Assembly (NCBI RefSeq): GCF_030463565.1
Contig: NC_134643.1
Coordinates: 15,513,606 to 15,577,605 of the forward strand
Length of the DNA stretch: 64,000 bases
Source of the DNA: Pelecanus crispus
Lineage: Eukaryota; Chordata; Aves; Pelecaniformes; Pelecanidae
Direction: 5' to 3'
Part shown: piece after piece, positions 1 to 64,000 of the stretch
Layout of the letters: each line of letters opens with the position of its first letter
Position numbering within the stretch: the first letter of the stretch is position 1
Made by a program: the position numbers and the translations under genes
The notes under the pieces: model-generated
Told to the model about the DNA's origin: nothing
Seen by the model: the letters and a program-made list of their open reading frames with translations, nothing else
Databases searched by the model: none

Positions 1-3000
1 TACATCTGATGTCTATGAATGGACAGCATTATACAACCATACCAAAACCCACACATCCTTTCACTGTTTTTATAAACGCATAGGCTCTCAGACTGTGGGA
101 TGCCAAGACGTCGCACGTGTCTTTGATCAGTCACAGGCTGATGAAGCACAGGGCAGTGAGCCTGATGGCCACCCTTCATTCAGGCTAAATAGAAGAACAA
201 TTAAGTTCCTTTATGGGGGAAGATGGTCGGGCGCAGCAGAAGTCACTGCCCAAGTACACCAGGTGGGGACATGGATTTGCAATCACAGCAGGAGCTCGGA
301 GACAACTTGTTGAGCTACCAACTCTTTGAGGAAAAAATCAGCAGGCCAGCAGACAGAAGCAAGCAGTAGTAATTTCAACCAAGAAGGAAGCACAGGCTCT
401 TTGAAACATCAGCTTAGCTAGAAATGCAAGGTTGGGCACGGTCACTGAGAAAAGGACTAATTTTTTATATTCCTGCAATGTTCAGCAATATGGGGCTGCA
501 CTAAAGATGTATGAATTTATCAATGGGTTTATTCTCCTCCTAGAACCCAGCTAACCGTTCAGGCCAGGAGGAAGCACTGTGTGAGCCTAAGACGCCTACA
601 ATGAAACGCTGCAAATGCTAGTACAGAAAAACCATCCTCCTCTGATGTATTAGACCTCAAAATGATAGCACACCCTCTTTGACGGATACTAAATGGCCTG
701 TAAAATCAAGACTAGGTGTTTTCCTAAAATACTGACTGCAGTTGAAAGGGAAATTACTGACTTAATGAAGACGTTAATGGAGAAGGTTCTACAGATTGTG
801 TTATTTGGGAAGTGAGAATAAAATCTTATTTGGACTTCCTCATCTTAGTATTTACGATCAAAGTAGGCATCTTGTCAAAACAAGTATTTTGTTTACTCCT
901 TCAGTTTTTTCTTAGAGAACACATGCATAAAAGCCAGTTGATCTACACTGTGCCTAAGGGGCTGCTTTGCAAAGGACATGAATGGGAGGAGACACATCCT
1001 CTCCTAAGCATGGCATGGGGGAATAGCGCTTAAAAGCAGAGGAGTGAGTTAGCCTGATACACTTATTGGGAGTATATGCCTAATTTGGATGTTCAGTAAA
1101 TAACAATCAAATCATTAGCTAATAGTTCATACTTCATACAAAGTTATTAACACAGGTTTTATTCTTTTTTTTTTTCCTTTTACCCTCTATCCATTATCTT
1201 GCTTGTATCTGCTTGTGGATGCTTTTCTGCTGGGCTAATTGCCTCAGAGTGTGATATTCTCACTACCTCACCAGTGTTGCACCCATATTGATTAAGGCCT
1301 AGCTTTTGTAGTCATGATTTAAAACAGAAGTGATGCTGAAGGGAGTGCCCACACCTATTCCATCCGTCCCCAGCTACACATACTTGCTTCCTTCTGTAAG
1401 CTCTGGTGTATATATGACCATGGATCCGGCTGTAAAATAGCACAACCTTGCAAATAAAACATTCCTTTTCAACCAGAACATGTGGCTCTTGCCACATGAG
1501 CACTAGGTCATGTATGTCAGTATGGCAGGAAACAATAGGCAGTAAGCATAGAGACATCAGATGCTGCAGAGAGATTGTACGTATAAAAAGCAGTATCCAG
1601 GAGAGGAAACAGTGCATTGAGGAGACCAGCTTTACAGAGACTGTGTGGCAGCCACACTAACTGTAGAACATACAAAAGACATTCTTTTGCACAGCTGGTT
1701 TATTTCTGAGATTTTGTATAATCAGTTAACATCCTCCACATTCCCTGCATCAAGACAAACTCAGTAAGAGACTGTGTTGTTTCACCTTCTAATTTTCTTT
1801 TCTCTAGGCACTAGAAAATAAATGATTGGTTTGCAGTGTCAGTCAGGTTTCTTTTTATTGTGAATGTACAAGAGATTACTTGTACAGTAGGGCGAGAGAC
1901 TGTCTTACTCACCACAGCTCTGCTCCTGCAACAGCTGGAGTTCGTCCTGGACTTCTCTACGTGTATGGCTTGTGTATATTGCCTGGTTGAGCTCTAGCAG
2001 CTCCAGTTTTTTCATGAATCTTTAATGAATAGTCCAACTTGCCAGGGTACTTGCACAGTAGCAGGCCAAATTCCACCTTGTTTTTATTTCATTCTAGTGT
2101 AAAAATTTTTGGAGTCACCAGAGGGCACCATTATAGATAGCTTTCTAAGTTTCATTTAACTGATGCTGTAAGAAAGTAGATTATGGGAAAAGTGCCTGTA
2201 ATAGTCATGGGAGTCCTTACAGGGACTGTGGCATCCACAGGACAAGGCCGTATTTCTCACTGCCCTTTGCTTAGACTCAGCACGGTACCACACATACTCT
2301 GCATTACAGCAAATGCTACAAAGAAAAATTCCATTGAAAACAGTTTGACTTAATTACAAGTAGATCCAAATCAGAGAACTAGCAATTGAGTAATTAAAAA
2401 TGTGTGTTTCATCTTCAGCCATCTCTTCCTTTCCCCACCTACCAGTTCATGTATCTTCTTCTCTTAGCTATATTTATTGTGATGAATCTAAGAGATTATG
2501 ACAAACTGAAAGAAATCACAAGTCTCTCATGACACCATATTCCATTTGACTTTAAAGATTTTATTTTCAGTAAAGGCTTATGTTTTTCTTCTCAAATGTG
2601 GCTTTGCCTCACAACGTGTTTCATCAGCAAAGAAAAATAATTTACATTCCTTTACCCAAAGGGATTTAAAAAAAATGAGGAGTCAGGCTCATATCAGTAG
2701 CATACAGCCTCCTAGCTCTCCTTGCCAGCAGGGAGCCTATTCAGCTAATTCCCACATCTCTTCATGAGCTGTTGCTGCCAGACCTGCAGCTATGTTAAGA
2801 ATAAAGCAGTTCCTTTCCAAACACATGTTTTCAAGGACTTGTATATTTTTTTACAGTATCAGACTTCACATTATGACATCCTTTCCACTGATTATTGATA
2901 GATTCATTCGAACTCTATTCATGCTTATCTGGAAAGATAATCTTGCACGCAAGAGCAGAATGTGGCAATAGTCAGAGCTCAGAGTTGTCCCCTAGACATG

Positions 3001-4740
3001 TCTAGGAAAGTATTTTATATGGATTTAAACAATTCATTTTTTTTTTTTTAGAAGGCAGGAGTTAACTACTGCAATGCTGAGTAAGGACAGATGCACAAGC
3101 TAGTAACCACAAGCCAGCAGCTCTGCAGGGACTATCTGTGTACACACTCTTACCTGCATCCTCCCTTCTTCCTGTAAATGCAAGACACACTACTTTTTAA
3201 TTATATCATGCTTACTATTGGGTGTTGTAGGGAAAAGCATACACACACACTTACTTTACTGTGAAATAGCGGATGAATGGGATGCGAAGCGCCAATTTGG
3301 ATTCAGCATTTTGCAAAGTATGTGTTGCCCCTGTACCTCAGCAATGTCAGTTCTTACACCCGCTCAGTGCACACATTTCAATCCACGGACCTAACAGGCC
3401 TATGCTAATATTTGCTTTTCTTTGTTTTATCAAAACATTAAAATATAACTGCCAGTCTTCTGGAAACTGTTACTGCATTATTAATTGAGCAGTAATTCAG
3501 ATGCTTAGTAAAACTAAGAGGATAATTTACTTCCAAGTTGGGGGATTTGTTTGAGGATTCCCCCCCCCTTCTCTATTTTGCTTGCTTTCATTGGATAATT
3601 TAGGAGTAAATCTGCCAATGATCTTTTACCAGCAGCTGCATCAGACCTGGCACTGTCGGGTTTTCAAACACTGAGGTTAAGCTGTGCAGCCACAAGGAGC
3701 CTTTTGTTGATATTCTGAAGTAGGTAGATTTAATGAAAGAACAACACGACCACACACTTCGCTCAAATTATTAATGACAACATTCTGTGCTCAGGAATGG
3801 CTGATTTTGCTAAGGAGATTTGTCTCCGAATTCATTTACATTAGCTATTTCAGCTATGCAAACCACACAAGTGAAGTTGTGCCGCCTTTCGCGGAGCTTC
3901 ACCCAGTACTTTGCTCAAGACCCAGCTACTCAGAAAAACTGTTTCTTCATCTCTGCCTGATTCTCAAATGCCTGGCTCAATTATTTTTCATGTAGCATCA
4001 GGTACGGTCATAAGATGGTCTCTCATACTGAAAGAAGTAGCTAACAACTCGTGATAGATGGCCCCAGAAAACTTCCAAGGGTTGGACCTGCTCTGCTGGA
4101 AACAATCCTTGCATCCGATCCTCCAAAACTGCTCCTGCTCAGGTGTGGGAAGTTTTCAGCCGAGACCCTAAAAAATTCTACCTGTGGGCTAAAGGAATTT
4201 CTAGTCCTTACTGGGTCAAATTCAAGTATTCTGTCAGGTACAGGCAAGTAACTCAGTAACTTCAAAATATGTACAAAACCCTTATTTGAATCTTTTTTTG
4301 TTTTACCCACTCTGTTGCTATGATGAGTGGTAACTCCTACTAGATTTAACTTACGTAGCAGTATTAATTCTGTGCACTTCCACAGCATTTTCTGTTTGAA
4401 AATACTTCACAGGCATTACTTGTCCTCTACAGAAACACACCCACTGCGCTGTGATATTTTTGTGACATTCTACAAAGAACATAGAAAAGTACTACAAAAC
4501 ATAGTCACATTGCCGAAGTCAAACCATTATCAGCAGAGGCATATTTCTGTACAAAGCTTCACCTATGAGCAAGTAGTAGAAACTGTAATAAGCAATAGAA
4601 TTATTAAACAGATAATCATGATATACTTTGGAAGAACCCAGATTTTTTTTTTTGTAAATGGAAATCTGCATCAAGCACTACCAGACTTCTTGGAAGGGCT
4701 CAGCAGCCACAAGGATGAGGACGGTTTGGTTGGTAATTGT
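1..4740. other. Intergenic DNA, no gene seen
   Basis: No open frame here resembles a known protein, and none has exon-like splice sites with conserved coding sense. The stretch is ordinary AT-rich unique DNA with short T, A and C runs (C run near 3560) and a short CA run near 3240. In other amniotes the gene upstream of KMT2E is LHFPL3, but I recognise none of its exons here. The longest open frame (4327-4746, + strand) has no recognisable domain and is best treated as chance. Confidence 0.6.
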
Positions 4741-4749
4741 ATCTGAGTT

Positions 4750-5290
4750 TCAAGAAAGCTTTCAACCATGTTCCTCAACAAGGCTTTTAAGGAAACCAAG
4801 CTTACGAGGGAAGATCCTTCTGAGGTAAACAATTGTTAAAAGATGGGAAACAGAAGACAAGATGGTCAGTGCTCACAGCAGACAAAGTTCATCAGTGTAG
4901 CTCCCCAGAGATCTGTCACGGAGCTGTCTGGTTCAGCATACCTGGAAAAGGGGGCAAACAAGAATATGATGGAGTTTACTGATCATGTAAGTTATTGAGG
5001 GTGATGAGAATGAGGGGCGACAGACTGCACAAAGAATCAGTCAGTGGGCAATAAAATGGCAGACAGAATTCAATACAGATAAATGGAAAATGATGCACAG
5101 GCAGAAAAGCAATTCTAACTTCACATACACATGCTCACACATCTGGTCAGAGCCAACCTTTAGCACTCAGAAGTGAGATACTGCAGTTATGACAGAAGTT
5201 CCATGTGATATCAGCTCAGTGCTCAACAGAGATCACAACAAGGATGCTGTGAATGCTAAAGTTTAGTATTATCTCAGTGAAAGACTGGGC
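4750..5290 (+). mobile_element. Degenerate L3/CR1-type LINE fragment (reverse transcriptase region)
   Basis: The order of words matches the reverse-transcriptase part of ancient CR1/L3 LINEs. It begins with an AAAGCTTTC...GTTCCTCA block (the 'KAFD.VPH' region) near 4755, followed by a TTAAAAGATGGGAAACAGA block near 4836. Next come CCCAGAGATCTGTC near 4904, CTGGAAAAGGGG near 4941 and GGGCAATAAAATGGCAGA near 5047, then AATACAGATAAATGGAAAATGATGCACA at about 5071-5100. All frames are broken by stops and indels, so it is a dead fossil. The edges are approximate, and the identification rests on memory of the family rather than an alignment. Confidence 0.65.
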
Positions 5291-8200
5291 AATCTTGGAA
5301 ATGAAATCTGTCAAGGTTTGCTAAATGCACAAACCCCCATATTCATCTCAGGATGTGAAGATGGTTGGAGGCTGGGAGAGCAGTAAAGGAAGAAGCATTT
5401 ATACATGCTCTGTTCTTAGGCTTTTATCAAGCAATTCACTTAAGGTGTCTGCTGGAGACAGGATCGGTATCAGCTAGATGGATCTCGGCCAGGCCCAGCA
5501 CAACCATTCTTCTTTTATATTCTAGTTACTGCTCTACAAAACAATCATAATCCTCAGGAGCTTTCAGGCCGAGAGGTACATTGATAGAAACTGCTATTTT
5601 CGTAGAAATGCCATCACAGAACGGCAGGCAGCCCAGTCTAAAACTGCTCTGGGTCAATAAGCCTGAAATAAGCAACACCTTTCATCCCCAAAAAGCCAGG
5701 AAGACAGAAAAATGCTGGTAAGGGAAAGAGCTCACTGCACATTATGCTCAGTCATGTTTGCATCTTAGAGGTATCGGTAAGTCTGGGACTTCACATCAGG
5801 CCAGAAAATAGTATGATTTGTGTCCTTTGAACAACTTTGAGTTCCACATATAAAAACCAGTGAAATTTATATCTTTAGGCAGCAAGCCACCGAAGGCCCA
5901 TGTTTTCAGAGGTGTCACAGCTATTTAGTTAACTTTGTAAATTAATTTACCTCTTCTACTACAGAAGTTTGCACTTTTACTTATAGTCTGGTACTTAAAG
6001 AAATGTATTTTCAGACATTCACAGTGAGAAATCTGAAAAATGATTTATTAACTAGAGTTAATAAAACTAATCCTAGAGTTTGACTTCCAGGGAGATGCAG
6101 CACATCTTCCTGATACTATGCAGTACAAGGAGGTAAATGATTATAAACATGCAGCATAATCTAAGCCAAAAAAAAATCTAAACTTGCATCATATTATTAA
6201 CAGCCAGTGAAGTTTGATATTCAACTTAAAATCCGGCCCAGAGAAATTTAACACTTAGTGAACATTGCTACTTTTGAGTTGATCTTAAAATCTTATTTTT
6301 GTCTTTTGGAAGATGCAGAAAGCTTCATTTTGAATGGTCACATTGTATAGCTGGAGTGAAATTTGTAGGAGTTACTTGTTGACAGGGCCACACATCAGAA
6401 CCACACTGGATCATGATGTAGGTGCCCAAGCACACGCTAGTCTCCCTGCAAACTACAACTGAGGCTGAAGCTCTGCTCAGCCTCTGCTCCTGGGAAGCTG
6501 CTCACCTTGCGATGCTCCCAGAGAAACAGCACAAGAGGGCGCCTGATGCCTCGAATATCTGGTCTGACTTTCACATACCATCTTTTTCTGCAATAGTATG
6601 TTGTCTTTCCAGCGTCAAATTCAGATCAAAAGCTGATTACAGCAAGGTAGGATGGGAAAGGGCATGACGAAGCCCTGAGCAACACCTTAGCTGCATACAG
6701 TTTAGCCCCAGTTTTGCTAACCTACTGAGAACTTTTGAGAATATTGTCATCTTCTATTAAATAGACTGGATTCTCTGTTAACAATTCTGTGTTTTCTAAC
6801 TAAAAGCCTGCATTAGGGTTTTTTTGGGGGGAAAAAAACCCCCTGCCATATGTGAGATTTAAATGGCAGGAAGCAGGAGAAACACCTCCAGAAAACAGTA
6901 AGACAAAAGCCAAAAAGGTTAAGTAATTTTATGTCAAATTTAGCTTGGCAACCACCCAAACCGTGGACATCGGTGGACTGCTTATTGGTTGTAACAGAAG
7001 CAACTTCCTCTGCAGCAACGGGCATATCAACACTATTGTGTGCTTCCTGGGGATGGGCTTCGGGTGTTTCAGTCCTCTGGGTGGGAGCTCAAAGCTGCAC
7101 AATGTTGCTTATGTGGAGCCGGAGTGATTGAAAAACACAAAGCCACGAACCCCCACCGGTGGCCCCGTGGGGAATTCTCCCATGCATATCTCGTTAGGAA
7201 ATGAATCGGGGTATTTTTCTGCCTGCCCTGGCTCCGGGCACTCTGACAGCTCCATTCAGCAGAGGGGAAGAAGGCTCTGCCCAGGGCTCCTCTACAGCTG
7301 CAGATGACTCACGCTGGAAGAGCCCCTTTCAGCCAGATTTAAGGGGACAAAGTCTTCCAGAAGTTTTTCCAAGTTCATTTTAACACGCTGATTTCTATCA
7401 CTTTAAAGCTTTCTACCTAATTGCTGCCTGCACAGCAGAGCCTGGCCTGGTGCACACCAAGTGATCTGATGAGGCAGGAAGAGCAGCAGGCCCACGCCGC
7501 TCCCCGGAGATGCTGGCGCCGCCTGCTCCCTCCTGGCAGCCACACTCCTCCCTCTCCGGCAGGAACAACCCCAAGGAGAAACTGCTCTGTCCTTGCTGCC
7601 TTCTTGGGACACGCAGCAGGAACAGAGAAACAAACCCTGCATCCCCTGGTTGGTGCCTGCTGCTTTCCTGGTCCACGAAAGGAGCACTGGGCAGAAAGGA
7701 CTTTCTCAGTGCTTTCCTCCCATGACTAGCACTGCCTGGCCAGAGGAGCAGGGACATGTTTGAAGCAGCTTCCCTACCCCTTCCTTCCTTCCTACAGCTC
7801 CGTACAGGGCTATGGAGGCACGACAGTTATACAGGCTGCAGCTGCTCACCCACACAAGGTGAAGATGGACAGCCCTGTAAGTAGCTTCCTACAGAAGATG
7901 GCCCGAGGAAGGTATTTCTCCCACTGCCTCTTCCTCCCACTCTTGCTCCCCACTTTCATACAGGGGAGGCTCAAAGGGACCCTCCGTTTGGATTCAGCCA
8001 TCAGAGCAGAAGCAAAGTGTTCTTGTAGGAGAGCGAGAAAGCCTTTCTTGCAGAGGTTCGGGCAGAGCACACCACCATGCCCCCCCCCCCAGTGGTGCAC
8101 GAGAATGACATCATTATGCTAATACATGAGACAGGAAGTGCAACCAAGCGCAAAAACCACTGAAAGTGAGTATCTATGAAGTGCTGCCAAGAACAGTAAC

Positions 8201-8482
8201 GATGGCACTAAACAGAAAATGAGAAAAGAGGTTTGGTTCATCTAACTTCTTCCAGTTTTAGTAATCTCTAGTGTCACTCGTAACAGTAGGTAGTAAAAAC
8301 AGGTCCTTGGACAGACACTACTCAGGGCCTTTAACCTTTGCAAGGAAAAATGAAGATTCCCCCCTCCCCCCCCCCCCCAGGTGATGGTGACTTTCTAATG
8401 TCTTACCCCAGTCCACAAATAGAATTCAGTACTTTGACACCAGTCTGACAATGCAGATAAACTAGCTGGATTTGTAAACATT

Positions 8483-8507
8483 CCCCCCCCCCCCCCTTTT
8501 TTTTTTT
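8483..8507 (+). repeat. Compound C14-T11 tract
   Basis: A run of 14 C is followed directly by 11 T. It is one of four such C(n)T(n) tracts in the window, all in the same orientation. Run lengths may be affected by sequencing error. Confidence 0.9.
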
Positions 8508-11500
8508 GAGTTATACTAGTTCGTTACCAATGACCTTAGCCATTCTTGCATTTGTCTTTTTACTATGTAGATTCCTTTATTTTCCAGAAAATTGCACTGA
8601 GGTCTTCAGTCTCCTTCAGCATGGCTCACAGGCCTAATTGCAGCTGCCCAAGTCTGAGCCTAGATTTCTTTATAGTCACCCAAAGGTCACCTATTTCATC
8701 TCATATTAATGTAACATATAAATAGGGTCATCTGAACCACTTTATCCATAAGACTCCTCTCCATCAATCCTACCTAGAAAGATCCTAGAAGCTCATAGTC
8801 AGCCAAGTTTGTGTCCCCTACCTGCCTTTGCATCAAGCAGCTAGCAAACAGAGCAGCAGCGCCCAGGAGAGGGGTGGCACTGCTGCGGGGAAGCGATGCC
8901 TTCAACAACCAAGGCTTTCTAGAAAGTTATAATGTGCGCATACCTTACGGATAAGACTTCATGAAACCATAAAGCCGATCTGATCGCTGAACACTGCCAG
9001 AACGGGAGGTTCCCCCTCCTGCTGCCCTTGTGCTAGCACTCATTTGACCCCACAACAACCTGTTCACACTTGACCACTGCAAGAAAAGTGAGGGTTTTTT
9101 TCTGCTGATCCAGCTCACTGCAAGTTCAGCTGACTGCCAGTGCTGGTACCCGGGTGGACAGGGGAGGGAAGGAAGCTCACACAGACCAGGGTATGCAATC
9201 TGCTTGGTTCAATGACTGACTGATGCACTCCGTTACTGAATGGGTTGAAGTGAATTGGTAAAGACCCCTGTATGGACATCTGTTTGGAATTTACAACTCT
9301 ATTACTGAGCAATTATATTGATTCCATTTAGCATGCCCCGATTTGCAGGTTTCAATTTTAATACCACAGCACTAATGACCTGGTAAGGCAGATGGGGCAG
9401 CTCATGGCAGCCAGAGCTGGTGCTTCAGCGCTGTGCAGCATCTGAAAGGTCCTTCACCGAGCACACCTCCAGTTCTCCAACGTTTCTAAAAGCTGTTTCC
9501 CATACAAGTCATGTTCATTTAAATCACTACTAATTGCAGGATTTTTGGAGCTGAGGTCATGGATATATGGCTCTGCTTCTTTGATTTATGATACAGAATC
9601 TGTACAGCATAATACAAAATACTGCAGCCTTAGCAACATATCATTCCCCTCAAAAGCTTGTTCATAAAATTCCATTTTCTACAACATAAATGACTCCACA
9701 CAGAAATTATTAAATGAAATACAAGCCGGTGTTGCTGTTATTCACAAGACATTTTCAGTTCCCTGCTGTTGTATCTATATAATCTACCTAATGTTTGGAA
9801 AATACAGTAATTAAATGTGTCATTACTTCCCCTCATAATTCAGCATCAGATCCTACAAACCTGGAGTTATTAAAAATGTAATTAATTGCTTTCAAGTTTG
9901 GAAATTTTTATTTAATAACCCTATTTTTTAAGTCTCACAAAGTTGAAATATGATGAAAATATCACTGGTTTATGTAGCAAATACGACAAATTAACTCAGC
10001 CCCAGCTTTTAAATGGGCTTCTGTACAAAATACCCCCAGAAATCAGAGACCTTCCAAAAAAATCCCAACCTTAAATAGGATTAAGCAGTCTTAGAATAAC
10101 CACTAGTCTTATCAGCAGACTGCCATCAAATTAAGGTGGCCTGCTTTCTCTCATTTATACCCCCCTATAGACCAGGGCAGAGAATTGGGCTCTCTAGAAT
10201 CGAAAGCTGTGTACAGCTGTGACAATGACATTACTCCTGAGTGAGTTACTTGTAGTATGAGCTACAGGCCCTGAATTTACCTCCCTTAATTCTGTAAATG
10301 CGCTCCCCATTGTAAATGCTTTGAAAAGAAACCAACCAGAGAGAGAGAATAGCGACTGCTGATTTAGAACGCATAGCAAACAATTCTTTGCTTTGGCTAC
10401 AATAGGGGGTACACGAATGAATGAGTTCACTGCTTTTGACAGCGGCAGGAACCGGGCTGGCGTCCCTGTTCCCAGGGCTGTTTTCTCCACTACTTTGTAC
10501 CAGGTGCAGAAACAAAAAAGGAGAATTTCTGGCCTACGTTTCTTCAGATAACTGAAAATTCTCAGTGCTGCTATTTGTTCAAAGCTTCACACCAAGGCCA
10601 ATTATGAGAAGTTTAACAGTTTCTGTTCAGTCACCTCTAAAGAAAGGTAATAGCAGTAAGTGTAAGGCTGTGCTGTCTCAAAGGCACCAGGCAGTCTTCT
10701 ATCCCATAATCTCTACCACAGTCCTCACTAACACCCAGTAACACATCAGTGATGCGACTAACGCCGGCCAGTCTGGAACACAGCCACGTGAATTTATGAA
10801 TTCCTGTTGTTTTAAGGAGACTATTTACAACTGTAGCTTGCCCTGTGAACAAAAGCCTCCATGCTGTGGTACACAGCAGCACCTCCAGAAGCAAAGACAA
10901 GGCCATCAGTGTCTGAAGCCTCACTACCAGCATAAGGGGACCACTACTGACGGAGCCATTCCCCTGGTGACTAGCATCCACTGGAAAGGTGGAAGGACAA
11001 AAGCCATCTGAGACCAGTTTTTTTAAAAAGCATGAGAAAGAGACACAGTGAAAGGAACCAGAGTCTGAAGGCTTTGTGCCCTGATTTCCCACGCAGCGTA
11101 ATCCTGCAGAGCAACAATTACAGCCTGAATTACCAAAGCCAGGACTGGATGCAGAGAGCAGGTCTGGAAATGTTCCTCACCAAGGCTGGTAATATAATTT
11201 AGTATCAACGAAGAACTTTAAAGTACTCCAACTGCAGACTGAGCCTGTCCCCAGCTGTCTACTTTCAACAGCACAGGCTGGACAGGACCACACAATCATA
11301 GAAATACACCATTATCCACCAAGATAACCGTGTGCTTGTAGAGAAGCACAAAGGTTTTTAGCTTTAAACAGCTACTTACTCTTGAACACAATTCATAAAG
11401 CACTGGGCCACTTCAGCAATACTGTACAGTTAATGACAGATACAGCTGTACATTCACTGCAGATTTTTGGCAGCTATAGATATATCATGGGACAGGTCAT

Positions 11501-14500
11501 TTATTGCTACATACAGACACTGAAGAGACACAGAAAGGATTATTTTGCCTTAACTTGTGATTGGGTGTGTCCTTCCAAAAACACCGCGAAGGGGACTATT
11601 TTGCCAGCCAGCCCAGGAGCAGACTATCACCAAAACACGGGGATGGCCTAGGTACTCTCTCATTCTTAGGGTCATCAAGAGAAGTCACCCCTGGTTAGGG
11701 AACGAGGCTGCAGCGCCAGGCTAAAGCACACAGGAGCTCCGCATGAAAAAGCAAATCTCATCCTGAGGAAAATTCTGTTTACTTGAATGCCTTCCCTATA
11801 ATCCCATTTTACGGGCCACATGTTTTGGGAATGCTGTGCAGTCAGGAGACTGGCAGCAAGTAAAGGGAAGTGATTCCTTTCAGAGGACTGTGGAAAAGAT
11901 ACAGCCTCAAACACTCTCATGGCAGCCTTGTGCTTAGCTGTATCTGTATCATCATAAATGTTTTGGTCTTAAATAGGTACTGAACTCTAGTAAGAAATAT
12001 AAGGGTTTTTTTAAAGTAAGAAAACTATAATGACAGTTTTAAAATTCACACTGAAGCACTCTCTTCCTGTTTGAAAATGCAACATGAAAACCATCACCTC
12101 AGCTTTTTAAAAAATAAACTCCAAGATGATAATGTAGATGAAACATTTAAAAAAGGAAGAGTAAGTTTTACCATTTTTGGATTGATAGCTCCTTTCTTTA
12201 TGGATAGGTCCATTAACTTGCAGGTCAAATAGCACACAACTCAGCAGTAAGCATGGGTAGAGATTCAGAAACACTAACCACCCTATCTCTTTGGTGGGGT
12301 ATTAGATTCACATACCCCATTCTCTCTTTCTGCAGTAATGACTGAGCAGGGATGAACCAATGTCAAGGAAAATTCACCATGCTTGAAGCAAACCACATAC
12401 CCTGTAACCCCCCCCCCCCGACAGTAAATACTGGCATGGCTGCATACAAAGAATTTTCAGGTTTGGAGTACATCAATTATCAATTGATTCACATAACTAA
12501 TAAAACACTCACAGCTACTTTTACCAACCCAACACCTTTGTTCTCCAGCCAGGGAGCCTAATGTTTTAATCCCCCCCCGCCCCTTCCAGTCAGAGCAGAG
12601 TGCTCAGTACCTGGCAAGACCAAGCACTTGTTAAGCTGCTGTGGTTGCTTTGCATTACTGTTTTCCATATAGTACTTTGAAAAAGAAGGCAGGCAGAAAA
12701 TACAGTGACTTATAATCCTGAAGAACAATGGGCATTTCTGTGAGCTGGTGAGCTGGTTTTCTACACAGGATGTGGCCTTCTTGAGCTTGTGTAATCTGTC
12801 TGGAAGTCCAAAAACCACACTCTGAAAACATGCTTTTCCTTTAACAAATAGTCACACACACAGAGAAAGTCTAGTATTAGTTTACATGGCTGCCATTCAC
12901 CATTAAGGAAAATTTTCATTAAAAAACACTTGAAAAAAAATCTCACTATCTCAAATAAGGTTACATGGACCTTATCTAATTAAAATACATAGTCTTTTTT
13001 ATCCCAGCAAGAACTATACTTTGGGATGGAAGCGTCACTTATTTAAAATGGAGTGAGGAGTTCATCTCTGCTAGTGCTTTAGGTGCTAGTTCATGTTCTA
13101 GGATCACTAGAGCTCAGAGATGAAAACTCAAAAGGCACTGGAAACATTTTCATGGAATGCGCTGGGAAGGACTTACAAAGTGAAACACGTTCAGATTATC
13201 CTATGGAGTAGGCCTTTCTAAATGCTCTAAGACACCAGATTTAACAAATTCAGGCAGCCCTTTGAAGTCCCTTATTCCAGACACTCCACTAAGATCAACT
13301 CTTCCCCCTTCCTCCAAGCAGCCCCAGAAGATAGTCCACCAGAAGAAACTATTTGCTGTACAAGGGCTTGTCCAAGTATAGGAGAGGTTAAAATATGGGA
13401 GAGAAATGGCTTCCTCTAAAGTTCTCCTCTGGCACTACAGGGTAAAAAGACAGCAGATGTGAAGTAGCATATGGAAAAAGTGCATACAGGAGCAATGCAC
13501 TGTTTCAGACCATTCCACATTCAGGTTTTTGTATTTATTTCAAAAGCATTCCCATTTATCTAATAGATTGCCTGAAAAAAGGAAGAACTTCCACCACAGA
13601 AATATTACCATCACAAATGCCTGTGCTGTATCGTAGAGACAGCACAATAAAGGCACTAGACTCTTTAGATTGGGCCTTGAACTTAGGTCTCGGAGGAATA
13701 TGCTTCCCAGTAAACAGCAGGCTAATATTTCCAAGCATTGGAAGGCATGTCACCGCATTACAGAAGTGCAAGACTTAACTGGAGTGATCACCAAGAAAAA
13801 GAGCAAGTACTGGTTATGTTCTTCCTTTTAAAGATTTAGTTTATTGGAGTTGTCTGCCTGAAAATTTGACTACTCCCCCTTTCCTGTTTGCCTCTTGAAG
13901 CTTTAAGACCTGGTTTATCAAGAACAATCACTGAAGAAGTAGAGTTCATATGAATTCTCTTAAAGTTCGTGTTCATAGTAAAAACACAAATCTTGTATTT
14001 GACACTAAAATTTAGTACCATAACAAACTGTTAGGAATACTTCTCTTCTAGGAGGCAAACAGCTACATGAAGCAAGTATGTATTTCAAAATACTCTTATC
14101 AATTTACTACTGTAACTTCTAGAGTTATGTATTTTTAATTCCTAGTGAAACTAGATAGTATTTTGAAGCTTTATCATATTTCCAGTGCTCAGTTTTATGA
14201 GTTAATATTTTTGAAGCTACAGCTTTTTCTTCTGCAAGTAGCTTTTCTTTCTTTCTGTGGGAAATCAGAAAGAATGGAAGTTAAAATTGAGTAACTGGGA
14301 AAAAAACCCCAACACTCCAGATACAGAAATTTATTTTTGCACACTATCAGGTTTCAAATGGCTAGAACACATCAAGAAATCTTTCCCCCACTTTTGTACA
14401 TTAATTGAGATTAGCATATGATATTCACTTTGGCAAATTATGAAGGGATAAATCCTCAGCAACATTAGACACAGCAGTTCCTACCACACCCTATGATATT

Positions 14501-17500
14501 TTGACAATTACCACACAATTTGAGTCAGAAACTATTACATTCTGCACAGAACTGTGTGGCTTCTGTCTTCATCTCCAGCAAGTTCCTGCCTGAGAACACG
14601 CACTACGCAAAACCAGCTCCTACAGCTACGGAGAGGAGAGCTGCAAGGAAATCCCAAACCCCAGCAGGAAGCAACGTTTCTGTGATTCAACACATTGAGT
14701 CTTTTCCTCTGAGATGGCACCAACCAGCGTAAAAAGTACAGCATTAACTGCATGAAAAAAACCCTTATCCTGTCCGCATTACAGATCCTAGAACCACGCA
14801 AGTTTTGGGTGACTGAGCCTGTCTCCCTCATCAAATTCCACCAACTCTTCCTTTAGTGTACTTTCAGCTAGGGTAGTTTAAGGGAGAAAAGAGAAAGACT
14901 TGTTAAATCTTGCAACACAACTGCATTTCACCTCCACCAGCTGTGCAAGAAGAGCAGACGAAAAAACATTTCTGGCTGGATTTACTAGTTTCTGATCCTT
15001 TTACTTGTAAAAAAAAAAAAGAATTATCAATGCAATATGCTTATAACTGTAGTCTATCACTCTAGTGGAAGAAAGCAACGTATTTCAGTGAAGGCTGACA
15101 GCAGTTACCCCAGCACACTGGAAGAAGGCTGTACATTACAACAACTGGACAGAAGGAAGGTACAAGCCATTTTCTAGGCAAAATAACAATGAAAATACCC
15201 AGAAGTTTTGTTAACATCACAAGCCACAAAACAGAATTAAATTCCATTCTGCTCCCTGCAGTTCCCATCTGGCTTTAATTTGCTAGAGAAGACTGAAGCC
15301 TGTATTCAAAAAAACAGACCGAGTTGTAAACATTAGTCTCTGCCAGCATTATAGTAACTCATGAGGTACTGGAATTACCATGCAAAGGCAAGGGGGCAGG
15401 TGGGAGAAGAAGGTCTATGAAAGTTAAGACTTGCTCTGTCATTAAGCTCATTCTTTTAATTGCATTAATTCATGAAGTGAAAGATGTTTGATGCTCAGAA
15501 GAAACACAGTTGCGGAAAATCCAGTTCTACTCATCTCTATTACATATTGTAACATTATGAAATCTAACAGGGGAAAGTTGAGAAATTGCAGAACAGACTG
15601 CCTAGGCCACTGGACCCCCTTGTTTTATAAAGCTTGTAATTACAGGCCACATACTATTGCCTAATTTATTTCTTGTCATGTTATCAGTAAAAGACCCCTG
15701 CTTCATTTCCTGCAGAAATAGTTCTGTTAAACTGTGACAAACTAATGAGACTACAGCTAAGACCATCTCATGGTAATATTTAACAATACACCTTTGATGA
15801 GCCTTTGCCCCCCATCTCTGCCTTAGAATTCCTATGTAACAAAATTCCTCAAGTAGAATTTTCCATTGATCACCAGTTACTAGCTTCTAGTTATCTATGC
15901 CCCTGACATGAGGCACTGATATGCTTTGAAAATCCACTTACACAGTTTAAATAGAAGTGAAAAAAGGAGGAAGAGGTGTTTCTGCAGCAATATGGGCCTG
16001 GAGGGATTCTGTTTCACATCATACAATAGCCTCCTTTTCACTTTGATGAATCTTAGATCCACACTGATCCCCAGCTCAAAAATTAAGTTCAGGGGTGGGA
16101 GAAAGCAATCTCCTTATTAAACAGATCAATCCCTCATTCACAGCATACTCTCACAGATGATCAATACAGCTGAGGTGACAGAGAACCACGCTCTGGTGTC
16201 AGAACAATAACCCATAGGAGCGCTGAAGAGCAACCAGAGAACGCCTGAAGTCACTACTGCCTCACACCCACAACAGGCCTTGACATACCACTTCCTAGTT
16301 AGCGCTCATTAAAGAGCTGGCAGCATTCCAACTGCATTGAACTCATTCAGTTACCATCAACATGGTCCTACTGCTATCACTTTTTACTTTGTTGGGTTAC
16401 TACCCAACTAGTTACTCTTTCTTCCAGCTAGCCACAACACCTCCATGACTCCTCCAGCCCCAGGGCCAACGTAACAACCCCACCAGCTGCCTCAGTGCTG
16501 TTTTTGTCAATCCCATGCTTCCAGATCCAGCAGACTTCTGCATTGACTTCTTCATAACAGGTGTCATTAGCTAAAAGCCATTAAGTCTCAGCACATCCTC
16601 ATGTAAGGCTTCCTTTTCTTTCACTGTTGCTAAAGGTGGCTCTCCATCACACGACCTTCTCTTACTCTTGGATTTGCTCACCACACTTTTCTGCTGGGTA
16701 TCCTCCCACCAATTCCCACCCCCCCTCCTTTCTCTAGCTCTCAGTGCTGCCTCCATTCCTGGAAGTCCTTAATTTCATCTTAATGCACTCCCCTTAGCCT
16801 TGTTATGTATATATGTCAATCTACCACTTGCTTCCTGTTGTTATTGATCTTTCAACAACAACAAAAAAATGCTTTAACTTAGTGTTTTCTTCTTCCTTTC
16901 CGCTCAGATGTTGGTGTAATTAGAAGCAATTAACAGTAATATATGCTCATACACTCAGCTTAGAGCAGCCTAGAGTGACCATTATATAAGAATCTGCCCA
17001 AGTTTTCTAGATCTAGTTAAATGTTATTCTCAGCCTCCAAGAGATACATGTGAACAGGCTACATTATACATGGCTAAAGTATGCATAATCTGACCAGCAT
17101 CGGGAATTGTGAAAGGCTCATTTTGAAACGTAAGCTTCTTAAACCCCACCCCCCCACACCCCTACTTAGATACACTCCTTTCCCATGAAAGAATCACAGC
17201 TTGGACAAGATTTTGGTGAGTTCTCAAGCAGGCTGCAAGAGGCTTTACTCTAAAGCATAAAACCAAAACTGGAGCATGATTCCCCCTGCACCCCAAGTTT
17301 ACTACCTGCAACTTTAGCAATGGGACTTACGGAAACTACAAACATACCAAGAGCAATAGGTGGTGCTACCAGCCCTGCTTACATTCTGACCTTCCAATAC
17401 CCGCAAAGGACTCGTGTGCAGTTAGCAGACCCTACTGTCTGAAGGGAACATATGTTGGCTTAAGCCCGTCCTTCACATGATTCACTGCTTTAGCTTATGT

Positions 17501-20500
17501 TTATGTCCTGTTTAATAACAAATGGTTCCTTTTTATCTTTTGATAGTAGTAGTTCTAGCAATGTCCAAATAAGTGTTCACACAGTTGTTAACTTATTAGT
17601 AATTTCATATAAATTACTGTAAAAAAACAGATAGCTCTTTGGACAGAGCTGCAAAGCAAACTGCACAAGCCTGTAGAATTTCTGACTAAGAAGTTTAACT
17701 AGCAGCTAAATTCTTGATTTTCATCTCCAAATTAAAAATGTATTTGAGGACAAATGGAATTGCTCGACTTTTTCACTAGTCAAGTGACCATACTGCTACA
17801 TCTTTTTAACTGAAGGAGCATGATTCAGACATCAGGGGATTAAGGTTTTACTGCCTGAATCTAAGTAGTGATGCAAGAGGTTGCAAGTCTTTGTGTAAGC
17901 AGACACTCCATTTTTTCCCCAAGAGTTCAAGATTTTGAAAATTTTATTCTCAGTCAGTATCCTTTCATACACAGCTAGTTTTCCAAGGCAACTAATACCA
18001 GCATGAATTTTTTGCTTCAGTAGGAAGAATCACAGCAAGCAGATGAGATCTGTTTGGTTTTCTAAAATCCTAACTTTAAATGAAACAAAAACCCAGACCA
18101 AACTGCAAACCAACATCCCCAAACAGAGCATGACCACCACTCCTAAGTGGAAAATACACAGACGACTGGAGGGAAAGCAGTTCTACACAGTAGTGACATT
18201 GCTGTGTAGCTGCTGGAGGAGCATGCTAGGACAAGCCTGCTGTTTCTATCTTTGCTCCACACATGGGGACACTTCTGCATGCCAAGGCTAGTATCTATCT
18301 GCTTCTTGCCTGACTGATTCCGGGCCTGTTCTGCACACGCTATGCAGTTCCAAGAGGCTTCATACTGTTCGGTGGATTGCTGCAGACTGATTTGTCAGGA
18401 AGAGAGATTATTTATACTAAGGGTATGTGCATATTGATTGCAAATATAATGAGATCCACACAACAGCCCCAGACACTTTTCCTCACAAATTTAACACCTG
18501 TGTACGGCTGCCAGAAAACTCATGCAACAAGAAAACTGGTCTTACACAGTTTTTATGTTATCAGTAACCAGGACCACATGCATTTTTTGCATTTCTCCCT
18601 TAAGAGAAAATCCAAGAGACCACTATGGATTTCTTTCTGCCTCTGTGGATCAAGGTAGCAATTCAGGGGTTTTTTGGGGTTTTGTTGGTTTTGGTTTTTT
18701 TTTAATTTTGTTAAGTGAAAGTAGTTTGGCATAGCTCAAACCAGACAGGTACGGTTATCAAGTTGTTATATCCCTTTGCTTTATAGCATGGATATGTAAT
18801 CAAAACCTACAAGTAGGAGTAATTTGTAGCTATGGATAAGAAGAGAAGTAGCAGCTGATGTTAAGACATTAATGGTTATTACCTAAATATATTCATGTTA
18901 CAATGACTAAGAGGCACTAGAGTATTCAGTTTCACTGCTTTCTCATGTTAGTCATGCCTGCGCACAGCATCAAAGTTCCCATGACAGCAATTGGAGAAGG
19001 TGTAATTCTAGTTATGAGCTTTAATAGCCATGTTTTGGGGACTATCCATATAAAAGTAACAAGTAAGCTGCATTCGCATTTCAGTCAAGAGGCTTGATGT
19101 CTTTATGTTGTTTGGAAATAAAGAATAACTGTTGAAACGCTGCAATGTAACTGCAGTGCCTGCACTACCCCTTCCAAAAAGGTGGTCAGGAAATGTACTG
19201 ACATTGTTCAATTAGAGCTGGTAAGTAGCAACCCTGTGCTCGTTTTTCTTCCCCTTGTCTAAGGTACCCAAGGTTTTTGGGGGAGGGGAAGACAGGAAAC
19301 AAGCACTCTTCCTGCTCCCCAAACCTAAAAATAACCGAGACAGTATTGCTGCAACATTTAAGCCACACAAGCACTCAATAAAGCCTGAAATATTTATACT
19401 CTGGGCAAACAGTCACAGAACTCTTAGTTTTTGCCCAGTATCTTTTTATCATTATCCAAACAGATTGTGGCAGGAAAAGTTTACTTTTCTGAGGGTAGAG
19501 ATGAACCTGTTGCCAGCTGTGTTTTTAAACTATAGCTTTTTTTTTCCCAACAGTATCTTAGAAGTCAGTTAAGCAGCAACTACAAGCTACAAGACCATTC
19601 TGACTTGTGAACTCAAGCACTAGCTTCCCCTCTTCGAGCACCTCTCGCTGTCATGAAAAATCAGCAAGTTTATCAGTTTCTCTTTCATGTTAGAAAACAA
19701 AGGAAACAAACACCTGTATATTCAAGTTGGGTACAATTTTCTGGAGAAAACACAAAGTTAATACAAACAGCATGAATAAATAGAAAAAAAATTACATATT
19801 ACACACAAAAGTTAAAAAACTACATACAGCCAGCTGCCACTAGAGATTTTCCTTGACCGTATAAAATCAGACTGCACTAAATCACATTCTTTTTCTACTT
19901 CCATTTATAAACATGGAAGTTAAATTCCTACAAACTCAGAGTTATAAAAACCAAGAGCTTGATTATGCTATGCAGACAAATTTAAGTCATACAGAGCATT
20001 TGCAGGACTTTGGAGGCATGCTTACAGGCTTCATCATTCCATCTCTCCTGCATTTAACAAGGCTACTGATTTGGTGGTTACAGCTTCTTCTCTGTCAGAA
20101 AGCTACAAAAGGAGACTGGGCATGAACATTTAGTTCCAAACCAGGAAAAAGTAAAAGGCAGACCTAATTAAAGATAAGCACCTTCCTTTTCTGTGATGCT
20201 CAGTCTTGAGCAACCTTCCTCATTCTTCAGCTGGTTTCCAGGGCTTCTTCCTGTACTTCACATTATCCTTTTGTTGCATAGGAAACCTACGAGCTGATTT
20301 TGGAAAAGTCTGGTAGGCAGGTGGAAATTTAGGCATAAAATTGCCATTCTTTGATCTAGCCTCCAGCCCAGTCACTTTCTTTTTATGTTCAGAGATAACA
20401 CAGATAGTTTTGCTGTTGAATGACAATCTTAAGCTTTGAAAGTAAGAGTCCTTAAGTTTGAGAATAAAAGAGCTTAAATAGGTCTTACATGCTATATTGT

Positions 20501-23067
20501 TTAGCTTATACATACTACCAGTTGACCACGATATACTATAGTACACCTAGCTGTACCCATCCAGAAAGCTGAGGAGGGAGACAATCATGGAATAACTCTC
20601 TAATCCCACAGAAAGATGGCTCCCAGTCACCCTCTCCACCCCCAGACTCCAAAGCTTACTCAAATTTCACATATGGGCAGGAAACCAAAGTATTCCACAT
20701 GGCAGATTAAGTGCCAGAAATCCATTATAGTTCAGATGTAAGCTCCCAACAGGAAGGAAGTTATAGTTAAATACAAGTCCAATCTGTGTTTCCCTCCACG
20801 AGCTCCGTAAGATGAATGGAAAAAAAGCCAGGCTTTCCTGTTACACAACAGCTAACGATCATGTGATGCAGGACACAGCACAACCGCTTGAAATAGGCAT
20901 GTTATTCACATGCAGATGATCCCCCTCTAAACTAGTCTCTCAGAATTCTGCAGTTGCATACAATGCCTCCATTTTCATCATTTCTATAATCTACTCTAGA
21001 CATAGCCTTGAGCTACTTATAAGTTGTATGCTGTTCAAGAACTACAGGTTAAGCCTGCTTATTTTCCAACAAAGACAGATGGATTTCAGTCAGGTTTCCT
21101 TCTGACAGTCCACCCTTGTGCTGCAGTTAGGGGCAGGACCTCTAACGAGGATGGACTCAATTCAGGGTGGGTGTGTGGTGGTGTTTTTTTTTTTTTTAAA
21201 TGAACAACAGCTTAGAAAATCCACAAATGCTGATGAGAATACTTTTCCAGTAAGTATTCTCCAGTTAACATCAGGAGTACATCCTTTGCTTCAACCCATC
21301 TTTCATCCCTCTCTTTAAAGACCTGTGGTTACCTCTAGAGGCTTCCATCATCCTCCCTTTGATCACCTGTAATTGCAAGCATGGTCATTCACATATACTG
21401 ATATTCTGAGTTTTGACTGTTTTATCTTACATGTACTGAAGAACAGTTAAACAGGCAAAATGGATCTCAGGTGTATGTTGTGAAGCTTGTTTACAGAAAA
21501 GTACGTTTAATTCTTATTTTTTCCTGCAACAGTCAAAAAGACCAGGAGTCCCATTCAAGCATTTCCAGTTGAGCACTGAGCAACTGACACTAAGGGAGTT
21601 TCAAAAAGGTATCACATCAGACATGCTCCTGCTTAATGGGACTCAAAAAATATTTATTAAAAAAAATCAATTCTTACATTAGACTTGTGTAAGGGAAAAG
21701 CAAATGAGTTTAATGAAGGATCTCATCTTTATTTATCATATAACAAGTAGAGCAAGATTTCAGCTTATGAGCTACAGTAAAAGTGTTTCTAAGCAGTAAA
21801 GAAACCTCTCCTTCACTCCAGTGCCAACTGGGCATATCCAGAATTCAGATTCAACCAAGAATCTCAGAAAGGCACATAAAGAAAAACAAGGTCTACTGGA
21901 CTTACCTTTTTGGACACCCAGCTCATTTTTTTTGCTCTTTGATGGTGCATTAGTATAGTGGGGACTGATGAAGCAGAAGGGTAAAGACTACCAACTCCAA
22001 AACAATACTCATTCTTGCATCATGTAAGAAAAACCCACCACCTATTTTAAACTGTTACTTCAGACATCCCTTAAAGGCTTTGGATTTTAAATATGGAATG
22101 GCTTCTGAACAGCTGTGAAGCTGAAATATCCAAGACTGCAACATGCTATTTCTAGGAAGATGCAACAGATGTTTTACACTTGTTAATATGTACATCCTGT
22201 TCTAAACAGGATGTAGAGTTTACTTGTAATGAGTGTAATCAGTATATAATTGTTGCTCAATACTATTCAAGCAAAAAGAAAAGGCACCCAGAGCAAGACA
22301 CTTCCTGTTAAATACATAGGCTGTCTACAGGAAAAAAACCCAAATCCTAGCTTTATATGAAGCATCTACAGACATGCACAAGTACCTGCCAGCAAGTCAC
22401 TTCTACACAGAACGAGCATTTGTAGACAGCTCAATCCCTGCTTACTTGTGATATGCTATTTACAAAATACATTGAAAGGATGTGAGGATTAGTCACACAA
22501 GAAATCTGAGATATAAGCCTACAGTTCTGATCAGACTACATAAGGCAGAGCCATTAAAATTAACAGAAGAGGACCCAAGTATATAAATATTCTTGCTAGG
22601 TTACAGAAGCATGTGGAATTGAGGTTTTTTTTTTTTTTTGGTTGGTTTGTTTTAAATGAGGAAACAGTTCTAGAACACATGTTGCAGTATCACTGCATTA
22701 TTGAAGTTAAAGGGCATGTTTAAGCAAACAGTCTTAAACAGGAGATCAAGTGTAGAAGATATCACACCCCTCAAAGATTACCTTGCTTTGCTATCTGTAG
22801 GATGAGGTTACAACAGGTCCAATGATAAGTTTTCCTCCTTCATAAGCACTAACACTTGGCCTACAAGGCAAAATTTAGATAGCTGCTCTTCTCCTTGGTA
22901 TCTGTTAACTACTCCAATTTACTTAAATGGGAACAGGATTATTAACTAGTCCTACCACTGAAACAGAAGACAAGACAAACCAATTTAGCTAACAGCTGCA
23001 CTTCCAAGGCCAATAATATCTGTAGCACACAATCTGCAGGAAAGTATGGAAGAGCAGCTTGCCTGTT

Positions 23068-23104
23068 GGGGGGGGGGGGGGGGGGGGACGACCGGGACGG
23101 GACG
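23068..23104 (+). repeat. G20 run followed by GGGAC repeats
   Basis: Twenty consecutive G (23068-23087) pass into ACGACCGGGACGG and further GGGAC units. The segment could form a G-quadruplex on the + strand (C-rich on the minus strand). The exact length of the run should be treated as uncertain. Confidence 0.9.
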
Positions 23105-24694
23105 GGACACACACAACCCCACACCAACCACCAAACCATAAGACCCTGCACTGCCAATTTTTAGAAGTAGTGCAGGCTTAGCTACAGCCTTCAGGGTACA
23201 GTTCTGGTAATGCTTTGAAACTATGATTCCCTCCCATCAATTAGGTCTACACTAGCAACTGCAGCATTTCAGGAGACTCTTGAAAGAGCTCCAAGACATG
23301 CAGAACTCAGTATGTTGATTTTGCACTGTATAATTCCTCTTACAACAGCATGATTTTTTTTTTCTTCCTGTTCACAGTACTTAGCCCAATTTGAAATATC
23401 CCTGCCTGCCAGTTTTAAAAGACAAACATAACCAAGTCTAAATGCTTCATCAGTATTCTTTATTTTTGCCCCAAACTACATAACACATATTCTCTGAAGT
23501 GGTCCTTCAATTTTGGAGTTCCCTCCCCAGCATAGCAAGAGTATGTTACACCCATATTCAGTGTTTGTATTTCAGGCCTAGTCTGAAGTAGATTATCTTG
23601 GACACTTGGAGGAAAGACCTTAAAATACCAGCCCTACTTGCATACAGAACCCAGCTGCATTTTTATGCAATTTTCCAATGTTAGTGGAAATGTAAAGGTA
23701 CTTTACAGTAGTATCACACAACTGTAATAAACAGATTACTGTAAATCATTAGCAGATTATTAAGCAAAGCCACTGTGTTTATGATTCACCAGGAGAGATA
23801 CCATTTAAACTGTTCCAGCTCTCAACTCTTCTTGTACTCTATTAAGTATAGCAAAGCAGGTGCTTTGACACTAGCCATCAGGATTCCTATTAAAGTTTGG
23901 CTAGTCTGTCAAGCACCATAAACCTGTATCTTTTATTATAGGCAATTATAGCCAACGACTTGATAGCCCACTGCCACTATTTCCTAGTTATTGTCATTTC
24001 CCCTCCCCAACAGAAATCAGCACAGATTCAACTCTCCTATCTCTGAAGAGGAGACACTCAAGTTCAAAAATTGCTGTTAGTTGAGCTCAGACACTGTGGC
24101 TCCTACATGAAGTATAGCCTTTCCTATGCTTGTGCAGAGATAGGAGACAGAAGCGTTTCTCAGAAACAGTTTAAAAATAGGATCTGACAACTGCCCAGCA
24201 TGCCTTTATAAGCTTATGAGCTTGCTCCAGCGTATGAATGCTGGGGTAATAGAGTACAGCTTTGGAGATGAATTCAAAGTGTAACACCGCCCTGATAAAA
24301 GAAATAGTTTCATTTTGTGAAGAGTACTCTTCTAAAACAGGATAGCTGTGACAATGACACTTTACATGCTCTTATAAATAAATTTTCTAATTAGAAGGCC
24401 CACAGTTCTTCTGGATGCAATTTGAGACAACTTACCCTGTCTCAGCACATAAGACTACTTCAAGCAATCTATCATCAGCCCAACAACACTGGGCCACAAA
24501 CACTGTGGCCCAAAACCAAAGCAGCACAACCATTGCAGAGTTTAGCACTTACCGAGAAATAAAGGGGTCAAAGACCTCTTAGGCTAGAGACTAAATTACT
24601 GTCTCAATCTCATGACCAGCTATAGTCTCACTTACAGTCTCTTCAAGGGATTGCTTTGCCTACACTATTAAAGCAGCAGAGATGTGCACCCCCA

Positions 24695-24776
24695 GGGTTT
24701 TTTTTTTTGGGGGGGTGGGGGGAGGGGAATAGAAGGTTGGGGGTTTTTGTATGTGGTTTGTTTTTTTTTTTTTTTT
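24695..24776 (+). repeat. G/T-rich low-complexity block
   Basis: Alternating G runs and T runs, ending in a T run of about 16. There are at least four G-runs of three or more within 50 bases, so quadruplex formation is possible. Similar G/T-rich blocks occur at 18664-18710, 22622-22655, 50364-50476 and 63145-63252, always G/T on the + strand. Confidence 0.85.
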
Positions 24777-27717
24777 AAACTTTACTTAAATTTGGAGAAA
24801 ACACATGACAGTCATCTAACCTGGTAAGGAAAGGCAGGCACATAGGAGGCAAGGAAAAGAGGGAGCTTAGCACAAGGATTAGATGCTAATGCTTGTTTTT
24901 CAGATAGCTCTTCAGCTTAAGTTCTTCTTGTGCCCTCTCCACTAGTTCTGACACACCCCAGATCTGCCACACAAGGTAGTTTCAGACTTGTATTTGGTTG
25001 GTCTACAGCAGTTGTACTAACACTGCATTGAGCAGCTATCAAAGATCTGTACACGACAACCAACTGTGCAGAAAAACACATACCAGTTCCTACAGATCAG
25101 ATACTAAGAACTGAACTCCACCAATACAAAGCTTCATTAGCTGCTAATCTACTGAAGTTTGCAGGAAACAAATCCATTATCATAGCCAATGGTACTCAAT
25201 GTCAGAAAACTACCCATTCTGAGTACACCATTCTGCTGTCAGACTTCTGTACTTCTGAAACTGTTTGAGTCTTCATAGGCCACACTGAGCAGAACTACAG
25301 CAGTCTTCAAAAGCTAAACCTTTGAAGAGACATGAAATACTGCTGCACTCAAGCTGCATTTCTACTTTTGAATAAGAATGATTCCACGACTGCATCATTA
25401 ACATGCTAGCAGACAGTGCTTCTGTACTTGACCACAGAAGTGCAGGAAATCTGTTGAACCTGTGGTTGTTCCCTACCTCTATTAAAAAGCTCCCTCCAGA
25501 CAAGTCACAGTAAGAAGTTTCAGCAGGTAAGGAACCTCTTTTGCCCAACACTTAATAACCACACAAATACAGCAGCCAAGTTTTCTTTGGTTTCCAAGCT
25601 TACAAGCAACACAAACACTTGCTTTCTCTGTGACAGGACCACCTTCAGCTGCAGTTCTCCTGAACTGGGGGCTCCAGCATCCCAGCTTCCTGACTCTAGC
25701 ACAGCCCAACTCTCAGAAAGGGGGAGTATTTTCCCCCATTTCCTTCCTAGAGATCCTCAAGAATCACTGTTGCACTTACACTGTCTGCATCTTAACACTA
25801 AGGACAGAGCTTAATACTGCTCTCCAAAGCAACCAGAAGTTCATCAGAAAGACTCTACTTCAAATAACAAGGTCATGCTAGAAGGACAAAACAATCCACT
25901 GCCCCACTTCACTACCTAAAGGTCATACTAGTGAGCTGGACTTGGTGCAAACTCCTACTAACCCTGGGATTAGCAGGCCACACAACAGCTTTAAATTTGC
26001 TCCTTTAAGTGAGGAACTAAACTGTTAAGACTTGTAGAACCAGCTAACAACTTGTTTTCCTTCTAGAGAAAAACCATACTAGTCTCAACTTTTTCAGAAA
26101 AGCTCATCATAACACAAAGCCTGAAGTGGCATGCAAAGGAAGTTCCTGCCCTGTCCTGCTGCTGTTCAAGCCTTGAACAGTCTATCCATATCCAGGTGGA
26201 TAAACTGATCAGTTGGCAGTCCCTGGACCTGCTCTACTACATGCAAATAATGCATGTTCATTTGACTAGTGACCACTGTGACCCACAGGTATCACTTCTG
26301 CTAAGAAAAAACCCACACCTGATTTTCCTAACAGTTAAAACCTGCACATCTCCATTCTCCCTGCAGCTGCTTCTTCCTACTCTTGTTCAAGCAGGAGTGT
26401 TTGTGAAACCGCGCAATGAACATTCACATTAGAAAACCATCCATTACAATTAGGCTTATGCTAGATGCATTCTTCTCTTCTGCTTCCTACATGATCACTT
26501 GCACCATCAAAAAAGGGGTGGTGCAGAAGCAAGAACGAACAGCTGGGAAAAGGTGCAGGATCATCTTTCAGCATGTGCACCACTTCAACTGTTTCAACTA
26601 TGGCATTAATGCATACTCAGATCTATTACACTACTAGTATCTCTCCCCCTTCTCCCCTAAATACCCTTGAACTCTTGTCAGTCCCTTCATAAGGCTAAAG
26701 GTAAACAACAATGTTTAAATAAAAGGTGTTAGCAAAGGCACAGAACACATATACATGCACAGACAGGCTATTATGGCAAATTAGAACCACAGGTCTAACC
26801 GCTGGAGAACATCCAGCCAATTGAAACACCCTTATTAAAAAGGAAAGAATTGTAGCTCAGAAGAAATGTTCTCTCCCCGGTAGGCTACCATACATGCAAG
26901 CTACGTGCCTGTTTTTACCCAGTCTCCCTCTCCTACAGCTCCCTTCCTTCCCCTCACCTTCCAGATTAAGACACTGCTTGCATCAGACTGGCCTTTGGGC
27001 AAATCCCCTCCCCTCAGGTTTCCATCTCAAAGTAGCATGCGCATTTGGTTTTTACTCATTTCCTGTAGCAGAAGTAATTCAGAATACATCAGACACTGTT
27101 TTGAGACTGCAGTGCAACACTGCTGGAGTCACTGCTTCTTTGAAGATTACTAATACTGCTTCCCTGAGACCAGCTAGTAGAATAACCTTGAAACAAACAA
27201 AAAATATTACCAGCTCATTAAAACTTGCCTTCATTTCTATAGCTTCGTAAAAGCATAGACAGAGCTCAGTTCAAGTACTGCTGCAATAAGCTACCAGTTA
27301 CACAGAGGACTTTTAAAGTAGCTCACTTCTTGGTTTTCAAAGCAAATTCTGATGTTAATGTGAGCTACCTAAAAGGGTGCTTTAAGAAATTAAAACTCTA
27401 GCTGCCATAGTTAAGCTTTTGATTTCCAAGTATTCTATATAAACTACTCTATAACATAGAGATACAAACTGCTCCCTTACAACAAGGTAAGCAACTACTC
27501 CCTATTTCCTAATTATGGAATACATGCCTAAATGCAAGTACTCATAAAATAGAAACATGTTTTTTTTCCCATCATCTTCGGTTCAAATTAATGTTCTTCA
27601 TTTAACACTTCTGTAAGGAAATATTCACAATGTCAGGTCCCAAATAAATCTGTATCAAAAGAATCATTGTACACTGAAAGCCCCTCTGGAAGCTTCTATT
27701 ACAAAGGGAGTATTTAC

Positions 27718-27761
27718 CTTGTGTCACACTATGCCTACACTTGTGTCACACTATGCCTACA
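27718..27761. repeat. Exact 2 x 22-bp tandem repeat
   Basis: A 22-base unit beginning CTTGTGTCACACTATG is present twice, without mismatch, at 27718-27739 and 27740-27761. The left edge abuts ATTTAC, which on the minus strand reads AAG|GTAAAT, a possible splice donor. Confidence 0.9.
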
Positions 27762-27846
27762 CAAGAAGAATCAGTAATCTAGTCACTTAAATGTTTGGTC
27801 AACAAACCAACGGCCTCCTCATAACACCATTTCCAGTAAGTTAGAA

Positions 27847-27870
27847 TTTTTTTTTTTTTTTAAAAAAAAA
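27847..27870. repeat. T15-A9 tract
   Basis: Fifteen T are followed directly by nine A, an AT-only self-complementary tract. A separate A23 run lies at 28436-28458. Confidence 0.9.
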
Positions 27871-28125
27871 CCCACACCCTCACAACCTCTAGGACTCAAG
27901 AATTCTACTCTTTGTAGTAGTGTGCACAGAACAAAACTGGTCGGTGCAATGCTCAGCTGACAGCCACGATCTGGCACTTAAAAGGCGGGGGGGAGGGGGG
28001 GCTCCTGTTCTTTTAGGAAGCAGAGCTTATATCCTAAAAGCCAGGCTCAAATGAGACTCCAAACTTTCGAGCGCTTCACAATGCGCCATCCTTAATTACC
28101 GCCTCCTCCATTTCTTTCCCAGTAT

Positions 28126-28287
28126 CCTTTATATAACCTACAAAGGAAAAATGTAGCACTATTAGACGCTTCCAACCCTGCTCCGCTGCCCCTCCCCCGA
28201 CCAGAGGCCCCATCTGCAGCCCGGGCCGGCGGCTCCCGGCCGGCCCTTATGTAACCAGGCCCCACCTCAGCCTATTGCTTATGTAAC
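28126..28287 (-). promoter_or_regulatory. Candidate minus-strand promoter: TATA box plus two D-boxes
   Basis: On the minus strand, 28135-28126 reads TATATAAAGG, a near-perfect TATA box. Upstream of it in the minus direction are a C-rich GC-box-like stretch (about 28190-28203) and two copies of TTATGTAAC at 28247-28255 and 28279-28287, 32 bp apart. TTATGTAA is the D-box core bound by PAR-bZIP factors (DBP, HLF, TEF) and NFIL3. A start near 28095-28105 on the minus strand would follow. No transcript is shown by the sequence. The D-boxes could equally act as an enhancer for the KMT2E island 1-3 kb away. Confidence 0.45.
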
Positions 28288-29753
28288 GCCTACCAAGCAG
28301 CAGCTATTATACAGGAGCCTTCTGTATTAGTCATATACTCACTGACTTTCATTCCAGTACTTCTCACACAACACATTCACCAAATAGTCGAGCTTTATCC
28401 CCCACTAGGTTACTACCGTGGAGGAAAGAAGGGCGAAAAAAAAAAAAAAAAAAAAAAATTCACATCTATCCGGGGACAGACTGAGAACGGAAGAATTGCT
28501 ATGAAACATTTCTAAATAGAACAAGCCGCCACCCTTAAAGCATCAGCAATTTTAACTGAATTTGTCCACTGGGTTAGATGCGGAGGCTAAATTTACACCC
28601 TGCCATACAAAAAACACGACATGGGAAGTAGCACTGAATTGCTCCGAAAACACAAGAACCCCACCCAAACAGTAACACGAGTTGCATTCCGTAAAGAAAA
28701 CAAGTGTTAGGATTGGCAAACATACTTTTTTCACACCCCCCTATCAGAATACAGAAATAAAATTAGACTCAAAATATATTTGCCAAGCTTCCAAGCCTAC
28801 CCAGACCTGTGTGACAAGTTCATTTTCCTGTGAACCTCAGGAAGAAAGACACGGGGCATCTTCACAATATTTGCATACCATAGTTTTCATTTGCACTAAG
28901 TATCTACTTAAATCCCTGCGCTAAAGATGCAGGCCATCGGCGGCCTAACTTCGTAACACACGCCACATTACCCCACAGAAAAGCTGCTCCACTCCTAAAA
29001 CAGGATCCCACAACACACAAATAAAAAGAATATCGATCCGTTTTTCCACAACGAAGTCCTGTTCAAATAAAGTAATTACTAGCGTGCAGATTTTCCCTTA
29101 GCCCCCCCCCATACCCCCAGCAAAGGAACACTGCAAATGCGACGACCTCCTCCTCAGAAGAGCAACTCCGCATAGCCTGTACGTTTTCCTCAGCTGTTTT
29201 AATGAGGTCACTTAAACCGACTCTTTCGGTAAGTTACTCGGTAAGAACCATTCCGTGATTCCGGGGAACCTAACTTACAGATGAAAGTGCTCTGGCACAC
29301 GGGAAGGGGCAGCCGAGCGAGCGCGGCCGGCATGGGCGCCAGCGCGGCCGGCCGCTGGAAGGCCCGGCGCAGGAGCCCGGGCGGAGCGAGCAGGCGCCGA
29401 GGGGAAACTTTCCCTTGCGGTGGGTAGAGCCCTACGCAGAGAGGGGGCGGAATGGAGAGCTTCCCCCGAGAGCAGCTACACCCTGGAGATGGGTGGAGAA
29501 TCGGGAGAGAAGCGAGAACCTTCCTCGGCGGCAGCTACACCCTCCTGCAGGCGGCTAATGGGGGCAGGGAAATGGGAACCAGCGCGGCACCGACGGCACG
29601 GTGCGGGGAGGGGGAGGGAAGCGCGGACTCTCCCGGGCGGCCGCCGCCGCCGCCTCAGCCAGCTTGGTCCGCAGCCAAACCCCACAAGAATGCAACGCGG
29701 TCACATGACCTCCGGCGGACGTGCAACTCCCTTCCCTCTCCAGGGAGACCCTG

Positions 29754-29764
29754 CGCCATCTTGT
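29754..29764 (-). promoter_or_regulatory. YY1 site (minus orientation)
   Basis: On the minus strand this reads ACAAGATGGCG, the core YY1 consensus. YY1 sites of this form are common just downstream of TATA-less start sites, so it is compatible with leftward initiation nearby. Confidence 0.5.
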
Positions 29765-30036
29765 ACTGACGCAGTTACAAAAGCAGGCACCAGTTGCTCC
29801 CCTCTCGCTCGTCCCCCGCTCCTCTCCTCACAGCCCCGGCGCTGTTTGGGGAGGAGAAGCCACGGCCTGTTCCCGCTTCCCTTTTCGCCAGCTCTTCGGG
29901 GATCCCCCGCCCGCGAAGTCCTCCCTCGCGCTGGGATCATGGCGCCCGTTTTCTCCCTTTGCACCAGCCTCCCCCAGCAGCTCCCCAACCCTGCCCAGCT
30001 GCGGCTGCCCCTGCTGCAGGATGATGTCAGCGCCAG

Positions 30037-30113
30037 CCAATCGGGGCGCGCCGGGCCGGCCCGGCCGGCCCGGCCATTGGCTGCCGCGCAGCCCCCGCCC
30101 CCCTCCTGACTCA
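30037..30113. promoter_or_regulatory. NF-Y pair in opposite orientation plus AP-1 site
   Basis: CCAAT lies at 30037-30041 and the inverted form ATTGG at 30076-30080, separated by a GGCCGG-rich spacer. TGACTCA (AP-1) follows at 30107-30113. Paired CCAAT boxes facing opposite ways are typical of CpG-island and bidirectional promoters. Occupancy is not shown by the sequence. Confidence 0.5.
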
Positions 30114-30223
30114 CTCTCCGCCGCGGTTCGCTGCGGAGCCGCAGCCAAGGCACAAGTAGGGGGAGGGGAATAAAAAAAAACACCCTACACAAAAAACCGA
30201 CAACCAAACCCACCAAGACGCCA

Positions 30224-30233
30224 GCCGCCATTT
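30224..30233 (-). promoter_or_regulatory. YY1 site (minus orientation)
   Basis: GCCGCCATTT on the + strand is AAATGGCGGC on the minus strand. It points opposite to the + strand copy at 31708-31718, about 1.5 kb away. This supports, but does not prove, divergent initiation. Confidence 0.45.
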
Positions 30234-30903
30234 CGCGCAACAACAGGCAGAACCCGAGCGAGCAGCCCCAGCCGAGCGCCCTAAGGAGAGAGAGAAAGAG
30301 AGAAACAGAGACACACGCACAGAAGAGTTAGACAGGAAAAAATACCCATAGACTCCGCCGTGATCACAAGACGTTTAATCGCCCCCCTCCTCCCTCAGAC
30401 TCAGTGCCCCATTACAGCCGCCTCTGCGTCCAACCAGCTAGCGGATCCCTTCACCTCGGCTCCCTCCTGCCGCAGCAGCAGCTGTTTAGAGCCCCAAACT
30501 CTCTCTGCCCAAGGTGTGGGGGGACGCTAGTCTATGGCGCTGCTGCTAACTGCTTCTCCAGTCACCCGATTGTGGCGGCTCCATCGAGGCAGGGTAAGAG
30601 CTGCCAGCCCAGCTTTTATCTGGTGCCCCGAGTTTGCGCACTGAAGGAGGCTCGCTCAGCCCCTGGTGGGCGTCGAATGAAACCCCAGCCGCCGCCTCCC
30701 CTCCCTCACTCAGCCGTATCGCTGGAGGGGCTGAAGCCGGGCCGGGAAGGCAGGGCGGTGTGCGGGCAGGAGAGGCGCTGGGAGGGGACGTGGCGAAAGG
30801 GAGGGGAGCTCGGTGCGAACGGCGGAGGCTGCGTCTGCCCCGGAACGCTGAGCGAGCCCCTCGCTTTGCCAGCTCCCGCCGGCCCGGATAAAAGCAGACA
30901 TAC

Positions 30904-31280
30904 CTGCTCCCCAGGTGCCGTTCCCTAAAGGGGCAACTAGGCTCGTTCACTGCTCGGCTCGTTCCCTGCAGAAAGGAAACGCCTTCAGCTAGTGCTGTCC
31001 CACTCGCTCTGAGAAAAGCAGCTCGCTCCCACCTGCCGTGGATACGAGCCTTAAACGCTTCGGGGAAGATGCTCAGCCTCAAGTGTCTGTATTACTGACA
31101 GGAGACATTCAGTCAAACCTCCACGTCGCCCTGAACGGCTCTCGGTCAAAGCTCCCGCTCCCTCCCCTTCCTCGCCCCCCTCTTCCCCGCCCCTCAAGTA
31201 CGTTCCTCTGCGTGTGTGAGCGCCGGCGGGTCTGCCCAGCTTTTCGCGTACTTTGCGGCGCAAATTTACTCCTCAGGTTG
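30904..31280 (-). ncRNA. Candidate first exon of a divergent lncRNA (KMT2E-AS1-like)
   Basis: On the minus strand a strong donor, CAG|GTATGT, falls at 30904/30903. Any minus-strand transcript starting in the island between about 31.0 and 31.3 kb would therefore have a good first-exon end here. Human KMT2E has a divergent lncRNA, KMT2E-AS1, in this position. The start is not defined by any motif I can see, so the right edge is arbitrary, and no acceptor further left can be paired with confidence. Primary sequence of such lncRNAs is usually poorly conserved. Confidence 0.3.
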
Positions 31281-31400
31281 AGGTTCATAAAGAATAGGTA
31301 TGGCTGAGAGCAACGACGGTCGTGAGGAGGAAGCCGGAGGTGGGGGGGGAGCGCAGCTGAGGAGGGAGTTTCGGCGCTTCTGCCTCAGAGGAGGCAGTTC

Positions 31401-31407
31401 TGAGTCA
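31401..31407 (+). promoter_or_regulatory. AP-1 site in the island
   Basis: TGAGTCA, a consensus AP-1/TRE heptamer, about 300 bp upstream of the probable KMT2E start region. Confidence 0.4.
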
Positions 31408-31707
31408 GACATCCTCCCGCCCGCGTTCCGTTCCACAACAGCCTGGGTCGGAGCCCCCGCCCCTCCCCCGCGGTCTGCGCCTCCGGGGCTGCGGATCGCC
31501 CCCGGCACCAGCCCCAGCTGCGGCCGCCCCTCCTCCCCTGCCCTACTTCCCCCCGCACCTCCTCGCAGCCCCCCTGCCCAGCCCCTGCCGCAGTCTGGTG
31601 TCTCGGCCGCGCCCAGACCCGAGCCGTTCAGCGCAACGCGCGGAGCGCTGTTGCAAAATGGACACTGAGGGCTCGGCGGGCGCAGGCTGCGCTCCCAGCC
31701 CATAAGC

Positions 31708-31718
31708 AAAATGGCGGC
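31708..31718 (+). promoter_or_regulatory. KMT2E: YY1 site near the KMT2E start
   Basis: AAAATGGCGGC matches the YY1 consensus in the + orientation. A second, inverted copy (CGCCATTTT) lies at 31800-31808. These sites, with the GC-box at 31757-31764, mark the likely KMT2E core promoter and start region. Confidence 0.5.
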
Positions 31719-31779
31719 TGTTTGGCTTCGCCTTGGTAACCCTGCCCCTGCCAGGCGGGGCGGGTGAGCCCCGTGCAGT

Positions 31780-32142
31780 GGGAGGGAGGGGAGAGCGGAC
31801 GCCATTTTCCCACAGAGAGAGGCAGTGACATAGAAGGGAGCGTAGGAGGCTGAAAGGAGGGAGACACGGGAGCAGCGGCGGCAGTGGGGTTTGTACACAG
31901 GTCCCAAGGCAAAGGCGCTTCCGAGCTGGTCCCTGTAGGGTTCTGCGCACTGAGCTAGGTTTGGGGGGAGGGGGGGTCTCCTCTTTCCTTTCTTTCCCTT
32001 TTCTTTCTTTTACCAGAGCCTGCTGAGGGTTGAGTCCTGCCTAGGGTAGGGATATCCGCAGTGGGGCTGTTGCATTGTTTTGGTTGGGATAGAGAAGGGG
32101 CTGAGCTGAGGGGTCCTGCTGCCTGGCCTGTGACCATTACAG
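31780..32142 (+). other. KMT2E: Probable non-coding first exon of KMT2E
   Basis: A very strong donor, ACAG|GTGAGT, ends this segment at 32142/32143. It is the best + strand donor at the 3' side of the CpG island. Upstream lie the YY1 and GC-box cluster and a purine-rich stretch typical of a 5' UTR. The start is not defined; 31700-31900 is a reasonable range. Human KMT2E has non-coding 5' exons before the ATG exon, which agrees, but other first exons or an extra non-coding exon in the following intron cannot be excluded. Confidence 0.5.
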
Positions 32143-34714
32143 GTGAGTCTTCGGTTATTACCAGCGTATTCTGCTGTGGGTGCTCTGGGGAGAGGGGTGG
32201 CAAAAAGGGAGTGAAATGCGACGGGAACGTCTCATTACCCCCGCTACGAGTGTAACTCCCTTCCACCCTGAAACGTGTTTAAATTCTGTTTAAGTTGCCT
32301 TGAATTTGTCTCTCCTTTTGTGGGGTTTGGTTAAAAAATGGCAGGCTGTCGCTATATCTTGTGAATATGGCGGGTTACTGTAACAGGAGGAGCTGAGGAG
32401 AATTTTTTGGCAGTTATGCCAGATTTATGCATTATGCTTGGAAAAAGAGCCAAAAGGGGCTATTATGTGACAACATACGCTTCCTTAGACTGCTGGTTTT
32501 AAGAACGGGTTTGTGTGCTACTGGGACTGCGTATTGAGTTTTATGAAGCTTAGGGAAGCCTATTCTCTTCCTCCATCCTGTATATTTTTGCTTTGTGGTA
32601 CTAAAATGGCTCGTTATAGGCCTAATCTCTCTGCCTTCCACACGCCCGCCTCCTTTCCTCCCTCCCTGCTAATATCTCCGCTTCGTGGTGTAACCTGGAC
32701 AAACGGAAAGCAGTCCTCAAGAGTTTCTGTGCCAATTTAAAAGGGGATCATTCTCTCCACCCCCTTTCTTGAGGGTGTAAGTAGTTATATTGGTGCATCC
32801 CTTTCTTGCTTTAGTTTCTGCAGCCCGTGTTCGTGTTCCTTGGGTGGCATATTTCAGTCTCTCTCTTAAAGAACTAAATACTGGTGGGGTAGACCCCATT
32901 GCTGCAGACAGAGGGGAGGAGAAACAAACGGTTCACTGTCTAGTACTAAATAGGGTAGAGAAACATAATATAGCCTGATTATAAAGGTCCTGTATTCCCC
33001 CATACTCAGCCATTAGGGAGTGTGCGGTGGCTGAAAGCCCCGAGGTCCCTAAAATGGTACATACTACGTGTCGTTTAAAGCAGAAGTTTAGTGCTGCATC
33101 TAGATTTAGGAATGTTTTAGTCTGTTTATTTACAGTACCTTAAAGGAATAATAACGAAACGTTTTTGTTACTCAGGGCTCAGATCAGAGAAAAGAAAGAG
33201 ATATTCATGGCTGTACTTGCCGTGCATGATTAATTGATTATAATCACTATACTTTTAAAGTTACTTTTCAAAAAATGTGGAGCAAATTTTTTAATTTCCC
33301 TCTTTTGTCCTTTAGAGATTCTAAAAATGGCGGCCTCAGGCTGATGTTGTGGTAATCTAATCAGCTCGGGTCCTCCACACCCCATGCAGTGCGTTTGTCT
33401 GCAGCATATTAGAGTCTTATTATGTTTAAATGAAAAGACCGTTCCCTTCAAATAACGTACAAAACATCTCTTGACTTTACTGCGATTTAAAAATGCTGTG
33501 TTCCAGCTGATTAATTTTATTGGTTATGTGTGTGAAAGGCAAGTGAACGAGACCACTCTTGTCGGGGAAAAGGGGGGTGGAAAGAGGCAACAGACTCAAG
33601 CAGCTTCTTTGAGGGGTGTGTATAGGTTGCTGTAAGGTAATATGTATGTCGGTTTAATAATTTGGAAAAGCTGCGTTTGTGATGGGTACCGTACATCTGT
33701 CCATCCTACCTACTAACGACATAAAAGCAGTAATAATTATCAAAATAAGTAGTGGATTAAGATCACTAAACGGTCAGCTAAATTCTTTGTGGAATCACAT
33801 TTGTGAACGTCATGTTCACCTTCCAGGAAATACCTTTGCTGGACGTCGGGGTAGTAATTCTATGTATTCATAGTTTGAGAATACTAAAGGAACTTAATAC
33901 TTACAGAAATAATGCATGTGAGATTATAACCTGTTACTTTATTAAGATGTGGAATTTCTTCTGCCACCATGTAATCTTGGTATTACATTTTTTTTTTCCA
34001 ATTTATTTTGTATATTGCTGCATAAATTGTATATGTGGTAATACATATACAAATACTGAGGGAAAGTGCAGTTCCTAACCTCTAATTTTTTTCCTAAATG
34101 AAATATGAACCTTTTAGTATCGCCACTATAAATATGTTTGGGTGGGGGGAAGGGAGGTCACAAGGATTTATTATTTGGTAGTTGGTGTAGTGTACTCTGA
34201 TACAAACTATGGAGGCTGCAAACTGTATGTTTTAAGCAACAAAAAGAAGAAATTTTTCACTTTTTTTTTGGTTATGCCTGTCTTTAATCTTGCCCTTGGT
34301 TTTAATGAGGTATGAATTCCTATTCTAGTATAGCTTTGGAACCTTCTGGATTTAAACAATTAAAAGTGAGGTATTGAAATGGAAAAACTGTCTTCAATTT
34401 CTGAAGAAGTTTAGATACCATTTAGAAGCACTGATGTGTGCTTTTAAGGTGTACCTGAAGTTGAACAATAAGATAGTAAGACTTTTAAGGTGTTGTTAAT
34501 GCATGCCTTTCGTGTGTTTTGAGGCCAAAGGCTGAGCGATTGCAACCACCGAGTGATGCGTTAATAGTCCAGTAATGCATGCTTCCATCATACCTTCCTT
34601 ATTTATATACATTTGATTTTTTTAATAAACCGTGTCTTCATGTCTTTATCTGTTTATTAAAAAGTACATGAATAAGATTCTACAGAGTGTATGTATGGCC
34701 TTTTTTTGAAACCT

Positions 34715-34732
34715 CCCCCCCCCCCCCCCCCC
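34715..34732 (+). repeat. C18 run
   Basis: Eighteen consecutive C in intron 1. The length is prone to sequencing error. Confidence 0.9.
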
Positions 34733-35028
34733 GTTTAAAGCTCTTGTTCTTGTGAATAATTTTTTTAACATTATGACTTAAGGGGCTACACAGCTCTGCA
34801 GTCTGACTTCATGGTCTCAGTCATGTTCTCAAGCAGACATCTGATTCAAGATTAAAATTAAAAGAAAATAATTTTGTATGCTTTACAAAAAGGGGGGCGG
34901 GGGGTGGATATGAAGTAAACCCAAACATTGAAATACTCATAATCAAAATTTACAGATTGCAAATTTTATGCACTAAGAACCTCTTGGGAATTTTGCGATC
35001 TTCCAGAGTTTTCCTGTATGAGTTTTAG

Positions 35029-35110
35029 TGAGTCAGTTTGCCTTTGTGACTCAGTTTCTCCATTTGTAAAAACAGATCTGTGATTTGTTTTAAGGAGACA
35101 ATATTAAAAT
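35029..35110 (+). mobile_element. MIR-like ancient SINE fragment with two AP-1 sites
   Basis: The text GTGACTCAGTTTCTCC followed by ATTTGTAAAA resembles the conserved core of MIR/CORE-SINEs (CTCAGTTTCCTCATCTGTAAAATG). A TTAAGGAGACAATATTAAAAT segment downstream could be its degraded end. Two AP-1-type words are embedded: TGAGTCA at 35029-35035 and TGACTCA at 35047-35053, 18 bp apart. Assignment to MIR is from memory of the core and needs alignment. Confidence 0.45.
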
Positions 35111-38100
35111 GGAAATTCTGCCTTTACTTTTTAACTCCATTGATGTTGATATATTAAAGTATATTCATGTGTATTCATAGAAAATGAAATACCCCCCCAG
35201 ACTAATAAAAACTTCTTGAAAGAGGGAAGGTTTGAAATCTAAATTTCTTTTTTTTCAAGAGACATTTCTGATTTACAAACATTGTGTTGCAAATGTAATA
35301 ATATGGACTGTAGTTCTAAAACCATTTATGTATCTTCAGGCTTTTCATATCTGAAGGAGAAATCTGCTTAACTGCCACTTAGCCTTTTGGGTGAGCTTTT
35401 TTGCCATCTGGGAAATTTCAGAGGGGAAATAATACTGGCTTTATAGAACATATCTAGGGAAAGTTTCTCTTAGCACTAAAATTCAGATTACTTTTTAGGA
35501 GTTGCATTACCTCATATCTTTGGTACAGTTTCAGCACACACAACTGTTAGTATTCTGTTGGAAAGTAACAGAAATACAGAAATCAGTGTCACACTGAAGG
35601 CTGTAGTGTTTCTCTAGTCCTGATCTTAGTTTAAGGACAGTCTTAATTTTGTGAGCATGCTACTACTAATTTTAGTAAGGACTATTTGTGGGACTTAGTT
35701 AAGGAATGGTGTATGTAATTGTAGAATCATGGCATTGTTCTAAATAGATTAATGTAAATGAAGGTTTAATGAAAGTATTTTGCTGTTTTCTTGTAACATT
35801 CTAACAAAATTGAACGGAGGGGCCAGTAGATTGGTGAGGATATAAAATAAAACCCAATTCAGTCTTGTGGAGAGATGCTGAAGTCCATCTATGTTATTGG
35901 CCTTGTGACTTCCATACAAACGAGCGTTTGTGAATCTCTCAAAAGCAAATTTTGTTGGACAGTGTTTTTGGAACAGGTACAGTGTTTAAATGTTTCCACT
36001 GTGCAAACAGTAGTTTTGATTTATTGCTAAGAATGAAACTTAAGGCATCTCGGGGGGGGGCGAGTTTCAGCATCTGTAGAATGTGTTATTAAGAAAAAAA
36101 TAATTTTATTTTTCCAAATTCTGGATTATTTAAAACGTTAATTGTAGTGGGCTTTTGAATGGTGCAAGACGACTATTTGTAACTACGTCAGTGTTCACAT
36201 TTTCTTACTAACTAAAGAATCGTACCCACAAAAGTTAACCTAATCTCTTTGAGGACCCAAAATTCTGCTCATGAACTTCATACTGCAAAAAAACCCTGCC
36301 ATAGTTGTGTTCAAAGACAAAACTGTTGTTACCTTTAAGGCATAACAAATAAGTTATTTAAAAGAAACCTTGTCAAGGTTTCATGTACTTGCTAGGGGAT
36401 ACTGAGATTATTTTTATTTCCTTTCACAAATCTTAATGTGGCATTAATGAAACAGGGAGGACTTTAAGCTCTGCTGGTTGTTAGAAAATTTTAATAATTA
36501 AGGTTATCTGTAAACCTTTGAAGATAGTTTTGTTGTACAAATATATATTTTTAACATGCCTGACTCACCACATATTTTAATTTAAAAAAATAAAGATAAA
36601 GCACGTAAGAACTATGGTAAATCACAGTGTCCACTCAAGTTGTGTGTTTCAAAAGTACAAATGAAGAATATATTGAAGTAGCACACAGATTGCATCCACT
36701 GCAAGTAAAATGTGTTTGTTAGTTTTGCATATTTTAAGTGAGAGTGCTCTCTCTCCTTTCATGTGATAGTTCATACACTGCTTAGATGGAGATGCAGTGT
36801 TGTAAAACTTAGGTGAGACTTGCGAGGGACCAGCAGTTTTGTAAATCAGGCTAAGTATGGGAATGCCAAAATGGTACTGATCCAAGTTCTAGAATTTAGC
36901 TTTAAGTTAACATTTTCAATAGGTGTAGATATTAAAATGTCACAGAACAGGCTCAAGTTTAGAGAAGCTCTTCTTTACGTTATTCTCACTTGTTGTGTTT
37001 TGTGTATTGTTTTATGCCATCATAGTCTAGGTAATCATTCACTTTTATATCTTTATCTCAAAAATAAATTACTGTCAAGTTCACAGACAAGATGATAAGA
37101 CTAGATTTTAATGACACTGTTGTACTTTATATTACAACTTAAGAAGGGGGACCTATGATCTATTGTCCATTGTTGGTTGTTTCACCAGTCATAGAAAGTG
37201 ATGAAATTAATATCGTGTATTTACAAAGTGAGAATTTAAACTGTATACAGGATGGTAGGTTTGGATCTTTTACCCTGAGGAGCTCTGAATGTTTAAATTG
37301 GTTCAGTGTTCATTACTCTCTAATTCTTCTAACTTGACTAGGTCTAAAGATACTTTTTTTCTTTAACAATGGGTGATGCTCTTAACTTGCCTTGAGTAGG
37401 CAAAAGGAGCTAACTCCTAATTGGTATGGTTATAATGGGGCTGTGTTTAAAACCATATCGCAAGACAGATGATTTTCCATGTCTGGACACTTAATCCTGT
37501 CTTAACTGTTGGTTTAAAAAAACTTTTCCAATGAGGAATGTTTTTAGTAGGTTCTACTTAACCTGAAGGTGAAGACCTGAGAATTACAGCAACTTATTTA
37601 TAGCTTTTGGGGAAGGTATAGAGAGATTGCATATCTCATTTGGTTTCCAAACCTATCATTCTAGAGCTGTGAAAGACATGTGAATACTTTTATATAAAAC
37701 TGATAATACAGTAGTTATTTTATTGGTTATAAGGATAAGGTTCTTCCCTCAGATGCTTTACCAAGTAATACAGCTAACTGCTCTGGTTTTGCTTAGGGTA
37801 GAAACACTTGATGGGAATCTTATTCTTTAATATTATGCAGGATTTCTATGAATGACTGTAGTGATTTTTTTCTAATGTTCATTCTCTACTGTCTCTGACT
37901 TTCCAATCACATCTTCTGTGCTGGGAGACAAATAATAGACAAACTCTGCATCTTTTTTCCCCTTCTGTGTGGCAGTAGTATTGAAAGCTAAAAGCTGTAT
38001 TTTGTGCTTCCATTGCTGGGCAGAATTTCTTTGTTGTGTTTATTCTAAGATGACATTTCATATTTTTGTTAGTACAATTAAAAATACATGCTGAGATCTA

Positions 38101-41100
38101 CTTTGAAAACACCAAGGTATAAAGTTACAAATGCATGGAATCTAAATTTCTTAACACAAACCAGTCAGTATAGTTTTGCAAGATAATTGTAATTGAAAAT
38201 TAAATGGTTTTTGTTTTCTTGAAAGTAGGAGAGGTTTTTTGATCTTAAACTTCTGTATTTTTTTGGCTGTCCTTGAACATGACATAGTCCCCTCCATCTG
38301 TTCCCTCACCCTCTCTTGCCCTCTTCCTCCCAAAATCTTAGTAAAGAACATTGAAACATTGCCAAGTTTTTACCAAGAAATATAGTCCAGGTTGAATTGT
38401 GGTTAAAATGACATAGAAGAGTTCTTCTAACTGCTAGAAAAAATTAAAGTTTCTGTTTGAAAGAGTGCAGCTTTCTTGTATTTAGATTCCTAGGCGTAAG
38501 GGTAACAACTAGGTGAACGTCTGCAAACTGCTTCCACAAGTAAAAGTAGAAGTGCCCTTGTGCTATTCATGTAAGTCAAATGCTACTGATAAAACCCCTG
38601 GAATTAGTTTTTGGAATCTACCTAAGTGAAAACATGTCAAAATAGAAATTTGCATAGCTGAAATGTCAGACTTCAAATAAGTCAAAAGAATTTACTTCTT
38701 AGTAGGTAGTGTAGTAGGAATCTAATAATTACAGTAGATTTCCAAGTCTTAATAAGCAGCATAGGAAAAAATAAAAGTATTATTTTACTTGATGTCAAGA
38801 AGCCAGCAAAATATTTAGATTGTTGAAAGCAATCCCAATACAATCCCAATATGTATTTGTAGTCACATGTTGCCCCCCCCTCCCCCCCCCAAGCCTTACT
38901 TGGGAGGAATATTGGGCCTTAGAATTTAGACCTTCCAGTGACTGAATCATCATGAGGTATACTGTTACATTTAATAAAAAATAAATTTATTTAGCCCTTA
39001 CAATTGTAGGCATGACTTAACAGAGTATTCTTGCAGAATGTGGCCTGTATGTACTTGCAGAAACACTTTATATTTTGGAATGTTTGTCAAGAATAATAAC
39101 TTAAGGTAACAGGTGTAAATAATGTTTTCTTAGAGAGTAATTGGCAAGTCGGGTACAGGCATTTTGTGTTAAGTTTAATCAACAGTTATTTACCATTTTG
39201 TGGTAGATGGAGAAAAATGCTTGCAGCAAAACAGTGGATACAAAGAATGACTAAAAGCCAGATCTTCTTACTGGGGAACTACTTTGTTTTCTTAACCTTT
39301 GAATTTCTATTTAAAGGAATTTTACATCTCGCAGTGATATAGTATGACACACTAATGTTAGGTAGCTAGTATATACACTTCTCCAAACAATAAGCAATAT
39401 TGCCATCAAAAAGTAATTTTTTTTCCTCTTACTCTTCTTCATGTGCTGTATTTGTCTTGTATTTTACAATTCCTTGACTCTCCAGCTCAAATAATGGATA
39501 ATTTTTTGAATGGATAGGCCTTTTTGTGTGTGGTTTATTTTAAGAAGTATCGCAAGTGTTTAGTAAACTTAGAGACATGAAGTGATGGGCAATTTTCAGT
39601 TTTGGGGGTTGATTTCTGTAATGACAAAAACTAAAATCTGTAAGCGTGGTGTTTTTCTGTATACCTCTTCTTACTGCTTCTTTGATAGATTTCTGTTCAA
39701 TAAACTAATTCTTACTCTTTCTGTAACTGCATTTACCCTTATTTCCCTTCTACCACTCATTCTTTTTCTCTTCCTAGTCCCATATTTTGTCTAACTTCCA
39801 CTGAGAGAAGAAAAGAAGGAGTGAAGAGAGAGAAGAGGTAAGGGGAAGTCTTCCATGTTTTAATGGACTGGCATAAATATTTGAGGAAGAGAGATCACTT
39901 TCCATCACTTCTTCAGGAATACATAAGAGGAGCACTCTTGGACCAGATAGTAAAGGGAAGACAGCAAAGGTTCTGCCATACAGAAGAGCTAGTTTCCACT
40001 GGCTGTAGGCTAACTGACAGACTGGTTCTAGGTTTATACTTAAAAAGGCAGCTTTCTTTCCACTGACTAGAGTTGGTGTAATGACCTGTATACTGAAGAA
40101 TTGATACCTACATGATGGAAACTCAAGTGTTTTATGCATGAATCTTGAATACCGTGGAGGAGGCAGGGGTTTTTTGTTCTTTGTTCTAGATCCCAAACTC
40201 GGGACCAATTCATGAAGGTTGGCTGTGATTCCAAACATGACTGAGGTCTTTGCTGAATGTAAAGCCCTGTATTTATTGTATCAGGATGTTTATAAGTATG
40301 CTAATGAGCTCTTTATTTCACCATGCTTGTTCTTACTCTATATTGGCACTGGATTAAAAGCAAAGTAGGAGGAGGAGCCTTACCCTGTAGTAGTTTGGCT
40401 GTAATAGCCACGTTTCTTAAATAAGTTGGTATAATGATCACTAGGTCTCTGTCAGTACAACCAATAAGTTAAAAAAACAAAATTTGACAAGAGTTAGGAA
40501 CTTAGTACCCTTAGGTCTCTGAAGCTTAATGGAGCTCCAAAAGGGGATGGAAAGGGGCAGCTATGAGCAGTGTCCTGGGAGAAGCGGGGAGAGGAAGCAT
40601 AATGATTTTAGCCATCATCTGTCATGTGTGTAACTGCAAACCAGCCATAGCGGGTACTTTTTTTTTTTTTTTTGGCTGGCTGACAGGGCATGTGAGAAGG
40701 AGGTGAGGTGGACCTGACTACTGACAATGTGTAGGCCAGCGTGGATGGCATAGGAGGTTATTGAGGGGCTTGTGAGTGAGGCTAGGACCAGTTAATACTG
40801 TGATGAGATAGATAGGGAGGAAGATCCTGCTATGAGAGGGATATAGAGAACATTAGGTCAGTCGGAATGTTTGGGCACAAACTACAAATACATAGCAAAC
40901 CAGATCTCTTTTGGAACGAGTTGTTTCTTCTCTGTGATTTACAGGAGTTGGTCACTAATGGGTCCTAATTGTGTGTTGTATTTGAGTGTGCCTATTGTGG
41001 CTTATTTTTACCTGCTACCCTTTTTTGTCTCGGCACAGATTTGAAGTAGACTGTTAGGTTACCATAGAGAGCAGCAAACAGTAGCAAAGGCCTGAATTTG

Positions 41101-44100
41101 GACTCGTAGTTGTTTCTAAGCCTGCATACTTCATATTGCAACTGCAGTGGTGTAACATTTGGAAGTTTGTTATCCCTCCTAATCTCTTAGCAAAAATCTA
41201 TACCATAGTGGAACATGTCAGGGGGAACAGAGAAGGAACTTCCTTGTGGATAAGATTAGTCATTTATTCATGTATTTGGCTTCTAGGCCTTACTAAAGAT
41301 GTGTTATCTCCTTAGAAACAGCCAGCAATAAATAAATATTTAGATTACTTTGATAAATGTATTTATGCTACATATCTATATGCTGCCTGTATTTTTTCCA
41401 GATTTGTGTGTAGATACATATGTGTATGTATATATTCACACATGTGTAGAGTAGTTCACTATTTGAAGGATATCTAGGGTATACCATTAAAATGTCCATT
41501 TCTATCACTAGTTTTCCAGATAACCTAACTATTGTATAGAGAAGATTCAAGTGCTCAGAGCAGTAGTAGAAAGCAGAAGCTTAGCAAAAACATAAATTTT
41601 TTTAGTAAAATACTGTTTTCTTCTCCCTTCTTTCTATAAACCCCCTCCCCCAATTAAAAAAAAAAAATTAAAAAAGAAAAAAAGATTGTAGGCAGCGAAG
41701 TGAAGTAGGAAAGCTCAGTTTGTTGGTTGTATGACAGTTCAGGGCAGTAGTTTTCATGCTGGATTTGTGGGCTATGACACACTGTATTGATAGGTGCATT
41801 TTTACCTAGAAATTTCTCCTGTATAGATTGTACTAGGGCATAGGTGTATCAACTTTCCCTATGTCCGTTCTTGTGGATTTCTTTGTGAGAAGGGTGGTTC
41901 CCATGACCACAGGTTAAAATTGTTGGCCTGTAAGTCTGAAGGCAGGCATGACAAGAATTGCTTTTGCTAATGATTGCAAAACATGTATACACATATGATG
42001 TAATCAAGGGGAGTGAAGAGGAGAATGTTTGAGATTGCATGCTCAATATAAGGCAGCTTACGCATGGAAGATGTTTTTAAGTGTTTGTCCTCTAAATTCT
42101 GTTTTTCCCTTTTTCTAGTGTATGTAGTAGGCTTGATTTGGTGTCTCTCAATTTTAAGGTACATAACTATGTTCCTGTGTGCTATATTGAGTACCAGCAC
42201 TTCAAATATGTTTTTATCCACCTCCTCTTACAAAGAAAGCATTTTTAAGGGGGAGGAAGGCATAAGCACACCTTGTAGACTATTTTCCCTGGTGTGGTAA
42301 GAAAATCAGACAGAATACTACCTTTTCATCATCTATCTCTATTACCTGAGATGACTTGTATAAACAACTAACACCAAGATTAGCAGGAGTCAGCAGAGGT
42401 CTGATAGCAGTAGTATGATCGTGGAAATGTTTGCATCTTGCCTGAAAAACCCTGTTGAGATGGGAAGCTGTAGTTAGAGTGATCTGTGTGACTCTGGAGC
42501 CAACCTGGACCAACAGTAATATGAGTTTTATACTGGGAGCAAATGGGAGTTGGAGTTTTAGGTTGCGTTTAGTGCTGTATTGAGTACAGGTAGATTGCTT
42601 TTACCTTCAAATTGACTTGAAGTTGCAACCAGATTAGCATAGTGTGCTCATTGAACTGAAAGGTCTTGCTTGACTCGAGACTGTCATGCAAATAGCTTAT
42701 GTATTTTATGTCTGAATCATTTTTATCTGTAAATCTCATAACTCTACCCTTCCTCTTCTTCCTTGGTCCATTCATGAGTGGAAAATTGACTGTACAGATC
42801 ACTTCGTTTCAGCAACTTCATCTGTTTGTTCCAGTAAGCTGCAAGTTAATTCCCTTAGATTTGTACACATTCCTTAAAAATGAATCTTCATGTATACTGT
42901 GTATATTCTGATACTTAAATACTGCTCCAGGAAACTGTTACTAATTTTTTGCCTGTATTTAAAGGGTCTGAGGCAATGGGTTTACCAGTACTCTTAGTTT
43001 AGTAAAAGAGAGCGTCTTCTGCGCTTGAGCTCAGGGGAAATAAGCTCTGCTTAAATATGAACTGCCCAGTTCTCTGTAAGCTGAGAAACATGGGCAGTAA
43101 CTTTTCAGATGTTCAGGAGTGATAATTATTCTCAGATGTTCAGTTACTCAATTTACTAAATATGGTTAAATTATCACTTTCACGTATTTTGTAATATGTA
43201 TTTAAAGTTATATAATTTTGCTTTTAAGGAAAGACAGTTGGCATATGTAGATAGGTTAGAAGGTGTTGATTAATTTTTTTTTCTCTCCAGTTACGTATAT
43301 TTTGTATGTATACCCTGTGAAGATGCAGAGCAGAGTATACAGATGGTAATTTGATTAGTATATTAATCTCCCTGCAGTGACATTAGTTAAGGATTTTGAG
43401 GTAAAGTTGCATGCACAGTATAAAATCTAAATAATTATTTATCTTAAACCAGCACCGTTTCCTCTCATGAAATACTCAGCCTAATTATAATTAGATTTTT
43501 CTCCCTTAAACGTCTGCTCTGCATTTAGGGAGGCCCTGGTAGTTCTCTCTGCAGAGGCATTCTGTGATGAAACCCCAAGTCTTGAAACATCTAAACTATG
43601 TAACTACTTTTTTTTTTTTTTTAATGTCCTCTAATTGTCAACGGGTGCTGACTGATAGAGGCAATTGCTGGAAAAAAAATATTGAACTTCAGGGGTATAC
43701 CAAAGTCATAAAAGCAGGAACAAAAAGACTTGATATTTTTGTAACACCTAGTGATGTGCTAAACTTGAACTGATTTAGCAATGAGCTTATTAAAATTAGT
43801 GTTTTGTGTATATCCAAAATTCTTAGATTTGAACTGAGAAATAATTTAATCGTAAGCTTAATTCATGATTTCACTGATGTCCCTTTATAAATTAGAAAAC
43901 AAATGTTTTGCACCTTGCTTTGAATTCTGTTCCTAACTTCTGTAGTGGATTTTTTCCCCTGAGTTTTAAATGCTTTTTGTCTTTAATATCTATCATATGA
44001 CAACAGAATCTTGAAATTGACTTATGGGGAAGGAAAGACAAGGAACAATGACACTGTCTGTGTAAATGTGTAAAAAGCTGTCAGATATGCTAAGAGGAAT

Positions 44101-44707
44101 AATAAAAACCAGATGTAATTAATTTTTTTCCCCTCTTTGGTTTTCGTAGTGTTAGGGATAAGTGTGGAAGAAAAAAACCCAAGACAAATGAAAAAAAAAA
44201 CCCACCTTGTTGTAATAAGTGTATGATACTATCTTTATATTAATTTCTCTTTAGAATTTTTTTATTATTAAGGCAAAAAAGTTGTTACTGGTGCTGCCAC
44301 CACCTCATATCTTTGATTTTTATGAAAAGATTTGCATCTGTGCACCCAGATGAGAGCTTTAGTATTCTTACTCATACAGCATAGGTTATAGCAGGCTTCT
44401 TTGTCCTATTTCCTTTTCCCTCTCCCTTCTTAGAAAAGGTTAAATGTCTTGCAGAGGTGAGCTACCAGTGTAGCATATAATCATGTCAGTTGTACCTTTC
44501 TCGGTACAGCAAGTACGGTTTGGTTTTGTCTGGCTTGAAAAATATGCTTCATGATTAATAAAAATAAAGGTAAGTCAGAGTTCTCTGATCAGATTTATAT
44601 TGTTACTTTCTGTTTGAATGTAAGTATTGGGAACACAGTTTCTGAATCTATAAAAGAAAATGCAAGTAAAAATAGTTAATGTTTTTAAAAAAAGATTTTC
44701 CTACCTT

Positions 44708-44728
44708 GGGGGGGGGGGGGGGGGGGGG
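44708..44728 (+). repeat. G21 run
   Basis: Twenty-one consecutive G in KMT2E intron 1; potentially quadruplex-forming in the nascent RNA. The exact length is uncertain. Confidence 0.9.
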
Positions 44729-46618
44729 CGAAACAAAGAAAAAGCAACTTACATGGAAAATGCCATGGAAGAGTTTGTCTGGACCCTTGACGCTTAGAGG
44801 ATGATTGATAACTGGGATTATGAAACCTTGTTGGAGTCATCTGGACAGTTTGGCTAGACTTCAGGTTCCTATTTTTCAAGTGTACTTTCTGTCTAGGTGA
44901 TGTATCATCTGCTTGTTTCCTGCAACTGTTCTGTATAGCTTTCCATGGTCCTACAAGAAGCAAGTGGAAGGAGGGGAAAAAAGACGTGCTGATAAAAGTA
45001 GGCCTGGAGTTCATTTCTGCCAATGTCTGATCATAGCAACTGGATTTCGATTTGAATGTTAGGACCTTGAAGGATTAGGTTCAAAAATACTGATGTAATT
45101 TCAGGAGATTACCCATTTACCTTCTGATACAAGAGTTGAGCCCTCTGTATTTGGTTTGTTCCTCCTGCATGTACCAGTGAAAAAGTTTTTTCCTCTGCTG
45201 TCACACAATTGATCTTAAAAGGATATGGCAGAAAAGAAACATGCGGTCTTCATTAGACTGCAGAATAATGTTGTGTAAGTGGAACACCTCAGGGATAATA
45301 TGTAAGTTATTTTCTGTTGTTTAATGCATAAATGATGTTCTTTGTACAAAGCCACACAGATTAATAATTTGGAATGTATTGTGCTCTTACACTTCTGTTG
45401 TTAGAGCACAATTCATTTAAAAAAAAAGTGGTTCTGGTATCATAAACAAAGTGGATCATGAGAAGTATGGTGAGGCTTCAAATATTTTTAGACTTGGTAT
45501 GGCTATTAGGTCAAAAAGCTTCTGTGTGTTCTGTAGAGAGAAGAACTGCCATTAAAAATGTAAACCAATGTGATTGGATGGTAAAGTGTGATAAGTTTCT
45601 TGCGGGAGGTTGATCTTGTGCAAGATAAATGCTTTAACCAGATTGAACAAAAAGTTTTTTGTTTTTTAAGATGAACATCATATTAATAGGGTAAGATAAA
45701 CTTTTAACTGCAATTAAATAAAAGCAAAATTTCTTCCAGTAGGGAGTGTATTTTCATGTAATAAAGCTGTGCTGGTAGGGTGGTAATGAAGACAATCTGA
45801 TGAATCTAAGAAATGGCCAAGATTCTTTCAAAGCTTACAGTCACTGAAAGAATAGTGTACCCTAACAAAATTGGAGGTCCTCTACAGTTGAGATTAAGGT
45901 ATGGTTGATGAGCTACTTTGCCCAGTAAAGAGCTGGTCACTGAACTTTGGACCAGCAGTTTTTATATAGTGCCTTTGAACGATATGACTCTGAAATTAAC
46001 TGGACAAACCAGCATGGTCTTTCTAACTTTCAAATTCATGTACTGCTTGAAGAAAGACTATATTAAACAGTAAAATGTGTATAATCTGCTTTGATTGTAG
46101 GAAGTCATCTTCTCTAGCACCCTTCTTTCCACTCCTCCTGGCCAATTATTTAAATGAAATGCACCTATGAAAACAGTTTCTTAGAAGGCCATGGGTGACA
46201 GATTGTCAGAATTCTGAAAGAGGAGTGATTTGAAATAGATGTGTACTTGCAGAAATTGGAAAGTACCATATCATGGTAGCAGATAGTATTTTATGACTCA
46301 TCTAAAGTATCAAGCTTCAAAGGATAAGCAATCACGTTTAAGATGGATAAGGAAGAAAGTTCCTCAGTGGTTACATTATTTTCTGCTCTGAGCTTTTCAA
46401 TTTTTGTAGTAAAATCCAGTAAAAATACTGGAAATATTTTAGTGTGTCGTGACAACACTTCTGGTTCTGACATGACAGAAAATAATTACTTTCCTTCATC
46501 CCAAATCTGGCATCACTGTGGTGTCCATCATTGGATGGCCTATAAGGTCATAGTTCTGTTAGTAAGTGGGCATAGTGGCATAGTGTAATGAATTTGTCGT
46601 GGGTCCCTGCCCCGCGCG

Positions 46619-46639
46619 CCCCCCCCCCCCCCCCCCCCC
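46619..46639 (+). repeat. C21 run with CpG-rich shoulder
   Basis: Twenty-one C preceded by GCCCCGCGCG, giving an isolated GC spike inside an AT-rich intron. It may be a recent expansion or partly an assembly artefact. Confidence 0.85.
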
Positions 46640-46733
46640 ATTATGGGAATTCATTGAGGATGGCTGCTCATAAATAATGAGCTATGTTTGTTTGAATTAA
46701 CTTGTACATGTAGGTATTGCAAGCCGGTGACTG

Positions 46734-46777
46734 CCTCCATTCTTCCATACTACAGGCATACCTCCATTCTTCCATAC
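46734..46777 (+). repeat. 17-bp direct repeat, period 27
   Basis: CCTCCATTCTTCCATAC occurs at 46734-46750 and again at 46761-46777, with dissimilar 10-base spacers after each copy. Confidence 0.85.
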
Positions 46778-46857
46778 CAACTGTAGGCAGAGGAAAAAGC
46801 ATTGGAGGGTTTTGTGTTTGGTGAAGACCTGAAATCTTAAGATGGTAAAAAATAATC

Positions 46858-46908
46858 TGGATGATCTTAAAGGTCTTTTCCAACCTAAACAATTCTATGA
46901 TTTTATGA
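46858..46908 (+). mobile_element. Short CR1 LINE 3' end
   Basis: The segment contains the typical avian CR1 3' terminus: GATGATCTTAAAGGTCTTTT, then CCAACCTAAAC and the terminal ATTCTATGAT-type repeat. It is a severely 5'-truncated insertion in KMT2E intron 1, oriented with the gene. Confidence 0.8.
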
Positions 46909-49660
46909 GTATTACAATCATGTTCTGCGTCCTTTTAGGTGAAACTTCTCTTTAATGCTGTTTGGCAAAATAAATTTGAGTTCCTTAAGTCTTTGATTTT
47001 ATTCAGTGTAGATTAGCCTCTTAGAATTTTTTGAGTGAATTCTGACTAAGGCTTAAAGACGTATTTCAATAGCTTGTAGTAGGGTAAGAAGTTTATCTTG
47101 GCTCTGTTCCCTCATCCCTTCTTTTTTCCTTATAAGAGTGGTGATGTATTTGGGTAGTCAGAGATGATGGCATTAATTGGGCCATGCATTAGCAATTAAT
47201 TTTCTATCTATACATAGCTCTAAAAACGTATACATAGCACGCTTTTCTTTTTCTGTGTTACTTTTACAAAAAAAAAAAAACAACCAGATTTCACTTGATT
47301 CTCAGATTTGGTAACTGCATCTCTTCTTTCTGTGTTGACACTGAAGGTCACTTTGATGATTGGGTAACCTCAGTTGTTTTATGTAAGTTTGCAGATGTCG
47401 TAGCCCACGAGGCAGCTATGTTAAGGCAGGTTCTTCACTTCCATCAGTCTTGTGGGCATTTTTGCCTACATTAATTTTCAGTTGTTACTCTACTTGGTCA
47501 GAAGTGTTTAAAGAAAATTCAGTAAGAAAACCCACACCACCACCAAAAGCAATTTTAAGGGCAAGAAACGTCTATTTAAGTGAGGATCTTGATCCCAGGC
47601 AGTGGTGTCCAGTATGTCTTCTAGACCTACTTTGAAACACATTAAAACTGTTTTTTTAGAGTTATCTAATAACAAACATAAAATAAAATCTCTGTTATGC
47701 TAATGATTTGTTAGCAGAGGTGAAACTGCAGTTGGTAGTGGAACAGCCTTTAACCTGTGATAGCCAATTTACCTGGACTAAAAAAAGTTGATGGTTTCCT
47801 TTCAATTATGGGGTAGGAATTAATAAAAATTTTTTACTTTCTCAGAAGAAGAGAACTAAATGGTAAGCTGATATTTACTGTAAGTTGCAGATGAGGTCAT
47901 TCAGGGTTCTACCCTATGAATAGAGTAAACCATATGGTGGCAGAATGAGTGCTCACTTAAATTCTAAGAGGGGCTTGGGGTTTCTTTTATGCTACCTACT
48001 AAAAATACTCTGTACTTGCTTTTGGTTTAACAGGTTTGTCTTGCTGCTTATTCCTGAAAATAGTATGGATTTTCCTTAGTTTTATGAACAGCTAGTGATG
48101 TAGTTTGACATTTGTGGTATTTGGTAAGAAAATGCTCAGTGTTTAAATGAGGAAAGTAAGCTATCCCAGTGGCTGGGTGGCCTGATTGCTTTCCAGTTCA
48201 TTGTATTTGGTGACTTTTTGGTGTATTTGGGACCAAAACACAACTTCTGCTGTCTAGAGGGAGAATGAACTGTAGAAGGTTTAGGCACTTAAGAGCATGC
48301 CAAGATGTTTGATGTTAATTGCCAGAGTTCAGCAGTGGGATAAAATTCAAGAAGTTAGATGAAGGCTTGATGCGAGTTCATACCTTAGAGATGCCCTGTA
48401 GATGCCACTTCATCATCCTGAAGATACTGACTTTACTGATAAAAGGAGCAGATGCACATTTAAGTCCACAATGCTTTCCTGAAGTCCTTTTTATAAGTAC
48501 CCCCATTTTTCACTGGAGGTTTGTTAGTTTTTTCTTGGCAATCTAGTGTTTGGCAAGGATGAGGCTGTTAAAATATGTTGATCTCAAAACTGTTGGGCTT
48601 TTGTAGACTTCAGCTAAGATGCTACACTTTGTCAGATGGGAGGAGTATATTTATTAGGCACTGCATGCACTTCATTGCAAAGTGGTCTGTGTTCTTCCGA
48701 CTTCAACATTTTGGAAGGAGTTTGTAATTACTCATTATGCAGTTTTGAAGGGGGGATATTTTGCTTCAACTACCTAGCCACTTGTAGAAAACCTTGTCTA
48801 TATTAGGCTATAAAAATGTGTTAGTTTACTAATCTGTGAATAGAGACAGCTCAGGTGCTGTGTTCTGCCCTGCTCAGTAAGAGTGAGAAACTAGTAGTAG
48901 CTGGCATACAGGTAGGATTGTTGTATTCACTTGTGTGAGTCAAGCATATTGTAGCTTTGCTCTGCAATTGAAAACTACTACTGATTCTTTCTAGTTTACT
49001 ACTTAAAAAAAAAAAATCACTTCTGAAAGTGGCACCTGATAGTATACTATGTTCTGATGATCTATTAAAATGAGATGGAAATTATTTCATATCATTATTG
49101 TGAATCATTAGAATGATTTTGGTTTAAAAAATACTGAATGGAAGTGATGACAATTGCTTTTGACATCCTTAGTTTGTATTGTGGACATTGAAAGGTTGTT
49201 TGGTTTTTTTTGAAGTGCAAAACAAAAGTGAACAATGCTCTCTAAGAAATACTTGAAAAATTCTTTAACCAGGTTTCTGTTGAAAGGTACAGCAACTGGG
49301 CTCTGACAATGTAGAGCAGTAAGCAGATGTTCAGTAAATCTGCCATAAAGTGAATCTTTGTTGCGTCACAATGTGATGAATGATTTTTTTTTTAATCACC
49401 AATTTAAATTAGAATATTTTTGTCAGTTTGTAATATTTTTAAGTTCAGGAGTTAAGATCATCACACTCTTAAAGTAAGTGTATTTGAAGTTAACTTTTTT
49501 AAAGAAGATGGATGTTTTCTTTATGCTTATGTAAAATAAAACTAATGAAATCATTGTGACAGATGAAAGTGTTTGTTTTTTTTTTTAAGTGATGTAAAAT
49601 TGCCTGTTTTTAAAATGAACTGACTCAGTTTTCTGTGTTTTTTGTTTGTGCTTTGAACAG

Positions 49661-49846
<186 letters not shown>

Positions 49847-50363
49847 TAAGTATGTGAACATAATTTGTAAGTTTTCTTATCTCTTTTTTTAATACAGTCG
49901 GAGAAGACTTAGGAGTCTCCTTAGTTTCTTCCTCTTCAGGGAGAGCAAAGGAGAGAAGCTAGCCTGTTCTACAGATACATACTTTTCTTGCTTATCAGAG
50001 TGAGAAATACAGATGCTGCCTGGTTTGCTTTTCATGCTTAAAAGTGCTCTGCCATTTCGGTTTCCTTTGTAAAAAAATATTTTTGATTTCCCATGTTAGA
50101 AAGGTAAATTCATTTGGTGTGGTAAATTGCAAGAAGGTGGTAGTAATTAGACAAGGGTGCCTTTATTTATGAAGGTTGAAAGCCTAGCTTAATTGTCCAA
50201 TACTGTGTCTTCACAAAGTTATTTTATATTGAAAAGCTGGTAGAAATTAACTTGTTAATCATTCATTTCAGTTAGTAACTGTGTAGAAAAGATTACAAAG
50301 AGCCGATGAAATGCTGAATTCAATAAACTCTTCAATTGCATGAAATAAGCATAGTGAATTTCT

Positions 50364-50476
50364 GGGGTTTTGGGGGGTGGAGGTGGGGGTGGTTTTTTGT
50401 TTGTTTTGGGAGGGGGTGGTTTGGGGTGGGTTTTTTTGTGTGAGTGTGGGGGTTTTGGTGTTTTGGTTTTTTTTTT
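50364..50476 (+). repeat. G/T-rich block with quadruplex potential
   Basis: About 113 bases of almost only G and T, with many runs of three to six G, including GGGGTTTTGGGGGG at its start. It lies on the transcribed-sense strand, so an RNA quadruplex could form in the nascent KMT2E intron. Confidence 0.85.
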
Positions 50477-52973
50477 CCTCTAGTAGTGTCTGAATCTGTA
50501 GAGTATCAATAGGCTAGAGTTTGGGTATTGTTGATCTCTGGAGGTTCTTCCTGTCAAACAAACATCTTACCATGTGTGTAGTATTGACTTGGCTGTCAAA
50601 TGTTATGAGAGAAATAGCATTTTGGACAACTTGGCTCTTCAGAGGTAAAAGGCCAAGGTGGCGTTACAGCTTTTACCAGTGTACTGCTTGTTTTAGTTAT
50701 TGAAACAGTGGATTAGACTTATTTTACATACATGCTTGAAATCTTTCATAAATCAAAAATAAACTTCATAAAGTGGTCTTTCATTTAACAGGTGCATTGA
50801 ATAACTAACACGAATTTAAATAGCTTACACACAGTCTTTGCTCGAGAGTGTGTGCTAAGTAATATTACTCTGTTTAAGAAGCAAATGGCTTTCCGTCCAA
50901 ACTTTGAAAGAAATGTTACGCACTGTGAGCAGAACTCTTGAACAGCTTTTTAAAGGAATGTGTCTCCCCTGTGGTTTCAGTTATATATGAGGCTATTCTG
51001 ACTTTGTGCCATTTACCTGAAGAAAACCAAAAATTTGCAATTTGAAGCTTTTTGTCACACTAAATTTTTAAAGTTGTTTTGTTGACCTCTCACATCATGA
51101 ATGCTAGTATCCTTGTTGCAGAAAATTTTTTGAGTGACCTGTTCACAGCTCTTTTCATTATCTTTTCCTGTGGTTTTCTTCTATGTTTAGAGGAGGTCAT
51201 GATTCCCAAGGTTGCTGACATTCCTTGCAGACCCAGCTGAAATTTAAATAAATAAATACAGTTGTCAGTATAAACAAGATAGAGTTCATAGTGTGTTACT
51301 TGCTTGATACTGTGGCAGGTGACCCAGTTAAGAACCGCTTTTCTTCAGATGTTAAGTGACTGTTACCAATTAGATTAATTCTTGTCATCTGCCATACTTA
51401 CGCTAAAAAAAAGTGTAGTTGCATGATTGGCTTACACTGATTTAAAAGCCATGTCACTGGCTAAAGAAGTGTGACACAAAGGTGTGTCTCTAACCTACCA
51501 GCTTATACAGTTACCAACCTTTTCTGTCACCATCTATGTGATTTACATGGTTTTTGTATGTTTTCTTCCAGAGTGTAGCATGTTGGATATAGTTTGTGTT
51601 GGTAGCAAGCATAGGTTGTCTTCGAGCAAGTTCTGGGGTTTTCCCAAGAGGGAGGAGTTGGAATTTCTTCACTGTGACTGACAGGTGTGATATTGCTTCA
51701 TCCGTTGCTGAAGCATGAGCAAACACAAGAATGGGGGAATGGCAAACCTGCTGATGTAGCAGAAGGAACCCAGGAAAAAACTCAGCTTAGTGCAGTCTCT
51801 TAGTGCTAAGAGATCTTTCCTTATGCTTCAAACTAAGGGATAAGCCTATTAAAAAAGTGGATAGTTTATGTGATTACATGATTTCACATATTATTTTAAG
51901 AACGGTAGCAAATAGCTGTGTGACAATAACTCTTATTAAAAGGTTTAAACGTCTTAAAAGTTGTGTGAAATAGTCTCTTATGTTACTTGTACCTAAGTGA
52001 GGTCTCCAGTGGTGGATTGATTGTCATAGTGCCATAGTAATCAGAACACATAATATATTTTGCCTTTATTTGTAAAAGGCTTACTAAAGATTAATATGCA
52101 TGACTTCTTACTGTTAAAGACCTTGTAATAGTAAGCAGAGCCAGCCATTTTGGAAGGTTCAGAATGTGCTTCCTGACTTAAGAGCGTTAGTCTAGCTTAG
52201 AACATGAGTATAAGCTACACATTGGGAAATGCCATTGATGCTACTGCTCTCCTGTTTATAATATATGTGTAATGAACCCAAGAACCACAGTATATGGGTC
52301 ATTGTATTGAGTTCAGTATCCAGGAGAAATGATTAAGAACATTTGTTGTAGTCTTAAATAAATGAAAACCTACCCTCCATGACTGTTGTTGAAACAGGGA
52401 TTTATTGGTTTATTTATTTATTAAGTATTTTAGGACAGTGGGAAGCTTGCCAGTTCCTACAGATGGTATTAGGCCAGCCTGTGCTTGTGGGGCCTGCGAG
52501 ATACTTAGGTAGCAGAACCCACGCTGTGGTAGAGAAGTAGTGCTCAGTTCTTCGTTGTCTAGGTGGCGAAGCCCATCAGGTGTGTTTGGTTAGATAAGTG
52601 TCTTGAAATACAAAATACTGTTTTTCATACAAAATGTATTATATTTCTTTATCTGAGCTGACCTTCAGCCAGATACTGCTCAAGTGTGCTGGTGCCAAAG
52701 GGAAAACAAACCTGAACTCCTTGAAAATTAGACCTATCAAAGTGGCATATGGCAGATGGATGCTGCTGAAGCATTCTTGGAAGCAAGAGGTTTTCATTTG
52801 GAGTTTTGTACTATTAGCTAAGTTTTCATAGCCTAAAGCTTGGATACCCACCTGCCTCTGAAAATTTTAGTTTTAGTGAGATTTTATTTCCCATTTGAAT
52901 AGCTACATTTTTGTAGAAGTGGTTGATGGCCTCAGATTCTAAGGACTGAGTGTATTTTGGGTGTTCAGCAACT

Positions 52974-53000
52974 CCCCCCCCCCCCCCCTTTTTTTTTTTT
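52974..53000 (+). repeat. Compound C15-T12 tract
   Basis: Fifteen C followed directly by twelve T; same form and orientation as the tracts at 8483, 55487 and 57355. Confidence 0.9.
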
Positions 53001-55486
53001 CTAATTATTACATGGTCAGAAATAAAACAGTATTTAAAAGGGATAAAGTGGGGGAGACAAGACTTTTTAAAGAAGAATTGACTATGGCTTAGAATGGTTG
53101 ATAGTTGATTCCCTTAATATAGGTTAACTAAAGCTTGTAGGGACTGGGATTTTTGTAAAGTGTTGGATCTCATGTGTCGCTTATTTAATTTCTCACTAAT
53201 GCCATCTGCTGGCAACATGCAGACTATTTTCAGTTTGCATTGTATTTTTAAATATGAAGGGTAGGAAATGACCCAGAACATGAGAGTTCTTTCACTTGCA
53301 GAATGAAAGTTATTTGGGGGGTTTTGAAAAATACAGGTATCTCTGCTTTTTTTTTTTTTAATTCATTAGAGAAAATACTATGTTCCTGTTTTCAAGTTAC
53401 AAGAATGTCTCAGATCATGGCAGCCCAGGAGCATGGGGGGAAGCTCTTTTTGTGGTGCTTTTTATTTTGTTCCTTGTGAATATTGTGCAGTTACAAATTG
53501 TTAACCACAACACCTAACAAATATACATGATGTTTTAGCAATATGTCATGGTCAGTTTGTCATGGTAATATTTGTTTATTTTAGGGCATAATATTAGGGT
53601 ATTGGTCTAACTTCAAATATGCTATATATATACAGGCATTTCAGTTTTGATGAAAACTAAAAGTACCATAAATACCTCCTTTAGTTAGATACCAAGAGTG
53701 CAGCTGTTTGAGGTGAAGCTCAAAAATGTGGTATGCTCAGAAGACTGACAAGCTTAGTACCTCAGTCTGTTACAGAACTGGGTTATGTTCAAGAATACAA
53801 GCAAGGAAAACCTCATAGTGTTCTTTCAGATCTGAATGCTTACGCTTTTCTTCCTGAAAACTTGCTTTTTGGAATGCCCATAAGAATGCCAATGGTGACA
53901 TTAGGGTGGGTGTCTATAATACAGTAGTTAGTGCCTTGCTACTTCAGCCCTGCTACTTGAGTAAAAAAAACTTTTAAAAATTGATTTTTAAATGGGGTGG
54001 TATTGCATGCTTTGATATGTTGTACCATTAAATATTTTACCAAGAGGTATTCCTTCACAAAACTCTGCAATTCTGAGGTGCCTATTTGAGAAGGCGGCTT
54101 TGACCTTTGAACAAGTGATAGTACAGAAGGTGTGTTTTCTGTTTAAGGTCAGGGTCATGCACACAGTGGGCAGAAGAGGGGTAACAAGGAATTCAGTGAA
54201 GGGCATATTAAAATGTTGGCAGATCTGTTTGCCAAAGTTAGAAGATTGTCATTCTGTGGAGAAATTATACTCGTTCTGTACTGCTTATGGGATGGCTGTC
54301 ACTTTTCTATTGACTGTAAAGGAAACCTGTGATGATTAATTTCTGGCTTCAGTGAATGCTCCACCACCTCCTTCCCATATTTCTTAGTCTCCTCCACACT
54401 GTTCCACACCCCAGTCTAGCATTTGAGTGGATAAATGGAACAGTAACAGTTATGTTCAAAGCTCTGGTGAGCATCTGTTATAACTTAAAGAAGTATCTGT
54501 GGCCCCCTGGATAAGCATTTGAAAAATCTTCACTGAAGGCTTGTTCTGCTCTAATTTTGTATTTATGTTAAAACTTTTTTAATACAAAGGTTTAATTGCC
54601 TTTGCATCTCACCTAATTTTCTTGCACCCTTTCTCTGTTTTTACCTGCTCAAGTAAAGCTGTGCTTTTTCCTTTTTAACACTGTACTCTGAATCTGGTTT
54701 GTGAGTATTAAAATAGTTGGGGATAAATGCATTTGTTTTCTGTATTTTGTTTTGGAAGCTTAGTGCTTCTGCTTCCCACAACTGTTATGCCTCTTAATAT
54801 TCTTGGTTCTCTTAAGTGGTTTATGAATTGCTAGAGTAGGTTGAAATGGATTTAGGGAGTAGGGTGTATTGTCTTGCTTCATCTATTTTTCAAGAGATTA
54901 AGAATACCTTTTTTATTTTTGTAGTCAGTTTATGAAATATGCATGACCTCTCTTTTTAGGACATATCCATTCTGGTATCTTTCACTGAATGCTCCCATAT
55001 TGAAGTAGCTGGTGTTTAGTTTGTGGTAATACTTAGGAAAGAAACTCTCCTAAATTAATTGTGGCATTGCTGAAAGATGGATTGTACCTGAATTCCGTGC
55101 CCCCTCCCCCCCAGTGTCAGTAAGCCTTCCTGCTCTGAAAACTATTGTCCATATACTGAAGCAAACAAGACCTAGGTTGAGCATTGAACGCATAGTAGAT
55201 AAGAGTAACCGTGCTACTGCTTGTCCTGTTCAGTAGATGTTGAAGAATAGCAGTAGAAGCAATACAGTGGTCAAGACCCTCTTGAACTGGAGAAAGATAA
55301 GTTAATTTCTGTCCTAGCCATGATGGATGGGTAGTCAGTGCTTCATTCATTGGCATTTTGATTGGCTAGATCATCAGAAGGATTAGCTGGATGACATTGA
55401 TGGTGCATGATTACTGCACAAATGCATTATGTCAGTAAATAGGTAAAGGCAAATCTGTTGGAAAGGCACAGCTTTTCCAACTTTTG

Positions 55487-55509
55487 CCCCCCCCCCCCCT
55501 TTTTTTTTT
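55487..55509 (+). repeat. Compound C13-T10 tract
   Basis: Thirteen C followed directly by ten T, same orientation as the others. Confidence 0.9.
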
Positions 55510-57063
55510 ATAGTCATGGGTTTGATGAACCTGGCAAATTCTGAGCTGCTTCTAGAAGATAATTCCAACAAACTGAATAAAATTATTTTCAAGTTGAGAA
55601 GTGGTGTAAGAGAGTAAATGAGGATTTTTTGGGGTTTATGAGGTAATAAAGGGCAAGTGTCATTGGAGATGGTTTTTATCTCATGCTAGTCAGAAGTTGT
55701 ATTTCTAGTGTTAGTACTTCACATGATTTGTGCACTCGTGTTTGCTCGCTCTCTAAAAAAATGTAGCTGGTGGCTGTTAGACATTAATGTTTTAAAAAAG
55801 ATATTTTTCTTTTGGACTTTAGAAACTAAAGTCTTCACCCAGTAGTGTTTCTAACTAGTGTTTCTTTTTAAACAATTTATCATGTAGTAACCTCAGATGG
55901 GGAGAAGCTAGTAAGAAGAAATGGGCTACCAAAAACATTAGTGGGACACTTCCAAGTAGATGTGAAAATACTGCATGTTGTTTTCAGAAAGCTACTGATT
56001 AATTGTATTCTTACAAAAAAAAAATTGCCAACAAATGTAAGTTTCTGGTATTCTTTTAAATTAGAATAGTATCAGTTCATGGCATAACAAAAAAGCCTCT
56101 ATTTAATATCTTAATGTCTGAGAAAAAACACTGATACTCACTTTAACTTAAGATTCAGAAATAGCAACTTTATTTAAAAAAATCAGTTCAGGGAATTGAG
56201 ATATTTGTGATGGCAAATAGACTTCACACATAATAAAACAAAAATTAGAAAAGGGAACCAGGCTTGATCTGTGATGCGAGTCAGAAGCCATTTCAGTTTT
56301 AGATACTGATATTTTGCCCTGCTTTTTCAATGTTTAAAAAAAAAACAAAACAAAGCAAAAAAACCCAAACAAAAACAACAGCAGAACTTTAGGTAACTCT
56401 GGGTTCGTGTGAAGTTTGTCCTAGTGTGTTTGAATCATATGGTGCAATGAAAAACCTACAAGGTGCTGACTAAAAATGTCTCGGTCATGAGAGTATGTAT
56501 ATGCTTGCATGCACACATGAATGTAGCTGCTGAGGAAAGGTAATGAAGGTATTATTTCTTGTGCTCAAGATCTTCCTATTTTAGTATTCCTTTCTGTTTC
56601 TTATCTTTCATGTTGTGGTTTAGTGCATGTAAACCATAGTTTGTGTATTAAGGCACTGCCTTTCACTACAAAACCTTCTCGCAATTTTTTATCTTTTTTT
56701 TCTTTAAGATAAATCCATAAACTGTCTTTTTTAGATAGATTTGCCCTGCATAGGATTTCTGTTTGTAGGAACAGTACTCTGCTGCCTCGAGTACTGGTTG
56801 GTATGGACAGTCGTGGGTGGTACGCTAACGCTGCCACTAGATGTCATTGCAGAATTGAATAGGATTGGTGGTAGTGCAGGGCGATACCAGTTTGCAGCTC
56901 TCTGAATTACTGCTTCTGTCTTTTGTCATAATTATGCTGAAGTGCTTTCTGCAGCTTCTCTTACAACTCTGTAGACTTGGGCATACTGATGGATGACTCC
57001 TTGACAAAGTGTGTAACACACTTTTCTGTCCCAGATTTGCAGCTTATGGCACATTTTTGTGAC

Positions 57064-57205
57064 ATGGCTCGCTCTGTGTGTGTGTGTGTGTGTTATGCAC
57101 ATAATTTTTAAAATTGTACTTAAAATAAACAGGTGTGTGTGGTTTTTTTTTTTTTTTTAAAGTGTTTGGCAGCACATTGACTGCATGGGCATCAACAGGC
57201 AGCAT
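57064..57205 (+). pseudogene. Partial duplicate of KMT2E PHD exon (coding exon 4) with its intronic flank
   Basis: This segment matches 59782-59948 nearly base for base: ATGGCTCGCTC, a TG repeat, TTATGCACA, AATTTTTAAAATTGTACTT, a T tract, the acceptor TAAAG and the first 43 exon bases. The exon portion differs at only two positions (GTT for GTC; AAC for GAC). Identity stops abruptly after CAGGCAGCAT, so the last zinc-ligand pair of the PHD finger is missing. The copy lies before coding exon 2, upstream of and out of order with the exon for the first half of the finger. Its acceptor (57163) looks usable, but the frame runs into TGA at 57215. I treat it as an exon relic or potential poison exon. 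Confidence 0.85.
57075..57092 (+). repeat. (TG)9 microsatellite in the duplicate
   Basis: Nine TG units, the counterpart of the (TG)11 at 59793-59814. Confidence 0.9.
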
Positions 57206-57354
57206 GCACTTTTTTGAGAAAAATTTTGTAACTCTGCAGAGGCATAAGTTCTCTGCCACTCTAGAAGCTTCACTTCAGATGAAAGAAGGGGGTTGGGTTT
57301 CCTTTTTTTTCCCTTGGGGTGAGGGGCAGTTGGGGCTGTGTGTTTGTTCTCACA

Positions 57355-57378
57355 CCCCCCCCCCCCCCCCCTTTTTTT
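57355..57378 (+). repeat. Compound C17-T7 tract
   Basis: Seventeen C then seven T, about 120 bp upstream of the acceptor of coding exon 2. Same form and orientation as the tracts at 8483, 52974 and 55487. Confidence 0.9.
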
Positions 57379-57466
57379 GTATACTCGTTTAAACAGGAAC
57401 AGCAGGCAATTAATTAGAAGTTGTGTAGCAAGTACCTGTAATTTATTAATATAAATTACATATTGA

Positions 57467-57718
<252 letters not shown>

Positions 57719-57914
57719 TGAGTAAGTTGACTAAAGATGGTTGATCAGAAGCAGAAAAAAACAAGAATGAGCAATGACAGAACAAAATTTTAAATTATTA
57801 CTAAAAAATAAGTCTCTGAAATTCTTTACAAAATGAATTCTTACACTTTGGCTTAAATAACCATCAGTGTGTGAATATTTAAGAGCTATAACTTCTCTTT
57901 CAACAAAAATCTAG

Positions 57915-58145
<231 letters not shown>

Positions 58146-59591
58146 TAATGAATATTAATTTAAAAGGTAAAAATTACTTTAAGCTGCACTGAAAGTAACT
58201 GTAACTAAATGGTGTTTTAATTACGTTGAGTCGTAGGAAACTTCTTTCCATCAAAACAGTGTTTGAAGGTTGTATGGCTTTCTAATAGGCAAGGTAGTTG
58301 GTTAAGGCGAGTATTTTATACTTTATTCCAGTCTGTCTTGGCTACTCGTTAATTTGTTCATGCCGTTACTTGTGCATTGTTGCTTAGTAAGGGTATATCC
58401 TTTTCCCATCTAAAAAGGATATCTTTTTGGTATTTTGTCCAAGTTGCTTGTTAGTATGGTGAAATAAAGACTTAGGGATTTGTTCTTAATCTGCATGTAC
58501 TGAGTAATAAAGCATCTTCATAAATTATGTGTATATAAATCAAGTGATCTGCAGGATGCAAAATAATCTGAAAGAAACTTCTCAAATATTGGTTTCTCTG
58601 CATGATCTTTCTGATAAGAACTCCTGGTTTTCAAAGGGCATAATTTTAAGAATTTTAGTAACTATGAAAAGACTAACCTAGATTCTTACTGGAGAAGCTG
58701 AAGTTAGATGTTTAAACTTCTGTGTTCATGCTTAAGCACCTGCTTGATCATAGTAAAATAAGTGGGTGCTATTAAATAATTGGACTTGGAAAAAACAAGC
58801 TTAGAAATTTTTAGAGCTGATACACTTAACAGGAGGAGACAAATTTCATGTTTCTGGACTTAGGATTAGCCTGTATTTTTACATTCATGTGCTTAATGAA
58901 TGCTGTTGAATTTATTAGATTTTTGTGTATTTCTAAAATTACTGTTACGGCTAATTAAAACATTAATTTGAGCTCCATTCTTCTGTCTGCTTGCGTAACA
59001 AACTTGTTAGTAAGTTTTGATAGTCCTTGATTCTGATAACTTTTTCCCTTATTTTGAAATGTATTTAGATGTTCTTTCAGCAGTGGAGCTGTAGGCAGTC
59101 ACCAGTTAGGTAGAGTCTGCTTCTTTTGAAGAAGAGATTCTCTGTCAGGTGTTGGAGAGAGTTGTGATAAATTCACAAGTGAGAAGATAACAACGATTTC
59201 GGTGCCCCAGTTCCTTCTAGCAGTGTGGGGATGAGCATAAACTGCTGTCCTAGGTCAGCCTTCAGTCTAGTAAGCAGCCTCTCTCCCGACTGTGGGAAGC
59301 AGTTAAAGCTCTTCCTGTGCTACACAACAGTGCTACCAGTCATGTGGGGTGTGTGTATAGAAACATATATTTATACGTTGTATTAAAATATATAAGCAAA
59401 TAAAACCATGTATTTGTATATGTATTTTTATATAGAAAAATAATATTTTATGTTTATAATTACAAAAGGAAATGGAATCCTTTTGTTTAAAAACAAAATT
59501 CCTCTTACTATGTAAAGTATAAGTATTGTTGTGAGGGTATTTGTCTCTATCTTGTTCTCTATTGTGATAATTTACCATTTTTTATTTCCAG

Positions 59592-59736
59592 TGTTAGAGA
59601 AAAATTTCCAAGAGGGAAAATGAGTCTAAAGAAGCAGAGAGACACCAGGAGACAGCCACAAGATTGGAATTACAGTGATCAGTGGAATAGAAAATCAGCT
59701 AGCAGAGTGGTGGCGAAGACAGTGATTGAGATGTAG
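59592..59736 (+). other. Possible cryptic/alternative terminal exon inside the PHD intron
   Basis: A good acceptor (TTTTTTATTTCCAG at 59591) precedes a purine-rich stretch. In the phase set by coding exon 3 it stays open for 47 codons, Lys/Arg-rich, to TAG at 59734. Use of it would truncate KMT2E in the middle of the PHD finger. A weak GA|GTAAAG donor follows near 59760. I know of no such isoform, and the open frame may be chance. Confidence 0.25.
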
Positions 59737-59792
59737 TTTTAGGCAATATTCAATCTGAGTAAAGATCATGATGAAAAAAGAATGGCTCGCTC

Positions 59793-59901
59793 TGTGTGTG
59801 TGTGTGTGTGTGTGTATTATGCACACAATTTTTAAAATTGTACTTAAAATAACCAGGTGGTTTTTTCTTTTTTTTTTTTTTTTCTTTTTTTTTTTTTTTT
59901 T
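59793..59901 (+). promoter_or_regulatory. (TG)11 repeat and very long T-rich tract before the PHD acceptor
   Basis: Eleven TG units (59793-59814), a 45-base spacer with TTAAAATAACC (a possible branch-point region), then about 40 T interrupted by single C up to the acceptor TAAAG|T. UG repeats bind TDP-43 and U-tracts bind PTB, U2AF and TIA1, so this layout, related to the CFTR exon 9 acceptor, may tune inclusion of the next exon. Length variation is likely between individuals. Confidence 0.6.
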
Positions 59902-59905
59902 AAAG

Positions 59906-59986
59906 TGTCTGGCAGCACATTGACTGCATGGGCATCGACAGGCAGCATATTCCTGACATATATCTGTGTGAACGTTGTCAACCAAG
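59906..59986 (+). CDS. KMT2E: KMT2E coding exon 4 (residues 138-165; second half of PHD finger)
   Basis: The acceptor is a long T tract ending TAAAG at 59905 and the donor AAG|GTGAGT starts at 59987; 81 bases, entering and leaving in phase 2, so the exon can be skipped in frame. It reads VWQHIDCMGIDRQHIPDIYL then CERCQP. The zinc ligands are His142, Cys145, Cys159 and Cys162. Trp140 corresponds to human Trp141 of the H3K4me3 aromatic pocket. Residue 156 is Ile where I recall Thr in human. The 5' part of this exon is duplicated at 57163-57205. Confidence 0.96.
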
Positions 59987-61360
59987 GTGAGTAGTTTGGT
60001 TGATTTTGAACTCTAAATAATTAGATTGAGTAGAGAATATAAAAAGAGGAGGTACTGGAACAACCAACAGATAAAACACAGACCATGTAGCATAATCCTG
60101 ACAATTCTAGTTAAAGGAGCTACATTGCTGATGCAGATGATCTTACTGGTCTCTGTTCCCTTGTTGACAGTAGCCATTGTTTCACCTCACTAGGCAGCAG
60201 GGATAAACCCTTGAAATGTTTATCAAAATAGCAGTGATTCCCGGGTCCTTTCTCAGGCTGACCAATACATAGACAATCCATTCCATATTTTGTTTCATGG
60301 CTGTCATATGTTGAGAACCCTTAACCAGCAGTGTTTTCAGGTCAGCTGCCCCACCAGTATTTCTGGTGTGTCTTTTGTTTTTATGGCTCTGTTCCGATAT
60401 GCCACAGTGCTCACTTGGAGGATTTCTTGGCCTGGAATGAGTATTTGTGTGCCCTACCTCAAACTTGTAGTCATATGACATGACGAGGAGGGCAATTTGT
60501 TCTGACTGTGGTAGTTAGATTATACCTGACTGTCATCATAGTTGTCCTGTGATGTAGAGTATAAAATGCTACCTGTTACTTACATTGCAGATTGTTAATT
60601 AAACAGTGAATAAAAGACATGTGTGTTCAGAACATTTTATTTACCATTAAATGATTCTTTTATTTCTGAGAAATAGTTTGGACCTTGTTGTCATAGAATA
60701 TTTGTTTTGTATTGTGTTGTGACAATTACAGCTACCTGAAAGGAGGTTGTAGTGAGGTGGGTGTCGGTCTCTTCTTCCAAGTAACAAGGGATAGGACAAA
60801 GGGAAATGTCCTCCAGTTGTGCCAGGGGAGGTTTAGATTGGATACTAGGAAAAATTTCTTCACCGAAAGGGCTGTCATGCACTGGAACAGGCTGCCCAGG
60901 GAAGTAGTTGAGTCCCCATCCCTGGAGGTGTTTAAAAGATGTGTAGATGTGGTGCTTAGGGACATGGTTTAGTGGTTGACTTGGCAGTGTTAGGTTAATG
61001 GTTGGACTTGATGATCTCAAAGGTCTTTTCCAACCTAAATGATTGTTTTGAAGAGTCTGCAGGAAAGTGGTTTAACGCCTGCTTATCTGTAATCTGTAGG
61101 CCAACTGTTAGTCTGTCTTCCGAGCTATCAAGTTGAGTTATGTTTTTAAGTGATTTGGATACTTGTATGTGCTTTGCATTAAAATGGAATGGAACAGTGC
61201 ATGATTGATATTTCTCTAAGTATCTAAACATTCAGCTAGTCTACTGTTTATTGTGTAATAGTCAATGGAAAATGGTAACTTTGAAAAGGTCTGTTTTAAT
61301 GCTTAGAAGTATTGATGCGTAAATGTGAAGAATGGAATAAAATCTATTTTTTAATTTCAG
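59987..61360 (+). other. KMT2E: KMT2E intron after the PHD finger
   Basis: A phase-2 intron of 1.37 kb containing a sense-oriented CR1 3' fragment (60731-61046) about 315 bp before the next exon. Nothing else is recognised. Confidence 0.85.
60731..61046 (+). mobile_element. CR1 LINE, 3' end fragment (about 316 bp)
   Basis: This is a well-preserved avian CR1 3' region: TAACAAGGGATAGGACAAAG, the GGGGAGGTTTAGATTGGATA motif, ATTTCTTCACCGAAAGG, GGAACAGGCTGCCCAGGGAA and the ending GATGATCTCAAAGGTCTTTT then CCAACCTAAATGATTG. A short remnant of the ORF2 C-terminus is still readable in 60712-60972. It is 5'-truncated, as almost all CR1 copies are, and lies in the sense orientation within a KMT2E intron. 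Few differences from the consensus I remember suggest one of the younger subfamilies. Confidence 0.93.
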
Positions 61361-61419
61361 GAGTTTAGATAAAGAAAGGGCAGTGCTGTTGCAACGAAGG
61401 AAAAGGGAAAATATGTCAG
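61361..61419 (+). CDS. KMT2E: KMT2E coding exon 5 (residues 165-184)
   Basis: The acceptor TTAATTTCAG ends at 61360 and the donor TCAG|GTGAGT starts at 61420; 59 bases, leaving in phase 1. The translation SLDKERAVLLQRRKRENMS follows the PHD finger and matches KMT2E. It is a basic linker (RRKRE) that may help nuclear targeting. The protein should continue with an acidic Asp/Ser/Thr/Glu segment, but that exon lies beyond the window. The gene is therefore partial here: about 10% of the roughly 1,850-residue protein. Confidence 0.95.
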
Positions 61420-64000
61420 GTGAGTAAAGCTTAAAGATTTTTCCTCAGTAAAGGTTACAAAATAAGTATATATCAACTGTATAGACTTAAGAGTGTATAC
61501 ATGGTTTCTGCAATTTTAATAGCCTTCAGCATATAAGGTTTGGTAAATCAGTGCCTTTTTCTTGACTTTATTGTTACTAAGGTAACACTATATCAGAATT
61601 GTTGCAGTTCCACGTGTTTTATTAAAGGTTGTCACCAGTGCCTTTAAAAAATACCATGTAGGTAAGGTCCTGCTGGCTACTTCATATGCCTCTAGAAAAT
61701 GAAGTGTGTGATGTAGCTTAATAGTGCTTCTTGGTGCAGTTGACGCTTTCTGCTGTCCAGTGCTAAGCTGCCTTAAGTCCCTTAAAGTCATTAATGACTT
61801 ACTTGGAACACCACAATCATTTTTTGTTTTGTCTGTTTTCATTTTAACAAAATCAAACTTACTTTGTAAAGTTTTGGTTGACCTGCTAGATACTACAAAT
61901 TTTTTAGATTTTAAAATTAATTTTTGCTGATTCTATTAAAATAATAATTTATAATTCATTTGGAGTTAATGAGTTCACTAAGTGGTATGATATTGTGAGA
62001 ATGAACTTCAGTTTACATACAGGATAGGGGAAGTTCATGGTCTGAGCTATTTAAGTCATCTCTTAGGATTTGTAGCCACACTATCTGATCATTTACTGTA
62101 AACTTAAGGGAAGAGAGTCAAATCTTAGCAGAAGCTGAAGAGATTTTACCTTTGAAGTTAGTGTTCAGCCCTCCTGAATCCTGATGATCAGACTTTTAAA
62201 TCTGTTCTATGCATTCAATAGGAAAATAAATAGTAAGTGGTAAATCTTAAGTATCAAAACAGAGTAAAAGCAAAGATAAATTCTAATAGTGTTTAGTCTA
62301 AGACTCAGTTGAAGTGAAATATTAATTACTATGATTTATAATACATAACTTGAAATGAATGTATGCTTGCATCTCCAGTTAATTTTCATTTAGCCAATAC
62401 GTTTGCTTGGCTAAATGCACCTTTTGTATGTTGACTGAAATTACATGGTTCAGTTGGACTTGAAGTAATTCTAGGTATGAACTGTCTACCATGAGGCATT
62501 AGTGAAAATGGCCAGTTTTCATAGATGATTCCAAGCAGGAAAAGCAAAAGTGGCATCAGTTTGAACATATCTCTTAAATGTTTTAAGTATTCAACAGCAG
62601 CAGAATGTTAATTGTAACATGCTTATTACTAAGTTACAGGTCTTTGATTAAAGGTAAGATTGCATTATTTGGATGTTCTTTGAGTTAGTACATCTTCAGG
62701 GCTTTTTTTTTTTTTGAGGCTTAGGTATAATAGGACTTTTCATTTTAGATATGGGAATACTTTACAATAAAAAAAAAAATTATACTGTAAAGATTTCCAA
62801 AGGGTTGCTTCTTTAGCCATGTTTCATCCAGAGCTAAGCAGTGGTGAGCAAGTAGTAGGTCAGTTGGTTTGCCTCAGAAAAAGAGCTTTTAAGTGAACAT
62901 TTCACGTGATACGAAATTTAGTGAGAGTCTTAAACTTTTATGCGTAACCACATCACCTCTTTTCCTGGCAACATTTATAGCCCATTGTTCTGGGACCTGT
63001 GGTTGTATGTGGTGATGTTGGTTTTGTTGTTCTGGTGTAAAAGTGTAATTCTGATGCAGCTCACTGTGCATTGGATTGATTGCTGTGGTTCAGTGGAGTG
63101 AGCACTTTTGTTAAGCCCCTAGTCAATTGTATCCTGGACACTTTGGGTTTGGGGTTTTTTGTTTTTGTTTTTTGGGTTTTTTTTTGGTGGTGGTGTGTTT
63201 TGGTTGGTTGTGGTTTTGTGTTTGTGGTTTTTTGGTTGTTTTTTTTTTTTTTAAAGATACAGTATCTAGAGGTGTAACTTGTTCAAGGATGTTGCTTCAA
63301 GCTGTCTGGCCTTGAAATTGGTGCAGATGAAATCACTTGCTGCTTATGGGGAAATAAGTCTGGGACCATAACTTCTTGTGAAATTTGGGGACTTTGTATC
63401 TTGCCTTCCAAGATGCAAAATCTTCCCTTAGTGTGCTTTACTAAGGCTCTCCGAAGTGAAAGCAGGTTATGTAGGTTAGGAAGGAGTGTCTCAAAACAAC
63501 TCTCTGTAATTATATGCTCGGGTGAGGTAATTATTCTTTACAGTAAGTTAGGGCACAGTGTAGACAACAATATTGAAATGTTGCTTCCCAAAGGAAGGCA
63601 GCGTTTTGTGGGGTTTGGGGGAGAGGGTATGGGGGGGGGTGTTTGGCTGTGACATAATGATTCTGTAGGCACTAATGTATGGACTGCAAACATTGACAAT
63701 TTCAAGAGGGCCTTGAGTTTTCATCCCTCGGTCATTGGTTATTCTGCTATTCATTTTTCTTCGATTAGACATTTCTTCTTTCTGTGTGGTTTCTTTTAAT
63801 GCTATTTCAGAAAATAGTCCCAGCAGAGATGTAAACAAATTCAGAAAACACCATCAGCTCCTAATGTATAATTATGTGCCTAATAAATTGTTCAAAAGAA
63901 CAACCAAGACGGTAAAATTGGATTGCTTACTATGCACAGAAGAATCCTGTTAAGGAATGTTGTGAGCAAGAAAAATCCAGAGTAACCAGTAGCTGGAGTT
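61420..64000 (+). other. KMT2E: KMT2E intron, continuing past the window end
   Basis: No exon continuing from phase 1 with the expected acidic KMT2E sequence was found. The stretch is AT-rich, with T and A runs near 62703 and 62769 and a G/T-rich block at 63145-63252. Short open frames near 63400-63950 show no domain. Confidence 0.75.
63145..63252 (+). repeat. G/T-rich low-complexity block ending in a T run
   Basis: About 108 bases of G and T with short G runs, ending in 14 T followed by AAAG. The T-run/AAAG end resembles a polypyrimidine tract with an acceptor, but no coding frame follows. Confidence 0.85.

What the first reader, a model, noticed from the sequence alone, without database searches (positions are those of the whole stretch)
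57064..57205. Out-of-order partial duplication of the KMT2E PHD-finger exon
A 142-base segment matches 59782-59948, including intronic TG repeat, T tract, acceptor and the first 43 exon bases. Only about two exon mismatches and a few intronic ones are visible, so it looks recent on an avian timescale. The copy lies before coding exons 2 and 3, so it is not a simple adjacent tandem exon duplication. I know of no description of it in KMT2E.
Basis: seen in the sequence. Interest (0 to 1): 0.8.

Follow-up and report, generated by a model that had tools for sequence, protein, structure and literature searches.

The report
Intronic copy of part of KMT2E exon
A short stretch of the KMT2E gene, spanning the end of one intron and half of the next exon, was copied about 2.7 kb upstream into an earlier intron, most likely during DNA break repair; it is a well-formed example of a known kind of event and probably does nothing.

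Summary
57064-57205 (142 bp) copies 59782-59948 (167 bp) in the same orientation, 2,718 bp upstream: intron end, 3' splice site and the first 43 bases of KMT2E coding exon 4. It is the only non-self match in the 64-kb window at E<=1e-6, and only these two places match in the 1.31-Gb assembly. The copy lies in intron 1, 293 bp before coding exon 2. Outside the simple repeats 4 of 103 hand-chosen columns differ.

The anatomy fits proximal repair-mediated duplications (Pace et al. 2009, PMC2671141): donor under 5 kb away, typical length, no poly(A). A 14-bp target-site-duplication-like flank (12/14 matches) was reached at 9 of 9,072 control sites. Best reading: break repair or template switching copied nearby DNA into the intron, perhaps 3-26 million years ago (recalled rate). 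That class is published, chicken included, and covers partial exons: a new member of a known kind.

The copy keeps the splice acceptor, but spliced after exon 1 it would meet an in-frame stop at 57215-57217: at most a poison exon. No RNA evidence was available, and no other bird genome could be searched, so age and phylogenetic spread are untested.

The parts
57064..57205 (+). acceptor: inserted copy (142 bp) in KMT2E intron 1
   Evidence: only two places in the assembly
59782..59948 (+). donor: end of intron 3 plus first 43 bases of coding exon 4 (167 bp)
57049..57062 (+). left copy of target-site-duplication-like 14-mer; followed by one extra C (57063)
   Evidence: 12/14 match to 57206-57219; reached at 9 of 9072 control sites and in 6 of 20000 shuffles; coordinates
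57206..57219 (+). right copy of the target-site-duplication-like 14-mer, directly abutting the insert
57163..57205 (+). copied partial exon, 2 mismatches to the donor exon, preceded by the copied AAAG acceptor
57163..57318 (+). hypothetical pseudoexon (156 nt) using the copied acceptor and a GGG|GTGAGG donor candidate; in-frame TGA at 57215-57217
   Evidence: splice weights recalled, approximate; no RNA evidence
49775..49845 (+). KMT2E coding exon 1 (from ATG), phase 2
57499..57610 (+). KMT2E coding exon 2
57915..58144 (+). KMT2E coding exon 3
59906..59986 (+). KMT2E coding exon 4 (second part of the PHD finger), source of the copied exon bases
61361..61419 (+). KMT2E coding exon 5

Best explanation
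A proximal repair-mediated duplication. A break or stalled fork in KMT2E intron 1 was healed by copying about 167 nt of DNA from 2.7 kb downstream on the same strand (synthesis-dependent strand annealing or microhomology-type template switching). Synthesis then rejoined the original site about 14 nt back, which left the short flanking repeat and a one-base filler. Shown: two copies, same orientation, unrelated flanks, donor in the intact gene, no poly(A), imperfect 14-bp flanking repeat. Inferred: the repair pathway, direction of synthesis and age (about 10 My, roughly 3-26 My, using a recalled neutral rate near 2e-9 per site per year; constraint on the donor exon would make this an underestimate). 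The copy is most likely functionally inert intron sequence; it leaves the coding exons read here intact. If its inherited splice acceptor were used after exon 1, the message would stop after 18 codons, so it could only act as a poison exon.
For: Alignment and uniqueness. Distance of 2,718 bp and lengths of 142/167 bp match published proximal duplications (824 of 1,136 within 5 kb; acceptor mean 162, median 147 bp). No poly(A) at either end, as in 39 of 39 inspected proximal cases. Target-site-duplication-like 14-mer, reached at 9 of 9072 positions. Partial exon/intron donors are listed (4 in human), and chicken has the class (6 counted in TE DNA). The donor encodes D at the D/N difference, as PDB 2lv9 (MLL5) does, so that change is in the copy; the other three differences are not polarised.
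Against: No orthologous empty site could be examined, so the breakpoints, and any deletion at the target, are inferred from one genome. No clear contiguous microhomology is visible at either junction (sequences printed). A target-site duplication appears in only 6 of the 39 proximal cases, and the combination filler plus TSD alone in 0 of 39 (5 of 12 interchromosomal cases without poly(A)). The TSD scoring was set after the repeat had been seen by eye.
Confidence: 0.8

Rival explanations
1. Reverse transcription: a fragment of unspliced KMT2E pre-mRNA was reverse transcribed by a retroelement enzyme in trans and inserted back into the same gene.
For: Sense orientation and the 14-bp target-site-duplication-like flank; RNA-templated insertions are described (templated sequence insertions).
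Against: No poly(A) at the 3' end; intron retained; donor only 2.7 kb away, where 39 of 39 inspected human cases lacked poly(A).
Confidence: 0.1
2. Two-step event: tandem duplication of 57206-59948 (about 2.7 kb), then deletion of most of the first copy, leaving only its end.
For: Gives the same order of segments without a jump (reasoned from the coordinates).
Against: Needs two events and predicts no flanking repeat, yet 12/14 matching bases flank the copy at the junctions (9 of 9072 control sites).
Confidence: 0.06
3. Assembly or haplotype artefact.
For: Reads could not be inspected; the segment carries TG and T tracts, which are error-prone.
Against: 4 substitutions in 103 non-repeat columns exceed what one molecule misplaced twice would show; the flanks are unique and only two places exist in the assembly.
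Confidence: 0.04

Closest known systems
Repair-mediated duplications (RDs), Pace et al. 2009, PLoS Genet, PMC2671141 (abstract, passages, sections 6, 7, 12, 14 seen)
   Same: Short (acceptor mean 162 bp), donor under 5 kb away, no poly(A), can include partial exons and splice sites; counted in chicken.
   Different: RDs were found inside transposable elements, with the empty site from relatives or a TE consensus. Here the acceptor is plain intron and no empty site is available; the flank repeat is in the minority class, and no clear microhomology is seen.
Doublets (Thomas et al. 2004; seen only as cited in PMC2671141; details recalled)
   Same: Short same-strand local duplications with kilobase spacing.
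   Different: Doublets were defined by exact 25-100 bp matches (recalled); this copy is longer and has diverged.
Templated sequence insertions, class 1 and class 2 (Onozawa and Aplan 2016, PMC5110952; parts 1-3 of 4 of the text seen)
   Same: Short copied patch with an intact donor; class 1 shows a target-site duplication.
   Different: Donors there are distant loci; class 1 typically has poly(A) and an L1 site, class 2 has no target-site duplication.
MMBIR templated insertions (Osia et al. 2021, PMC8421209; passages seen)
   Same: Polymerase template switching to a nearby template.
   Different: Those the paper's software scores are inverted copies of templates within 100 bp; here the copy is direct and 2.7 kb from its donor.

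Membership tests
Proximal repair-mediated duplication | Insert of at least 50 bp found at exactly one other place | tested here: met
Proximal repair-mediated duplication | Donor within 5 kb but more than 50 bp away (not tandem) | tested here: met
   start-to-start 2,718 bp
Proximal repair-mediated duplication | No poly(A)/poly(T) tail of 5 bp or more at an end | tested here: met
   sequence; the T tract is internal and present in the donor; a T6 run lies four bases outside the right end, within the flanking 14-mer
Proximal repair-mediated duplication | Breakpoint signs: microhomology, filler, deletion or target-site duplication | tested here: inconclusive
   14-bp imperfect target-site duplication and 1-nt filler; no clear contiguous microhomology; deletion untestable without an empty site
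Proximal repair-mediated duplication | Empty site in a relative or in a TE consensus | not testable with these tools
   no other bird genome held (one search says the genome has no relatives here)
Class 1 templated sequence insertion | Non-templated poly(A) with polyadenylation signal | tested here: not met
   no A run at either end of the copy (by eye)
Class 2 templated sequence insertion | No target-site duplication | tested here: inconclusive
   imperfect 14-bp repeat present
Functional alternative exon | Open frame through the exon when spliced after exon 1 | tested here: not met
   in-frame TGA at 57215-57217

The most novel reading that the evidence does not exclude
The copied acceptor is used in vivo with the donor candidate at 57318, making a lineage-specific 156-nt poison exon that tunes KMT2E dosage (KMT2E is dosage-sensitive in humans; recalled), so that one break-repair copy of a gene's own splice site created a regulatory exon.
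Probability: 0.04. Interest if true: 0.55.

Novelty: new member of a known kind. Interest (0 to 1): 0.22.

Why it matters
It is a clear, probably avian, example of local copying that placed a splice acceptor and half of a domain-coding exon in another intron of the same gene, which shows how cryptic exons can be seeded. It changes no known concept, and no effect on KMT2E is shown.

Tried and rejected
Tandem exon duplication: rejected, because the copy is separated from its donor by exons 2 and 3 and ends mid-exon. Transposable element: rejected, because the query with flanks gives only two places in the assembly. Mutually exclusive PHD exon: rejected, because only 43 of 81 exon bases are present and a stop follows. 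Background control: 264 kb (a 144-kb contiguous stretch including the window, compared with itself, plus 12 tiles of 10 kb, each compared with itself) gave 28 hits. Of these, 21 belong to segments with 6 or more hits in the pool (CR1-like, name recalled), 5 to one tandem array, and 2 to low-copy pairs: this one and an older pair in L021 (69%). The sample is too small to give a rate. Not obtained: KMT2E introns of other birds, RNA-seq, raw reads, species name.

Full report
What is there. The segment 57064-57205 aligns over its full length with 59782-59948 in direct orientation, 2,718 bp apart by their starts. The filtered self-comparison of the 64-kb window returns this pair and nothing else at E<=1e-6. 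In the assembly that holds the window (1.31 Gb, 310 contigs; the window is at C1:15513606-15577605) the query 57000-57260 matches only itself and the donor (that search skips simple repeats).

The gene. The peptide read from the exons matches the solved MLL5/KMT2E PHD finger structures 2lv9 and 4l58 over the PHD region. Five coding exons join into one open frame: 49775-49845, 57499-57610, 57915-58144, 59906-59986 and 61361-61419. Exons beyond these were not examined. The donor is the end of intron 3 and the first 43 of 81 bases of exon 4. The copy lies in intron 1, 293 bp before exon 2.

Divergence. BLAST counts 8 mismatches and 2 gaps over 167 columns. Outside the TG and T tracts, in columns that I picked by hand, 4 of 103 differ (3.9%, 95% CI 1.1-9.6%). 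A possible further G/A difference at the edge of the TG run was left out with the tracts. Two of the four are exonic: GTC/GTT (silent) and GAC/AAC (D/N). The donor has D, like MLL5, so the D>N change is in the copy, where a CpG became CpA; the silent and intronic differences are not polarised. The T tract is 41 nt in the donor and 16 in the copy (counted by eye); a 17-bp tandem repeat in the donor tract could account for part of this. With a recalled avian neutral rate near 2e-9 per site per year, 3.9% between two copies is about 10 My, roughly 3-26 My, and more if constraint slowed the donor exon. That is older than ordinary polymorphism, so the copy is probably fixed; this is an inference.

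Junctions. Immediately left of the copy is GCACATTTTTGTGA plus one C; immediately right is GCACTTTTTTGAGA, 12 of 14 matching. A search with the same freedoms at 9,072 positions of the window reached this score 9 times, and base shuffles reached it 6 times in 20,000. The scoring was written after I had seen the repeat, so the p of about 0.001 is somewhat generous. There is no poly(A), and no clear contiguous microhomology at either junction.

Mechanism. Pace et al. 2009 (PMC2671141; abstract, passages and sections 6, 7, 12 and 14 read) describe 824 human duplications with the donor within 5 kb, acceptor mean 162 and median 147 bp. All 39 inspected proximal ones lacked poly(A), and they carried microhomology, filler, deletion or target-site duplication in various combinations. 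Their Table 2 lists 4 partial exon/intron donors, and 6 cases were counted in chicken TE DNA. The present case fits in distance, length, uniqueness and lack of a tail. It is less typical at the junctions: a target-site duplication occurs in 6 of those 39, and filler plus target-site duplication alone in 0 of 39. The best-supported account is local capture during break repair or fork restart. The flanking repeat would arise when synthesis rejoins the target slightly upstream, or from filling of staggered ends (inference). Reverse transcription of pre-mRNA, duplication with later deletion, and assembly error are less likely rivals.

Function. The copy retains the AAAG acceptor. Exon 1 ends in phase 2, as exon 3 does before exon 4, so the copied bases would be read in the PHD frame and then meet TGA at 57215-57217. 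The only donor candidate scoring above 2 within 400 nt, at 57318, would close a 156-nt pseudoexon. It scores 4.08, against 2.83, 2.07 and 3.5 for the real exon 1-3 donors and 8.37 and 8.54 for exons 4 and 5, with approximate recalled weights. If used it would be a poison exon. Nothing here shows that it is used, and the default reading is inert intron sequence.

Background. In 264 kb of the genome (one 144-kb stretch compared with itself, and 12 separate 10-kb tiles each compared with itself) the 28 hits were 21 in multi-copy segments, 5 in one tandem array, and 2 low-copy pairs: this one and an older pair in L021. The sample is too small to give a rate.

Literature. Searches for KMT2E with pseudoexon (0 papers), with bird and intron (10 papers, listing only; one concerns an MLL5 splice variant as a cell receptor, not read; none is on this by title and abstract start), and with duplication and avian (1 paper, an autism gene list, listing only) showed no report. 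'Repair-mediated duplication' with bird gave 2 papers, one of them Pace et al.. The library holds open-licence PMC papers only.

Noticed in passing
L021:5965-6102 and L021:8061-8199: A second low-copy direct pair, 2.1 kb apart, about 69% identical, with no obvious shared open frame: possibly an older duplication of the same kind or an unrecognised old repeat.
   Followed up: partly
window 60727-61044: CR1-like element (name recalled) in KMT2E intron 4; relatives at several places in the 264-kb pool. The genome-wide search did not complete.
   Followed up: partly
window 52974-53000, 55487-55509, 57355-57378: Three poly(C)-poly(T) tracts of similar make-up within KMT2E intron 1 (read).
   Followed up: no
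window 59861-59901: The donor's T tract before exon 4 contains a 17-bp tandem repeat that the copy lacks, so the tract of the real acceptor grew after the duplication or the copy's tract shrank.
   Followed up: partly
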